From: Acidimicrobiales bacterium
GTDB lineage: Bacteria > Actinomycetota > Acidimicrobiia > Acidimicrobiales > SZUA-35
Assembly (NCBI GenBank): GCA_024638815.1
Contig: JAHEJM010000009.1
Coordinates: forward strand, 12,372 to 70,844
Reading direction: 5' to 3'
Length of the DNA stretch: 58,473 nt
A model generated the notes under the pieces. That model ran no database searches and was not told the DNA's origin. It saw only the letters and a list, made by a program, of their open reading frames with translations. A program made the position numbers and the translations under genes. Position 1 is the first letter of the stretch, and the number at the start of each line of letters is the position of its first letter. Shown one piece after another: positions 1 through 58,473 of this stretch.

Positions 1-498
1 TTCCTGACCGATCACCTCGACCTGATTCCGAGGACCGGAGCAGCGCTCGATATCGCCTGCGGCCGGGGTCGAGGCTCGCTGTGGATGGCGTCGATGGGTC
101 TGGACGTGCTCGGTGTGGATGCGTCGCCCGTGGCGATCGATCTTGCCCGACGGGGTGCCGACCGGTTCGGGCTGGCCGACCGATGTCGGTTCGAGGTCCA
201 CGATCTCGACACCGGCCTACCGGAACCGCCTTGGTCGGCCGATTCCTTCGACCTGATCCTCTGCCACCTCTTCCGCGACCCGGCGTTGTACGGACAGATG
301 GAAGCCCGACTGGCTCCCGGCGGGCTGCTTGCCATAGTCGTGCTGGCCGGGCCCGCCGGCAAGAGCGGCGGGTACCGGGCCGAACCGGACGAGCTGACCC
401 GGGCCTTCGGCAGGTTGAGACTGCGTGATCACGGCGCGGACAGTGGCCGACTCTGGTTGGTGGCGACACGACCAAGACCGCAGGCACCGAGTTCGTAA
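1..498 (+). CDS. SAM-dependent class I methyltransferase, 5' end outside window
   Basis: The reading frame is open from base 1, so the N-terminus is missing; 165 residues remain. The visible part opens with a glycine-rich motif I (ALDIACGRGRG), followed by VLGVDASPVAIDLAR, whose acidic residue is expected to bind the SAM ribose. A post-I motif (SFDLILCHLF) and LAPGGLLAIV come next, the usual order in Rossmann-fold methyltransferases of the methyltransf_11/25 type. The substrate cannot be read from sequence. The C-terminus is short, so little beyond the SAM-binding core follows. The next gene starts about 55 bases downstream on the same strand. Confidence 0.8.
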   Translation, partial: FLTDHLDLIPRTGAALDIACGRGRGSLWMASMGLDVLGVDASPVAIDLARRGADRFGLADRCRFEVHDLDTGLPEPPWSADSFDLILCHLFRDPALYGQMEARLAPGGLLAIVVLAGPAGKSGGYRAEPDELTRAFGRLRLRDHGADSGRLWLVATRPRPQAPSS

Positions 499-552
499 AT
501 AATCGACGATAGAGTCGTGTCTTCGAAGCAGTGCGGGCAGGGAGGGTCGCCG

Positions 553-2178
553 GTGAGTGGACAAGAGAACGACAGCGACGTCAAGGCACTCGGGTCCCAA
601 CGGCCCAACCAGGGAGACGGCGGAACCGACAGCACTGCCCAACTCGACAGCGGGTTGGTGGAGGCCGACAGCAACGACCACGACACCGACCCGGCCGACG
701 ATAACGACACCGATCACCGGATCGACGACGGGACCAAGCGCCGCCCGTCCCGTACTCTCGTCGCCGGCACGGCGGCGGCGTTGGTCATCGCCGGAGGATT
801 GGCTTTCGTCATCCTGACCGACTCGGGGGCGGACATGGACTACGACTCGAATTTGGCCATGATCCGGACCCATAGCGGCCGCAACATGTTGCTCGACGAG
901 TCGCCGTTCCGCGACGTCCCGATGGACGACCTCGACATCTCCGACTCCTCGCCGCTGCTCGGTCCCCGCACCGACTACCTCGACAACACCAACGGCAACC
1001 CCGAGCAGGCCTTCCCCATCGAGGCCGGTGGGCAGTTCCGGACCTCCTGTGAATTCTCCCACTTCGCCTACGATGATCCGCTCGTCCATCCCAACGAGCC
1101 CGGCCGGGCGCACCTGCACATGTTTTTCGGAAACACCGACATCAACGCCTTCTCCACCTACGAGACCATGCGCGACTCCGGCTCCAGCACCTGCAATGGG
1201 CAGGAGCTGAACCGCACCGGCTACTGGGCCCCGGCGATGATCGACGGCGACGGCAATGTTCGCATTCCCGAACGTGTGGTCGTCTATTACAAAGGGGAGG
1301 GGCTGTCGAACGCCTCCAACTATCCCGAGTTCGACGATGTCGGCGCCAAAGTGTACGAACCACGCATGGCGAACATCGCGTCCCAGCCCCGCTCGGTACC
1401 CGAGCTGGCCACCTTCGACGGGGGCGAGGACACCGAGTTCAACTTCGGCTGCACCAACAACTTCTCACCTGCCCCGTTCGCCACCGGCATCGGTGAGATC
1501 CCCAACTGCTCCGGCGACTACTGGCTCGAGACCGAGGGCCAGCAGTACCCGACCACCCGGACGGTGCTGGAGATGAAGATCATGTTCTGGAACTGCTATG
1601 TCCCCGAGGGCGAGGACAACGACTGGACCCGCTGGCAGCCCTCCGGCAACACCCGCGGTTCCTGGTACTACTCCAACTGCGACGGGCAGGGCGGCCAGGC
1701 CCAAGGTTCGCCCCCTTTGGCCGACAAGGATCATTATCCGAACCTCATCTACTTCGTCAACTACGTGGTCGAACCCGGTGAGGACACCAGCAGGTGGTTT
1801 CTGTCGTCCGACGTCGACGGCTCCGATCCCGACAATCCCCGCACGACCGGCTCCCCCGGTTCCACCCACCATGCGGACTGGTGGGGTGCCTGGCATCCCG
1901 ACATCAATCAGGAGTTCATCGACAATTGTGTGAACTTCAACAACGCCCCGGAGCCGTCGGGGTGCGGGTCGGGTTATCTCAGCGACGGCGGACCCGACGG
2001 TAGTGATCCGATTCCGGGTCGGGCCCTGCGCTACCGGGACCAGTACGACGTCCCGGGGGTCACCGAGAGCTACAGGGTGCCCCTGGCCACCCTGTTCGCC
2101 GAGTTGTGCGAGCCACTGGATCCGGCCCACTCCTATGATCCCGAGGTTCCCATGACCGGTGGCTACTGCCGAACCTGA
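553..2178 (+). CDS. membrane-anchored DUF1996 protein
   Basis: A 541-residue protein. Residues 1-67 are acidic and low-complexity, 68-89 form one hydrophobic segment (TLVAGTAAALVIAGG...) and the rest is extracytoplasmic. The exported part matches DUF1996, a family of unknown function found in actinobacteria and fungi; recognisable blocks are CEFSHFAYDDP, RAHLHMFFGN and HHADWWGAWHPD. Several Cys residues suggest disulphides. I chose GTG at 553 because GGAGGG lies six bases upstream; an in-frame GTG at 517 has no such site. The gene converges on the NUDIX gene at 2332; I see no clear terminator in the 150 bases between. Confidence 0.8.
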   Translation: MSGQENDSDVKALGSQRPNQGDGGTDSTAQLDSGLVEADSNDHDTDPADDNDTDHRIDDGTKRRPSRTLVAGTAAALVIAGGLAFVILTDSGADMDYDSNLAMIRTHSGRNMLLDESPFRDVPMDDLDISDSSPLLGPRTDYLDNTNGNPEQAFPIEAGGQFRTSCEFSHFAYDDPLVHPNEPGRAHLHMFFGNTDINAFSTYETMRDSGSSTCNGQELNRTGYWAPAMIDGDGNVRIPERVVVYYKGEGLSNASNYPEFDDVGAKVYEPRMANIASQPRSVPELATFDGGEDTEFNFGCTNNFSPAPFATGIGEIPNCSGDYWLETEGQQYPTTRTVLEMKIMFWNCYVPEGEDNDWTRWQPSGNTRGSWYYSNCDGQGGQAQGSPPLADKDHYPNLIYFVNYVVEPGEDTSRWFLSSDVDGSDPDNPRTTGSPGSTHHADWWGAWHPDINQEFIDNCVNFNNAPEPSGCGSGYLSDGGPDGSDPIPGRALRYRDQYDVPGVTESYRVPLATLFAELCEPLDPAHSYDPEVPMTGGYCRT

Positions 2179-2331
2179 ACCGTTCGCCGTGTGGAACTAC
2201 TCGGCGGTGTAGACGCCGTCCACCGTCTAGTACGAACCGGTTGATACCCGCTGCGTCAAGTCTGCCGGGATGCTCTCCGACGAACCCATCGGTCGCCTCT
2301 CGTCGCGTTGTCCACGGCCTGGTGAGGGTGG

Positions 2332-3339
2332 TCAGCTCGGCAAACTGAGGTCGAGGTCGCGAGGAACAACGAGGCTGTGGAGCTCGCAGCTTGCCTCCTC
2401 CAGATTCCTCCAGGAGTCGCCGCGATACACGAGAAGGGCGAGAGCCGCCGTGGGAAGGTTCTCCGAAAGGCGATGGAGGTCCTCCTCGGCGCCTGTGCCC
2501 ACGAGACGCTGGGCCAGGGTGTGCATTCCCGGGTTGTGGGCGATCAGCATAACCGTGCGTACATCATCGGGGGTCCGGCGCAAACGGTTCAGCATGGCCT
2601 GCGGGCCGGCGTGGTACAGGCCGCGATAGTGCCTCACCGCCGGGTTCTCTCCGAGGCCAGGCCGGACGCCCTCCAGCGTCTGGCGGGCGCGCAGTGCAGC
2701 GGAACAAACCACCAGCTCCGGATGGATGTCGGCCAGCCGGAAATACTCGGCCATGGTCTCGCACGCCCGCTCGCCCCTGGGGGCCAGGGGTCGATCGAAA
2801 TCGTCAAGTTCGGGATTCGACCAGCTCGACTTGGCGTGTCGAAAAAGGTAGACGAGGCGAGGTGCCCCGGTGGCCTCGCTGTCGGGAGGAAGCGCCACTC
2901 CATTCCGTGGCCGATCCACCAGCTGTGGCAGATCGGCAATGAGCTTGCGCAGCTTCTTCCGATCGATCTTTTTGGCGGCCTTGTCCACCGACAACCAGCG
3001 TCGGCGGCGACGGCTCGACTCGGGCCAATCCTGTAGCTCGTGGTGTACCGCCATCGGGTACACCTCCACCTCGCATGTCCCTCCCCATTTGCGATACCGA
3101 TACCGGCCAAGAGGTGTGGACCCGACCAAGCCCTCGACACCGGCCTCCTCACCCGCTTCAGCCGCCGCCGACGCAGCGGGACTCAGACCCGGTTCGACGA
3201 TCCCTTTCGGCACCACCCAACGCTTGCCACCCGACGACGAGATGATGAGCACTTCAAGCTTCCCATTCCTCCAGCGGTAGGGGACGACCGCGGACTGGCG
3301 GTAGATCCATGCCGGGTACGGGGTCTTGGGCGCCGTCAT
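2332..3339 (-). CDS. NUDIX hydrolase fused to SixA-type histidine phosphatase
   Basis: A 335-residue, two-domain protein. Residues about 5-140 are a NUDIX domain (VVPKGIVEPGLSP...EAGEEAGVEG). The box is altered: Leu replaces the first Glu after the Gly and Ala replaces the Arg, but the EExG metal-binding core is kept. Residues about 170-330 are a histidine phosphatase with the nucleophile motif RHAKSSW and a distal HNPG. The same order occurs in mycobacterial MutT1, which hydrolyses oxidised or diadenosine nucleotides and removes phosphate; that role is inferred. The start at 3339 follows a GGGGGGAG ribosome site and lies one base past the stop of the upstream gene, so the pair is probably coupled. 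Confidence 0.85.
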   Translation of the reverse strand: MTAPKTPYPAWIYRQSAVVPYRWRNGKLEVLIISSSGGKRWVVPKGIVEPGLSPAASAAAEAGEEAGVEGLVGSTPLGRYRYRKWGGTCEVEVYPMAVHHELQDWPESSRRRRRWLSVDKAAKKIDRKKLRKLIADLPQLVDRPRNGVALPPDSEATGAPRLVYLFRHAKSSWSNPELDDFDRPLAPRGERACETMAEYFRLADIHPELVVCSAALRARQTLEGVRPGLGENPAVRHYRGLYHAGPQAMLNRLRRTPDDVRTVMLIAHNPGMHTLAQRLVGTGAEEDLHRLSENLPTAALALLVYRGDSWRNLEEASCELHSLVVPRDLDLSLPS

Positions 3340-3340
3340 C

Positions 3341-4048
3341 TCACTCCCCCCGTTCGGTCTTGGGCGCCGCTGGAGCCATCTTCGTGATCCACGCCGGGTA
3401 CCCCAAGGAGTTGGCGGCATGAAGCCGGAGCGGTTCAGGGACGACACCACCGCCGGGGAGTGCCGCCCATGCCAACTCGAGTAGCAAACGGTGGCGGTCG
3501 AGCGGACCGAAGGCGGCGAACGCGAACGACCAGCTCGTCCGACCCTCGATCGAAATGGTGGCGATCTCGACATCACACCCCTGCCCGGTCATGGCCCGGC
3601 TGTCCTGCGAAAGCGCAAGCTCCTCTCCGTCGCTGCTGAAGCGTCGCTTGGTGATGGTCTTGTGGACATGGATCCAGTCCATGTCCTCGGTGAGGTGAAT
3701 ACGGCCGTCGGCCGGGCTCCACCGCTGCCATGTTTCGAGCCACCCTTCCAGGCCCGGATCGATGGAGAAGGCCGTCGGCGGGCCCCGTCGAACCTTCAGC
3801 TCCAAGACGCACTTGAAACGGCGTTTCACGCCGACGTCGACGGCACCGTCGAGGCGGTAGGTGTCCCATCGGACTTCGGTCAAACCGGTCGCCGCACCGC
3901 ACGTGAACCATGTGACAAGCTCCTCGGGGGGTCGGTCATCGAAAAACCATCGCATCTCCGAAGTGAGGTCGACCGAGACCTCGGGTGTGGACGAGGTCGC
4001 ATCGTCTCGAACCGGCTGGGCCGCAAGGCTGGATTCTGGACTGATCAT
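3341..4048 (-). CDS. uncharacterised protein, possible CYTH-like fold
   Basis: A 235-residue cytoplasmic protein with no signal or membrane segment. I do not recognise a named family. The central part has a spaced pattern of SEMRWFF, DTYRLDG, VGVKRRF and LELKVRRG. These alternating acidic and basic strands resemble CYTH/triphosphate-tunnel enzymes, but the diagnostic ExExK motif is not clean, so this is only a suggestion. Codon use is typical of the window. It is co-directional with the NUDIX-SixA gene and almost abuts it, so the two are probably co-transcribed; a shared role in phosphoester chemistry is inference. Confidence 0.6.
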   Translation of the reverse strand: MISPESSLAAQPVRDDATSSTPEVSVDLTSEMRWFFDDRPPEELVTWFTCGAATGLTEVRWDTYRLDGAVDVGVKRRFKCVLELKVRRGPPTAFSIDPGLEGWLETWQRWSPADGRIHLTEDMDWIHVHKTITKRRFSSDGEELALSQDSRAMTGQGCDVEIATISIEGRTSWSFAFAAFGPLDRHRLLLELAWAALPGGGVVPEPLRLHAANSLGYPAWITKMAPAAPKTERGE

Positions 4049-4229
4049 GTCGTTCAGATGGTGCTTTCATTCGTCTTCGTTGGATCGCCTTCGGGCACCG
4101 GGCCCTATTCGATCAAACCCCAGGACGGGTGGCAACCGCAAGTGCTTCCAGCGCCGGTTGTGTTCCGCTGCGATCCATCGCCAGGCTTTTGTTGCCGACG
4201 GGCCCCAGCCATGGTGGGTTCCGGCTCAC

Positions 4230-4491
4230 TCACAGCGCCGTCACGACGCAAAGAACACCGACGGCAAGCAAGCTGACGGCCCACACCACTCCGAGTGTGA
4301 ACCAGCTCTTTGAGATGAAGCTGAGACCGGCGACCGCCCACGATCACTCCGGCTGTCGCCCTGATCTCCCGCTCCCAGTTGACCAGCCATCCGGCAATGG
4401 CGAACGGCACCATCACGAGGGTCATGGTCAGCAGGTCCCCGACAGCCAGGGGCACGAGAGCGGCGAGGACGTCGCGCCGACCTCGACCCAT
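4230..4491 (-). pseudogene. small three-helix membrane protein, frameshifted
   Basis: From ATG at 4491 the frame reads MGRGRRDVLAALVPLAV, then a hydrophobic stretch ending PFAIAGWLVNWEREIRA. At the CCC run 4337-4339 (GGG on the coding strand) the coding signal moves to another frame. Removing one G gives a continuous 86-residue protein continuing VIVAVAGLSFISKSWF and ending in a last hydrophobic segment. Both parts have GC-rich third positions, so both look coding. With repair it would have three membrane segments; the PF-x3-GW pattern faintly recalls DUF3054, which I would not rely on. It may be a real mutation or a one-base sequence error. Confidence 0.45.
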
Positions 4492-4732
4492 GAGCCCGGC
4501 GGAGACGGTGGTGCGGGGGTTCGCCGCACGCCGGGGGCGACACCAGGACCGGCGTTGGCCGGTATCGATTCGGTTGTGGCGTATCGACGGGCGTTGGCGT
4601 TGGACGCGGATGCAGCACCCGGCGGGTTGCCGGGCGCTGCATCGGTTCGGGAACTCTCGGGTTGGCGTTAGTCCCAGATGCTTCCTTGGTGGAGTCGTAG
4701 GGTTGGTCGGGAGGTCAGGTGGTGTGTCACGG

Positions 4733-6181
4733 TCAGCTCCAGCCGTTCCCGCTCCAGGTCGCCCCGGACCACGTTGCACCGGACCAGGTGGCCCCGCTCC
4801 AGGTGGCCCCGCTCCAGGTGGCCCCGGACCACGTTGCACCGGACCAGGTGGCCCCGCTCCAGGTGGCCCCGCTCCAGGTGGCCCCGGACCACGTCCCGCC
4901 CGACCAGGTGGCCCCGCTCCAGGTGGCCCCGCTCCAGGTGGCCCCGGACCACGTCCCGCCCGACCAGGTGGCGCCGGTTGGGGCGGTGAGGCCGGTCCGG
5001 CGTCCTGCGGCTCGGGAGTGGGACTGGGTGGGCGCTCCGAACTCGACTCGCTCCCAGGAGTCTTCGGCGTCGATGACTCCGTTGCCGATGGCCACGGGGC
5101 CGTAGTCGAGGTCGGTCTCGGCTTCCTCGATGAGGTTGGCCTTGAGCTCGTCGACCGTCATGTCGGGGAAGTGGTCGAGCATTCGGGCCGCCACACCACT
5201 GGTCACAGCAGCAGCTTGCGAGGTGCCCGAGCCGAGGAAGAAGTCGGTGTCGTATCGGGCCAAGGGATTCCCAGCGTCAGCAGTCGATCCGGGCACCCGG
5301 TAGGAGGCGATCGACCGGCCGGGGGCGACGAGGTCAGGGTTGCGGTCGTTGTCGCCCCGGGACGACCAGGCGGTGACGTGCTGATATTCCTCGTTGACGC
5401 CGGTGGTGTCATCGGAGGCGCCGACACTGAACACGTAGGGGTCGATGGCCGGCGAGTCAAGGTGGCCCTGCAATGTGCCCTGGTTGCCGGCGGCGACCAC
5501 AACGAAGATCCCGGCGTCCCACGCCCGCTCGACTGCAGCCGACAGGGGGTCTCCCACATGGTCGCTGACTCCGGCCTGGCCCAGGGACAGGTTCAGGACC
5601 CGTATGTTGAGCCCATTGCTGTTGCGGTGCTCGACAACCCAGTCGATAGCCGCCACGACCTGTGGCACAGTGGTGAGCCCGTCGTGGCCGGCCACCTTCA
5701 CGCTGACGATCCGTGCTCCGGGGGCGATACCCTCGCGACCCGTTCGGGTGCCGGCGATGATGCCGGCCATGTGGGTCCCGTGGCCGTAGGTGTCGAGGTA
5801 GGCGGACTCCTTCGTTGACCCTTCGAACGAGAGATCGGGTCCGTGGAGGACCTTGTCGGATCCGTCGAGCCCATCGACCGGTGCCACGCCGGTGTCGATG
5901 AGGGCGACATCGATACCGGTCCCATCGCTGCTCTGGTCGCCGAATCGCTCCAACACATCGTCGGCCACCTTGTCGAGGTGGATCGGAACGGTCAGGTCGT
6001 CGGCGGCGAGAAACTGGACCGATGACGTGCTCATCAAACCGACCGAGGCCGACTCATCGGATGGGGCGGCGATCGGGGCGATCACTGCGGCCACCAGCAT
6101 CACCGCCGCCAACCATCGAGGGTGTCGGCGGCCGTCTGGCTTGGCTGGCAAGCGGCCGGGCGGGGACATTCGTTTCGGCAT
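4733..6181 (-). CDS. secreted subtilisin-like serine protease (S8) with WSGAT-repeat tail
   Basis: A 482-residue protein. The basic N-terminus plus WLAAVMLVAAVIAPIA (residues 23-38) is a signal peptide or anchor. The catalytic triad is Asp96 (ALIDTG), His134 (YGHGTHMAG) and Ser321 (GSGTSQAAA), with the oxyanion Asn233 in AAGNQG. The catalytic domain ends near residue 385. Residues 403-482 are 16 near-perfect G(A/G)TWS pentapeptides. No separate I9 propeptide is obvious between signal and Asp motif. Start ATG 6181 has GGAG upstream. The gene is monocistronic as far as can be seen; the upstream region 6182-6956 holds no clear partner. Likely an extracellular or surface protease; the substrate is unknown. 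Confidence 0.92.
   Translation of the reverse strand: MPKRMSPPGRLPAKPDGRRHPRWLAAVMLVAAVIAPIAAPSDESASVGLMSTSSVQFLAADDLTVPIHLDKVADDVLERFGDQSSDGTGIDVALIDTGVAPVDGLDGSDKVLHGPDLSFEGSTKESAYLDTYGHGTHMAGIIAGTRTGREGIAPGARIVSVKVAGHDGLTTVPQVVAAIDWVVEHRNSNGLNIRVLNLSLGQAGVSDHVGDPLSAAVERAWDAGIFVVVAAGNQGTLQGHLDSPAIDPYVFSVGASDDTTGVNEEYQHVTAWSSRGDNDRNPDLVAPGRSIASYRVPGSTADAGNPLARYDTDFFLGSGTSQAAAVTSGVAARMLDHFPDMTVDELKANLIEEAETDLDYGPVAIGNGVIDAEDSWERVEFGAPTQSHSRAAGRRTGLTAPTGATWSGGTWSGATWSGATWSGATWSGGTWSGATWSGATWSGATWSGATWSGATWSGATWSGATWSGATWSGATWSGNGWS
4736..4975 (-). repeat. in-frame 15-bp repeats (16 units) organised in 60-bp blocks
   Basis: The 3' end of the protease gene is a tandem array encoding G(A/G)TWS. 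At DNA level the units form higher-order blocks of 60 bp (for example 4781-4840, 4841-4900 and 4901-4960) that are almost identical, which indicates recent block duplication. It lies entirely inside the coding frame and ends with a variant unit GNGWS just before the stop codon. Confidence 0.95.
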
Positions 6182-6956
6182 TTGTCAGACTCCGTGGTCG
6201 AAGAGTTTTATCCAGAGACGCGATGCCGGTTTCGCCATTGGCTCCCCGAACGTCAGGCGACCAATTTGGCGACCGTTCGGATCAATGCTTCATCTGCTCG
6301 CAACAACCATCGACTCGATTACTCCGGAACTTGAGCAACGATCGACCTCAATGCCGCAACGCCCGGGGCAAGGTGCGTTCGGCGAGCGCTCGGGGCGGGA
6401 CCTGAGTCGCCGATGCGCCACAAGACGATGTTGCCAGCGCCATCCGGCGCGAAGAACGGGGCGGTCTCGCTCGTGCAAACGGAGAACCGCCATGAGCCAC
6501 GGCAGCAGGCTCGTTCAACCGCGTAGAGTGGCGGATAGTGGTCAAGGTCTGGTGCCGCCGCCATCGATCAACGCGTCCGAGATGGCATCCGGGCCATGAT
6601 GCTGCGAGCGGCCGAACAGCTCGCAGTGGTAGCTGGCGATGCCCGCCCTCGGGGGTCTAGGAAGAGGCTTGGGTCGGCGCGACCAATGCCGCGGCAAACC
6701 TGCCCAGGCTCGCGGGCTGGCACTGGAGACGAACCTCGGCGGCCGGGCCTGCACCACCTTGACGACGAACGCACGTCAGTGCCCTGGTTGGTGTGGAGTG
6801 GACGTGATTCTGAAGCGGTCAGCAGGGAACGACCGATTCCGTGCCCCGCCAAGCGAAGCGGCTGGTCCAGCTGCTGGTGGTGGCCCTGATCATCCACGTT
6901 TCGTCATTGCCCCAGCTCGGCTGGCCCCGTAAGGCCCTGACGGTCCTGGGTTTCGC
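6182..6956. other. 775-bp stretch without a convincing gene
   Basis: No frame here looks convincingly coding. The best candidate is a minus-strand open frame at 6319-6564 whose C-terminal half contains PFFAPDGAGNIVLWRIGD, faintly like a WD40 blade, but its upstream part and start are poor. Short plausible pieces in other frames (for example around 6600-6660 on the minus strand) suggest decayed sequence. It marks the left edge of the eroded region that continues to about 11.76 kb. Confidence 0.4.
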
Positions 6957-7181
6957 TCAATCCCACTCTGCGTACAAATCCACGGTCAGGCGTACCGCTG
7001 CGCCGTTCGGACCAAACCACTGAGACTGTCGCTTCCCGTACCAATCCCACTTACCTGGATGGAATCCTGGATAGGCACTGGGGATCGGACCGGTCTCAAC
7101 GTCTATGGCCATGATGTCGATCGGGATGACCAGACAGCGGCCGAGGACCTTGAGGATGCGATCCTTCGGCCAGACAGTCAC
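6957..7181 (-). CDS. small hypothetical protein
   Basis: A 74-residue frame from ATG 7181 with acceptable codon use and an aromatic-rich middle (PGKWDWYGKRQSQWFG) ending VRLTVDLYAEWD. No family is recognised and no strong ribosome site is visible. It lies in the eroded region next to another small minus-strand gene, so it may be a remnant rather than a working gene. Confidence 0.35.
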   Translation of the reverse strand: MTVWPKDRILKVLGRCLVIPIDIMAIDVETGPIPSAYPGFHPGKWDWYGKRQSQWFGPNGAAVRLTVDLYAEWD

Positions 7182-7204
7182 CGGCCCTGACCACGAACTC
7201 GGCG

Positions 7205-7471
7205 TCAGGCTAGGGCTGCCGTCAACTCCCCAGTGTTTCCGATGATCAGTCTTGCAGCGGCTCCGACCCCCATCTCCTCGGCAACTGCGGCGAAAGTCCT
7301 CAGCGCCCGCCGAACGCCAGGGAGTGCAGCTCGAGATCTCGCTTGCGTTTCAAGGGTCTGCAGATCGGCATCAAGGTCGGACCGTTCCTGATCGTCGAGC
7401 TGATCGAGGTGCAAGGCGCGAACGGCTTCGGCCAACTCAACGAGCAGCTCGCCGTTTGAAGTTGGCTCCAA
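7205..7471 (-). CDS. small helical protein, C-terminal part of a split gene
   Basis: An 88-residue frame beginning at TTG 7471. It is strongly helical and charged (LVELAEAVRALHLDQLDDQ... then VRRALRTFAAVAEEMG) and ends with a hydrophobic helix. This matches the C-terminal part of a common actinobacterial small-protein type in which a short beta segment containing GDGNxQ precedes a helical region. The matching beta segment is present just upstream in a different frame (7437-7535), so the ancestral gene was probably one open frame. Function is unknown. Confidence 0.45.
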   Translation of the reverse strand: MEPTSNGELLVELAEAVRALHLDQLDDQERSDLDADLQTLETQARSRAALPGVRRALRTFAAVAEEMGVGAAARLIIGNTGELTAALA

Positions 7472-7535
7472 CCATCACCCTCTGGGAGTTGCCGTCCCCG
7501 ACGGCGACCTGGGCGGGCCCGTGATATCTGATGGT
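7437..7535 (-). pseudogene. N-terminal beta segment of the same small protein, out of frame and truncated
   Basis: The minus-strand frame reads TIRYHGPAQVAVGDGNSQRV and continues 12 codons past the start of the helical frame before its stop. The AVGDGNSQ piece is typical of the N-terminus of this protein type. No start codon lies between it and the permease remnant that begins at about 7540 on the other strand. Either the 5' end was deleted or a rare start is used. Confidence 0.35.
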
Positions 7536-7539
7536 TGTA

Positions 7540-8474
7540 GAGCGCTGTTGTTCTACCGGTTGGAGTGCGTCCGGTCCGCCGCTGTACTCGGCGTTATCGG
7601 TGCCGGGGGTCTGGGATTCCAGCTTGACCTCAGCTTCGAATCGCTCCGATACCGGGAGATCTGGACGCTCATCCTCGCCCACATGGTGCTGAGTGGCGTC
7701 GCAGATGGGTGGTCGTCGCGACTCCGGCGTTCAACCGTACCGACGACGCGGAACCGCTCGCTCGTGGTGATCGCAGTGCTCGTGCCCCTCAGCTGGTGGT
7801 GGGCAGACATGAATTCGTCCCAGCTGTTCTCGGCTCGGACGATTCGCCGACCTGCTCCCGCCGAGCCTCGGCCCGGGCGGCTGGGGGGATCTGTTGGAAT
7901 CCACGGTCGACACGGTAGCGATGTCGATCATCGCCATCACTCTCGCTGCGGCTCTCGGCTTGCTGCTGGCGCTGGTGGCAGCTCGTCCCCGAATCCGGCG
8001 GCGGCATCCTGCCGGTCTGTTGGTCAGGGTTGTCCTCCTGCTGTTCCGCTCGGTCCCTCCGGTCATCTGGGCCTTCCTCGTCATCAACCCGGGCATCTGG
8101 CCCGGGACCTTGGCCCTCGCCGTGTACAACGTCGGGGTGCTCGGCCGCCTGTTCGCAGAGGTGTTCGAGGACAGAGACGAAAGGTCGGCCGGCCGTCTAC
8201 GATCGATCGGCGCCACGCGGCTCCAGGCAGTGATCCACGCCTCGATCCCCGAGACGGCCCCTCGGATCGTCTCGCTGGGCCTCTACCGCTGGGAGGTTGT
8301 GGGGCGGGAGAGCGTGATGGTCGGCATCATCGGAGCGGGAGCCCTGGGGCAGTTGATGAACGAACACCTGGCCGCCCGTGATCTTGCCGCCGTGATGGGG
8401 TTATCGTGGCCCTCATCGTCGTCGCGCTCGCCATCGACGACACCAGCGACCGACTCCGGCGCATGTTGCGATGA
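7540..8474 (+). pseudogene. PhnE-like phosphonate/phosphite ABC permease, 5' truncated, two frameshifts
   Basis: The first fragment (7555-7735) is the end of a PhnE-type permease domain: VRSAAVLGVIGAGGLGFQL, then a last membrane helix and an Arg-rich end. After a frameshift near 7848 a second permease domain runs 7852-8400 with STVDTVAMSIIAITLAAALG, the EAA-type loop RLRSIGATRLQAVIHASIPE and VMVGIIGAGALGQLM. A second frameshift in the G run near 8398-8401 moves the end into another frame (VIVALIVVALAIDD... to stop at 8474). A single two-domain permease missing its first domain's N-terminus explains all pieces. No ATP-binding or binding-protein gene is adjacent; a PhnD-like gene lies far away at 56562. 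Confidence 0.75.
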
Positions 8475-8616
8475 TCTCGGCCGCCGGCCATGTGCTACGG
8501 CGTCGGCGCTCCTGCGACTCGACAGAGGCACACCAGCCACCGGAAACCAAACCCGGCGGGAATCCGCCACCCAAGCCAGGAGACACCACGACGGGCTCGA
8601 CAACACCGAGGCCACC

Positions 8617-8892
8617 ATTACCGTCGACGAACTTGCCGAACTCCTGCTCGAGACCGGCCACCACCATCATCGGGCCTATGTCGAGTCGGATGGCACCGAT
8701 CCCGAGTGGGCGATGTGGTACGCCGGGTACCTGCAGAGCCGGCTGTGGGAACGAGCCGGTTCGCTCCCGTCCCGTAGCCTGCTCGTTCACCTTTTGCTCA
8801 CCGCCCAGACCGACCACGAGGCCAACGGCGGTGACAACCCGTGGCCGCCGCACTATGCGCACGTCATCCTCGCTGCACTCACCAAGGGCTGA
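8617..8892 (+). CDS. small conserved-looking hypothetical protein, start uncertain
   Basis: About 90 residues with a convincing composition: TVDELAELLLETGHHHHRAY, then DGTDPEWAMWYAGYLQSRL and a helical end. The DPxW..WYA..L pattern occurs in small actinobacterial proteins of unknown function. The frame is open far upstream but contains no ATG, GTG or TTG close to the conserved part, so the given start (ATT at 8617) is only a placeholder; the true start may have been lost. It follows the broken permease and sits 7 bases before the end of the opposing selenoprotein gene. Confidence 0.45.
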   Translation: MTVDELAELLLETGHHHHRAYVESDGTDPEWAMWYAGYLQSRLWERAGSLPSRSLLVHLLLTAQTDHEANGGDNPWPPHYAHVILAALTKG

Positions 8893-8899
8893 ATGCGGG

Positions 8900-9859
8900 T
8901 CAGCCCCTGCCGCCCTCTTCGGGCGAGAGACCGAGGTGGGGGCCGAGTTCCCACATGGAGGCCGGAACCGGGACCCCGGTGGCGTCGAGGATGCGGTTCA
9001 TCATCTCGAAGTTGCCGGCGGCTGCGGCGGCCGGAGCCAGCGCCCGGCCGCCCATGACGTCGGCCACCGACCTCCTCGCCGAGTCCAGGTCGTCGGTCCG
9101 GCCGACGAGAGCGTCGGTGAAAGCCAGCAGGGCGGCCGCATCGTCGCGGCCAACTGCCCGGCGACGATCGCCGATCGCCCGAGGGTCGATGTCGATCTGG
9201 TTGACCTGGGCGCTCGCACGGAGCATGCCGCCGTGGGCGAACAGTCAGAAGAAGCAGCGATTGATCAGTGACGTCCTGGCCGCCACCAGCTCGAGTTGCC
9301 AGCGAGGCAGGCCCTTGACGATCCGGAGGTCGGCCATCTCGGCGTAGCTGAGGTAGAGCGCCCCATGGAGATCGGCCTGGGCGGCATCCTCGCCCGGCAC
9401 CGCCGACAGCGCCGTTGTCGGCCCTGCGGGACCGACGGTTGCGACGTAAGCCGATCGCCGTTTCGCCCCACGACTCACTTGGCCGGTCGGCCGATGCTCG
9501 TCGGTTGCGACGAGTTCGGGCGCCGGGCGACCGATCCCGCGGCAGAACGTGTCGATCGCCGTGGTGCGGGCCACCACACCGACGACTTCGACGAAGGCGG
9601 CCGGCTCACCGAAGACGCCAACATCGTCAACGGTCACGTGGTGGGCCTCGGTTGCGACCCGGGCTGCCACGGCCGACACGGGTTCGGTGATGACGGCGTG
9701 AGCTCCGTCCGTCGAGGCGGTGAAGGCACGGCGAGCCGACTCGGCGATCGCCACCCGTTCGGCAGCCGTCCACCATGTCCCCACCGATCCGATGTTGTCG
9801 ACGGCCCGGATCACGCCGGCCTCGGTATGCGGTGGGACGGTCAACTCGGTACCGGTCAT
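8900..9859 (-). CDS. AhpD/CMD-family protein, probable selenoprotein (in-frame TGA at 9245-9247)
   Basis: Read through one TGA, this is a 319-residue protein. Residues about 17-70 have WWTAAERVAIAESARRAF, then DVGVFGEPAAFVEVVGVVA, and the end of the first part is LELVAARTSLINRCFF. The TGA follows directly, giving C202-F-F-U205, and the same frame continues LFAHGGMLRASAQ. AhpD/carboxymuconolactone decarboxylase proteins carry a redox C-x-x-C (or C-x-x-U) here followed by a conserved His, matching both sides of the TGA. A hairpin with a G in its loop follows at the spacing of bacterial SECIS elements. Start ATG 9859 has GAGGAG upstream and lies 26 bases after the redoxin fragment. A selD fragment lies 2 kb away. 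The alternative is a nonsense mutation in a decaying gene. Confidence 0.72.
9217..9235 (-). promoter_or_regulatory. candidate bacterial SECIS hairpin after the in-frame TGA
   Basis: On the minus strand, starting 10 bases after the TGA, CACGG pairs with CCGTG across a 9-base loop CGGCATGCT. The apical loop begins about 15 bases from the TGA and has G in its second position. The bacterial SECIS model calls for a short stem whose loop starts with G within its first two bases at about 16-37 bases, so this is close to the model. It also codes for the conserved HGGMLR segment. Confidence 0.5.
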
Positions 9860-9885
9860 CTGGTTCGGGTCTCTCCTCGGTGGAC

Positions 9886-10168
9886 TCAGCGGGACAGTTG
9901 TCCGACGATTGCGGTGGCGGTGTCGGGGTCGATCTGGAATCCGTCGAAACAGACCCGGCGCTCGGGGCCGATGATGACCGTCCACGGAGTCCCCCCGGTG
10001 CGATAGTTGCGCATGATATCGGGGGGGCTGCCGTCCCGGCCCGGATCGTGACCGACGGCAAGATCGCTCAGGCCGTGTTGGGCCACCGATGCCAGCGCCC
10101 TCTCGGCGGTGTTCACATCGTGCCCTCGAAAACGGTCTGCACGACGACGAAGGTGACGTCGTCCATGC
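9886..10168 (-). pseudogene. redoxin (thioredoxin-fold) C-terminal fragment with frameshift
   Basis: The frame DDVTFVVVQTVFEG ends at a premature stop. One base inserted at the run 10123-10125 joins it to HDVNTAERALASVAQHG, then YRTGGTPWTVIIGPERRV and the end at 9886. This is the C-terminal half of a redoxin with the cis-Pro motif TPW; in family members the N-terminal half carries the catalytic Cys. That half is absent: on the other strand the mycothione reductase fragment begins at the same place. The fragment precedes the selenoprotein gene by 26 bases, as in an operon of two thiol-redox proteins. Confidence 0.7.
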
Positions 10169-11199
10169 CGGTGCGATGCCTGACCGCCGGCACCGGCAAC
10201 GCCATCATCAACCGCGACTTCGACCACTGGCGCGTGGCGATCGTGGAGCAGGCCGTCTTCGGCGGTACCTGCCTCAATCGTGGGTGCATTCCGTCGAAGA
10301 TGTTCGTCCACACCGCCGACATCGCCGAGACGGTTCGTCGAGCCGGTGCGTTCGGGGTGGACGCCCACCTCGACGGCGCCCGCTGGCCGGATGTGCGAGA
10401 CAGGGTGTTCGGGCGGATCGACCCGCTCGGGCCGGAGAGCGTCGTCAATCGGCAGGCGCAGGCGAACATCGACGTCCACGCCGGCGCGGCCGAGTTCGTC
10501 GACGAGCACACTCTCGCAGTCGACGGGTCGGAGATACGTGGCCACCGGTTCGTCCTCGCTGCGGGCGCTCGCCCGTTTGTCCCGCCGATCGAGGGCCTCG
10601 ACGGGGTCCCTTACCACACCAGCGCAACGATCATGCGCCTCGACCGGCTCCCCGAGCACCTGATCATCATCGGCGGTGGCTTCGTGGCGTCCGAGATGGC
10701 TCACGTCTTCGGAGGTCTCGGCTCGCGGGTTTCGATGGTGGCTCGAGGCGATCGCCTGCTGCTCCACGAGGACGGTGAGGTTTCGGCCCGGTTCACCGAG
10801 CTCTATCGGAAACGCATGGACGTTCACCTCCACAGCACCGTGGCCGGGGTCTCCGAAGTCGATGACGGCCTGCGAGTCGAGGTGCTGGTCGAGGACAGGA
10901 TCGTCGATCTGGTCGGGGACACCCTGCTCGTGGCCACCGGCCGGGTCCCGAACGCCGATCTGCTGAACGTGGCCGCCGCCGGCGTGACGACAGACGAACT
11001 CGGTTTCGTCACCACCGACGAGCAGCTGCGCACCAACGTCGACCACATCTGGGCCATCGGGGATATGACCAATCGAATCCAGCTCAAGCACTACGCCAAT
11101 GCCCAGCTCCCGGCGATCCGACACAACATTCTCCACCCGGACGCGCCCGTCGAGGTCACGCCCCGTCACATCCCCCACGCCGTCTTCGCCGATCCGCAA
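10165..11199 (+). pseudogene. mtr: mycothione reductase, C-terminus missing
   Basis: A pyridine nucleotide-disulphide oxidoreductase that would reduce mycothiol disulphide with NADPH and FAD. Redox-active Cys36 and Cys41 are in GGTCLNRGCIPSK, the NADPH-binding GGGFVASEMAHVF is present, and the FAD motif is at IWAIGDMTN. It follows M. tuberculosis Mtr closely until RHIPHAVFADPQ (about residue 345 of a family length near 460). There the homology stops and SelD sequence begins in another frame. The whole dimerisation domain, including the C-terminal His-Glu pair that completes the active site, is lost. The N-terminal dozen residues also fit poorly, so the 5' end may be cut. It is unlikely to be functional. 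Confidence 0.8.
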
Positions 11200-11201
11200 G
11201 A

Positions 11202-11759
11202 CGCGTCGCCGCCGCCAACTCGGTCTCGGACGTCTACGCCATGGGCGGCCAACCCCTCTTCGCCCTCAACCTTGTGGGGTGGAACACCTCGGAGCTTTCC
11301 TCCGACCTCCTCGCCGAAGTGCTCCTCGGAGCACAGTACGTTGCGGTCGAAGGCGGATTCGTCATCGCAGGCGGACACACCGTGGACGACCCCGAACCGA
11401 AGTTCGGGCTGGCAGTGGTCGGTGAGGCCCATCCGGACCGACTGATCACCAACGCCGGGCTTCGAGCCGGTCAGAGCCTGGTCCTCACCAAGCCATTGGG
11501 AGTCGGCGTCATCACCACTGCGGTCAAGCGGGGTCAGGCCGACCTAGCGGCATTGGACGCCACCGTTGCCGCCATGACGATGCTCAACGCCGATGCGAGC
11601 CGGATCGCGCTCGCTGCGGGCGCCACCGGTGGGACCGACGTCACCGGATTCGGACTCGCCGGCCATCTGGGTCGGGCTGCAATCGAGTCCGAGGTTGACG
11701 TGGCACTGGAGGTCGACCGCCTCCCCACGAAGGGGTCAGGTCGAATGTACCTGCGGTGA
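11202..11759 (+). pseudogene. selD: selenide, water dikinase (SelD) internal fragment
   Basis: The frame reads VAAANSVSDVYAMGGQPLFA directly after the mycothione reductase fragment, then FVIAGGHTVDDPEPKFGLAV, GQSLVLTKPLGVGVITT and GGTDVTGFGLAGHLG. These are central PurM-like blocks of SelD, which makes selenophosphate for Sec-tRNA synthesis. The N-terminal segment with the catalytic Cys/Sec and Lys is missing, and the C-terminus stops after VDRLPTKGSG, well before the usual end. An internal ATG at 11241 does not restore the active site. It is therefore a fragment; a full selD would have to exist elsewhere for the nearby TGA to be decoded. Confidence 0.82.
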
Positions 11760-11764
11760 GCCGT

Positions 11765-11800
11765 GGGTTCATTCCCGCGCTCCGCAGGGATCATGAACCC
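11765..11800. terminator. long imperfect inverted repeat after the selD fragment
   Basis: GGGTTCAT at 11765-11772 pairs with ATGAACCC at 11793-11800, with extra pairing inside (CCC/GGG) and a GC-rich loop. No T run follows, so it is terminator-like rather than a classical intrinsic terminator. It lies 5 bases after the stop that ends the selD fragment. Bases 11801-11952 show nothing else recognisable. Confidence 0.4.
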
Positions 11801-11952
11801 CTTCGACTGGACCCGTTTCCCAGGGTATTCCGTAGCGAAATGTCGCCGAGGAACTCCGGCGTCACCAAGAGAGGCCGGGTCGTCTCCTATGACGACAAGA
11901 CGTCGGTGAGGTTTGAGGTCTGAGATTCGGCATCCGTCGATAATCTGCCGGC

Positions 11953-12360
11953 ATGGAATCCGAGGTTCTGCGTATTACCACCGGCCGGCGTCGTTCCGTT
12001 GTCGACTTGACGGGCGAAATCGCCGGTTTCGTAGCGGGGCGGGGTGATGGCCTCTTGTCGGTGTTCGTGCCCCATGCCACCGCCGGGCTGGCGATCATCG
12101 AGACGGGAGCCGGGAGCGACGCCGACTTCCTCGATCGGATCGATGCGCTCCTGCCGCGAGACGACAGCCTCTACCGGCACCGCCACGGCAGTCCCGGCCA
12201 CGGGGCCGACCATGTGCTGCCCGGCTTCGTGTCGCCGTCGCTCACGATCCCAGTGGTCGACGGCGACATGACGCTGGGGACCTGGCAGTCCGTCGTGCTG
12301 ATCGACACGAACGAGGACAACCCGGAACGGCGGATTCGTCTCAGCTTCCTGCCCGGATGA
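11953..12360 (+). CDS. YjbQ/UPF0047 family protein
   Basis: A 135-residue protein of normal family length. Family signatures are VPHATAGLAIIE (residues 36-47), HGADHVLPGF and GTWQSVVLIDTNEDNPERRI near the end. The conserved His residues and the Glu are thought to bind metal in the trimer. E. coli YjbQ has weak thiamine-phosphate synthase activity, but the physiological role is not settled. Start ATG 11953 fits the family N-terminus. It sits between the eroded region and the GH15 gene, 97 bases apart, with no clear operon partner. Confidence 0.9.
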   Translation: MESEVLRITTGRRRSVVDLTGEIAGFVAGRGDGLLSVFVPHATAGLAIIETGAGSDADFLDRIDALLPRDDSLYRHRHGSPGHGADHVLPGFVSPSLTIPVVDGDMTLGTWQSVVLIDTNEDNPERRIRLSFLPG

Positions 12361-12457
12361 CCGGGCCGCTGCTGGAACAAACGCGACGAAGTCGACGGAT
12401 CTGGTCCCTTGCTGCGGTCGAGGCGTAACGAAATCGCTGGTCAACGAACTAGAACTC

Positions 12458-14278
12458 ATGACCAGCACACCGATCGCCGACTACGCCCTGCTGTCCGACT
12501 GCCACTCGGCCGCCCTGGTGTCTCGAACCGGCTCGATCGACTGGCTGTGCCTCCCTCGCTTCGACTCGCCGTCCGTGTTCGGCCGAATCCTCGGCGAGTC
12601 GGCCGGGCATTGGTCGATCCGCCCAGCCGGCGAGTTCGACGTCACCCGTCGCTACGTCGATGACACGTTGATCCTCGAGACGACGTTCCGGACCGGATCG
12701 GGCGTGGTCACACTCACCGACGCCCTCGCCGTGCCCCGAACCGCTGATGGGCACGACCTCGGCGCCGACGCTCCCCACGCCGTACTCCGGCGCATCGACG
12801 GAGTGGAGGGCAGTGTCGATATGGTCATCGAGTTCCGCCCGCGACCAGAGTACGGCCTGGTCGAGCCGTTGCTGTGCGCCGATGAAGGCGGCGTCATCAC
12901 CCGAGGCAGTCCAGCACGGTTGGGTCTGTCATGCGACCTTCCGCTGGACATCACCAGTGGTGTCGCCCACGCAGCGTTCACGGTCACGCCGGGCGATCGA
13001 GTGTCGCTCGCGCTGACCTACGCCGACAGCTCGCACCCTGTCCCGGCCCTGATGTCGCCACCGGAGATCGAGGAGGCACTCGACGACACGATGCAGGCAT
13101 GGTCGCTATGGTCTCGGGAGCACCAGGGCTACGAAGGTCCGTGGAAACAACTCGTATGGCTGAGCGGCCGCGTGCTCTACGGCCTGACCTATCAGCCGAC
13201 CGGTGCGATTGTCGCTGCCCCGACCACCTCGCTCCCCGAGGAGGTCGGCGGAGAGCGCAACTGGGACTACCGCTTCGCCTGGGTCCGTGACGCCTCGTTC
13301 ACGCTCAATGCGCTGTGGGTCGCGGCATGCCCGGACGAGGGCGATCGGTTCTTCCAGTGGATGATCGATGCGGCGGCGACGAACGTCGCTCGGGGTGCTC
13401 CGCTCCAGATCATGTTCGGCATCGGTGGGGAGCACGACTTGACAGAACGCGAGCTGCCCCACCTCGAAGGCTGGCGAGACAGCGCTCCGGTTCGGGTCGG
13501 CAACGGTGCCTGGGACCAGGCCCAGCTCGACGTCTATGGCGAGCTGTTGGACGCAGCACATCGGTTGCGCTATCACATCGACTTCGATGCCACGACCCGC
13601 CAGTTCCTCGTCGACGTCGCCGACGCCGCAACCCGGCGCTGGGAGGAGACCGATCAGGGTATCTGGGAGGTGCGGGGCGGGCCGCGCCACTTCACGTACT
13701 CGAAGGTCATGTGCTGGGTGGCCCTCGACCGGGCCATCAAGCTCGCCGAGTTGCTTTCCGCCGAGGACCGAGTGCCGGCGTGGACCACGATTCGCGATCG
13801 CATCCGATCGGAGGTACTCGCACGTGGCTGGAGCGAGCGCATCGGTGCCTTCACCCAGGCGTTCGACGGCGACGAGCTCGATGCATCGGTGCTCATGATG
13901 CCGATCGTCGGGTTCATCGAGGCAACCGATCGGCGGATGGTGTCGACGCTCGACGCGATCGACGCGCAGTTGACCGATCCGCGGGGTCTCGTGTACCGCT
14001 ATCTCGGCGCCGACGACGGGCTGGCCGGTGAGGAGGGCACGTTCGTGCTCTGCACGTTCTGGTTGGCGCAGAGCCTGGCGCTCGCCGGTCGGCCGGCCGA
14101 CGCCCGGGCGGTCATGGAGCGGATCCTCCCGTACTTCAACGACGTCGGGCTGATGGCCGAGGAGGTCGATCCGCAGAGCGGGGACCTGCTCGGCAACTTC
14201 CCGCAGGCGTTCAGCCACATCGGGCTCGTCAACGCCGCGTGGGCAATCGCCGAGGCCGAGTCGCAGGCCACGCCCTGA
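12458..14278 (+). CDS. glycoside hydrolase family 15 (glucoamylase/trehalase type)
   Basis: A 606-residue cytoplasmic enzyme. The N-terminal super-beta-sandwich begins IADYALLSDCHSAALVSRTG and GSIDWLCLPRFDSPSVF. The (alpha/alpha)6 barrel begins near residue 260 with NWDYRFAWVRDASFTL, which carries substrate-binding residues. The end GNFPQAFSHIGLVNAAW is the usual GH15 C-terminal active-site region. Actinobacterial members include trehalases and alpha-glucosidases, so a trehalose or glucan substrate is likely but not provable. No signal peptide. No strong ribosome site precedes ATG 12458, but the N-terminus matches the family. Confidence 0.9.
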   Translation: MTSTPIADYALLSDCHSAALVSRTGSIDWLCLPRFDSPSVFGRILGESAGHWSIRPAGEFDVTRRYVDDTLILETTFRTGSGVVTLTDALAVPRTADGHDLGADAPHAVLRRIDGVEGSVDMVIEFRPRPEYGLVEPLLCADEGGVITRGSPARLGLSCDLPLDITSGVAHAAFTVTPGDRVSLALTYADSSHPVPALMSPPEIEEALDDTMQAWSLWSREHQGYEGPWKQLVWLSGRVLYGLTYQPTGAIVAAPTTSLPEEVGGERNWDYRFAWVRDASFTLNALWVAACPDEGDRFFQWMIDAAATNVARGAPLQIMFGIGGEHDLTERELPHLEGWRDSAPVRVGNGAWDQAQLDVYGELLDAAHRLRYHIDFDATTRQFLVDVADAATRRWEETDQGIWEVRGGPRHFTYSKVMCWVALDRAIKLAELLSAEDRVPAWTTIRDRIRSEVLARGWSERIGAFTQAFDGDELDASVLMMPIVGFIEATDRRMVSTLDAIDAQLTDPRGLVYRYLGADDGLAGEEGTFVLCTFWLAQSLALAGRPADARAVMERILPYFNDVGLMAEEVDPQSGDLLGNFPQAFSHIGLVNAAWAIAEAESQATP

Positions 14279-14280
14279 GC

Positions 14281-14600
14281 CGGCAGGTCGAGTCGTCGAC
14301 GTCGTGGGCATTCCGGTGCATGTGGAGCAACCTCTCCGAAGATCTCGAGATCGCTGTCGCTCGACACCAGCTCACCGTCTTGGGGCGCCACCTCGACCGA
14401 CCTGCGATCAAGGACCGTGACCGGACCCGCGCCGCGCGATCGCAGCTGCCCTCCCCTACGATCGTAGACAACGCTGGAACGTGACCGCCGAGACGTTGCA
14501 GCAGTGGCACCTTCGCCGAATGGCGCGGCTCTGGACCCAACCGCCACCACATCTGGCCGGCCATCCACAGCCACCAGGGTCAGCCGTTTCCTTGATGAAT
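14281..14600 (+). pseudogene. decayed integrase-core (IS481/IS3-like) transposase, N-terminal part
   Basis: Three frames in succession give one familiar protein. First SEDLEIAVARHQLTVLGRHLDRPAIKDRDR, cited here in part; then, shifted near 14455, YDRRQRWNVTAETLQQWH and RRMARLWTQPPPH; then GRPSTATRVSRFLDEY. This order (LRHQLxVL, RPxIxxxDR, VTxETLLRWHR, GRP) is that of actinobacterial rve-type transposases before their DDE domain. The catalytic domain is absent and the sequence stops about 60 bases before the tRNA-Asn 3' end. Clear inverted repeats were not found. Confidence 0.65.
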
Positions 14601-14610
14601 ACTGTTCGGC

Positions 14611-14643
14611 GGAAAGAAACCCTCTCCCCTGGTCGGTGAGAGG
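14611..14643 (-). terminator. intrinsic terminator of tRNA-Asn
   Basis: On the minus strand, downstream of the tRNA, CCTCTC (14638-14643) pairs with GAGAGG (14621-14626). The T-rich run GTTTCTTTCC follows at 14611-14620. Confidence 0.65.
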
Positions 14644-14663
14644 TTGTTTCTCTTGGCGGGAGA

Positions 14664-14739
14664 TGGCTCCGGGGGTGAGGCTCGAACTCACGACCCACTG
14701 ATTAACAGTCAGTTGCTCTGCCAACTGAGCTACCCCGGA
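14664..14739 (-). tRNA. tRNA-Asn (GTT)
   Basis: The minus strand folds as a full cloverleaf. The acceptor stem is TCCGGGG with CCCCGGA, the D arm contains GCTCAGTTGGCAGAGC, and the anticodon loop is CTGTTAA with anticodon GTT. The T arm is GTGAGTTCGAGCCTCAC, and discriminator G is followed by an encoded CCA. It is transcribed away from sigA's 3' end, and a transposase remnant lies just downstream, a common situation at tRNA genes. Confidence 0.97.
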
Positions 14740-14827
14740 TGGCGAACGTCAGGATACCAAGAACCGGGGCTGTCCCGATGACAATTCGGCGATCGAACCG
14801 TTCGGCTGGACGACGACAACCGCCAAT

Positions 14828-16054
14828 TCAGTCGAGATAGTCGCGTAGGCGGTCACTACGCAGCGGATGGCGGAGCTTGGCCAAGGTCTTGGACTCGATC
14901 TGGCGGATACGTTCCCGGGTCACGCCGAACTCCTTGCCCACCTCCTCCAGCGTTCGGGGCCTTCCGTCCTCGAGCCCGAACCGAAGCCGTACCACCTCGG
15001 ATTCCCGTTCCGAGAGATCACCAAGGACATCCCTGACCGCCTGCTCCAGGAGCTTGCGGGCCGCCACGTCGAGCGGTGCCGCCCCCTGATCGGCGATGAA
15101 ATCCGCCATGGACGTGTCGTCTTCGTCACCGATGGGGGTGTCGAGCGACAGCGGGTCCTGGGAGGCGATGCGCAGCACCTCCTCCACCTTGTCCTCGGGC
15201 AGGTCGACCTCCCGGGCCAGCTCGGCGATGGTTGGATCCCGTTCCAATCGATGGGCCAGCATGCGCTGGGCCCGGATCACCTTGTTGATGGATTCGACCA
15301 TGTGCACCGGAACCCGGATGGTGCGGGACTGATCGGCGATCGCCCGGGTGATGGCCTGACGAATCCACCACGTGGCGTAGGTGGAGAACTTGAACCCCTT
15401 GGTGTAGTCGAACTTCTGCACCGCCCGCATCAGCCCGAGGTTGCCCTCCTGGATGAGGTCGAGAATGGCCACGCCCCGACCAACATGGCGCTTGGCGATC
15501 GACACCACCAGCCTCAGATTGGCCGAGGTGAGGTCCTGACGGGCGGCGTCGCCGTCGGCGACGAGCCGGCGAAGCCGTCGCTGCTTGTCGTCGGCGACAT
15601 CTCGCCACGTCCCCGACTCGATGAGGCTGGAGATCTCGTTGGCGGCGTCGGTCCCGGCCTCGATACGTTTGGCCAGCTGAACCTCCTCCGCCGCCGTCAG
15701 GAGCGGCACCTTGCCGATCTCCTTCAGATACATCCGGACCGGATCGGATGATCCGCTGGCCCTGGCCATGGCCACTGCGGCCGTACGAGCCGGGTCCATT
15801 CGACGGCGGCGACGACGGCCGCCGAAGCCGTCGAGCTCGGTCACATCCACCGGCTCCTCGTCGAAGGCGATGCTCTCTTCGGACATGAAATCCCGGAGCT
15901 CGGCCAACACATCTGGGCTGAGTTCGACCCGGGGCATGACCTCGACCACGTCGTCCATATTCAGAGGACGGCCGCGTTTGGCCCGCAGCAACAATCGTTG
16001 CTTGTTCTCCTCGGACACGACCGGGGTCTCGGCGGAATGCGGCAGGTCGGTCAA
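14828..16054 (-). CDS. sigA: primary sigma factor (RpoD/SigA)
   Basis: A 408-residue sigma-70. A variable acidic N-terminus is followed by region 1.2 ([18 protein letters not shown]) and regions 2.1-2.4 ([36 protein letters not shown]). Region 3 and a C-terminal region 4.2 helix-turn-helix ([19 protein letters not shown], ending RLRDYLD) complete it. All core-binding and -10/-35 recognition blocks are intact, so this is the housekeeping sigma factor. The TTG start at 16054 overlaps the dnaG stop by four bases (TTGA), so translation is coupled, like the dnaG-rpoD order of many bacteria. Confidence 0.97.
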
Positions 16055-17838
16055 ACAGACTCCTCGTCAGGCTCCTCGAACCAACCTAGCAAGTCTCGTA
16101 GAGCCCGTGCCTGTCGAGACGGATCCCGAACCTCCTCCAGCTTGAGGCGCAGCCATGTGTGATGACGGAAGATCTCGGCCTGTTCGTCGGCGACGGCCCG
16201 GACCAGCTCCTGTTTGGATTCGTTCATCGTCCGTTCCAGAAACGACTCCCACAGGCGGGCGGCGACCTCCATGGCCGGGGCTTGGGTCTCCTCCACCGAC
16301 AGGCGCTGGACCAGACCGGCCACCTCGGGGCCTCCCTGCTCGATCACCTCGTGTAGCGTCGAGCAGCGAATCACCAGATCGTAGACGGTGCCGCACAGCT
16401 CGTCTTCGAACAGCTCGGACACCACGAGCGGTTCTATCTCGTCCTGATGGTGAACCGCCAGTTTGAGGGCTTCCAGTTCTCGACCAGGCGTTCTGGTCAG
16501 CGATGTCGAGACCTCGCCTGTGGCCCCGACCTTCGAGGCACGCTGAGACGATGTTTTTGCCGACTTCGGCCTGCCGAGCTGGGCTCGGAGCAGGTCGATC
16601 TGGATTCGGGTCCGGGTGGCCACCTCCATCACGTATTGGTCCCGAACCAGCGGGTCGGGGTGTTCGGCGATCATGGCCAGGGAGTGTTCGGCGGCCCTGG
16701 CTCGACCTTCGGCCGAGGCCAGATCGGCTTGCTCGAAGACGCGATCGACTCGGAACTGAAGGAAGGGTCGTGCCTGCTCGATGGAACGGCGGAGCTCCTC
16801 CGGGTCTTTGCGGCCGAGATCGCCGGGATCGATTCCGGGCGGAAGATCGGCCACGGCTACATCAAGGCCGTGGGTACGCTCCCATTCGTAGAACCGGGCA
16901 GCCGCGTCCTGGCCGGCGGTGTCGGCGTCGAAGGCCAGAACCACCCGTCCGGCGAAGCGGCGAAGCAGCTTGACATGATCCTCGGTCAGGGCCGTGCCAC
17001 AGGTGGCCACCGCTCGGCCCATTCCGGCCTGAAAGAAGGCGATGACGTCGGTGTAGCCCTCGCACACGATGGCTTGATCATGTTCGACGATGGCCGCCTT
17101 GGCCCAGTTGAGCCCATAGAGCAGACGGCTCTTGGCATAGATGGTCGATTCCGACGAATTCTTGTACTTCGGACCCTCGTCATCGGGTAGTTTCCGCCCC
17201 CCGAATCCCACCGGCTCCCCTTGGGCGTCGTACACGGGAAACATGATCCGACGCCGGAAGGCGTCCTGCTGGCGGCCCCGCCGATTCACGAAACCGAGCC
17301 CGGAATCGCTCAACTCCCGGTTCGACAACTTCAACGCCCGGGCCAGTTCATCCCAGCCGTCGGGGGCCCAACCGATCTTGAAACTGCGGACCAGGTCACC
17401 GTCGTAGCCGCGATGGCGCAGGTAGGCCCGGGCCGCAGCGGCGTCGTCGGCCGACAGGAGCCGCTGGTGGTACCACTCGATGGCGTCACCCACCGCGGCC
17501 TGGAGCTTGGTCTTGCGTCGTCGGTTCTCGCCCTGATCGGCGTCGGTGTAGCGAAGGGTGATGTTGGCCCGGTTGGCCAGCCATTCGACTGCACCGACGA
17601 AGTCCAGCTGCTCCTTGTCCCGGACAAAGGTGATGACATCACCCTTCTGGCCACAGCCGAAACAGTAGTAGAGGCCTTCCTCGGAGTTGACCGAGAACGA
17701 GGGCGTCTTCTCCGTATGGAATGGGCACAGTCCGGTGAACCGCCGGCCGACACGGCGAAGCTGGGTGTACTGACCGACAATGGCAACGATGTCGCTGTCA
17801 CTGCGGACCCGGCCGATGTCCTCGTCCACGATGCCCAC
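16051..17838 (-). CDS. dnaG: DNA primase
   Basis: A 595-residue primase that makes RNA primers for replication. The zinc-binding domain has Cys38, His41, Cys59 and Cys62 (CPFH...CFGC). The RNA-polymerase domain includes [10 protein letters not shown] and [16 protein letters not shown]. The TOPRIM core follows with [15 protein letters not shown] and [13 protein letters not shown]. The C-terminal helicase-interacting domain is present but divergent. The GTG start at 17838 matches the usual N-terminus ([19 protein letters not shown]). It is upstream of and coupled to sigA. Confidence 0.97.
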
Positions 17839-17946
17839 TGAGCACCAAAGCTACCCCTCCGGACCATCGGTTGCGAGCCGCCCCGGTCCCCGGTTCACGG
17901 CATCACCGGCGGCGCGTTGAACGCTTCGGCGTCCTCCGCACCGATC

Positions 17947-17968
17947 CCCCGACCCCTCTCGGTCGGGG
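17947..17968. terminator. hairpin downstream of glyS
   Basis: CCCCGACC pairs perfectly with GGTCGGGG across a 6-base loop in the 151-bp gap between glyS and dnaG. There is no T run on the minus strand, so it may be a factor-assisted terminator or RNA-stabilising hairpin. Confidence 0.45.
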
Positions 17969-17989
17969 AAACGCGCGCCTGATGTCGGA

Positions 17990-19306
17990 CTATTTCAGCC
18001 GTTCCGACAGCCAGTCGACGACATCGGGAATGGGCAGACGCACCTGGTCCATCGAGTCACGATCGCGGATGGTGACCGCCTTGTCCTCGAGCGAATCGAA
18101 GTCGTAGGTAATGCAGAACGGCGTACCGATCTCGTCCTGGCGCCGATACCGACGTCCGATCGCCTGGGTCTCGTCGTAGTCGACCATCCAATGGGGCTGC
18201 AGCGTGGCCGCCAAATCCTTCGCCGGTTCGATCAGTTCAGGCTTCTTCGAAAGGGGCAGCACCGCCACCTTGTAGGGGGCAATACGATGATGCAGCCGCA
18301 GGACGGTTCGGGTCTCGTCGTTGACCGTCTCCTCGTCGTAGCCGGCCATGAGGAACGCCATCATGGTGCGGGTGGCACCGGCCGCCGGTTCGATGACATG
18401 GGGCACGTACCGCTCGTTGGCCGCCTGGTCGAAATACTCCAGCCGTTGACCCGAGTACTCGATGTGCTGGGTGAGGTCGTAGTCCCCCCGGTTGGCCACC
18501 CCCTCGAGCTCGTCCCAGCCCCAGGGGAACAGGAACTCGACGTCGCTGGTGCCCGACGAGTAGTGGCTCAGTTCATCGGGCCCATGAGGCCGCAGGCGGA
18601 GCTTGTCGGCCGGGATCCCGTGATCGACATACCACTGGTATCGCTCCTGGCACCAGTACTCGTACCATTGCTCGGCGTCGCCGGGCGGGACGAAGAACTC
18701 CAGCTCCATCTGCTCGAATTCACGGGTTCGGAACACGAAGTTGCCGGGGGTGATTTCGTTGCGGAAGCTCTTGCCGATTTGGGCGATCCCGAACGGCGGC
18801 TTCTTCCGTGATGTGTTGACGACGTTGGCGAAGTTGATGAACATTCCCTGGGCCGTCTCCGGCCGCAGGTAGGCCACGGCTCCGGCGTCCTTCACCGGAC
18901 CGGCCTGGGTCTCGAACATCAGATTGAACTGGCGCGGTTCGGTGAGCTCACCCCGGGTTCCGCACGTGGGGCATTGCACGGGATCCTCGAGCTTGTCCTG
19001 GCGATGACGGGCACCACAATGACGACAATCGACCAGCGGGTCGGTGAAGTTGGCCAGATGGCCCGACGCCTCCCACACTGCGGGCGGTGAGAGAATGGAA
19101 GCGTCCAGCCCTACCACGTCCGACCGCAGCTGCACCATGGAACGCCACCAGGCGTCCTTCACATTCCGCAACATGAGAGTGCCGACAGGGCCGTAGTCGT
19201 AGGCGGAGCGGAAACCCCCGTAGATCTCGGCCGACGGGAAAACGATGCCTCGGCGTTTGCTCAAATTGACGATCTTGTCGAACAACTGGGGATCCGGTTC
19301 TGCCAT
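17990..19306 (-). CDS. glyS: glycyl-tRNA synthetase, dimeric type
   Basis: A 438-residue class II aminoacyl-tRNA synthetase of the alpha2 type. Motif 1 region: FPSAEIYGGFRSAYDYGPVG. A four-Cys insertion (CRHCGARHRQ, CPTCGTRG) is typical of this form. Motif 2: FRNEITPGNFVFRTREFEQME. The C-terminal anticodon-binding domain starts near IAPYKVAVLPLSKK. Length and order are normal. It is separated from dnaG by a hairpin and transcribed in the same direction. I see no T-box structure in the 93 bases upstream; a run of nine C lies at 19353-19361. Confidence 0.97.
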   Translation of the reverse strand: MAEPDPQLFDKIVNLSKRRGIVFPSAEIYGGFRSAYDYGPVGTLMLRNVKDAWWRSMVQLRSDVVGLDASILSPPAVWEASGHLANFTDPLVDCRHCGARHRQDKLEDPVQCPTCGTRGELTEPRQFNLMFETQAGPVKDAGAVAYLRPETAQGMFINFANVVNTSRKKPPFGIAQIGKSFRNEITPGNFVFRTREFEQMELEFFVPPGDAEQWYEYWCQERYQWYVDHGIPADKLRLRPHGPDELSHYSSGTSDVEFLFPWGWDELEGVANRGDYDLTQHIEYSGQRLEYFDQAANERYVPHVIEPAAGATRTMMAFLMAGYDEETVNDETRTVLRLHHRIAPYKVAVLPLSKKPELIEPAKDLAATLQPHWMVDYDETQAIGRRYRRQDEIGTPFCITYDFDSLEDKAVTIRDRDSMDQVRLPIPDVVDWLSERLK

Positions 19307-19399
19307 GGTTGCAGCGTAACCGTGAGCCGGTACCGGTGCGGGCCTTTTTGCCCCCCCCCGCAGGCCTTGTAATCCTGGCCCCGCCGCCGATAGTCGACC

Positions 19400-20563
19400 A
19401 TGGCCTCTTCTCCGGCGTCCTTCGCGGCCACCGTCGAACCGGCCGGCCGTTCAGAGATCGAGTCGCCGGCCCACCCGTCCGCTCCCCTACTCGGGGGGCG
19501 ACGAGCGAAACCGGCAGCCCTGAGCCGGCGTGTCGGTGCCGGTGTGGTCGACCTGGTCTGGATCGGTATCCCCACAATGTTGATGGCCAGGATGACCGGT
19601 GAATCCACACTGACCTCCGGCCCGTCGGCGTCGATCTCCACCTCACAACTGGAGACCGTGGAACAGGCTGGTCCCTGGCGGGTCACGCTTGGGCTGGCCG
19701 ACCAGGGGGTCGCCCTGAGCGCGGCAGGGCTCGCCATGACCCTGCTGACCTTGGCCCTGGCCACCGTTCTGGCCATGGTCATCGTCCCCCTCCTCGACGA
19801 GGGCAGAACCCCGGGTATGGCCCTGTTCCGACTTCGTATCGTCGGAGTCGACCGACGCCGCCCGACAGCGTGGGCGCTCGTCATCCGTACGCTGGCCTCC
19901 CCCCTCGATCTCATGCCGGTGGCCGTTCCCGGCCTGGTCGGGTTCGCCTTTGCCGCCAGCAACACACGGCGGCAACGTATCGGTGACCGGTTGGCTCGTA
20001 CCGCCGTTGTCCACGAGCCCCGAACATCTCGAGCCGGCGACTCGTCGACCGGTTCGCAACTGCGGTTCGCCGGCACCGGCGACGGAACGTGGCCCTCGCC
20101 GCTGGGGCTAAACCCGTCACGATTTCGTCCCGATCTAGGATTCGACACCGTAGCTCAACTGTCACCTGGACTCGCCGGCCTGGCCGTCGCATCCTCCGGG
20201 TCGACACGGGGAGGCCCACCATCGATGACCAACCATTCCACTGATACCCACGGACCCGCATCGCCAAGCCGGTTGCTCGATCGGCCACCGGTGGCCGAGC
20301 GGCCGCTTTTCAACCCCTACCCCAAGCCACAGCGACCGGACCGGCGCCGAGGGCAGAACCCGACCCTGCCGGGGCAGGCCCGGTCGGGCAACTCCGCCTC
20401 ATCGAAAGCGACGGAGCACCAGGCCGAGGACTCGACCACCTCGCCGTCATCCTCCGCCCCGGAGTGGAACGAGGAGTGGCAGTCATGGGTGTATTGGGAT
20501 GACGATCGACGTCAGTGGCTACGGTTCGACGCCGAAACCGGCGAATGGGAGCCGATGGCGTAG
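19400..20563 (+). CDS. RDD-family membrane protein with long disordered tail
   Basis: A 387-residue protein. Residues about 40-200 are an RDD domain: LSRRVGAGVVDLVWIGIP in helix 1, a second and third hydrophobic segment (LAMTLLTLALATVLAMVIV), RTPGMALFRLRIVGVDRRRP and IGDRLARTAVV. The remaining 180 residues are Pro/Ser/Arg-rich and probably disordered. They end in an aromatic module SWVYWDDDRRQWLRF followed by TGEWEP. The function of RDD proteins is mostly unknown, with transport suggested for some. It is divergent from glyS and converges on recO; ATG 19400 is the first good start. Confidence 0.8.
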   Translation: MASSPASFAATVEPAGRSEIESPAHPSAPLLGGRRAKPAALSRRVGAGVVDLVWIGIPTMLMARMTGESTLTSGPSASISTSQLETVEQAGPWRVTLGLADQGVALSAAGLAMTLLTLALATVLAMVIVPLLDEGRTPGMALFRLRIVGVDRRRPTAWALVIRTLASPLDLMPVAVPGLVGFAFAASNTRRQRIGDRLARTAVVHEPRTSRAGDSSTGSQLRFAGTGDGTWPSPLGLNPSRFRPDLGFDTVAQLSPGLAGLAVASSGSTRGGPPSMTNHSTDTHGPASPSRLLDRPPVAERPLFNPYPKPQRPDRRRGQNPTLPGQARSGNSASSKATEHQAEDSTTSPSSSAPEWNEEWQSWVYWDDDRRQWLRFDAETGEWEPMA

Positions 20564-20626
20564 CACCCCGCCGGTCCGGCTCGGGCAAGGGGCGGGTTCG
20601 ACCGCCCCACTGGACGGCTCGGGCCC

Positions 20627-21355
20627 TCAACCCAACAGCTGCTGGTGAAGAAGCGCCGAGGACCGAATCCGGTGCTCGACATGTTGCTCGATCAGCTTGA
20701 CGGTGAGGGTCTCAAGCTCCCGAGCGGTCTGGGAATCGGTGGTGTCGAGCACCTGCCGCACCCGACCTTGCAGCAGTTGACCGAAGGCGTTCCGAGCCGG
20801 TTCCGAGATCGGCTGACCGGAGGGGGTGCAGCCGGCGCATACCATGCCCCCGTCGGCGATACGTATGGTGTCGAGCCCGTCGGTCGAGCCGCAGCGCACA
20901 CAGGCGTCAAGTCTGGGCTGTACCCCCTCCAACATCAACAGTCGGGCGATGAAGGCCGGGATGATGATCTCGTTGCCGGTGCGGTTCAGTTCCTTCAGTG
21001 CGCCGGTAACCAGTTTGTAGAGCGCCGGATTCGACTCGCGCTCGACCACGACCGAATCCACGATCTCCAGCACCACGGTGGCCCGTCCGTAGCGGCCCAG
21101 GTCGTCTCGGAGGCCGGTCATGGGTCTGACCCGCTCGGCTTGGGTGATGATGTCGAGATTGCGACCCTCGTACAGTTGGAGCTGCGCCACGCCCCCGGGC
21201 TCCAGCCGGGATCCGAACTTGCTTCGGGTCCGACGGACCCCCTTGGCCACGGCCCGAAGCTTTCCTCGGCCGCGGGTGTAGCAGACCACTATCCGATCGG
21301 CCTCACCAAGTTTGTAGGTGCGGAGGATGACGGCCTCGTCGCGGTACAGGGCCAT
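20627..21355 (-). CDS. recO: DNA repair protein RecO
   Basis: A 242-residue recombination mediator of normal length that helps load RecA on SSB-coated DNA. The OB-fold N-terminus is YRDEAVILRTYKLGEADRIV, with KGVRRTRSKFGSRLEP following. A C4 zinc site is seen as CVRCGS and CAGC. The C-terminus (VKLIEQHVEHRIRSSALLHQ) is family-typical. Start ATG 21355 lies six bases after the uppS stop, so the two are one transcription unit. Confidence 0.95.
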   Translation of the reverse strand: MALYRDEAVILRTYKLGEADRIVVCYTRGRGKLRAVAKGVRRTRSKFGSRLEPGGVAQLQLYEGRNLDIITQAERVRPMTGLRDDLGRYGRATVVLEIVDSVVVERESNPALYKLVTGALKELNRTGNEIIIPAFIARLLMLEGVQPRLDACVRCGSTDGLDTIRIADGGMVCAGCTPSGQPISEPARNAFGQLLQGRVRQVLDTTDSQTARELETLTVKLIEQHVEHRIRSSALLHQQLLG

Positions 21356-21361
21356 GGCTCG

Positions 21362-22081
21362 CTAGGCGGACAGCCCGCCGAACCGGCGATCTCGACGCTG
21401 ATACTCGGCCACGGCGGCAGCCAGGTGTTCTCGCCGAAAGTCGGGCCAGTGGGCATCGGTGAAGACCATCTCGGCATAGGCCGACTGCCAGATCAAGAAG
21501 TTCGACACCCGGTGCTCACCGGAGGTCCTGACCCACAGATCAACCTCCGGCATCTCAGGATCGTAGAGGTGCTTCTCGATGAGGGCCTCGTCGACGGCAT
21601 CGGCCTTGTTGCCGGCCTCGACAAGGGCCTTGACCGCATCCACGATCTCGGCCCGCCCACCGTAGTTGAAGGCGATGGTCAGCGTCAGACGCCGGTTGTC
21701 GGCGGTGAGCGCAATCGACTCGTCCATCCGACGTAACAGGCGCTTCGGAACCTTCCAGTCGCGTCGACCGATGAAGCGAATCCGCACTCCCTTCTCGTTC
21801 AGCTCGTCCCGACGCCGGATCAGGAGGTTCTCATTGAATCGCATGAGAAACCGGACCTCGTCGGCCGGACGACGCCAGTTCTCGGTGGAGAAGGCATAGA
21901 CGGTCAACCATTCGATCCCCATCTCCAACGCCCCGTTGACGGCGTCGAGCAGCGCCTGTTCACCGGCGCTGTGACCATCGGTTCGCTTCAAGCCACGCTG
22001 CTGGGCCCAGCGGCCGTTGCCGTCCATGACACAAGCCACGTGACGCGGTATACGATCGGCGTCAAGGTCCCCGATGTTCAT
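21362..22081 (-). CDS. uppS: isoprenyl (undecaprenyl/decaprenyl) diphosphate synthase
   Basis: A 239-residue cis-prenyltransferase that makes the long-chain lipid carrier for cell-wall synthesis. It has HVACVMDGNGRWAQQRG with the catalytic Asp, SAGEQALLDAV, LTVYAFSTENWRRP, the R-x-R diphosphate site near GEHRVSNFLIWQSAYAE and the C-terminal TDAHWPDF. Start ATG 22081 was chosen over one 51 bases upstream because the family begins close to this point and a GAAAGAGAG purine run precedes it. It is the first gene of a uppS-recO unit. Confidence 0.95.
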   Translation of the reverse strand: MNIGDLDADRIPRHVACVMDGNGRWAQQRGLKRTDGHSAGEQALLDAVNGALEMGIEWLTVYAFSTENWRRPADEVRFLMRFNENLLIRRRDELNEKGVRIRFIGRRDWKVPKRLLRRMDESIALTADNRRLTLTIAFNYGGRAEIVDAVKALVEAGNKADAVDEALIEKHLYDPEMPEVDLWVRTSGEHRVSNFLIWQSAYAEMVFTDAHWPDFRREHLAAAVAEYQRRDRRFGGLSA

Positions 22082-22157
22082 GGTTTGACCGTACTCTCTT
22101 TCGACCGCCCTTTGACGCCACCCATGGGCCACGGCCGACGCTGCCGATCTGCGATGC

Positions 22158-22180
22158 TAGCCTCGGCGTGGCCGAGGCTA
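22158..22180. terminator. perfect hairpin between two minus-strand genes
   Basis: TAGCCTCGGC pairs with GCCGAGGCTA across a 3-base loop. It lies downstream of the Ser/Thr-rich gene and upstream of uppS, adjacent to a dispersed repeat. No T run follows. Confidence 0.5.
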
Positions 22181-22188
22181 CCGATGAT

Positions 22189-22291
22189 CTAGATTCGCTT
22201 GGCGAACATGATGTTCACGAATGAGTCAAGTCTGGGTGCTGGGCCGGAGCGGTTCCCGGAAACGAAACTTGAGGCGCCGCTTGCGGCGTAC
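22189..22291 (-). repeat. dispersed hairpin repeat, copy F
   Basis: On the minus strand it runs from an AGGTACGCC edge through a GCCGC-AA-GCGGC hairpin to the shared core (GACTTGACTCATTCGTGAAC, then ATCATGTTCGCC and an AAGCGAATCTAG end). It is about 90% identical over 100 bp to copy E at 55515-55618 and shares its core with the copies at 46673-46980. The CTAG at its upper edge supplies the TAG stop of the neighbouring gene. Confidence 0.9.
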
Positions 22292-23638
22292 CTAGTCGTC
22301 GCCGTCCGGGAGCTTACTGGTTGACGTCGTCGCCTCGGTGGTCGTCGTGCTCGATGTGGTTGTGGCAACGCTGGTCGTTGTCGACGACGGCATCGAGGTG
22401 GACGTGGACGATGACGATGTCGTGGTGCTCGAGGCCGACGTGGTGGTCTCGGGATGTGTGGTCGACGTGGTACTCGCCGATGAGGTCGACCCGGTGCCGG
22501 ACCCCGACGTGACCGACGTGGGGTTCGTCGTGGTCGGCACGCTCGACGATGTAACGATTGCGGAGGTCTCGGTCGTGGAACTCAACGATGATCGGGCCAC
22601 CGTGGTCTGAGGTCGGGCGGTCGTGCCCGGCTCCGACCATGTGTCGGGCTCGCCGTCATCTGCCTCACCGGCGCCATGTGTCCCCGAAACCAGGCTCGAC
22701 ACCGGACCGAGGCCTCCCGACCGGGCCCGGACCGACGAGCCGCCACCGGGATTATCGTCGATCGGCGCCGCCGGAGTCACGCCCTCGATCGCTCCGCTGA
22801 GCGTGACGCTGTCCGGAGCATCACCGTCCCGCCAGTCGAGAGCGCCGATATGCCACGCCCCGGCACCGGCTGCGACCATGGCGGCAGCCAGGACCACACC
22901 CAAGAACTGGGCGCGGGACCCCACCTCCAGCACCGGGTCGGGAAGAAACGACAGACGACGTCGAGCCTGACCGGGAGAACGCACCGACCGCGACGGTGGC
23001 CGAGCGGTGAGAACCGGCCAGGCAACGTCACTGAGCACCGACCTGTCCGGCGGCACGCCCGACACGTCCTCGTTGTCGGTACGACGCTCGATGTCGAGAC
23101 CGTGTTCGAGCCGGGCACCTCGCTCGATGTCCGGACGACGCCCACCGTCGACGACGAACACGAACCCGCTCGATGCCGCCGAACGAGCCGGTGGAGGCGG
23201 GTATGTGTCGGGGGAAGGGGGGCCCCGACGAACAGGCTTGGGGATCCCTGTCGATGACGGGGAGCCAGGTCGATGGCGGGTCGGTGGCTCACCACCGTCG
23301 GCGTCGACGGTGGTGAAGAGGTGCTCGAGACCGGGGAGGGCGACAGGATCGTCGGGCTTTGGCCGTCGCCTGGGCTCGTTTCGGGCCGACGTCATGCGCC
23401 CTGCGGTCGAGAGCGGCCGATGGGGATCATCGCCTTCATTCACGGCGAACAGATCGTGCCACTCGTCCGACGGCGCAGCCGGCCGACGGTCGACCCGGCG
23501 CGTCTCTCGGACCGGTGAGTCGGAGAGCAGACCGGCCAGATAGTCGGCTCCGAGAGGCGACGGTGACGACATACCGGCACCGTCGCTAGGCTCGTTGTCG
23601 CTATCGGAGTTTTGTGCCCGGGAACTCCCGTCCATCAA
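22292..23638 (-). CDS. single-pass membrane protein with Ser/Thr-rich extracellular tail
   Basis: A 448-residue protein of unknown function. Residues 1-about 240 are charged, Arg/Asp/Pro-rich and probably disordered in the cytoplasm. One hydrophobic segment follows (FLGVVLAAAMVAAGAGAWHIG). The last 110 residues are almost entirely Thr and Ser with a few Pro, mucin-like and likely to lie outside the cell, possibly O-glycosylated. The plan matches the gene at 51670, although the sequences are not clearly homologous outside the tail. The stop codon is formed at the edge of a dispersed repeat. Confidence 0.7.
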   Translation of the reverse strand: MMDGSSRAQNSDSDNEPSDGAGMSSPSPLGADYLAGLLSDSPVRETRRVDRRPAAPSDEWHDLFAVNEGDDPHRPLSTAGRMTSARNEPRRRPKPDDPVALPGLEHLFTTVDADGGEPPTRHRPGSPSSTGIPKPVRRGPPSPDTYPPPPARSAASSGFVFVVDGGRRPDIERGARLEHGLDIERRTDNEDVSGVPPDRSVLSDVAWPVLTARPPSRSVRSPGQARRRLSFLPDPVLEVGSRAQFLGVVLAAAMVAAGAGAWHIGALDWRDGDAPDSVTLSGAIEGVTPAAPIDDNPGGGSSVRARSGGLGPVSSLVSGTHGAGEADDGEPDTWSEPGTTARPQTTVARSSLSSTTETSAIVTSSSVPTTTNPTSVTSGSGTGSTSSASTTSTTHPETTTSASSTTTSSSSTSTSMPSSTTTSVATTTSSTTTTEATTSTSKLPDGDD

Positions 23639-23804
23639 GCTTCCTCACCATCGGCGACCGGCCGGCGGATCCACACGCCCCTCTTGCCCAGGCCACGCTA
23701 CGCCGGGGAAGACGCATCCAATCCGTGGCTCCACCTAGCTCCAAGTGTAACCGATACCACGCATCAACAAGGAATATCCCCTGACAGCACACTCGGTACG
23801 ACGA

Positions 23805-25838
23805 TTGCTCTCCTCGGTAACCGATCTCCTGCCCGGCGGCGGGGAACTCCGGCCCGGGCAGTTGGCCATGGCGGAGGCGATCGCCGATGCACTGGTCGAC
23901 AATGCACTGGTTGACAATGCACTGGTTGACAATGCACTGGTCGACAATGCACCGGAGGCTGATGCACTGGACGGCGATCACGCCGCCGCGTCCCACCCGA
24001 TCGTGGTTGTGGAGGCCGGTACCGGTACCGGCAAGTCGTTCGCCTACCTCACACCCGTCTTGGCCGCCGACGCAAAAGCGGTGGTGGCTACCGCCACCAT
24101 CGCCCTTCAGAGCCAGCTGCTCGCCAACGACATCCCGCTGGTAGCCCGTGGGCTGGGTCGTTCGGTCGACGCCGCCGTGCTCAAGGGCCGCAGCAACTAC
24201 CTGTGCCGCCAGCGCCTGGTGGAGCTGACCGAGGCCGGCCGGAGCGAGCAACTCGAGTTGTTGGGCGGGCAGCGCCCGGAACGACAGCTGCGTAGCGTTC
24301 TGGAGTGGGCCGCGGTCACCGAGACCGGTGATCGTGAGGAGCTGGACTTCCACCCCGCACCGGAGGTATGGGGCGCGGTCACCGTCGGAATCGACGAATG
24401 CCCGGGAGCGGCCCGCTGCCCGTCGGGCCAGATCTGCTTCTCCGAGGAAGCCCGAGCCGACGCCATGGCCGCCGACGTGATCGTCACCAACCACCACTAC
24501 TACGGACTCGATCTCGCCACCGGAGGAGCGCTGCTACCGGAACATGATGTCGTGGTCTTCGACGAGGCTCATCAACTTCCGGAGGTTCTCGGCGCCACCT
24601 GCGGGACCGAGCTGGGAGGGGGCCGGCTTCGCGCCATGGCGGCTCGGGCTCGGTCGGTGTTGACCGACGACACGGTGGCTCTCGGCCTCGACCGTTCAGC
24701 CATGGAGCTGGACGCCGGTCTCGCCCCGATGATGGGCCAGGCCATCGACGTCGATGCCCAACTCGTCGATGTGCTCGTCCTGGCCCGGGATCGAGTCGAC
24801 ACCATGATCTCGACCCTGCGGAAGGTGGAATCGGCCGACAATCCAACGACGGCGGCCAGGGTCGAACGGAACCTGCTGGCCGCCACTCGTCTGGTGGAGG
24901 ACATCGACGCCGTCATTGCCGCCGACAACGACCGGCGGACGGGGACCGCTGTCCTTTGGGTCGATGGCCGGAGCGACGCCCCGGTGCTGAAACGCACGCC
25001 ACTCGAACTGGACTCGATGCTGGACAAGGAGCTGTGGAAGGTTCGCACCGCCATCCTGACCAGCGCCACCCTGGCCGATGCCGTCCCAGGCCAGCTGGGC
25101 CTGGATCCCTCGACCGAGATCCTCCGCGTCGGTTCTCCCTTCGATTACGAGCACCAGGCCCTGCTCTACTGCCCAACCGACCTTCCTCCGCCGGCCAATC
25201 CCAAGTTCCGCACGGCGGTCCAGGACGAGATCATCGGTCTCGCCACCGCAGCCGGGGGTCGCACACTGGCGCTCTTCACCAGCTTCCGAGCCATGACCGA
25301 GGCCACCGAGCGGCTGAGACAAGACACGGACTTCGTGGTCCTGGCCCAGGGCGAGGGATCGAAGTCGAATCTGATCGAGCAGTTCAAGACCCAACCCCGA
25401 GTCATACTGGCGGCAACCCTGTCGTTCTGGCAGGGGGTGGATCTGCCGGGCACGGATCTCACGCTCGTCACCATCGATCGTCTCCCCTTCCCCCGCCCCG
25501 ACGAGCCCGTCAACCAGGCCCGTCGAGATCGGGCCGGAGCCCAAGCGTTTCGTGTCGTTGACCTGCCCCGGGCCCAGACCTTGCTGGCCCAGGCCGCCGG
25601 TAGGCTCATTCGTCGTCGCGACGATCGAGGGGTTGTGGCTGTGCTCGATTCCCGGCTCGCCAATTCGCGCCGCTACCGCTGGGATCTGATCAATGCCCTT
25701 CCCCCGTTCCGGCGAACAAAGCACCGACAAGAGGTCTACGACTTCCTGCGGCGCCTTGACGACGAGGCCGCCCCCCGCAGCGGCGGGCTCGATCGGCGTG
25801 GAACCGATGACTCGACGCCGGCCGGCGGGCCGAGTTAA
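23805..25838 (+). CDS. DinG/YoaA-type XPD-family ATP-dependent DNA helicase
   Basis: A 677-residue superfamily 2 helicase. Walker A is VVEAGTGTGKSFAYLTPVL (near residue 67) and the DEAH box is VVVFDEAHQLPEV. Between them Cys residues (YLCRQRLVE, CPGAARCPSGQICF) fit a 4Fe-4S cluster as in DinG and YoaA. Motifs V-VI are seen in ATLSFWQGVDLPGTDLTLV and AQAAGRLIRRRDDRGVV. Family members unwind damaged DNA, D-loops or R-loops. The TTG start at 23805 has a weak ribosome site. A five-residue ALVDN tandem repeat interrupts the N-terminus between GQLAMAEAIAD and the Walker A motif. Confidence 0.92.
   Translation: MLSSVTDLLPGGGELRPGQLAMAEAIADALVDNALVDNALVDNALVDNAPEADALDGDHAAASHPIVVVEAGTGTGKSFAYLTPVLAADAKAVVATATIALQSQLLANDIPLVARGLGRSVDAAVLKGRSNYLCRQRLVELTEAGRSEQLELLGGQRPERQLRSVLEWAAVTETGDREELDFHPAPEVWGAVTVGIDECPGAARCPSGQICFSEEARADAMAADVIVTNHHYYGLDLATGGALLPEHDVVVFDEAHQLPEVLGATCGTELGGGRLRAMAARARSVLTDDTVALGLDRSAMELDAGLAPMMGQAIDVDAQLVDVLVLARDRVDTMISTLRKVESADNPTTAARVERNLLAATRLVEDIDAVIAADNDRRTGTAVLWVDGRSDAPVLKRTPLELDSMLDKELWKVRTAILTSATLADAVPGQLGLDPSTEILRVGSPFDYEHQALLYCPTDLPPPANPKFRTAVQDEIIGLATAAGGRTLALFTSFRAMTEATERLRQDTDFVVLAQGEGSKSNLIEQFKTQPRVILAATLSFWQGVDLPGTDLTLVTIDRLPFPRPDEPVNQARRDRAGAQAFRVVDLPRAQTLLAQAAGRLIRRRDDRGVVAVLDSRLANSRRYRWDLINALPPFRRTKHRQEVYDFLRRLDDEAAPRSGGLDRRGTDDSTPAGGPS
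23886..23960 (+). repeat. 15-bp in-frame tandem repeat in the helicase gene
   Basis: Units beginning at 23886, 23901, 23916 and 23931 read (A/G)ATGCACTGGTYGAC and encode ALVDN; a fifth, degenerate unit follows at 23946. Unit length is a multiple of three, so copy-number change keeps the frame. Confidence 0.95.
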
Positions 25839-25861
25839 CCGGCCGGAAACACGGCGGAAAC
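25835..25861 (+). promoter_or_regulatory. GlnR-like operator upstream of the winged-helix regulator
   Basis: TTAAC-n6-GAAAC-n6-GAAAC, three half-sites exactly 11 bp apart, starting at the helicase stop and ending 22 bases before ATG 25884. The actinobacterial GlnR box is gTnAc-n6-GaAAc repeated at the same pitch. Location suggests autoregulation. Confidence 0.6.
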
Positions 25862-25883
25862 ACATCATTCCTACCATCGAGCC

Positions 25884-26438
25884 ATGGGAGTGAAGTTCGT
25901 GCACTGGCCCGAGGAAGAGGCTCTGCGCTCCCAGCTCGAGCAGCTCGGAACGCCTCGCCTGCTCCTGGTCGCGGCCGACGCCCATCCGCCGGCGACACCC
26001 GACCCATTGGAGGATTGGGTTCGACTGCCCTCGTCGGAACAGGACGTGGCGGCCCGAGCCCGGTCGTTGGCGCTCCGGGCCAGCGCCATCGACGTCGAGC
26101 AGTCGGCCACCCCGGAACTTGACGACAATGGTGTGCTGAGAACGGAGACCGGCTGGGTCGCACTATCCGATGTGGAAGCCCGTCTGGTGAGTGCTTTTCT
26201 GGATCGCCTACAACTCGTGGTCGACCGGGGATCTCTCCTGAAAGCCGGTTGGCCCGACCAGGAGGTCAGCCGCAACCTGCTCGACGTCTACCTCCACAAA
26301 CTCCGGCCTCGGGTCGAATCGGTCGGTCTCCAGATCAGCACCGTTCGCAAGCGAGGCTACGTCCTCGAGTATGCCGAGCAGCCCGGACCGCCCACCACCA
26401 ACGGCCGCCGCATTCAGCAAGGGTTAAGAAAGAGCTAA
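25884..26438 (+). CDS. winged-helix regulator, GlnR-like, probable nitrogen control
   Basis: A 184-residue protein. The C-terminal about 80 residues are an OmpR/PhoB-type winged helix (LSDVEARLVSAFLDRLQLVV, then VSRNLLDVYLHKLRPRVE and ISTVRKRGYVLEY). The N-terminal 90 residues are receiver-like in length but lack a recognisable phospho-acceptor Asp pocket. Atypical receivers are a feature of actinobacterial GlnR, the nitrogen regulator, although GlnR is usually longer. Context supports this: amtB and glnB follow, and matching three-half-site boxes precede both this gene and amtB. Orthology to GlnR is inferred, not demonstrated. Confidence 0.7.
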   Translation: MGVKFVHWPEEEALRSQLEQLGTPRLLLVAADAHPPATPDPLEDWVRLPSSEQDVAARARSLALRASAIDVEQSATPELDDNGVLRTETGWVALSDVEARLVSAFLDRLQLVVDRGSLLKAGWPDQEVSRNLLDVYLHKLRPRVESVGLQISTVRKRGYVLEYAEQPGPPTTNGRRIQQGLRKS

Positions 26439-26456
26439 GACAACGCTGATCATTGC

Positions 26457-26483
26457 GTAACACGGCATAAACAAGCCGGAAAC
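26457..26483 (+). promoter_or_regulatory. GlnR-like operator upstream of amtB
   Basis: GTAAC-n6-TAAAC-n6-GAAAC, three half-sites with exact 11-bp pitch, ending 49 bases before the amtB start. A CCCTCA/TGAGGG inverted repeat follows at 26488-26504, and GGAGGAG is the ribosome site. The arrangement suits activation of ammonium uptake under nitrogen limitation. Confidence 0.65.
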
Positions 26484-26532
26484 GCCGCCCTCATAGCTTG
26501 AGGGCTACGACATCCATCTACGGAGGAGTTCA

Positions 26533-27969
26533 ATGATCGGCGAAACAGTGCTTCTAGCTGCGGCAGGAGATGCCGTGGCAAGCCTCGCTTCGGCGGCGGC
26601 GTCGGTGTATCCGACCGTCCTTCAAGCCAGTCCCGACGTTGTCGAGCAGTACGACCGCACGGATCCCAGCGGTCTGATGAACATGGTCGTTCTCGACAAC
26701 ATCTTCATCTTCGTCGCTGCGGTGCTGGTTCTGCTCATGCAGGCCGGCTTCGCCCTGGTCGAGGCCGGCCTCACCAGGGCCAAGAACGCGGCCAACATCA
26801 TGATGAAGAACCTGATGGACGCCTGCATCGGCATCCTGGCCTTTGCCGCCATCGGCTGGGGTATCGCCTATCCCGGCGATTTCAACGGCTGGATCTCGTC
26901 GGCCGGACTGGGTATAGCCGGTCTGACCGACGGCTTCCTGGTCGATATCGGTCCGGAGGCAGCGGCATCGGACGGGTTCTATCCACTTGCGGTACCGGTT
27001 GACTTCCTGTTCCAGGCCGCTTTTGCCGCCACGGCAGCCACCATCGTGTCGGGTGCGGTGGCCGAGCGGACCAAGTTCGTCGGCTACATCTCCTACTCGA
27101 TCATCATCACCGCCTTCATCTACCCGATCGTGGTCAGCTGGAAGTGGGGCGGCGGCTGGCTTGACGAGTTGGGATTCATCGACTTCGCCGGCTCCGGGCT
27201 GGTCCACATGACCGGCGGGTTCGCCGCTCTGGCCGGCGCCATGGTGCTCGGACCCCGAATCGGGAAATACGACGAGGATGGAACACCTCGAGCTCTGCCC
27301 GGCCACAGTATTCCCCTGGCCATGACCGGTGTGCTGATCCTGTTCATCGGCTGGTTCGGGTTCAACCCGGGCTCCCAACTCCAGGCCGATATGGCCGTTC
27401 CCGTCATTGCCGTCTACACCGCCTTCGCTGCAGCCGCCGGTGGACTCGGTGGCATGATCGCCTCGTGGATCGTCGGCAAGAAGCCCGAAGTATCGATGGC
27501 CGGCAACGGCATCCTGGGCGGCCTGGTTGCCATTTGTTCCGGCATCGGCGAATTCGACTGGCTCGGCACCGTGATCACCGGTTTCGTGGCCGGTGTGCTG
27601 GTCGTGCTGTCCGTGCTGATGGTGGAGCGACGTCGGGTCGATGATCCGGTCGGCGCCTTCTCGGTCCACGGTATCTGCGGCTTCTGGGGCCTGTTGGCCA
27701 CCGGACTGTTTGCCACGACCAGCCCGGTGAACGGAGCCGGGGAGTCGGCCGGTCTGCTCTATGGAGGCGGAATGGGCCTGTTCATCGACCAGCTCATCGG
27801 CGGCGTGGTCATCGGTGTGGCCGTGTTCGGCGCCGCCTTCATTCTGTTCAGCCTGCTGAAGATGGCCAGCATGCTGCGGGTATCACCGGAAGACGAGAGG
27901 ATGGGTCTCGACGTCAGCGAACACGGCAGCCTCGGCTACGGTCCCGACCTGCTGTCGTCAACCGTCTGA
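26533..27969 (+). CDS. amtB: ammonium transporter (Amt/Rh family)
   Basis: A 478-residue membrane protein with about 11-12 hydrophobic helices. After an N-terminal hydrophobic region comes DNIFIFVAAVLVLLMQAGFA, LVEAGLTRAKNAANIMMKN, GSGLVHMTGGFAALAGAMVL and GWFGFNPGSQ; the second pore His lies in FSVHGICGFWGLLATGLF. These are core Amt signatures including the twin-His pore. Start ATG 26533 follows GGAGGAG five bases upstream. The downstream gene is the PII protein that normally gates it, 44 bases away, in the standard amtB-glnB/K order. Confidence 0.97.
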   Translation: MIGETVLLAAAGDAVASLASAAASVYPTVLQASPDVVEQYDRTDPSGLMNMVVLDNIFIFVAAVLVLLMQAGFALVEAGLTRAKNAANIMMKNLMDACIGILAFAAIGWGIAYPGDFNGWISSAGLGIAGLTDGFLVDIGPEAAASDGFYPLAVPVDFLFQAAFAATAATIVSGAVAERTKFVGYISYSIIITAFIYPIVVSWKWGGGWLDELGFIDFAGSGLVHMTGGFAALAGAMVLGPRIGKYDEDGTPRALPGHSIPLAMTGVLILFIGWFGFNPGSQLQADMAVPVIAVYTAFAAAAGGLGGMIASWIVGKKPEVSMAGNGILGGLVAICSGIGEFDWLGTVITGFVAGVLVVLSVLMVERRRVDDPVGAFSVHGICGFWGLLATGLFATTSPVNGAGESAGLLYGGGMGLFIDQLIGGVVIGVAVFGAAFILFSLLKMASMLRVSPEDERMGLDVSEHGSLGYGPDLLSSTV

Positions 27970-28013
27970 CCAGCCCACCCGAAACGCCACGAACGAACTG
28001 GAGAGCACACACA

Positions 28014-28352
28014 ATGAGACTCATCACCGCAGTCATCAAACCCCATCGGTTGGACGACGTGAAGGAAGCGCTGGTCAAGGTCGGAGTTCAGGCCTTGACC
28101 GTCACCGAGGTCAAGGGCTTCGGCCGCCAGGGCGGTCACACCGAGACCTACCGGGGCGCAGAGTACCGGGTGGACTTCGTACCCAAGATCAAGTTGGAGA
28201 TCGTGGCCGACGACACCCGGATCGACGAGATCACCATGGCCATCCGAGACGCCGCCCAGACCGGTGTCATCGGTGACGGCAAGATCTGGGTCACCCCCGT
28301 CGAGTCGTTGGTCCGAATAAGAACCGGCGACGTGGGATCAGCCGCCATCTAG
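28014..28352 (+). CDS. glnB: nitrogen regulatory protein PII
   Basis: A 112-residue trimeric signal protein of full length. It has MRLITAVIKPHRLDDVKEAL, the T-loop FGRQGGHTETYRGAEYRVDF with Tyr51 (the residue uridylylated in proteobacteria and adenylylated in some actinobacteria), and the C-terminal IGDGKIWVTPVESLVRIRTG. It senses ATP/ADP and 2-oxoglutarate and blocks AmtB when nitrogen is plentiful. Linkage to amtB makes glnK an equally good name. GGAGAG lies upstream of ATG 28014. It converges on era; the 145-bp gap shows no clear terminator. Confidence 0.97.
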   Translation: MRLITAVIKPHRLDDVKEALVKVGVQALTVTEVKGFGRQGGHTETYRGAEYRVDFVPKIKLEIVADDTRIDEITMAIRDAAQTGVIGDGKIWVTPVESLVRIRTGDVGSAAI

Positions 28353-28497
28353 GCGTCTCCGACCGGAGGACAACGACGTCCACCACAATCGAGCTGGCAG
28401 CATGGCTCGACCGTTGCATTGCAGCGCATCCTCCCCCGGGTCGATTCCCCCTCCCCGAAGGGACCGGGCAGGTCACGATCATCGGTCGCAGACCTGG

Positions 28498-29370
28498 CTA
28501 GTACCCAAGGCGCTCGATCGACGAAGGGTCATGCTGCCAGTTCTTTTCCACATTGACGATCAGTTCGAGGTAGGCCCCGTCGGGAAGCTGTTTGCGAACG
28601 TTGATCCCGACCTGCTTGAGCAGTGCCCCGCCCTTGCCGATGATGATCCCCTTCTGGGACTCCCGCTCCACCAGTATCTCGACCCGTATGCGGGGCCACT
28701 CCCACTCCACCACCCGGGTGGCCACCGAATGCGGCACCTCGTCCCGGGTGGCCCGTAGCAGCTGTTCTCGCACCAATTCGGCCACCACGAACGCCTCGGG
28801 CACATCGGTCACGGTGTCGCTCGGATACCACAGCGGACCGGGCGGCATCCGTGAGGTCAGATGGTCGACCAGAGCCGGCACACCGCGCCCGGTCCAGGCC
28901 GACACGGGAAAGTAGGCGGAGAAATCCAGCTCGGCGGTGGCCGCCAGTTGCGAGAGCACCCGTTCCTCGTCGAGCCCGTCGATCTTGTTGACGACCACGA
29001 TGGACCGCTCGGGGTCGAGTTGGGCGGCCAGGAAGCGGTCGCCGCGACCGAACCCGGTTCGACCGTCGACGATCAAGCAGACGACGTCGACGTCGCGGTA
29101 GGCCTCCGATGCCCGTTCGTTGAGTCGCTCCCCCAAGGCCGAGCGAGGCTTGGACATCCCCGGCGTATCCACGAACACCAGCTGATAGTCCTCGGTGGTC
29201 AGAACCCCCCGAATCTGGTGTCGCGTGGTTTGGGCCTTGTTGGAAACGATGCTGATCTTCTCGTCAAGGATCTTGTTGAGCAGGGTCGACTTGCCCACGT
29301 TGGGCCGCCCGGCAAGGGCCACAAAACCGGAGCGGAAGCCATCATGGCGCGTGCCGAGATCGGTGCTCAT
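28498..29370 (-). CDS. era: GTPase Era
   Basis: A 290-residue ribosome-assembly GTPase that binds the 3' end of 16S rRNA. G1 is GRPNVGKSTLLNKI, the switch region TRHQIRGVL, G3 DTPGMSKPR and G4 NKID. The KH domain near the C-terminus carries GIIIGKGGALLKQVG. Length is normal. It ends the phoH-ybeY-corC-era run and starts 40 bases after corC. Confidence 0.96.
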   Translation of the reverse strand: MSTDLGTRHDGFRSGFVALAGRPNVGKSTLLNKILDEKISIVSNKAQTTRHQIRGVLTTEDYQLVFVDTPGMSKPRSALGERLNERASEAYRDVDVVCLIVDGRTGFGRGDRFLAAQLDPERSIVVVNKIDGLDEERVLSQLAATAELDFSAYFPVSAWTGRGVPALVDHLTSRMPPGPLWYPSDTVTDVPEAFVVAELVREQLLRATRDEVPHSVATRVVEWEWPRIRVEILVERESQKGIIIGKGGALLKQVGINVRKQLPDGAYLELIVNVEKNWQHDPSSIERLGY

Positions 29371-29410
29371 GACCCAGCCATCTCTTGTCGGGTTCGGGCG
29401 GTCGGGACCA

Positions 29411-30718
29411 TCACTCGGATTCGGCCGCCTCGGTCGGGCGGCCGGGGCGGGAGACCAGGACCCGGGTGATGCGCCGTCCCTGGATCTTCTCGACCTTCAA
29501 CCGATGATGTCGCACCTCACACACCTCCCCTACGGCGGGAACCCGACCGAACTCGTCGAACACCAAGCCACCAACGGTATCCCAGTCCCCCTCCGGCAGC
29601 TCCAACCCGGCCAGATCGTTCAGCTCGTCGATGAGGATCCGGGCGTCAACCCGGAGCGAGCCGTCGACCAGCCGCTCGACAAGGGGTTCCTCCACGTCGT
29701 ATTCGTCCACGATCTCGCCCACCAGCTCTTCGATGAGGTCCTCCAGGGTGACCAATCCGGCCACCCCGCCATACTCATCGACGGCGATGGCCATGTGGAA
29801 CTTCTCGTGCTGCATCTCCCTCAGCAGCTCGGCCACCTTCTTGGTCTCGGGCACGAATCGGGCCTGGCGCAACAATGTCGAGACCGTCTTGTCCGGCTGC
29901 CCGTCGAGTTCGGCCCGGATCAGGTCCTTGACGTACACCAATCCGACGACGTCGTCGATGTTGTCGCCCACCACCGGGACACGGGAGAACCCGACCAGGG
30001 AGCTCACCTCCAGCGCGTCGGGAATCGACACCGAGCGTTCGACCGTGATCATGTCGGTCCGGGGCACCATGACCTCCCGGACCACGGTGTCGCCGAACTC
30101 GATGACCGACTCGATCAGATCTCGTTCCACCGGCTCGATCACCTCGTCCTCCACGGCGGCGTCGGCCAGGGCGATCAGCTCCTCCGGCAGTGCGAACGGA
30201 CCTCGCCGCAGTCCTCGACCCGGCAGGAGTATGTTGGTCAACCCGATCAGACCTTGGGCCAGAAACCGGATGGGACCGAGGCGAAGAAGGAATCCGACGG
30301 GCCGAGCCAGGATCAGGGCAAAGCGATCAGGGTGGAGGATGGCCATCGTCCGGGGCCCGGCCTCGACCCCGACGAACACGATGCCGATGTTGACGAAAAC
30401 GATCAGCGCCACGACGCCCGGGGTGAAGAAGCGATTGGCCAGGACGGCCACGATCGAGGCCTCGAGCAGCTGGGCCATCACCACCAGCAGCCGAAGCGGA
30501 TTCCGAACCTGATCATCGGGTAGCGACAGAAGGCGGACCAGGCGGACCGCCCGTTTCGGGTAGCGGTCGGCCTGGCTGCTGGCCCTGACCACACTGGACC
30601 GGGCGAATGCCTCCTCGGCCGCCACGAGAATCATGGTGAACAACAGCAGGGCGCCGGCGGTGACGATCGCAATCACATCGACGATTCGGATGTCGGCTTC
30701 GAGCAACACCAGTCCCAC
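29411..30718 (-). CDS. CNNM/CorC-type transporter-associated protein (DUF21-CBS-CorC_HlyC)
   Basis: A 435-residue membrane protein. The first about 190 residues are a divergent DUF21/CNNM membrane domain with four hydrophobic segments (IAIVTAGALLLFTMILVA near the start). Two CBS domains follow (VMVPRTDMITVERS... and AIAVDEYGGVAGLVTLED), then a CorC_HlyC FAD-like domain ending DTVGGLVFDEFGRVP. Family members are linked to Mg2+/Co2+ efflux; older annotations call them hemolysins. The gene begins three bases after ybeY, so the two are coupled. Confidence 0.92.
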   Translation of the reverse strand: MGLVLLEADIRIVDVIAIVTAGALLLFTMILVAAEEAFARSSVVRASSQADRYPKRAVRLVRLLSLPDDQVRNPLRLLVVMAQLLEASIVAVLANRFFTPGVVALIVFVNIGIVFVGVEAGPRTMAILHPDRFALILARPVGFLLRLGPIRFLAQGLIGLTNILLPGRGLRRGPFALPEELIALADAAVEDEVIEPVERDLIESVIEFGDTVVREVMVPRTDMITVERSVSIPDALEVSSLVGFSRVPVVGDNIDDVVGLVYVKDLIRAELDGQPDKTVSTLLRQARFVPETKKVAELLREMQHEKFHMAIAVDEYGGVAGLVTLEDLIEELVGEIVDEYDVEEPLVERLVDGSLRVDARILIDELNDLAGLELPEGDWDTVGGLVFDEFGRVPAVGEVCEVRHHRLKVEKIQGRRITRVLVSRPGRPTEAAESE

Positions 30719-30721
30719 TGC

Positions 30722-31486
30722 TCAATGATCAACCGGATGTCGATAGCCCAGCCGGGCCAAATGTTGGCGCTCACGACCGCGCATTCGGGCCGTCTCCGCC
30801 GGCTCGGCATGATCATGGCCCAGTACATGGAGCACTCCGTGGATCACCAGCAGCGAGAGCTCGGCCGGAAGTGAGCCGGTGTGGTCCGGGGCTTGGCGAG
30901 CAGCTACTTGGGGGCACACCATCACATCACCGAGATGAACCGGGACGGAGTCATCGTCGTCTTCGTCCCAATCGACGTACTCGTCGTCGATCGCCTGGTC
31001 GACGACGTGGTCACCGCCGACACGACGAACGGCGCCGGTGGCCCCCGGGGAGTCGTCATCGGGTTGGTCGACAGCCTCGATGTCGACCGCGTCGACACCT
31101 GTGTTCGGGACCAGGCTCAGGTCGACGCCACCTCCGCCTGCCAGCTCCGGCCCGTCGATGGGAAACGCCAGCACATCGGTAGGACCGTCGTAGCCCATGA
31201 AGGTCTTGTTCAGGTAGCCCATGAACCCGGGATCGATCAGATAGAGGTGGAGCATTCCCGTCGAGACACCCTCGTCCACCACCACTTCGGCCACCAGCCG
31301 TTTCAGCCGCCCATGCAATGCGCCGGCGTTGTCGGCACTATCGGTCCAGTCGAAACCGCTGCTGTCGGTGAGGAAGATCTCGATGCTGCCCGCGTCGATC
31401 TCGGTGTCGGTCTCGGTGTCGACGCCGCGATCAGCGGCAGCACTGTCATCGACCAGCCGGAGATGTCGCGGTCGCCGCGGCTTCAT
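30722..31486 (-). CDS. ybeY: endoribonuclease YbeY with a large acidic insertion
   Basis: A 254-residue metal-dependent RNase for 16S rRNA maturation and ribosome quality control. The zinc motif is HGVLHVLGHDH with His216, His220 and His226, and the upstream block is YNL-like (GYLNKTFMGYDGPTDVLAFP). Between residue about 112 and LGDVMVCPQ (185) lies an insertion of about 73 residues, very rich in Asp, that ordinary YbeY (about 150-180 residues) lacks. An N-terminal extension of about 30 residues is also present. It overlaps the phoH stop by four bases. Confidence 0.93.
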   Translation of the reverse strand: MKPRRPRHLRLVDDSAAADRGVDTETDTEIDAGSIEIFLTDSSGFDWTDSADNAGALHGRLKRLVAEVVVDEGVSTGMLHLYLIDPGFMGYLNKTFMGYDGPTDVLAFPIDGPELAGGGGVDLSLVPNTGVDAVDIEAVDQPDDDSPGATGAVRRVGGDHVVDQAIDDEYVDWDEDDDDSVPVHLGDVMVCPQVAARQAPDHTGSLPAELSLLVIHGVLHVLGHDHAEPAETARMRGRERQHLARLGYRHPVDH

Positions 31487-32427
31487 CGGCTCTTCTGATG
31501 GCGGGCGTAGGCGTCGACGATATCCTGCACGATCCGGTGGCGGACGACATCCGATGACCGCAGGCGCACGAACCGAAGGCTCTCGATTCCGCTCAGGATC
31601 TTCTCCAGGCCTTCGAGTCCGCTCCGGCCCCCGGCCACATCGACCTGGGTGGTGTCGCCGGTGACCACGGCCTTGGAGTTGAAGCCGATCCTGGTGAGGA
31701 ACATCATCATCTGCTCCGGCGTGGTGTTCTGGGCTTCGTCGAGAATGATGAAGCTGTCATTGAGGGTTCGGCCTCGCATGAAGGCCAGGGGCGCGACCTC
31801 GACCACGTTTCGCTCGAACAGCTTGGCCATGTTGTCCGCACCGACCATGTCGTGGAGAGCGTCGTAGAGCGGGCGAAGATAGGGATCCACTTTCGACATG
31901 ACATCACCGGGTAGATAGCCCAGGCGTTCACCGGCCTCCACTGCGGGCCGGGTCAGGATGATGCGCTCCACCTCCTTGTCCTGCAGGGAGCGAACGGCGC
32001 AGGCCACAGCCAGCCAGCTCTTGCCGGTGCCGGCCGGACCGACGCCGAAGGTGACAAGGTGGTTGCGGACGGCGTCGACATACCGCTTCTGGCCTGCGGT
32101 CTTGGGCCGAACCGGTTTGCCCCGGTATGAGGTGACGATGCGATCGGTGAGAACCTCCGACGGCCGCTCGTCCTGGCGGATCATGTCGATCGACCGGCGG
32201 ACGGCGGCCGACTCCAGCGAGCCGCCCTGCTGAAGAACGAGCACCAGTTCATCGATGACCTTGGCCGCCGACTCGGCCTGCAGCCCGTCGAGCATGATCT
32301 CGTTGCCTCGCACGTGCACTGCGACGTCGAATGCGTCCTCCACCACACGGAGGAATTCGTCCCGTTGACCGAGCAGTCCGGCCATGAGTTGGTTGTCTGG
32401 TATTTCGATCTTGACCGGAGCTGACAT
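31483..32427 (-). CDS. phoH: PhoH-like ATPase
   Basis: A 314-residue P-loop ATPase. An N-terminal KH-like region is followed by the PhoH core: FGVGPAGTGKSWLAVACAV (Walker A), ILTRPAVEAGERLGYLPGD, FIILDEAQNTTPEQMMMFLTRI (Walker B) and KAVVTGDTTQVD. Its role is probably RNA-related, given constant linkage to ybeY and era. I chose ATG 32427, with AGG five bases upstream, over an in-frame GTG six bases earlier. It is first in the phoH-ybeY-corC-era unit, with a 247-bp divergent region before the next gene. Confidence 0.95.
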   Translation of the reverse strand: MSAPVKIEIPDNQLMAGLLGQRDEFLRVVEDAFDVAVHVRGNEIMLDGLQAESAAKVIDELVLVLQQGGSLESAAVRRSIDMIRQDERPSEVLTDRIVTSYRGKPVRPKTAGQKRYVDAVRNHLVTFGVGPAGTGKSWLAVACAVRSLQDKEVERIILTRPAVEAGERLGYLPGDVMSKVDPYLRPLYDALHDMVGADNMAKLFERNVVEVAPLAFMRGRTLNDSFIILDEAQNTTPEQMMMFLTRIGFNSKAVVTGDTTQVDVAGGRSGLEGLEKILSGIESLRFVRLRSSDVVRHRIVQDIVDAYARHQKSR

Positions 32428-32674
32428 CTTCACCTGCAGAAACCGATTTCACCACGGATGGGACCGGCGCCGGGCCGAATGTTCCGGGGCACTGGCCCGA
32501 TTCGTGGGATTGGGCCAGTGTAGTGCCGCAGGCACCAACGCATGCCCGGGTTTGGGCCGGAGTCGTCAGCGAGGCATTCGCTGAACACACAGCACCGTAT
32601 ACTCTCACCGGTACCTCCCCGCTCGGAAGCCCCGGCTACCCCCCGACCGTCGATTCGTTTCGGAGGAAGTCGCC

Positions 32675-33322
32675 GTGGCTTCGACCGTGCCCCACCGCCG
32701 TGCCACCACGAGCCTTACGCTGATGAACCGTGGCCTGAACGACGATCCCGTGGTCGTCGTCGTCAAACGCCATCGGGATCGTGCCCATTTCACTCACGAG
32801 GTCCGTTGGTTGACCGCTGCCGTCCACCACCCCGTGGCCCGGCTCGAGGCGGTCATGGCCGAGCGTTTGACGCTCACCACCCGATTCAACCCGGCGCTCA
32901 CCCTGGCCGACGCGGCGACGGCGCCGGCGACTGCCTTGTCCCTACTGGCCGAGCTGGCGTTGATCGTGGCCGATCTGTCGGTCGATGGTCTGACCCACGG
33001 CAACCTCGACGTCGATCATGTGCTCCGCGACCACCGGGGCCGGGTGTTCGTCGTGAGTCCTGCCCCGACGGCGGTACCGGGGGCCGATCTCGTCGGCCTG
33101 GCTCGGTGCTGCCGGCAGGTGATGGAGACCGCCGATGCCGTTTCGGTGGAACGAGGCGACCACCCCTGGGGGGACCGGGACCGCAGGCGGTGGCACGAGC
33201 TGTGCGGGGTTTTGGCGACCGGAGATCTGGGCCCGCAACGGGTGGCCCGTCATCTGAACGAACTGTCCCGGACGACGGCCGAACCGGGTCCCGGTCGACT
33301 CAGGCGACGGCTGCGGTCCTGA
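32675..33322 (+). CDS. kinase-fold-like protein, probably catalytically defective
   Basis: A 215-residue protein. VVVVVKRHRDRAHFTHEVRW resembles a beta-3 Lys and alpha-C Glu of the protein kinase fold, and GLTHGNLDVDHVLRD resembles the catalytic HxNxxxxN loop of kinase or aminoglycoside-phosphotransferase relatives. A DFG-like motif is replaced by VFVVSP. The glycine loop is not visible, so this looks like a truncated or pseudo-kinase. GTG 32675 is the likely start. The last 23 bases overlap the end of the opposing bldD gene. Confidence 0.55.
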   Translation: MASTVPHRRATTSLTLMNRGLNDDPVVVVVKRHRDRAHFTHEVRWLTAAVHHPVARLEAVMAERLTLTTRFNPALTLADAATAPATALSLLAELALIVADLSVDGLTHGNLDVDHVLRDHRGRVFVVSPAPTAVPGADLVGLARCCRQVMETADAVSVERGDHPWGDRDRRRWHELCGVLATGDLGPQRVARHLNELSRTTAEPGPGRLRRRLRS

Positions 33323-33830
33323 TGAGGCCGAGATCGTCGAGGCGATCGATGGCGGCATCGATCTCCACGCCGAGAATGCAGGCCACGGCCCGCAGATCGT
33401 CCTGGCGGATTGTGAGCATGCGACCGTTGAAGTCCTGGCGTTGCACCTGGATCATGACCAGGTAGCGGCCCAGCATCTCACCCTCGGGCCGGGGAACGTT
33501 GTCGAGCCGAGCCAGGTTGATGGTGACCCCGTCGGTCCGTCCGGTCCGATCGGTCAGGTCGACCGTGTCGGGCGGGACCGGAGCCGACGTCGACCGAGGC
33601 AGCAGTTGATCGACGGGAACGCTGTAATAGCGAGCCAGCCGTTCGAGCCGCGCAACCGAGATCGCCCGCTCGCCTCGCTCATAGGCACCGAGAACCGAGG
33701 CTTTGAACTCCTGATCGGAGTTGGCCTCCACATCCTGAAGGGACAGGCGCTTCTGGCGTCGGATGGCGCGCAGGCGCTCACCCACTCGGCGCCCATAGGC
33801 CAGGCTGTTCTCGTCCAGTTCTTCGGTCAT
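33300..33830 (-). CDS. bldD: BldD-family transcriptional regulator
   Basis: A 176-residue protein. Residues 11-80 are an XRE-type helix-turn-helix (RAIRRQKRLSLQDVE, then VLGAYERGERAISVARLERL) with the BldD hallmark YERG(E/D)RA. The C-terminal domain keeps the c-di-GMP signature as R131-x-D133 then eight residues to R142-Q-D-D145; S. coelicolor BldD has RGD-X8-RQDD. BldD dimers held by tetrameric c-di-GMP repress developmental genes in Streptomyces; the regulon here is unknown. Start ATG 33830 matches the family N-terminus. A partial BldD-like site (TTGCGCAGAGTGG on the minus strand) lies at 33879-33891. Confidence 0.88.
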   Translation of the reverse strand: MTEELDENSLAYGRRVGERLRAIRRQKRLSLQDVEANSDQEFKASVLGAYERGERAISVARLERLARYYSVPVDQLLPRSTSAPVPPDTVDLTDRTGRTDGVTINLARLDNVPRPEGEMLGRYLVMIQVQRQDFNGRMLTIRQDDLRAVACILGVEIDAAIDRLDDLGLIRTAAVA

Positions 33831-33964
33831 CTGTCTGCATTTCCACGGCGGGGAATCGGCTTTCCGCAACCGTAGTCGCCACTCTGCGCAACATCAACCA
33901 CTAGCGGTGTTCGTGGATCGAGCCCGGGAGGGTGCTCCGAACAACGGATCAACGGAGCGTGCGA

Positions 33965-34717
33965 TCAATGCGCCGTCTTCGGATCGCCGGTTGGCGGATC
34001 GACAATCATGGACTCGACGGCAAGCAGCACCCCGGCCGCGATGGCCGCCGTCTCGGTTCGCAGGATGCCGCCGGGAAGCCGGACCATTGGCCGCACCGAC
34101 CGCTCCTCGTGGGAGAAACCACCCTCGGGACCAACCACGATCACCGGCATCGGCTCATCCCCGACAACTCCGGCCATGACCCAGGAGCGTCCACCAGAAT
34201 CGGCCAGCACGGCTCGAGGAAACCGGTTCAGCACCTCGTCCAGCGGCCGAGCCTGCTCCACCCGGGGCAGTCGGACACGTCGGGATTGCATGGCCGCCTC
34301 CCGGGCAATGCGTTCATGGCGTCGGTGATGTTTGTCGATCTTGTCCTCGGTCCACCGGACCACGGTCCGTTCCGTGATCACGGGAACGATCAGACCCGCC
34401 CCCAGCTCGGTCAGCTTCTGCACGATCAGCTCTGGCCGATCCCCTTTGGCCAGGGCGAAACCCACACCCCAGAGACGACCGACGGGCTCGACCACGATGT
34501 CGCTCTCGGGCACCGGCCGCCGACCGAAGCGAGCCGATCGCCACCGCCCCTCACCATCACAAACCGTGATGGTGTCGTCGGCTCGTACCCTCAGCGAACG
34601 GGAGAGATGATGGTGATCGTCCTCATCGAGCTCCGGACTCTCGAGGTCGGCCACAAAGACCAGCGGATGAGAGCGACGACGATGCAGGCCGGCGCCGATC
34701 GGATCGGCGCCGGTCAT
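33965..34717 (-). CDS. rsmE: 16S rRNA (uracil1498-N3)-methyltransferase
   Basis: A 250-residue SPOUT methyltransferase. The PUA-like N-terminus is HPLVFVADLESPELDEDDHH, and the core has LAKGDRPELIVQKLTELGAG. The knot region is VGPEGGFSHEE and LPGGILRTETAAIAAG, which form the SAM pocket. It modifies the decoding region of 16S rRNA. I prefer ATG 34717 over a GTG at 34780, because the family starts near here and a GGCGAGAA purine run precedes it. It follows dnaJ in the hrcA-dnaJ-rsmE order typical of many Gram-positives. Confidence 0.94.
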   Translation of the reverse strand: MTGADPIGAGLHRRRSHPLVFVADLESPELDEDDHHHLSRSLRVRADDTITVCDGEGRWRSARFGRRPVPESDIVVEPVGRLWGVGFALAKGDRPELIVQKLTELGAGLIVPVITERTVVRWTEDKIDKHHRRHERIAREAAMQSRRVRLPRVEQARPLDEVLNRFPRAVLADSGGRSWVMAGVVGDEPMPVIVVGPEGGFSHEERSVRPMVRLPGGILRTETAAIAAGVLLAVESMIVDPPTGDPKTAH

Positions 34718-34789
34718 GATGTCGGGTTCTCGCCGAGGGCGCTGGGCGGTGGCATGGGATGTCTTGTGACCTCGACCCACACCGTCGGA

Positions 34790-36911
<2,122 letters not shown>

Positions 36912-37063
36912 TCGTCCGGTTTCCGGTGTCGTTCACGACCCGACTGATCACCGTGCGACCCTGCGTCGGCGACGGATCTCTCGTGGGTCCAGTCTACCGA
37001 CGCCCGGGCGCAAGCTTCGACCCGGGAGACGGGGCACCACGCGACGCAAGGCGACCGATCCCG

Positions 37064-38857
37064 TCAATCACCGAGCCGCAGGACCCTGATGAACGTGTCG
37101 GGCGGGATCTCCACCCGACCGATGTTCTTCATCCGCCGCTTGCCTTCCTTCTGTTTCTGCAAGAGCTTGTTCTTGCGGGTCACGTCACCGCCGTACAGCT
37201 TGGCCGTGACATCCTTGCGGTAGGCCTTCACTGTCTCCCGGGCGATGATGCGACCGCCGATGGCGGCCTGGATGGGCACCTCGAACTGCTGTCGGGGAAT
37301 GATGGCCTTCAGCTTCTCCGCTGTCCGTCGCCCATATTCGTAGGCGCTGTCGCGATGCACGATGGTTGAGAAGGCGTCGACCTGCTCACCGTTGAACAGG
37401 ATGTCGACCCGAACCAGGTCACCGGACTCGTAGCCCACCGGTTCGTAGTCGAGGCTGGCGTAACCTTGACTACGGCTCTTGAGCTGATCGAAGAAGTCGA
37501 CGACAACCTCGGCCAGCGGTAGCCGGTACACGAGCTCGAGCCGCTCGGGCGACAGGTACTCCATGCGCTCCATTCGACCGCGACGGCTCTGGCACAGTTC
37601 CATGACGGCGCCGGTGTACTCCGAGGGCAGGATCATCGACGCCTTGAGGTAAGGCTCCTGGATCTCCTTCCAGTCCCCGGCCGGCGGCAGGGCCGACGGA
37701 TTGTCGACCACCACCTCCTCCCCGTCGTTCATCGTCACCTGGTATTTCACCGAAGGGCTGGTGGCGATCAGATTCAGATCGAACTCCCGTTCCAGCCGCT
37801 CCCGGACGATCTCCATGTGGAGGAGACCGAGAAACCCGCACCGGAAACCGAACCCCAGGGCCGTGGAGGTCTCGGGCTCGAAACTGAAACTTCCGTCGTC
37901 GAGCCGCAGCTTGTCCAAGGCCTCCCGGAACGACTCATACTCGTCGGCCTCAACGGGATAGAGCCCGCAGAACACCATGGGCTGAGGTTCGCGATAGCCG
38001 GGCAGTACCGTGTCGGCCCCTCCGTTGGCGGTGGTGATGGTCTCGCCGGAACGGGCTTCGCGGACGTCCTTGATGCCGGCGATCAGGTAGCCGACCTCGC
38101 CCGGACCGAGAGCATCGACGGGCTTGCTGTCGGGGGTCCTCACCCCGATCTCATCGGCCTCGTGGACGGCACCGGCCTGCATGAACCGCAGTTTGGATCG
38201 AGCCTTCATGCCGCCGTTCACCACGCGAACACTGGAGACCACACCCCGGTAGTTGTCGAAATGGCTGTCGAAGATGAGAGCCTGGAGCGGTTTGTCGGCA
38301 TCACCGACCGGAGGCGGAACCCGTTCGATGATGGCATCGAGCAGTTCCTCCACACCCATGCCGGTCTTGGCCGAAATCCGGAGTACGTCCTCGGCCGGCA
38401 TTCCCAAAACCGTCTCCATCTCGGCTGCATAGCGGTCTGGATCGGCGGCCGGCAGGTCGAGCTTGTTCAGCACGGGAACAATCTCGAGATCCTGTTCCAT
38501 GGCCAGATAGGTGTTGGCCAAGGTCTGGGCCTCGATGCCCTGTGCGGCATCGACCACCAGGACGACCCCCTCGCAGGCGACCAGAGAACGGCTGACCTCG
38601 TAACCGAAGTCGACGTGGCCCGGGGTGTCGATCAGGTTGATGACATAGCCCTTCCACTCGAGTTTCACGCTCTGGAGCTTGATGGTGATACCGCGTTCCC
38701 GCTCGAGATCCATGGAATCGAGGTACTGATCGCGCATGGACCGGGCCTCGACGGCACCGCACAGTTCGAGCAGTCGGTCGGCAAGGGTCGACTTGCCGTG
38801 ATCGATATGGGCGATGATGGCGATGTTTCGAATGGTGTCCGGGGAGACGGGGCTCAT
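37064..38857 (-). CDS. lepA: elongation factor 4 (LepA)
   Basis: A 597-residue ribosomal GTPase of normal length. G1 is [19 protein letters not shown], followed by [16 protein letters not shown]3 [11 protein letters not shown] and G4 [10 protein letters not shown]. The C-terminal domain specific to LepA ([30 protein letters not shown]) is present. It promotes back-translocation or initiation steps on stalled ribosomes. ATG 38857 follows GAGGAA at good spacing; an in-frame ATG 42 bases upstream lacks one. It is divergent from rpsT with about 215 bases between. Confidence 0.96.
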
Positions 38858-39072
38858 CTGTTCCTCTAAACGCTTACCTTCAAACGCTACCGCCATCACA
38901 CGTTGGGCTGAACCATTCCAGCGCTATGATTACCGGGTTCCAGTCCGGTCGGCCGAAGCCGATCGACCCGGTTTCGGCCCAGGGCCAGGCTCTTTCCCCC
39001 CACGAGCTCCACCCTCGAGGCGACGCCACCGGTCCCAGACAAGCGCAGGAACGCCAACAGACGAGGTTGTTC

Positions 39073-39336
39073 GTGGCCAACATCAAGAGCCAAATCAAGC
39101 GAAATCGCCAGAACGAGAAGCGGCGCCTCCGCAATCGCGCCGTTCGGTCCGAGCTTCACAGCCGGGAGAAGGCGGCCGTGGCCGCCGCCGGTACCGACCA
39201 CGAAGCCGAGGCCCTACGCCAGACGATCAAGCGCATCGACAAAGCGGCGGCCAAGGGCGTCATCCACAAGAACGCAGCGGCCCGAAAGAAGAGCCGACTG
39301 ATGGCCCGGATCCGGTCCATCGCCGGCGAAGCCTGA
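39073..39336 (+). CDS. rpsT: 30S ribosomal protein S20
   Basis: An 87-residue basic helical protein of family length that binds 16S rRNA. It begins VANIKSQIKRNRQNEKRRLR (GTG start) and contains IKRIDKAAAKGVIHKNAAAR and KKSRLMARIRSI, all S20 signatures. GAGG lies six bases before GTG 39073. It is monocistronic, divergent from lepA, and followed by a strong terminator. The leader at 38858-39072 holds no other gene. Confidence 0.97.
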   Translation: MANIKSQIKRNRQNEKRRLRNRAVRSELHSREKAAVAAAGTDHEAEALRQTIKRIDKAAAKGVIHKNAAARKKSRLMARIRSIAGEA

Positions 39337-39364
39337 TCCACCGGTTGGACGGCCCGATACCGCA

Positions 39365-39411
39365 CGGTCGCTCCCCGTCATCGGCACGGGTGGAGCGACC
39401 GTTCGCCGTTT
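39365..39411 (+). terminator. intrinsic terminator of rpsT, probably bidirectional with holA
   Basis: CGGTCGCTCC (39365-39374) pairs perfectly with GGAGCGACCG (39392-39401), and a short TTTT run follows within ten bases. It lies between the convergent rpsT and holA genes. Confidence 0.8.
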
Positions 39412-39444
39412 TGTGCCGTCGCCCGACTCGGACCGTTGCCCCGC

Positions 39445-40446
39445 CTATCGGCTGAGACGGGCCAGTCGGGCCACCAGGACCTCCATGACGATGGCCCCGT
39501 CAACCGCGGTTGCACCCCTTACATCGAGATCGGCCTGGGACAGCAGGTGGATGATCCGTCCCAGGCGAGGCGATCCCAGGCGGCGGGTCAAGGTCAGGGC
39601 CTTTTTGGCCGGGAAGGTCGACCCGGTCATCCCCAGGTGGGCCGCGGCCGATCGCTCGTCGCTGATCGAGGCTCCGTCGAGGCGCAACGCCCGCTGGTAG
39701 TGATTGTGGAGGGTGGCCAGCAGCTGGAGCGGGTGGCGACCACCTCCGGTGGTCATTCGATCCAGCTTCTCCAAAGCCAGGGCGATGTCACCGCTGTCGA
39801 TGGCGTCGGTCAGCTCCCAAGGAGCAAGATCGGAGCCGTCACCGAGGAACGGCAGCACATCATCGGCACCGACCTTGGCGTCCAGCCCGAACGTACTGAC
39901 CAGCACGTCGAAGATGGCCGACAACCGGCCCACCTCATCGCCGACTTGCTCGGAGATACGTCGGCGCGCCCCGGCGTCGAGGGAAACGGGGGCATCGGCC
40001 AGTCGTTGGTCCAAAAGGGACTTCCGGGCCCGACCGGACGGGGCGGCATCGATGATCTCGGCCCCGGCCGATTTCAGGGCCTCGCTCAGTGTCTTCGGCA
40101 CCGCCGGCATGCGTGAGACGTTGGCCGCCCGGTCCCAGACCAGAACCAGATCGGTGGTCTCAGGCGGCGCAGCCAGCAGCTCCACCAGGGGCAGCACCGT
40201 TGCCGCCTTGGTAAAGAGGGTGAGGTGGCGGCCCATCACCACTCGGCGTTCAGTCAGGAACGGCGGGGTCTGGGCCGCCGATACCAGTGCACCAAGTGTC
40301 TGCTGACCGGGTTCGCCGTAGGACTCCTCGGTCAACTCCTCGACCATGAGGGACCGGTCGCCGTCACCCACCAGGCGGGTCACGGTTCGTTGCACCGCCT
40401 GGGCCACCAGCGTGCCGTCATCACCCCTGATGAAGATCGTCGCCAC
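39445..40446 (-). CDS. holA: DNA polymerase III subunit delta
   Basis: A 333-residue clamp-loader subunit. It is divergent, as usual for this family, but has IFIRGDDGTLVAQAVQRTV at the start, ERRVVMGRHLTLF, the AAA+-like TTDLVLVWDRAANV and C-terminal LGSPRLGRIIHLLSQADLDV. It opens the beta clamp during loading. It lies 46 bases downstream of folP, and the rpsT-comEC neighbourhood is the conserved context for holA. Confidence 0.93.
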   Translation of the reverse strand: MATIFIRGDDGTLVAQAVQRTVTRLVGDGDRSLMVEELTEESYGEPGQQTLGALVSAAQTPPFLTERRVVMGRHLTLFTKAATVLPLVELLAAPPETTDLVLVWDRAANVSRMPAVPKTLSEALKSAGAEIIDAAPSGRARKSLLDQRLADAPVSLDAGARRRISEQVGDEVGRLSAIFDVLVSTFGLDAKVGADDVLPFLGDGSDLAPWELTDAIDSGDIALALEKLDRMTTGGGRHPLQLLATLHNHYQRALRLDGASISDERSAAAHLGMTGSTFPAKKALTLTRRLGSPRLGRIIHLLSQADLDVRGATAVDGAIVMEVLVARLARLSR

Positions 40447-40492
40447 CGCTACCGCCGATGACGGACCGTGGCCCAGGACAGCCGGCGACGCG

Positions 40493-41374
40493 TCATGTCA
40501 TGGCTCCGACCCTGACGGCCAGGATCTCCGCCATCAGATCGGCCACTCGGCGAGCGGCCTGGACATCGTGGGCCCGGAGCACCCGGCATCCAAGGGCGAT
40601 GCCGATGGTGTGGGCCGCCGTCGTCCCCGACTCGATGTCGTACCGATCGGTGTTCAGCAACTCGAACAGGAATCGTTTGTTCGAGGCCGACAACAGGAGG
40701 GGATAGCCGAGGTCGGCCAGGGCATCGGACCGATGGAGCAGCGTCCACGACATGTCGCGGTTCTTGCCCAGATCGAGTCCGGCGTCGACGATGATGCGCT
40801 CCCGCGGAATACCGGCTGCTTCGGCCTGGGCCGCCCGATCGGTCAGGAACCCGGCCACATCGCCCACCAGGTCGTTGTAGTGGGGATCGGGGTCGGGAAC
40901 CCGGGGTTGGAGCCGAATGTGGGTGGCCACCACCGATGCACCGCCGGCGGCCGCCACCGGCAGGTAGTCAGGGTCCATGAACCCGCTGATGTCGTTTCCC
41001 AGGTTGGCGCCGGCAGCCAGGCACTCCCGCAAGACCCCCGACCGCCAGGTGTCGATCGACAGTGGAACGTCAAACCGCTGTCGGAGGGCGTCGATGGCCG
41101 GTACCACCCGGTCCAACTCATCGGATTCGGTGACCTCCTCGCCCGGACCGGCCTTGACCCCTCCTACGTCGAGGAAGTCCGCTCCGTCGTCCACGAGCTG
41201 CTGGGCCCTGCCCAGGAAGGCGTCGAAATCCCAGTATTGACCGGCGTCATAGAAGCTGTCGGGCGTACGGTTGAGAATGCCCATGACAAGCGCCCGGTGG
41301 GTGATGTCGAATCGCTGCGGGCCCAGTTCCAGTAGCACCGTTACACCGTATCTGTCCCGATCGGCCGTCTCCAT
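40493..41374 (-). CDS. folP: dihydropteroate synthase family protein
   Basis: A 293-residue TIM-barrel enzyme that would join p-aminobenzoate to the pterin diphosphate in folate synthesis. Signatures are LVMGILNRTPDSFYDAG, FLDVGGVKAGPGEEV, VPLSIDTWRSGV, IVDAGLDLGKN and the final RVLRAHDVQAARRVADLM. The usual DxGGxSTRPG is altered to DVGGVKAGPG, and the segment after the barrel's first loop differs. This is close to the actinobacterial FolP2 type, whose catalytic role is less certain, so it may be a paralogue. It starts 28 bases after comEC. Confidence 0.85.
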   Translation of the reverse strand: METADRDRYGVTVLLELGPQRFDITHRALVMGILNRTPDSFYDAGQYWDFDAFLGRAQQLVDDGADFLDVGGVKAGPGEEVTESDELDRVVPAIDALRQRFDVPLSIDTWRSGVLRECLAAGANLGNDISGFMDPDYLPVAAAGGASVVATHIRLQPRVPDPDPHYNDLVGDVAGFLTDRAAQAEAAGIPRERIIVDAGLDLGKNRDMSWTLLHRSDALADLGYPLLLSASNKRFLFELLNTDRYDIESGTTAAHTIGIALGCRVLRAHDVQAARRVADLMAEILAVRVGAMT

Positions 41375-41402
41375 GCCAACCCGTGCCCTGGCCTCCCTGC
41401 GG

Positions 41403-43568
41403 TCAATTGTCGATCGAACCGCTCCGTAGCCGGTTCGGCTCGACGATCAAGCCGGTACGAGCGGTGGTCGGCTCGATGACCAGATCGAGGCCGGTCGAAC
41501 TCCGAATGAAGGCGCGAGAGGTCAGTCGGGTGGCCGGCTTGATGCGATGCAGCGGCGGCGCCAGGATGACGGCCACTTCGCATATCTCGGTCAGGGCAGA
41601 GGTGACAAGGCGGCCCCGACCGTCGCCCCGCTCCGTCACCACCACGTCGATGGACCGCAGACGTAGCCGTATCACGGTGTCGATCACGTCCCGGGGGCAG
41701 TCGGCGCCCACCACCAGTATCGACACGGATCCCGGCAGCGACGGATGGGACGATGTCGGCCCCTCCGCCCTGGCGCCCACCACCGGGGTGAAGGTCGAGT
41801 CGCCCGCGTGCAACGAGGCGTGCGGAATCCACAGACAATGGGGCGCCAACCACACCGGGTCACGGGGTTGGGTCGGCACGGCGTGGCCCATGACGAGGAC
41901 GAGACAGATGACGGCACTCACGGCCGGAACCGATCGGGTCGGTCGGGCTCCTGGGTCCAGGGGTTTGCGCGCCGAACCGGGGATGGCAGAGGAGGACGAG
42001 AACCGTCGGGGCCGAATGGTCACCACCGCCAGCAGTCCGACGACCACCCCCAACCGCGGGCCATCGAGCTGGGGTAGCGGCAGTCTCACCGAGAGAGCGG
42101 CCACGGAATCGATCCACCACAGCAGCAGTTCGGTCGGTGTCTGGATGATCTCGGCGGCAACGGTTGCTGCCGAGTACCGGCCCGAGCGGTTCAACAGCCC
42201 AGCGAGAGGCCCCAGGGTGAGACCAAGGGTCATGACCGCCCCAGCCGCCCAACCGGCCAAGAGGTTGGCCGGCAGAGCCACCAACGACATCGGTCCGAAG
42301 TAGTGCATCAGCAGGGGGGCCACCCCGACCTGGGCGGCCACGGTCACGGCAAGCGGTTGAATCAACAACCGACGGACGACAACGCGCTGGGACCCGAGCC
42401 GAGCCGCCATGGCCGGGGCAAGCACCAGGATCCCGGCCGATGCACCCACCGAGAGCTGGAAGCCGACGACATCGACCAGGAAGGGATCGAGGACCAGCAA
42501 TGCCGCCACCCCACCGACGAGGACCCGGATTCCCGATCGATCCCGGCCGGTCAGATGAGCCCAGGTGGCGAGAGCGCCGCAGGCTGTGGCCCGCAACACC
42601 GACGGCTCGGCCCGGGTAACCACGACGAACAGGATCAGGGCGAAACCGATGGCGACGAAGCGCCACCGGTGGGCCAGAAGCCCGACCACGGGCCGGATCA
42701 CCAACAGAACGAAGGCAACGTTCTGACCGGAGACAGCGAGTAGGTGGCTCAATCCGGCAACCCGGAATCGGGCTTGCTGCGACAGTGGCTGGAACCGGTC
42801 GTCGCCGATGACCAGCCCGGTGAAGAGCGAACGCCGGGCCGGATCAAATCCGGCGCCCCCACCCATTATCAAATCCCTGACCCCTTCCGCCGTCCGGTGG
42901 AACAACCCGGCACGGTCCACCACCTCGACTTCATCGAGCGAGGCACGAGCCACAACATGGCGGGCCCGTAGCCACGGGCGATCACCGATCGGACGGGTGG
43001 AACCGGTGAGCGCCAGCCTCTCCCCCACCGCGGCCGATTGCAGTGCAAAACCGGGTCGGCCATAGGCCACCACCTGAAGCCGAGCTCCATCCGGAACACT
43101 CCGGCCCGGCAACGGCGCGGTCGAGGTCGTCGCCGTCGCCGTGGAGCGCGCCCACTCGCCCCTGTCCACCGACACCGTGGCCTGCCAGCCGGAGCCAAGG
43201 GGCCGGGGATCGGAAGCCAGGGTCGCCGGGAGCCCGGAGAACCGGGTGGGCGACAGCTCCCGGTAGCCGCGGTCGGCCCATCCACCGATGAACAGCCCCA
43301 TAGCGGCGACGGCAACCACCAGGGGCGCCGCCGAAGGGCGCGAGCGGGCGGTGGCGATGCCGATGATGGCCGACAAACCGACCACGACCAAGGGCCCGGC
43401 GGCGATGACCCGGGCTCGGCCGATGTCGACACAGGCCCAGAACACTCCGAGGCCGACGATGGCCTGCAGCTCGGTGAGCGCCGGCAGGGGGCCGAGTTGC
43501 GGAGCCCGACTCGTCTCGCTTCGTCCGCCGACACCGCCCTCACCGGTACCGGGCGCGAACCGGATCAT
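41403..43568 (-). CDS. comEC: ComEC/Rec2-type DNA uptake channel
   Basis: A 721-residue polytopic membrane protein. The N-terminal hydrophobic region and OB-like domain precede the competence core: FTGLVIGDDRFQPLSQQ, FRVAGLSHLLAVSGQNVAFV and PSVLRATACGALATWAHLTG. The C-terminal metallo-beta-lactamase-like domain is short and degenerate (ILVVGADCPRDVIDT...). It carries single-stranded DNA across the membrane during transformation. ATG 43568 overlaps the comEA stop by four bases (ATGA), so I rejected a start 102 bases upstream. Confidence 0.93.
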   Translation of the reverse strand: MIRFAPGTGEGGVGGRSETSRAPQLGPLPALTELQAIVGLGVFWACVDIGRARVIAAGPLVVVGLSAIIGIATARSRPSAAPLVVAVAAMGLFIGGWADRGYRELSPTRFSGLPATLASDPRPLGSGWQATVSVDRGEWARSTATATTSTAPLPGRSVPDGARLQVVAYGRPGFALQSAAVGERLALTGSTRPIGDRPWLRARHVVARASLDEVEVVDRAGLFHRTAEGVRDLIMGGGAGFDPARRSLFTGLVIGDDRFQPLSQQARFRVAGLSHLLAVSGQNVAFVLLVIRPVVGLLAHRWRFVAIGFALILFVVVTRAEPSVLRATACGALATWAHLTGRDRSGIRVLVGGVAALLVLDPFLVDVVGFQLSVGASAGILVLAPAMAARLGSQRVVVRRLLIQPLAVTVAAQVGVAPLLMHYFGPMSLVALPANLLAGWAAGAVMTLGLTLGPLAGLLNRSGRYSAATVAAEIIQTPTELLLWWIDSVAALSVRLPLPQLDGPRLGVVVGLLAVVTIRPRRFSSSSAIPGSARKPLDPGARPTRSVPAVSAVICLVLVMGHAVPTQPRDPVWLAPHCLWIPHASLHAGDSTFTPVVGARAEGPTSSHPSLPGSVSILVVGADCPRDVIDTVIRLRLRSIDVVVTERGDGRGRLVTSALTEICEVAVILAPPLHRIKPATRLTSRAFIRSSTGLDLVIEPTTARTGLIVEPNRLRSGSIDN

Positions 43569-44560
43569 ACGGCGACCAGATCGGACAGCGCCGCCAGCTT
43601 GGCCGGCCCGATCCCGGGCACCAGCAGCAGGTCGTCGATAGCGGCGAAACCACCGTTTTCTGATCGCCATCGGATGATGGCCTGGGCCAGCGCCGGCCCG
43701 ATACCGGGTAGTGTCTCCAGTTCGCCGGCTGTGGCCCGATTGATGTGGATCCGGGCTGCAGGGACCGGCGGGCCGCGCTCGACACCGGTGGTCTGGGCCG
43801 AGTCCTCAGCCGACGGCCCGGGGGCGGTCTCGATCAAGGGTTCCGATGGGTCGGCGCCCAGAGCCGGCACCCGAACATGCATGCCATCGATGACGGCGGC
43901 GGCCAGATTGAGCCGATGGACGTCGGCGGCCGGTGTGGGCCCTCCGGCGGCCGAGATGGCCTCGGCGATCCGGGCGCCCGGTGCCAACTCGACCAGGCCC
44001 TGGGCCACAACCTCGCCCGAGACATGCACGACGAGCCGGTCGTCGGCCGGGCCTCCCACCACGCCGGTCACCGGGTCGGCATCGGTTTGACCCACCGGCA
44101 CCGATCCGGGATCCGGGTTCCCGTCGGCGCCGGATTCCGATCCGGTCGACGAGTTGGGCGGCGTGCCGGCCGCAGCGGCGCCGGGCTCGAGGCCGACCGC
44201 GGTCACCGCTTGGGCCGCAGGGTCGGGGGTGTCGCCCTTGGCGTCCCGGGCGGTTCCGGCCATGGGAATACGGTCCTCGATGGGCGCCACCGGACCAGGA
44301 CGGCCGAACCACCAGGCAGTCGCCACCACCATTCCCAGCAGAGTCATCGCCACCGCCGAGGCAAGGGGTCGGTCCCGGAGTCGGTCCATCCGTATCAGGA
44401 CCGAGTCGACCAGCTCGGCCGCCGATCCCGGCTCGTGACCGAAGTTGTCGGACGTCGGACGTGTCGGGTTCGACGGGTGGCCGTTCACCGAGGGTCGATC
44501 GGATCGAGTCCCGACCCCGGACCGGGTCTGCACGGCATCATCAACGGCGTGATCGGGCAC
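43565..44560 (-). CDS. comEA: ComEA-type DNA receptor
   Basis: A 331-residue membrane-anchored DNA-binding protein. Residues 1-60 are cytoplasmic, followed by one membrane segment (ASAVAMTLLGMVVATAWWFG) and a long Pro/Ala linker. A SLBB domain follows (VVHVSGEVVAQGLVELAPGA), and two C-terminal helix-hairpin-helix motifs (LETLPGIGPALAQAIIRWR, LLLVPGIGPAKLAALSDL) bind DNA. GTG 44560 has AGGGGA upstream. Coupled to comEC. Together they indicate possible natural transformation, although pilus genes are not in this window. Confidence 0.94.
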   Translation of the reverse strand: MPDHAVDDAVQTRSGVGTRSDRPSVNGHPSNPTRPTSDNFGHEPGSAAELVDSVLIRMDRLRDRPLASAVAMTLLGMVVATAWWFGRPGPVAPIEDRIPMAGTARDAKGDTPDPAAQAVTAVGLEPGAAAAGTPPNSSTGSESGADGNPDPGSVPVGQTDADPVTGVVGGPADDRLVVHVSGEVVAQGLVELAPGARIAEAISAAGGPTPAADVHRLNLAAAVIDGMHVRVPALGADPSEPLIETAPGPSAEDSAQTTGVERGPPVPAARIHINRATAGELETLPGIGPALAQAIIRWRSENGGFAAIDDLLLVPGIGPAKLAALSDLVAV

Positions 44561-44710
44561 GTCGTGGTCCCCTTGCTACGAAAGCGGGCGAGGGGCCCGC
44601 TCAGGGATGCTCAGGGGGAAGACGACAGACGGTGGCCGCCAAGCCAAGCGCCGTCGGCGCCGATCGGGCCCTGGATGGTTCCGGCCGGCGATGCGAATCC
44701 CATGCTATCC

Positions 44711-44726
44711 GGCCCGGGACCGGGCC
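44711..44726. terminator. hairpin after the thioredoxin-TPR gene
   Basis: GGCCCGG pairs with CCGGGCC across 2 bases, just beyond the stop of the thioredoxin-like gene on the minus strand. No T run follows. The remaining gap to the comEA start (44561-44710) shows no gene. Confidence 0.4.
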
Positions 44727-44729
44727 TGG

Positions 44730-45443
44730 TCAGAACAGTCGGGACGACAGCTTCCTGCGCCAGTCGGCGGCCGCATCAGGATTGCCCACCGAGAGTTCGT
44801 CGAGCAAACCCAAGAACCTGGTTCTGGCCTCGTCATCGGCCTTCACCTTGTCCAGGAGTTCGCCCAATTCGTTCTCCACCGCCGCCTGCTCATCCGACGG
44901 CATGGCGGCATTGCGGGCCATCTCGAGCAGGGGCGTGAGCTGGTCGTCGTCGGGGCCGGCCTCCAGAACCTGCAACGCCTCGGCGGCACGGTCCTGGGAC
45001 AGCAGCAGGGAGGCCAGTGAACCCACTGCGGCAACGCTGGTGCCGTCCAGCTCGACGGCTCGTCGAAGCGAGGCCTCGTCCCCCTGTTGGATCAGAGCGA
45101 CAACCTCGGCGTCCACGTCGTCACCGATGAGTTTGTTGACGAACTCCCGTACGGCGTGCTCGGGCTGAGCGCCCATGAACCCATCGACCACTTGGCCGCC
45201 CTTGATGGCGTAGACGGCGGGAATCGATTGGACCCGGAACGCAGCCGAGGCCCCCGGATTCTCGTCGACGTTGATCTTGGCCAGCACGACCTTGCCGCTG
45301 GTTTCGTTGACGACCTTTTCCAGGAGTGGGCCGAGCGTCTTGCACGGGCCGCACCAGGGAGCCCACAAGTCGACGACCACCGGGGTTGCCATCGACCGCT
45401 GCATCACCTCGGACTCGAACGTGGCGTCTTGTACGTCAATCAT
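44730..45443 (-). CDS. thioredoxin-TPR protein (CnoX/YbbN type)
   Basis: About 237 residues. The N-terminal thioredoxin fold keeps a full active site, PVVVDLWAPWCGPCKTLGPL, and the cis-Pro in VQSIPAVYAIKGG. The C-terminal 120 residues are TPR-like helices (LIQQGDEASLRRAVELDG, LLEMARNAAMPSDEQ). E. coli YbbN/CnoX links DnaK or GroEL with redox protection, but has an altered motif; here WCGPC is intact, so disulphide exchange is likely. Three starts are possible: GTG 45455, ATG 45446 and ATG 45443. I use 45443 because GAAGG lies five bases before it. Confidence 0.9.
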   Translation of the reverse strand: MIDVQDATFESEVMQRSMATPVVVDLWAPWCGPCKTLGPLLEKVVNETSGKVVLAKINVDENPGASAAFRVQSIPAVYAIKGGQVVDGFMGAQPEHAVREFVNKLIGDDVDAEVVALIQQGDEASLRRAVELDGTSVAAVGSLASLLLSQDRAAEALQVLEAGPDDDQLTPLLEMARNAAMPSDEQAAVENELGELLDKVKADDEARTRFLGLLDELSVGNPDAAADWRRKLSSRLF

Positions 45444-45582
45444 CATCGCCTTCACGCTACCGGCGACGGGGCACTATTCTGATGCTCGACCATACTCGGA
45501 ACGTCCGATCGAAAGAGGCGACCGATCCACAAGGGGTGGCGGAGCCGTACCATGGGGCGCCGAGCGTCCAACAGGGGCTCAC

Positions 45583-45624
45583 GGGAACAGGAAACCGGGA
45601 ACAAGAAACCGGGAACAGGAGACG
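45583..45624 (+). repeat. three 14-bp direct repeats ending at a start codon
   Basis: GGGAACAGGAAACC, GGGAACAAGAAACC and GGGAACAGGAGACG follow each other without gaps and end two bases before GTG 45627. The third contains the AGGAG ribosome site; the first has a near copy. Confidence 0.9.
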
Positions 45625-45626
45625 AT

Positions 45627-46640
45627 GTGAAAGTAGACGGTGGAGTCGGTCTCGGTGCCGATCTGGCGGATGTGGCCGCACTGGCCGAGGAACAGGAACA
45701 GGCCGGGTACAACGGCTTCTGGACGGCCGAGACCAGTCATGACCCATTCCTGCCCCTTCTTCTGGCGGCCGAGCACACCGAGACCATCGAGCTGGGAACG
45801 TCCATCGCCGTGGCTTTCGCCCGCAACCCGATGACGCTGGCCAACACCGCCTACGATCTCCACGCCTACTCCGGCCGTTTCATCCTCGGGCTGGGTTCAC
45901 AGATCAAGCCCCATATCGTCATGCGGTTCTCCATGCCGTGGTCGAAGCCGGCGGCGAGGATGAGGGAGATGATCCTGGCCATCCGGGCCATCTGGGACTG
46001 CTGGCACAACGACGTCCCCCTGACCTTTCGGGGCGAGTTCTACAGCCACACGCTCATGACCCCGTTCTTCAACCCTGGTCCCAACCCCCACGGTCTGCCC
46101 CGGATCTTCCTGGCCGGCGTCGGCCCGCTGATGACGGAGGTTGCAGGTGAGGTGGCCGACGGATTTATCTGCCACAGCTTCACCACCGAGCGTTTTCTGC
46201 GCGAAGTGACGCTGCCGGCCCTGGCCAGGGGGCGGGCGAAGGCAGGCAAGACCATGGACAGCTTCGAAGTAGTCGGCCCGTCGTTCGTCGTCACCGGCAA
46301 CAACGAGGAGGAAATGGCCGAGGCCGCAGCGTCGACCCGACAACAGATCTCGTTCTACGGCTCCACCCCGGCCTATCGACCGGTGCTCGAGCTGCACGGT
46401 TGGGGAGACCTCCAGCTCGAACTCAACAAGATGTCCAAGCAGGGCCGGTGGTCGGAAATGGGCGACCTGATCGACGACGAGACGCTCAAGACCTTCGCTG
46501 TGGTCGGTGAACCGGAACAGGTTGCGCCCGAGCTGAAGAAGCGGTTCGGCGACTGCGTACAGCGAATATCCTTCTACGCCCCCTACAAGAGCGACTCCCG
46601 ACGATGGCGTAGTATATTCGAGGATCTCCAATCCGGGTGA
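45627..46640 (+). CDS. LLM-class F420-dependent oxidoreductase (MSMEG_2256-like)
   Basis: A 337-residue luciferase-like TIM-barrel enzyme. It begins VKVDGGVGLGADLADVAALA and has GYNGFWTAETSHDPFLPLLL, ELGTSIAVAFARNPMTLANT and FILGLGSQIKPHIVMRFSMP, diagnostic of the F420-binding group. LPRIFLAGVGPLMTEVAGEV binds the cofactor phosphate side. The substrate is unknown. GTG 45627 is preceded by AGGAG inside a 14-bp tandem repeat. The gene is divergent from the thioredoxin gene and is followed by three copies of the dispersed repeat. Confidence 0.92.
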   Translation: MKVDGGVGLGADLADVAALAEEQEQAGYNGFWTAETSHDPFLPLLLAAEHTETIELGTSIAVAFARNPMTLANTAYDLHAYSGRFILGLGSQIKPHIVMRFSMPWSKPAARMREMILAIRAIWDCWHNDVPLTFRGEFYSHTLMTPFFNPGPNPHGLPRIFLAGVGPLMTEVAGEVADGFICHSFTTERFLREVTLPALARGRAKAGKTMDSFEVVGPSFVVTGNNEEEMAEAAASTRQQISFYGSTPAYRPVLELHGWGDLQLELNKMSKQGRWSEMGDLIDDETLKTFAVVGEPEQVAPELKKRFGDCVQRISFYAPYKSDSRRWRSIFEDLQSG

Positions 46641-46672
46641 TTGGATCCGATACAACTCGGAACCAGCCCATA

Positions 46673-46980
46673 GTGCGGCGAGACGGTGCTCGCCACCCCG
46701 AGTTTGGCCTCCGGCCAAACGTCGCCGAAACTTGCCAAATCGTGAACATCCAAGCGGCCAAGCAAAACCAGTGCGGCGAGACGGTGCTCGCCACCCCGAG
46801 TTTGGCCTCCGGCCAAACGTCGCCGAAACTTGCCAAATCGTGAACATCCAAGCGGCCAAGCAAAACCAGTGCGGCGAGACGGTGCTCGCCACCGGCCGAG
46901 GACGGCTTGAGTTTGGCCTCCGGCCAAACGTCGCCGAAACTTGCCAAATCGTGAACATCCAAGCCCCCAAGCGAAACTAG
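46673..46980 (+). repeat. dispersed hairpin repeat, three tandem copies (A, B, C)
   Basis: Copies A (46673-46770) and B (46771-46868) are identical 98-bp units; C (46869-46980) has a 15-bp insertion and a different end. Each unit has a GGCGAG/CTCGCC hairpin, a GTTTGGCC-TCC-GGCCAAAC hairpin and the core with ACTTGCCAAATCGTGAACAT, then CCAAGC twice and AAACYAG at the end. The array fills the gap between the F420 oxidoreductase and the AI-2E-type gene. Confidence 0.95.
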
Positions 46981-47046
46981 GTGGGACTCCCGGGCCCGCG
47001 ACCATCGGTCGACCCCCTCGGCCCTGAAAGACGAGTGGCACGAATC

Positions 47047-48327
47047 GTGGAAACCGTTGACAAACCCGATGCGCTGATGAACCGAAGCCTGACCATCCTG
47101 CTCACCGTGGCGGCGACCATGATTCTCATCGCCGGCATGAGGGCATTCGGCTCGTCCCTCGGCCCCATCTTCCTGGCCCTGGTGGTGGTTGTGGTGGTGA
47201 GCCCGGTCTACGGGCTCATCCGCCGCACCGGCATGCCGCCGCTGGTGGCGACCGTGGGGCTGTTCGCCACCGCTTTCGGGGCGCTGACGGTGATGATGCT
47301 GGCCCTCATCTGGACCGGTACGGAGCTGGTTCGGCTGCTCACCAGCGATGAGTACACGGACAAGCTGGTGGAGGTCCAGCACAGCATCGAGGACCAGCTG
47401 GCAGCCTGGGGTTACACCGGTGAAGACCTCGGCGATGCGGTGGCGACCATCGACCTCAACTCTGTTGCCGGTCAGGTGACCTCGGCCCTGTCCAGCCTGC
47501 TCAGCATCAGCGGCGCCATAGGTCTGGTGCTCATCACCATGCTGTTCATCGTCATGGACGCCGGGCGTTTCATGACCAACCTCGATCATGTGGCCCGGGT
47601 TCGACCCCATGTGGCCACCGCCCTGCAAGGTTTCGCCAAGCAGACCAGGACCTACTTCGTGGTCTCCACCGTCTTCGGACTCATCGTGGCCGGGCTCGAT
47701 GTGGCGGCCCTGCTCGTTCTCGGTATCCCGCTTCCCTTCGTCTGGGGAGTGCTGGCCCTCATCACCAACTACATCCCCAATATCGGCTTCCTCCTCGGTC
47801 TTGCCCCGCCGGCGACCCTGGCCTTCTTCGAAGGAGGTTGGCAGCTTTCGTTGTGGGTCATCGTGGTCTACACGGTGTTCAACGTGATCGTGCAGTCGGT
47901 TATTCAGCCCAAGATCGTCGGTGACGCCGTCGGGTTGTCGGCCACCTTGACCTTCGTGTCGTTGATCTTCTGGGGCTGGGTGCTGGGTGCGCTCGGCGCC
48001 CTCCTGGCCGTGCCCATGACCCTGCTGGCCAAGGCGCTGTTGATCGACAGCGACCCCTCGACCCGCTGGGCCGACCCGCTGATCTCTCTCGGCCGGATCC
48101 AGGACGCGGATTCGCCCGACACATTCGACTTCGCAGCGGCCGACGACGACCTCGACGGGGGCGACCTCGGCGACGTCATCGACGACGTTGAGGTTGGCAG
48201 CGACGACGATCAGGCCGGTGATGACCGCAGCACCGGCCGAGGGGGATTTGGCTCCACGATGTCGCCTCGGGCGACGGCCGGTGCAACCGGACCGCCGGAA
48301 CCGATCTCAGTAGACCGCGTCGAGTGA
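47047..48327 (+). CDS. AI-2E (PerM) family transporter
   Basis: A 426-residue membrane protein with about seven to eight hydrophobic helices: LTILLTVAATMILIAGM, IFLALVVVVVVSPVYGLI, GLFATAFGALTVMMLALIW and others. A periplasmic-type helical loop lies in the middle. The conserved region is FVWGVLALITNYIPNIGFLL and VIVQSVIQPKIVGDAVGLS. The family includes a proposed AI-2 exporter and Na+/H+ antiporters, so the substrate is open. The tail is Asp-rich. I use GTG 47047; a GTG at 46981 directly touches the upstream repeat and lacks a ribosome site. Confidence 0.88.
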   Translation: METVDKPDALMNRSLTILLTVAATMILIAGMRAFGSSLGPIFLALVVVVVVSPVYGLIRRTGMPPLVATVGLFATAFGALTVMMLALIWTGTELVRLLTSDEYTDKLVEVQHSIEDQLAAWGYTGEDLGDAVATIDLNSVAGQVTSALSSLLSISGAIGLVLITMLFIVMDAGRFMTNLDHVARVRPHVATALQGFAKQTRTYFVVSTVFGLIVAGLDVAALLVLGIPLPFVWGVLALITNYIPNIGFLLGLAPPATLAFFEGGWQLSLWVIVVYTVFNVIVQSVIQPKIVGDAVGLSATLTFVSLIFWGWVLGALGALLAVPMTLLAKALLIDSDPSTRWADPLISLGRIQDADSPDTFDFAAADDDLDGGDLGDVIDDVEVGSDDDQAGDDRSTGRGGFGSTMSPRATAGATGPPEPISVDRVE

Positions 48328-49965
48328 GCTCTCGGCGTACTGATTGCGGCACAGGGACCGCTGCAGCTTGCCCGAACTGGTCTTGGGCAACGTGTTGGGC
48401 TTGACCAGCACCACATCACGGCAGGGCACACCGACGGCCTTGAGAGCGATGTCGCTCACCTGGTCCCGCAGCTCCTCGAGACGCTCGGTCAGCCGGGTCT
48501 CGGCCACGACCACAATGTGCTCCTTGCCGTGCCGACCGGCGGCACCGAAGGCGATGACATTGCCGGCCCGGATACCGTCGAGTGCACCCACCGCTCGTTC
48601 GATGTCCTGAGGATAGACGTTGCGGCCACCGACGATGATCAGGTCCTTGATACGCCCGCACATGGCCATCTGACCGTCAACCATGTAGGCCAGATCGCCC
48701 GTCTTGAGCCAGTCGCCGTCGAACAGCTCGGCGTTGGCCTCCTCATGCTGGTAGTAGCCGGGGGTGACGGAGGTGCCCCGAATCTGAAGTTCGCCCACCT
48801 GCCGTTCGGCCACCACATCACCGGTTTCGGGGTCGACGATTCGGAACTCGAGCCCGGGAACCGGGCTACCCAACAGCACGATTTCCCTGGCGTTCGGATG
48901 GTCGGCGGAAACCGGGGTGGCGACATGTTCGGCTTCGAGCAGGTCGCCGTCGATGGTGTCGGTGACGAGACCGGTGCCCGGTACCGGGAATGACCCGGCG
49001 ATGGCGATCTCGGCCATGCCGAACGCAGGGAAGACCGCGCCCGGATCCATGCTGTGCCGCCCGGCGGCCTCGATGAAGGCCCGAACCGAAGCGGGGTCGA
49101 CCGGTTCGGCGCCGTTGAGTCCGATCCGCAGGCTGGACAGGTCCAGCTGGGCATCGCTTCGGTTGAGGGCCCGAGTGGCCAGCACCCAGCTGAAGTTCGG
49201 CCCGGCCGTGGCCGTGGCCTTGTAGGTCGAGATCCACTCCATCCATCGACCCGGCGCGCCGAGGAAGTCCTGGGGAGCCGCCAACACCAGTTCGAGACCG
49301 GTGGCCATGGGCAGGATGCAGAATCCGACCAGACCCATGTCGTGATACAAGGGCAGCCATGACGCCAGCACATCGGTGTCGACGTCGACCTCGGCCGCCT
49401 CGATGATGGCGTCAAGGTTGGCGGCCACCACGTGATTGGGCAGAACCACGCCCTTGGGGTCCGACGTGGAGCCACTCGTGAACTGCATGACGAAAAGATC
49501 GTCCGGGTCGTAGTCGGGGCGCACGAAATCCTGTGCCGTCACCGCATCGTCGGCCATCAGGTCGGCGATGTTGAACAGAGGCGGATCGCCGGGCTTGGCC
49601 TCGACGAACGGGGCAAGGTCGGGGTCCACCAGCACGGCGGACGAGTCGGCGGCGTGAATACGCGTCCTGGTGTCGATGGCAAAATCCTCGAGCGAGGCCA
49701 GCCGCATGGGCAGCGGCAGCACGACCAGGGTCGCCCCGCACAGCCAGATGGCCTGGAACGAGGTGATCAGATCGGGCGTCGTCGGCCCCAGGACGGCGAC
49801 ATGGTCGCCCTGTGTGATCCCCCGCTGTTGCAGCCTGGCGGCCACGACCTTGGCTTCCTCGTGCAATTCGCCCCAGGTTTTGGTCTTCGGCTGCCCACCG
49901 GTCACGAAGGTGATCGACCGATCACCTTTCGCTGCATGCTCGATCCGGCCCACGATGGTGTCCAT
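48307..49965 (-). CDS. fatty acyl-AMP ligase / acyl-CoA synthetase
   Basis: A 552-residue ANL-superfamily enzyme that activates fatty acids as acyl-AMP. The P-loop-like A3 motif is FVMQFTSGSTSDPKGVVLPN, followed by ASWLPLYHDMGLVGFCI, which is typical of the fatty acyl-AMP ligase (FAAL) branch. A5 is FPAFGMAEIAIAGS, A7-A8 WLKTGDLAYMVDGQMAMCGR and A10 LPKTSSGKLQRSL. FAALs normally feed a polyketide synthase or acyl carrier, but none is adjacent. It ends 21 bases inside the opposing transporter gene. No signal peptide. Confidence 0.92.
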   Translation of the reverse strand: MDTIVGRIEHAAKGDRSITFVTGGQPKTKTWGELHEEAKVVAARLQQRGITQGDHVAVLGPTTPDLITSFQAIWLCGATLVVLPLPMRLASLEDFAIDTRTRIHAADSSAVLVDPDLAPFVEAKPGDPPLFNIADLMADDAVTAQDFVRPDYDPDDLFVMQFTSGSTSDPKGVVLPNHVVAANLDAIIEAAEVDVDTDVLASWLPLYHDMGLVGFCILPMATGLELVLAAPQDFLGAPGRWMEWISTYKATATAGPNFSWVLATRALNRSDAQLDLSSLRIGLNGAEPVDPASVRAFIEAAGRHSMDPGAVFPAFGMAEIAIAGSFPVPGTGLVTDTIDGDLLEAEHVATPVSADHPNAREIVLLGSPVPGLEFRIVDPETGDVVAERQVGELQIRGTSVTPGYYQHEEANAELFDGDWLKTGDLAYMVDGQMAMCGRIKDLIIVGGRNVYPQDIERAVGALDGIRAGNVIAFGAAGRHGKEHIVVVAETRLTERLEELRDQVSDIALKAVGVPCRDVVLVKPNTLPKTSSGKLQRSLCRNQYAESSLDAVY

Positions 49966-50061
49966 GCATGATTAGACAGGCCCGATGGGAAAAGGGTTAC
50001 GCGCCGGTAGCTGGAATCCGGACGGTCCGTTGCATCGCCAACAAAAGGTTGGGAGACCGGC

Positions 50062-51372
50062 TCAACGGCCAAAGATGGCTATTTGATTGCCGACCCGACG
50101 GCCGGGATCGGATTGGCCGTTGACCACTCCTCTTCCCTCGATCCACATGGCCGACGAGCCCCCGCCGTCGAGCATCACGGCGTGGCTGGCGCCGAGGTCG
50201 GCCATGAGCGCGGCGGTTTCCGCCCCGGTCATGCCTCTGGCTCGGGAGCTGCGGCCGTCGACGGTGACGAAGATCACAATCTCACCCCCGTGGGCGGCGC
50301 CGATGGCGGTGCGGGGATGACGCCGGATGAAGGTTGGATCCCCGCCGAAGTCGACGGTGATCCGTCCCCTGTCAATCAGGGTGGGATGGCCGGCGACGGC
50401 CTCCATCACCCGCTCGTCGACGGTGTCGTTGACCACGGAGTGGTGTTCGGTGACCAACCGCTGGTCGGCAGTGAAGCCGAACAGGGCCGTGTAGTGATGG
50501 TCGAGCCCTCCGTACACGGCGCCGTCGGCCACGAACGGGCCGTCGAATCCACCCCGGCCGGAGAACCAGTTGGCGTTGATCGCAGCCTGGGCTCCGATCT
50601 CGGCCGCCCACGCTCCCACCCGTGCCGGGGCTCGACCTCCGGGGCTCACTCGGATCCCGGCCGTTTCGAGGTGGTCGAGCATCAGTACGTTGACCCGCTG
50701 GTCTCCGGTCACCCTCGTGCCGTGAGCCAGGTGCGGGGTCACATAGTCGACATCGTCCAACCCGGCGTCGGCCACGAAGCGAAGGTAGCGCTCGCCCGTG
50801 TCGACGTCGTCCGGTTCAACGGTTGACGTCGACATGATCGAATCCGACGAGGTCGAGGATTCCAGGGCCGCCGTCGACGCCGGCGCCGAGCGCGTGGTGA
50901 GGATCTCGGCCGAGGTGGTCGACCCGGTATCGGTCGATGCGGGGTCGGTGGTCGCAACCGACATCACGCCCCGAGCGCTCTGGTGATCGTTCGATGTGGT
51001 GGTTCCGACATCGCCGACCACGGGCGACGGCGGCAACTCGGCGGCGACCGATGCGGAGGCACCGTCGCCCCCAGCCACCACCGGAGCCCTCGGTTCGACG
51101 GTCGGGCCGGGCAGTCGCCCGTGGGCCCGATCGGTTGACACCGAGGTGGCGTTCGGTGCGGCATCACCGGCCGCACGGTCGATCACAACGGCGTGCTCGG
51201 GACCGGGACGGCCGGCCACCCTGTCGATGAGGCCGGCCACCACCAAGGCCGAGATCGCGACGACAACCGCCGGCACGAGCATCCTCGTCCGCGGTTCGCG
51301 TCCGCCGGTCGGGTCGTGGTTCGATGAGTTGGGGGGCGCGTCGAAATAGGGCCTCTGCAGGCCGTCCGCCAT
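50062..51372 (-). CDS. phosphodiester glycosidase (NAGPA/DUF2233) family, membrane-anchored
   Basis: A 436-residue protein. After about 30 residues comes one hydrophobic segment (LVPAVVVAISALVVAGLI), then a Ser/Thr/Val-rich linker to about residue 200. The exported C-terminal domain has RVNVLMLDHLE, AAINANWFSGRG, RTAIGAAHGGEIVIFVTVDG, the loop GMTGAETAALMADLGASHAV and MLDGGGSSAM, with VGNQIAIFG at the end. Relatives remove terminal GlcNAc from phosphodiesters in teichoic acids or glycans; the target here is unknown. GGAGGA lies eight bases before ATG 51372. Divergent from the Ser/Thr-rich gene, with a 297-bp gap that holds no gene. Confidence 0.9.
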   Translation of the reverse strand: MADGLQRPYFDAPPNSSNHDPTGGREPRTRMLVPAVVVAISALVVAGLIDRVAGRPGPEHAVVIDRAAGDAAPNATSVSTDRAHGRLPGPTVEPRAPVVAGGDGASASVAAELPPSPVVGDVGTTTSNDHQSARGVMSVATTDPASTDTGSTTSAEILTTRSAPASTAALESSTSSDSIMSTSTVEPDDVDTGERYLRFVADAGLDDVDYVTPHLAHGTRVTGDQRVNVLMLDHLETAGIRVSPGGRAPARVGAWAAEIGAQAAINANWFSGRGGFDGPFVADGAVYGGLDHHYTALFGFTADQRLVTEHHSVVNDTVDERVMEAVAGHPTLIDRGRITVDFGGDPTFIRRHPRTAIGAAHGGEIVIFVTVDGRSSRARGMTGAETAALMADLGASHAVMLDGGGSSAMWIEGRGVVNGQSDPGRRVGNQIAIFGR

Positions 51373-51669
51373 GTGATCGGTCCTCCGCCGGTTCGAGATC
51401 GGGCCGGCATCAGCCGGAAGACCTAGGTAATCGCACCAGTCGCCTGCTGCCTAGAACAAATATCCCCACTCGTGGCCAATCGACTAGTCCATTCGACCTG
51501 TATCGACACTGCAGTCACGGCACCAGCGGCAATGTTCCACGGCGGTGTCGAAGGTGACCGCCGGGTCCGACGAAAGGTCCGACGATGGTGAACCGCACCC
51601 ATCATGGTCGCTGTCTGCATCACCATGTTCAGCCGCCGAACATCGCCGCCATCGCGCGAGAGTGGTGGT

Positions 51670-52737
51670 ATGGCAACTCCGCCGAATGAGTTCGTCGACA
51701 CCGGGGATATCCCGGATTCGGCGCGCTCGGTGCTGGAGCCGGAACCCCCCGCCCACCGTGATGGCGTTCCTCCCCCCGGTCACCGATCAACCGAGCCGGA
51801 CCCCATCCTCGACTCGTTACCTCCATGGCTGGCCCGACTGGGCGATGGGTCCTGGCCGGTGTTCCGAGCCGATCAGCTCTGGGGTGTGGTCGCCGCCGTT
51901 CTGCTGATCGTCCTGGTGGTACTCGCCATCCAGCGAGGGCCGATCCTCCCATCGTTCACCTCGGTCGAGAGCGGAGCCCCGGGGTCGGGGACCGAGAGTC
52001 CGGCCGGCCCTGAAGCCGACGGCTCCGAGTTGTCGGCCACCGCCCGTTCCAGCGAACGGCTGGGGGATCCGACCGAGGACGACGATGACGGAGTGGTCTC
52101 GCAGCCGGCCACCGACACCTCCAACGGCTCCAGGGCCAAGATCTTCAGTCGCAGCGGCAGGAAGAAGTCGACGACCACGACGGGCGCGATCGATGGATTG
52201 GCCGACAAGGACGGGGACACCATCGAGTTCGACCCCGACGACGGCCCTGGGGACGGGTCGGTCGACGGGATCCCAGGAGCGGGCGACGGTGTGACCACGC
52301 CGACAACCGACGACGACACCGCCGGTTCGGCCACCACGGCCCGCGACGAGAGGGGCTCGTCCACGTCTCGGCGGTCGACGAGTTCCATCTCGTCGGCCTC
52401 AGCCACCACCCGCCCGACCATCAACACCACCACCTCGACCACCCGTCTTGTCAGCTCCACCGTTCGAACAACCACCCCGACCAAGACGTCATCAACCACC
52501 ACCAGTTCGCCGACGTCGCCCGCCACCACCCGATCGACCACCACCACGACTTCCAGCACCACGTCAACCGTTGCATCCTCGACCTCGTCGACCGCGGTGT
52601 CGACAACGACTTCCACCGCCGTCACCTCATCGACCAGTGCATCGACGACGCCAACCACATCGGAACCGGACGAGTCCGAGCCGGACCCCGACCCCGGTAC
52701 GGCGGTCGCCTCCACCACCCGACGCCCCGTCCAGTAG
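51670..52737 (+). CDS. single-pass membrane protein with Thr/Ser-rich tail
   Basis: A 355-residue protein of unknown function. The N-terminal 75 residues are cytoplasmic and Pro/Asp-rich, followed by a hydrophobic segment (VVAAVLLIVLVVLAIQ), an acidic linker (GDTIEFDPDDGPGDGS) and about 130 residues almost all Thr and Ser. The tail ends EPDESEPDPDPGTAV. It looks like a mucin-type surface protein. The gene at 22292 has the same layout. I chose ATG 51670 over one 66 bases earlier because the earlier stretch has poor composition. Confidence 0.7.
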   Translation: MATPPNEFVDTGDIPDSARSVLEPEPPAHRDGVPPPGHRSTEPDPILDSLPPWLARLGDGSWPVFRADQLWGVVAAVLLIVLVVLAIQRGPILPSFTSVESGAPGSGTESPAGPEADGSELSATARSSERLGDPTEDDDDGVVSQPATDTSNGSRAKIFSRSGRKKSTTTTGAIDGLADKDGDTIEFDPDDGPGDGSVDGIPGAGDGVTTPTTDDDTAGSATTARDERGSSTSRRSTSSISSASATTRPTINTTTSTTRLVSSTVRTTTPTKTSSTTTSSPTSPATTRSTTTTTSSTTSTVASSTSSTAVSTTTSTAVTSSTSASTTPTTSEPDESEPDPDPGTAVASTTRRPVQ

Positions 52738-52767
52738 CACGGCGCCGGCGACGCACCGGCGCCGGGA

Positions 52768-53559
52768 TCAATCGGCGCTGGTTCCGTGCCGGCCTACCCC
52801 CGAGGCGAATCGGCCCGCCCCCTGCATCGTTTCTCCGGTGGCCATCGTCTCCAAGCCCAGCTCGGTCTCCCGGGCCAGGGCCTCGGCCAGCGGCCGGCCC
52901 GATTGCTCGAGCAGGGATCGGCGGTCGCTGCGCAGACAGTGCTGGGGAAGTGCGGCCAACTCCCGAGCCAGGCCCGTCGCCCGGTTCAGGGCCCGTCCCG
53001 GTTCGGCCACCCGATTGGCCAGCCCGATGGCCAGCGCCTCCCGGGCCTCGACCTCACGTCCGGTCAGGACCAGATCAAGCGCCCGGGATTCCCCGATCAG
53101 GCGGGCCAGCCGAACCGTCCCGCCGTCGACCAGAGGCACCCCCCAGCGGCGGCAGAAGACACCGAGCCGAGCGTCGGCGGCCATGACCCGCAGGTCGCAC
53201 CACAGGGCCAGCTCGAACCCACCGGCCACGGCGTAGCCTTCGACGGCGGCGACGGTCGGCTTGGACAGCACCAGTCGGGTCGGCCCCATGGGCCCTTGCG
53301 ATCCCAGGATCTCGTCCGGCGGCACGGCGTGCACCCGATTGCCGCTCCCGGCGGCGATGGCCTTGAGGTCGGCGCCGGAGCAAAAGGTCCCGTCGGCCCC
53401 CGTCAGCACGGCCACCGACAGCTCCGGATTGCTGTCGAACTCCACGAACCGCCGATGGAGCTCGGCCGCAGTGGGCCCGTCCACGGCGTTGCGGGCCCAT
53501 GGGCGATTGAGAGTCACCACCAGCACCGAATCCTGTTGTTCGACCAAGACTGATTCCAT
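52768..53559 (-). CDS. enoyl-CoA hydratase/isomerase (crotonase) family
   Basis: A 263-residue enzyme. It starts VLVEQQDSVLVVTLNRPWAR with NAVDGPTAAELHRRF. The oxyanion-hole segments are GTFCSGADLKAIAAG and VEGYAVAGGFELALWCDLRV. The second catalytic Glu position falls in GVPLVDGGTVRLARLIG, where the usual Glu is replaced, so activity may differ from true hydratases. C-terminal LRSDRRSLLEQSGRPLAEAL forms the trimer helix. ATG 53559 is the family start. It is divergent from the ECF sigma gene across a repeat-rich region. Confidence 0.9.
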   Translation of the reverse strand: MESVLVEQQDSVLVVTLNRPWARNAVDGPTAAELHRRFVEFDSNPELSVAVLTGADGTFCSGADLKAIAAGSGNRVHAVPPDEILGSQGPMGPTRLVLSKPTVAAVEGYAVAGGFELALWCDLRVMAADARLGVFCRRWGVPLVDGGTVRLARLIGESRALDLVLTGREVEAREALAIGLANRVAEPGRALNRATGLARELAALPQHCLRSDRRSLLEQSGRPLAEALARETELGLETMATGETMQGAGRFASGVGRHGTSAD

Positions 53560-53645
53560 GCCTGCACCGTAGTGACCGACCCCGGTGGGAGCCAGCGCGT
53601 CGCACGCTCGACCGGCTCGGCCGCCCCACGACCATTGGTCGAGTC

Positions 53646-53727
53646 TGTCATAGTTGATGTCATAGTCAATGTCCACCTTGATTGCCAAGGTTGACAATCG
53701 TGTTTGATTCACGAGGTTGACTGTCAA
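53646..53727. promoter_or_regulatory. AT-rich intergenic region with clustered TTGA/TCAA palindromes
   Basis: Between the divergent crotonase and ECF sigma genes: direct repeats TGTCATAGTTGA (53646) and TGTCATAGTCAA (53658), an inverted repeat ACCTTG-ATTGC-CAAGGT (53675-53691) and a palindrome TTGAC-T-GTCAA (53717-53727). The composition is unusually AT-rich for this window. It probably contains the promoters and operators of both genes. Confidence 0.5.
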
Positions 53728-53745
53728 GATCAGCTCGATCCGGAC

Positions 53746-54285
53746 ATGAACACCACAATGGCCCCGTCTTCCGCCCCGCCCGAGTTCCGCCAACTGTTCG
53801 AACGGTGCTACCGACCGATCACCGCCTACGTCCGACGGCGCCTCCCCACCGACACCGCCCAGGCCGGCGTCGACGATGCGGTAGCCGATGTCTTCCTCGT
53901 GGCCTGGCGACGTTGGAACGAGGTCTCGGCCATGGCCGAACCTCTCCCCTGGCTCTATGGAGTGGCAGGGAACGTGGTCCGCAACCATCGCCGCAGCGCC
54001 ACTCGCAACCTTCGACTTGTGTCGAAGATGGCCGAAACCACCGACGAGTCTTGGTCGACCCACGACCCTCCATCGGCAGGCGATGGTGACGGTGAGCTTG
54101 CCACGGCTCTGGCCTCACTGTCCGACGACGATCAGGAGATCCTCCGGCTCGTGGCCTGGGAAGGCCTGGACCGACACCAGGCCGCCACCGCCCTGGGGTG
54201 CTCCCCCGACGCCGCCTCCCAACGGCTGAGTAGGGCCCGGCGCCGCCTGGCCGGCGCCCTGGCCGACCGTTCCCTTCTGACCTGA
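53746..54285 (+). CDS. ECF-subfamily RNA polymerase sigma factor
   Basis: A 179-residue sigma factor with regions 2 and 4 only. Region 2 is FRQLFERCYRPITAYVRRRL, then VDDAVADVFLVAWRRWNEV and PWLYGVAGNVVRNHRR. Region 4 is LSDDDQEILRLVAWEGLDRH and AATALGCSPDAASQRLSRAR. ATG 53746 fits the family; a TTG at 53704 would extend into the operator region. The next gene, 27 bases on, encodes a membrane-anchored protein and is probably co-transcribed. Such pairs often work as sigma factor and regulator. Confidence 0.9.
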   Translation: MNTTMAPSSAPPEFRQLFERCYRPITAYVRRRLPTDTAQAGVDDAVADVFLVAWRRWNEVSAMAEPLPWLYGVAGNVVRNHRRSATRNLRLVSKMAETTDESWSTHDPPSAGDGDGELATALASLSDDDQEILRLVAWEGLDRHQAATALGCSPDAASQRLSRARRRLAGALADRSLLT

Positions 54286-54312
54286 CAGCCCTCCCTCGAA
54301 AGCAGGAACCCG

Positions 54313-55398
54313 ATGACCGAGAATTCCAGAACCCCCGCCGACATGAACGGCATCAACAACACCGACGACACCACGGCATGGGTGACCGCCGGCGATCCGC
54401 TGCTGCAGCGTCTTGGCGCCCATGACCCGGTGGCCGGGGGTGAGCTCGACGGCCCCGAGTCGGACCGGGCCCAGGCGATTCTGGCCCGCGTCAGCAGCCG
54501 ACCCGGCGAGTTCAGCCCCTACCATCAACCCGATTCCAGGCCGATGGTCGATCCGGCCGGCGCCGACCGGCGTCAACCGGCACGCCGCTGGCCTTTGGTG
54601 GCGGCGGTGGCCGCCGCTGTGGCCCTGCTCATCGGGGCTGTGGCCACGCTGGCCCCGTCCAATGCCGAACCGGCCGTGGCCGTGGTTCAGGCCGCCGCCG
54701 ATGATACAGCCGGCGCCGAAACAGGACGGGTGGTGACCACGTTCGAGTTGGATGGGCGCAGCGAGGACGAGTCGGGCACTCTGGCCGGAGCCGTCACCAC
54801 CGAGTTCGCCGGTGACGATCTTGCCGTGTCGATCGACATCGACGAGACCCGGTCAACCGAGATCCCGGCCCGAGAGGTGGCCGAGCTGGAGCAGGCCCGA
54901 ACCCGGCTCGTCGACGGTGTGCTCTATGTCGCTCCGGATGGAACCCAGTGGTTTGGCATTCAGGCCCCGGCCATGGTTTCCGACGGCATTGCCCGACTGA
55001 CCGACACCCGGACCATGCTCGACCAGATCAAGACCCTGGTCGAGGTGGAGGAGGTTGGGTCGGCCGGCGTCGACGGCACCGACACCACCCATTATCGGAG
55101 CGAGATCGATCTCGATGACCAGTCGCTGGCCGAGTCGGGCTGGCTGCCGGGCGAAGGCGCAATCGATGTCGAAGCCGAAGGTGTGATCGAGATCGATCTC
55201 TACGTCGACAACGACGGTCTGATGCGCCGGATCGCCCTGAGCGGTGACGTGTCCCCCACCGATCCGACGATCGACGGTGCCGCCACCTTTACCGTGACCA
55301 CCGACTTCGTCGATCTAGGATCCGATATCACCATCGAAGCGCCGGAGGGCGCCGAGATGCAGGAGTTCGGACCCGGCCGTTTCGGCGACGAGGACTAG
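54313..55398 (+). CDS. membrane-anchored protein paired with the ECF sigma factor
   Basis: A 361-residue protein. Residues 1-95 are cytoplasmic and could contact the sigma factor; no zinc-type anti-sigma HxxxCxxC motif is seen. One hydrophobic segment follows (WPLVAAVAAAVALLIGAVAT). The exported part has the pattern of LppX/LprG or LolA-like barrels: RLVDGVLYVAPDGTQWFGIQ, VDGTDTTHYRSEIDLDD, IEIDLYVDNDGLMRRIALSG and TTDFVDLGSDITIEAPEGA. That fold binds lipids in mycobacteria; here the role, and any anti-sigma activity, are inferred from position. The GAAAGCAGGAA purine run precedes ATG 54313. Confidence 0.75.
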   Translation: MTENSRTPADMNGINNTDDTTAWVTAGDPLLQRLGAHDPVAGGELDGPESDRAQAILARVSSRPGEFSPYHQPDSRPMVDPAGADRRQPARRWPLVAAVAAAVALLIGAVATLAPSNAEPAVAVVQAAADDTAGAETGRVVTTFELDGRSEDESGTLAGAVTTEFAGDDLAVSIDIDETRSTEIPAREVAELEQARTRLVDGVLYVAPDGTQWFGIQAPAMVSDGIARLTDTRTMLDQIKTLVEVEEVGSAGVDGTDTTHYRSEIDLDDQSLAESGWLPGEGAIDVEAEGVIEIDLYVDNDGLMRRIALSGDVSPTDPTIDGAATFTVTTDFVDLGSDITIEAPEGAEMQEFGPGRFGDED

Positions 55399-55429
55399 TG
55401 TTCGCCGACGGGGCGCATCACGGCAACTC

Positions 55430-55618
55430 TCCGAGTTGCTTCGAGTTTGGCCTTCGGCCAAACGTCGCCGAGATTTGGCTCAATTGTGAACATCCAAGCC
55501 ACCAAGCGAAACCAGGTACCCCGCAAGCGGCGCCTCAAGTTTCGCTCACGGGAACCGCCCGAGCCCGGCACCGAGACTTGACTCATTCGTGAACATCATG
55601 TTCGCCAAGCGAAACTAG
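55430..55618 (+). repeat. dispersed hairpin repeat, two adjoining copies (D, E)
   Basis: Copy D (55430-55514) has a GCAACTC-TCC-GAGTTGC hairpin, a TTTGGCC-TTC-GGCCAAA hairpin and the core with ATTGTGAACATCCAAGCC and AAGCGAAACCAG. Copy E (55515-55618) begins GTACCCCGCAAGCGGCGCC and ends with GACTTGACTCATTCGTGAAC, ATCATGTTCGCC and AAGCGAAACTAG; it nearly equals copy F at 22189-22291. The pair lies between convergent genes. Confidence 0.93.
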
Positions 55619-55667
55619 TCAACCGGCCCGGGGCCGACGCAGTGGTCCGACACCGGTGGCTGCCGGT

Positions 55668-56015
55668 CTAGGAGTCGGTGAGCCCCTCGTTCGACAGCTG
55701 GAGCACCGAGCGGGGCGGGATGGGCGGGATCTTGCGATCCCGGGCTGCCGCGCTCGGCGTGGGCGGTAGGGGCGGTCGAGTCGCCGTCTCGGGAACGGCG
55801 AACTGGGCGCTCAGGCCGAGGGGCTCGTCGCCGTCGGGCCAGGCCTCGTCACCATTCCGGTGGGGATCTTCGACCGGGCCCCTTACCCCGGAATCAATGG
55901 GTCGACGCCGTTCGTGGTCGGGACCATGATCGTCCGGACCGTCGGCAAATTGGGCCAGAAACTGCTCCGGCGTCAGTGAACGCAGTGTCGTGGTGGCGGG
56001 CTCCCGCTCGGTCAT
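55668..56015 (-). CDS. small proline-rich hypothetical protein
   Basis: A 115-residue protein. It starts with a compact segment TTLRSLTPEQFLAQFADGPD and continues with a charged, Pro-rich, probably disordered part ending PPIPPRSVLQLSNEGLTDS. No family is recognised. Codon use is normal for the window, and the start ATG 56015 is plausible. It converges with the ECF-linked gene across the repeat copies D and E. Confidence 0.55.
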   Translation of the reverse strand: MTEREPATTTLRSLTPEQFLAQFADGPDDHGPDHERRRPIDSGVRGPVEDPHRNGDEAWPDGDEPLGLSAQFAVPETATRPPLPPTPSAAARDRKIPPIPPRSVLQLSNEGLTDS

Positions 56016-56561
56016 AGCGCGACACCATATCGGCCAATATCACCCTACGTGGTGGATGGTCACCGGAGATTCCTCTCCGTGGGGACTGTTGCCCATCGGA
56101 GTCCGGGCCGGGATGACGTCCGACGACACCCGAGATCGTCGATGCGCACGTCGTCGACGAGGAAGCTGGTGGTTCCGGCCTCATCCACCGTGGTCGGTCC
56201 CAGCGGGCCGAGCGCGGGTGGTGGGCGGCGGCTCAACGTCCCCGGCGCGGGTTGAGGTCATTGTCAGCTCTCGATGTGGTCGACGCCGACTCGGTTGCGG
56301 CGGCCACGGCGGCGACCCCCAGTCACTTCGGAAGGGCGACGGGCCGCTCATGGTACAACGACCGTGTCGGCGGGAGAGTTCGGTCCGTTGACCCGGTGCG
56401 CCCATCTCATCGGGCTGATTCATCGGACCGATTCACCCCGTCGTGGATCCTGTGACTCCCCGTCAGCGGGTACATGCACCCCGGAATCCAACCGAACTCG
56501 GCGAGGCAGAATGTCCCGGACGGTCAAGCCCGAGAGTCGGACGACCTAGACTGGCGAGACC
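56016..56561. other. 546-bp stretch without a convincing gene
   Basis: No frame has both good composition and a start. A minus-strand piece around 56110-56190 reads TTVDEAGTTSFLVDDVRIDD, reminiscent of a beta-sandwich carbohydrate-binding domain, but it is short and isolated, so it is at most a relic. The region serves as the upstream region of the PhnD-like gene on the right and the small hypothetical gene on the left. Confidence 0.4.
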
Positions 56562-57365
56562 GTGGATCCTATTCTCCGTTTCACCACATGGCTGGCCCCA
56601 GGACTTCCTCTGGGTATCTACCGGACCATTGCCGACCACGTGGGGCGGAAACTGGATCGCCGCGTGGAGCTCAGTTCCGAGCCGAAGATCTCGGGCCCGA
56701 TGGATCCCGACGATGATCTGTTCAGCGCCAACGGCACCGACGTCGGGTTCCTCTGCCCTCCCCCCTACCTCTGGCTCAGCGAGCGACCGGAGCCGGCCAT
56801 CCGCCTGGTCCCGATGGCGCCGGTGTTCGACGACTCCCGCAACCGGGGGCGACCGGTGTACTTCTCCGACATCGTCGTGGCTCATGACTCTCGTGTCACC
56901 ATGGTCGACCACCTCGGGGGCCGTCGCTTCGGGTTCAACGACCGGGCCTCGCTCAGCGGGTACCACAGCCTGCTGGCCTGGCTCTCGGAAAGAAACCTCG
57001 ATCCGTCCCTCTTCGGCTCGTTCGACGAAACCGGCGGCCATCGCCAAAGCCTGGACCGGATCGTGGCCGGCGAGCTGGATGCCGCCGCCGTCGACACCAA
57101 CGTGTGGCGGGCCTGGGAACGGGAGAACCCGGATCGGGTGTGTTTGGTCCGCTCGTTGACCGCCATCGGACCGCATCCGGTACAGCCGATCGTGGTTCGC
57201 TCCGAGCTCGCCGACCTGGTCGAGCCGCTGACCGACGCCCTGGCCGACCCCGAGCTGGCCCAGGCGTTGGCGCCGTTCGGCATCGTGGCCTTCGCTCCCA
57301 TCGGCCACGAGGACTACCGGCAGCTGGCCACCACGCTGGTGTCGGACCAGACCGTCGGTTCCTAG
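56562..57365 (+). CDS. PhnD-like phosphate/phosphonate-type solute-binding protein without signal peptide
   Basis: A 267-residue type II periplasmic-binding fold. It begins directly with strand 1 (ILRFTTWLAPGLPLGIYRTI), then GTDVGFLCPPPYLWLSERP, the PhnD-like FSDIVVAHDSR, RFGFNDRASLSGYHSLLAWL and LDAAAVDTNVWRAWERE. PhnD proteins of ABC transporters bind phosphonate or phosphite, but they carry a signal peptide, which is absent here, and no transporter genes adjoin. It may act as a cytoplasmic binder or enzyme-like protein. GTG 56562 is the likely start. It overlaps the stop of the opposing HAD gene by four bases. Confidence 0.78.
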   Translation: MDPILRFTTWLAPGLPLGIYRTIADHVGRKLDRRVELSSEPKISGPMDPDDDLFSANGTDVGFLCPPPYLWLSERPEPAIRLVPMAPVFDDSRNRGRPVYFSDIVVAHDSRVTMVDHLGGRRFGFNDRASLSGYHSLLAWLSERNLDPSLFGSFDETGGHRQSLDRIVAGELDAAAVDTNVWRAWERENPDRVCLVRSLTAIGPHPVQPIVVRSELADLVEPLTDALADPELAQALAPFGIVAFAPIGHEDYRQLATTLVSDQTVGS

Positions 57366-58219
57366 CAGTCGAGTAGCCGCTCGATCACGGCGGCCACGCC
57401 GTGTCGATCGTGGGGAAGGTCGGTCCGAAACCGGGCCCGAGCCAGGATCTCGGGATGGGCGTTGGCCATGGCGTAACCCCGACCTACCCAATTCAGCATC
57501 TCGATATCGTTCAGGTTGTCGCCAAAGGCCACCACCTGGTCGGCCGCCACTCCGAGCCGTTGGCACAGGGCAGCCAGCGTGACCGCCTTGTTGACACCCC
57601 GACCCATGGCCTCCATGAACGGTGCACCCGACGTGGTCAGCGTGATATCCGGAGGCATGACCGGTGCCAGGGTGTCGAACAGCCGATCGTGCACCACACG
57701 ATGGTGGCCCAGGAACAGTTTGACCAGGCCGGCGGGGGGATAGTCGACGTCGGGCACGACGTCGCGAGGTGCAAGAATGTCGGTGTCGATGGCGGCGAAC
57801 GACTCGGTCCACTGGTGGCCGGCCGTGGTCTCCCAGGCCACGGCGATGTCGGGTAGGACCGATCGGGCTCCGTCCATGAGGGCCACCACGTCGTCGCTGC
57901 CGATCAGGACCTGTTCGACCACCCGGTGCTCGTGGAGGTCGTAGAGGGTGGCACCATTGCTGCAGACGGCCCAACGGAACAGCCCGAGATGGGCCACTCG
58001 GGGAATGACGCTGATCTGGCTTCGACCGGTGGCCACCACCAGTTCCACACCGGCCTCGGCCGCCGACCGCAAACTTTTCACGGTACGGGGCGAGATCCGG
58101 GTGGTGGTGTCGAGCAGCGTACCGTCGAGGTCGAAGGCCATGATCCGGGGCAAGCCCTGGTCATCGGCCTCGGCGCCGGCTCCATCGGCAGTGGGTTGGG
58201 GATCGGGGTGGACGGACAT
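57362..58219 (-). CDS. HAD-superfamily Cof-type sugar/nucleotide phosphatase
   Basis: A 285-residue HAD IIB hydrolase. Motif I is IMAFDLDGTLLDTTTRISPR with nucleophile Asp, motif II VVATGRSQIS, motif III a Lys near GRGVNKAVTLAALCQRLG and motif IV VVAFGDNLNDIEMLNWVG. A C2-type cap lies between motifs II and III. The family dephosphorylates sugar phosphates, FMN or pyridoxal phosphate; substrate is unknown. ATG 58219 precedes a short polar N-terminus; a start 153 bases earlier would overlap the upstream SDR gene. Confidence 0.9.
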   Translation of the reverse strand: MSVHPDPQPTADGAGAEADDQGLPRIMAFDLDGTLLDTTTRISPRTVKSLRSAAEAGVELVVATGRSQISVIPRVAHLGLFRWAVCSNGATLYDLHEHRVVEQVLIGSDDVVALMDGARSVLPDIAVAWETTAGHQWTESFAAIDTDILAPRDVVPDVDYPPAGLVKLFLGHHRVVHDRLFDTLAPVMPPDITLTTSGAPFMEAMGRGVNKAVTLAALCQRLGVAADQVVAFGDNLNDIEMLNWVGRGYAMANAHPEILARARFRTDLPHDRHGVAAVIERLLDC

Positions 58220-58230
58220 CGGTTCGATCG

Positions 58231-58473
58231 TCAAGGCCACACGGTGTCGTCGGTGCCCGGAAGCGGTGGGTTGCCGGCGCCCTGCACCGACTGGTCGACG
58301 TCGATGATGTTGCCGGTGAGAAGACCGGAGGCCGGTGACAGGCAATGGGCGATGGTGCTTGCCACCTCCCATGGCTGGACCAGGCGGCCGAACGGGCGGG
58401 CCGGTGCAGCCTGTTCCAGCCAGTCCTCGGGGGCGCCGTCCTGTTCGATCTGAGTTCGATGCTCGGACTCGGT
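58231..58473 (-). CDS. short-chain dehydrogenase/reductase (SDR), C-terminal part
   Basis: The minus-strand frame is open from the window edge for 80 residues to a TGA at 58231. It contains ARPFGRLVQPWEVASTIAHC, LSPASGLLTGNIIDVDQSVQ and ends near PPLPGTDDTVWP. The R(P)xGRLxxPxEVA and GNIIDVDxS pattern is the usual C-terminal region of classical SDR oxidoreductases. The cofactor-binding N-terminus lies outside the window. It ends 11 bases before the HAD gene start, so the two are likely co-transcribed. Confidence 0.85.
   Translation of the reverse strand, partial: TESEHRTQIEQDGAPEDWLEQAAPARPFGRLVQPWEVASTIAHCLSPASGLLTGNIIDVDQSVQGAGNPPLPGTDDTVWP

Follow-up and report, generated by a model that had tools for sequence, protein, structure and literature searches.

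Selenoproteins with a CxxU redox motif have been described in several families of the AhpD/CMD type. In the Sargasso Sea study (PMC1088965), the passages on 'hypothetical protein 1' describe a CXXU motif and count four Sec-containing and seven Cys-containing sequences in the Sargasso data, compared with no Sec-containing and five Cys-containing sequences in complete genomes; stem-loops resembling bacterial SECIS elements are reported there for all new families of the study. A 2026 review (PMC13188914), in its relevant passages, lists the NCBIfam family NF041238 as a CxxU selenoprotein, equates it with 'hypothetical protein 1' and lists AhpD-like and CMD-like proteins separately. The family bears the name AhpD_rel_CFYUT, alkylhydroperoxidase-related (seleno)protein; the literature passages that deal with it name neither a substrate nor a reductant. 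AhpD-like 1 and AhpD-like 2 of the Global Ocean Sampling are also presented as CxxU selenoproteins of the AhpD/CMD type, filed under COG2128 and pfam02627, in the passages on them (PMC2398784). A literature search that combined selenoprotein with Acidimicrob retrieved nothing on the subject, as judged by the titles.

The gene described here lies on the minus strand of a 58,473-nucleotide stretch (the window) of contig JAHEJM010000009.1 from an Acidimicrobiales bacterium (GCA_024638815.1). Its frame begins with the ATG at 9859 and runs to the TGA at 8900-8902, interrupted by a single TGA at 9245-9247, as the initial annotation had claimed. Translation of 8900-9859 (minus strand) yields a protein of 319 residues including Sec205, in which the internal TGA forms the U of the C-x-x-U motif C202-F-F-U205-L-F-A-H209. 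The motif, with the conserved His behind it, aligns with that of AhpD in a profile comparison, in agreement with the earlier assignment of the TGA to the redox motif of AhpD/CMD proteins. A six-frame scan of the window for TGA codons preceded by at least 40 and followed by at least 30 open codons, with GC3 clearly higher than GC2 in both flanks, was passed by four sites, among which C-x-x-U occurs only at 9245-9247. The site at 45018 (plus strand), a U-x-x-C in a long open frame, was rejected as an opposite-strand artefact, antisense to the thioredoxin-like ORF 44730-45455 (minus strand). The two others, 24698 (minus strand) and 30872 (plus strand), lack a Cys next to the TGA.

Against NF041238 the read-through protein reaches 197.3 bits, above the curated whole-protein cut-off of 175, with residues 13-302 aligned to positions 6-339 of the 357-position model, and it shares with the family the CxxU motif with a TGA-encoded Sec. 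Its motif reads CFFUL, unlike the CFYUT of the family name. Each of the 41 aligned members is matched by the model at E <= 0.001, and ten of them, scanned singly, all reach the cut-off, two of them barely (175.4). In contrast to AhpD-like 1 and 2, the protein stays below the gathering score of Pfam CMD (PF02627; 18.9 vs 23 bits). As the review and the Sargasso study had already made this kind of selenoprotein known, the window gene is a new member of a family whose Sec had been recognized before. The initial annotation spoke of an undeclared selenoprotein; with NF041238 already described, this applies at most to the gene 8900-9859 and does not hold for the family.

With translation table 11 the locus is split, as had been foreseen, into ORFs at 9245-9985 (246 aa, starting with a GTG further upstream) and 8900-9226 (108 aa). 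Taken at face value, these ORFs would represent two separate genes, one for a short protein that ends at the TGA and one for an independent 108-residue protein that starts from 9226. Such a division would cut through an E-x11-C-x-x-U-x3-H site shared without change by all 41 aligned sequences. Neither piece alone has a Pfam match at E <= 1, whereas the read-through product matches a single NCBIfam model across the TGA and is predicted with high confidence to fold as a single, almost wholly helical protein (AlphaFold mean pLDDT 95.4). Two independent genes are therefore extremely improbable.

The TGA codon in homologues and the selenocysteine machinery

The TGA was taken for a probable selenocysteine codon in the initial annotation, and the corresponding column in homologues agrees with this assignment. 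In a profile search that did not prejudge the residue, TGA occupied the site in 50 of 50 motif-bearing rows, 46 after removal of duplicates; eight further rows were partial second stretches or an end piece devoid of the motif. Among 99 genomes, including that of the window, 57 matches were obtained at E <= 1e-10, of which 55 contain an in-frame TGA, one of them two; the position of the TGA was verified in those of the 55 that were extracted as loci. The two exceptions are a fragment that extends only to residue 169 and a remnant (G020:C72:108333-108751, L081) that breaks off before the motif. The latter had seemed to be a match across residue 205 with a codon other than TGA, and it was discarded as a decayed remnant, the homology ending at Asn200. 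The 296 genomes of the phylum contributed six matches above the NF041238 cut-off, each with one TGA, and all 20 loci from the named genome collection carry the TGA; the plasmid collection yielded no match. No Cys form was found among the close matches in the 99 genomes or the 296 phylum genomes, in searches that did not select for TGA. Weaker matches that lack the TGA, with E above 1e-9, roughly 30% identity and coverage of the C-terminal domain only, were taken for ordinary CMD proteins.

Altogether the same TGA is present in 46 other loci, down to 26% protein identity. The locus set used below, to which L062 was added by pattern, comprises 48 loci including the window, after duplicates of the window, L046 and L049 (L016, L017 and L018, respectively) had been removed. 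One duplicate (L052, of L022) is still contained in the loop and SECIS-model counts and was dropped from the codon count onward, which leaves 47 loci. The alignment holds 41 of the 47 (L039, L043, L044, L046, L063 and L065 are left out), and L066-L077 are outside the alignment, hairpin and tree sets. The loci for the hairpin and codon counts were chosen by a regular expression requiring U at the site, so that the profile search provides the unselected view. All 41 rows of the alignment share E91, E190, C202, residue 205, H209 and L213 without variation.

Ratios of non-synonymous to synonymous changes (dN/dS) were determined by the Nei-Gojobori method, separately before and after the TGA, for the window gene against single relatives. 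Against L046 (98% identical) the ratio is 0.21 before the TGA and 0 after it, with no non-synonymous and three synonymous changes in the latter part. Against L047 (77% identical) the values are 0.23 and 0.32, followed by L048 (0.45 and 0.37), L049 (0.34 and 0.21) and L050 (0.41 and 0.50). By these comparisons selection is purifying both before and after the TGA at 9245-9247.

The genome contains selA (394.8 bits) and selB (266.7 bits) side by side, both above the cut-off, a tRNA-Sec gene (selC; 66.5 bits, cut-off 47) with the anticodon TCA, and, on another contig, a full selD (357.4 bits), which itself contains Sec, encoded by a TGA before A-C-K-L. The full set expected of a selenoprotein-encoding genome is thus found together with the gene, and a second NF041238 member with TGA is located on contig 30 of the same genome (311.2 bits). 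Across the relatives, tRNA-Sec was detected in 31 of 37 genomes with a TGA homologue (a TGA-bearing match at E <= 1.1e-8) vs 36 of 62 genomes without one (one-sided Fisher p 0.0065). This link is only weak to moderate because Sec decoding is common in these organisms (tRNA-Sec in 67 of the 99 genomes). Five of the six homologue genomes in which no tRNA-Sec was detected are less than 90% complete, and the tRNA-Sec search across the relatives used stricter filters.

A genome-wide change of the code, by which TGA would be read as tryptophan or another residue, would also keep the frame open, but nothing was found in its favour. TGA serves as an ordinary stop next door, at the end of the selenoprotein gene itself (8900-8902) and of the adjoining redoxin frame (9886-9888), which makes a code change vanishingly unlikely. 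Moreover, the TGA column coincides with the second Cys of the AhpD motif (C-x-x-C) in relatives of solved structure (6k40, 2pfx), and tRNA-Sec with the anticodon TCA together with selA and selB argues for decoding as selenocysteine.

The hairpin downstream of the UGA

A predicted apical SECIS hairpin extends over 9211-9225 (minus strand); its 5-bp stem UGCUC/GAGCG (9211-9215/9221-9225) encloses the loop CGUGC (9216-9220), 24 nt after the UGA. The initial annotation had noted a small hairpin with a G in the loop at near-SECIS spacing, and this hairpin is a conserved form that fits the published bacterial model. A five-base loop NGUNN is found at the fixed distance of 24 nt in 47 of 48 loci (46 distinct sequences). 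The ninth codon after the UGA, which forms the loop, is CGT in 34, GGT in 8, AGT in 4 and CGG in 1 of the 47 loci, so that the codon for Arg, Gly or Ser ends in GT in 46 of 47, whatever the amino acid. Arg at this position is encoded by CGT in 34 of 35 cases, compared with 112 of 1014 (11%) elsewhere in the same genes (binomial p 9e-32, the sequences not being independent of each other). A GU that stays fixed while the amino acid changes, and the bias to CGT, are as expected of a SECIS element.

For a consensus stem of eight pairs, 81.5% of the alignment cells are paired vs 75.1% in shuffled alignments and 31-51% in versions slid along the sequence; the covariation score is 0.205 vs 0.142 in shuffles and 0.041-0.180 in slid versions. 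For both measures none of 500 shuffles reached the observed value and all six slid versions were lower. Pairs changed on both sides number five vs 1.9 in shuffles, with five also at slide -1, and doubly changed cells number 12 vs 25, 26, 16 and 19 at slides -2, -1, +1 and +3. As two of the five stem measures thus fail to surpass the slid controls, the counts of doubly changed pairs and cells carry no weight. RNAalifold recovered the inner five pairs, with a small covariation term of -0.23 in a total of -4.71 kcal/mol.

The window sequence forms five of the eight consensus pairs. Taken alone, its apical stem is weak (-4.2 kcal/mol), and the fold of lowest energy without constraints is a different hairpin of -16.9 kcal/mol vs -13.9 kcal/mol with the conserved stem enforced. 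The conserved hairpin is therefore not simply the lowest-energy structure of the window sequence, the other hairpin being about 3 kcal/mol better, and the case for a SECIS element rests on conservation and codon choice. The bacterial SECIS model, as quoted in the review (PMC13188914), demands a loop of 3-9 nt, an upper stem of 4-16 bp, a G in the first two loop positions, a spacing of 16-37 nt and a minimum free energy of <= -7.5. With a 5-nt loop, G in second position, 5 bp, 24 nt and -13.9 kcal/mol (stem enforced, over 57 nt), the window sequence conforms to this model, as do 42 of the 48 loci, the window included, in all points. Constrained energies are unreliable where the enforced stem contains mismatches, as in L032, L036 and L057, for which they are lower than the unconstrained minimum; the stem test by itself already excludes these three loci.

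Active site and proposed reaction

In AhpD, Cys133 attacks the peroxide, Cys130 is the resolving residue, and Glu118 and His137 form a proton relay; the inner His of the motif is His132. For the read-through protein, both the profile search and the fold search of the PDB lead to peroxidase-related proteins of the AhpD/CMD type; those found by profile align with the C-terminal half. The sequence-profile matches reach E 1.3e-15, and the E-values of Foldseek are weak (best 0.041, none <= 0.001). By profile and fold comparison the C-terminal half is of the AhpD type and resembles the CMD proteins 6k40, 2pfx, 3c1l, 2prr and 2oyo. The active-site segment aligns with that of Mycobacterium tuberculosis AhpD (1gu9, 1knc) in a weak profile match to 1gu9 (E 0.0033), in which profile positions 186-224, position 207 being C202, lie on residues 109-147. 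If these segments of equal length are taken as gap-free, E190, C202, U205 and H209 fall on residues 118, 130, 133 and 137 of 1gu9. The AhpD/CMD active-site set of Glu, C-x-x-C/U and His is thus recovered in the 1gu9 match, in the alignments to 6k40 and 2pfx, and in the invariant columns. The window protein differs from AhpD/CMD proteins by Sec in place of the second Cys, by Phe in place of the inner His of the AhpD motif, and by an additional N-terminal helical part of about 150 residues, which has no Pfam match at E <= 1.

We assign a probability of about 0.96 to the reading that the gene product is an AhpD-related thiol/selenol oxidoreductase of the NF041238 family and that the UGA is read as selenocysteine by means of SelB and the downstream hairpin. 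Judging from the conservation of the site and the machinery in the genome, SelB, Sec-tRNA and the hairpin 24 nt downstream would together decode the UGA. By analogy to AhpD, Sec205 in place of Cys133 would attack the peroxide, Cys202 in place of Cys130 would resolve the intermediate, and Glu190 and His209 in place of Glu118 and His137 would relay protons. The likely reaction is the reduction of a peroxide or a related oxidant through a Cys-Sec selenenylsulfide, which would presumably be reduced again by a thioredoxin-like partner.

The neighbouring genes and the place of the protein in its family

Directly upstream of the selenoprotein gene and in the same direction lies a C-terminal remnant of a redoxin/thioredoxin-like gene (9889-10131, minus strand, or 9889-10205 for the redoxin-like region as a whole). 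The redoxin-like copy in L047 (L047:1249-1731) carries a W-C-P-G-C motif, and the gene scores below the cut-offs of both Pfam AhpC-TSA and Redoxin. Residues 1-54 of the L047 protein, which hold the motif, were searched for in the genomes of the window and of L046 and were not found. Head-to-head with the redoxin remnant is a fragment resembling mycothione reductase (mtr; 10177-11199, plus strand; about positions 8-350 of 452 of TIGR03452), which lacks a normal start and the C-terminus. It is joined out of frame, across 10177-11753 (plus strand), to a selD fragment at about 11217-11753 (plus strand; HMM positions 78-262 of 311), in which the N-terminal part is missing, as are about 240 bases close to the end. 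The presence of selD sequences near the gene had been noted in the initial annotation and is correct, but the fragment is a truncated second copy and no evidence in itself. Compared with L046, which has a second selD copy devoid of these gaps, the window is shorter by about 570 bases around 11200 and by about 240 around 11725, by which mtr and the second selD are truncated; the missing bases may reflect true deletions or errors of assembly. Conversely, about 230 bases at 7248-7477 of the window are absent from the otherwise colinear L046.

Two other genes of the vicinity may be mentioned. A small conserved gene of about 98 aa is convergent with the selenoprotein gene in the window (8599-8886, plus strand), in L046 (L046:5344-5637) and in L047 (L047:2751-3026); its product starts with MSDNTA in L046 and L047 and has no Pfam match at E <= 0.01. 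The ORF 4733-6181 (minus strand) appears by eye to be subtilisin-like, with a C-terminus formed by a long run of repeated units, GATWSG among them.

Truncation of the redoxin gene, mtr and the selD copy indicates that the locus is partly decayed, and this would suit a pseudogene in which the TGA is a nonsense mutation of a decaying AhpD-like gene. However, a nonsense mutation would hardly recur at the same codon in loci as distant as those described above, nor would dN/dS remain low behind it. The TGA shared among the loci and the selection downstream of it make a pseudogene very unlikely, and the conserved hairpin with its codon choice and the full Sec machinery of the genome likewise oppose it. 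The gene at 8900-9859 (minus strand) is most likely a genuine selenoprotein gene that encodes one whole redox enzyme despite the stop codon.

In a tree of 46 proteins (the partial L044 was left out), a clade of 26 rows with Leu or Met after Sec is separated from 20 rows with Thr, Ala or Ser by support values of 98/92. The window protein groups with L046 and L047 inside the L/M clade, all named rows of which belong to the Actinomycetota; the closest row, L046, carries the label uncultured Acidimicrobiaceae. By its sequence the protein accordingly belongs to a CxxU-L/M clade that stands next to the CFYUT type of the family name. It is conceivable, though rather unlikely, that this clade is an obligate selenoprotein group the chemistry of which needs selenium, with the co-encoded redoxin as a dedicated reductant that has been lost here. 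The redoxin is intact in L047, and no Cys form was met in the 99 genomes, even in those with no detected tRNA-Sec, from which a need for selenium would follow under the obligate reading; against it count the Cys homologues published for the wider family (seven from the Sargasso Sea, five from genomes, in the passages cited above).

For this lineage the finding means that plain gene calling with table 11 would miss a conserved enzyme's active site. The family is, in addition, a clean case of a SECIS element written into the coding sequence, the ninth codon after the UGA ending in GT in 46 of 47 loci.
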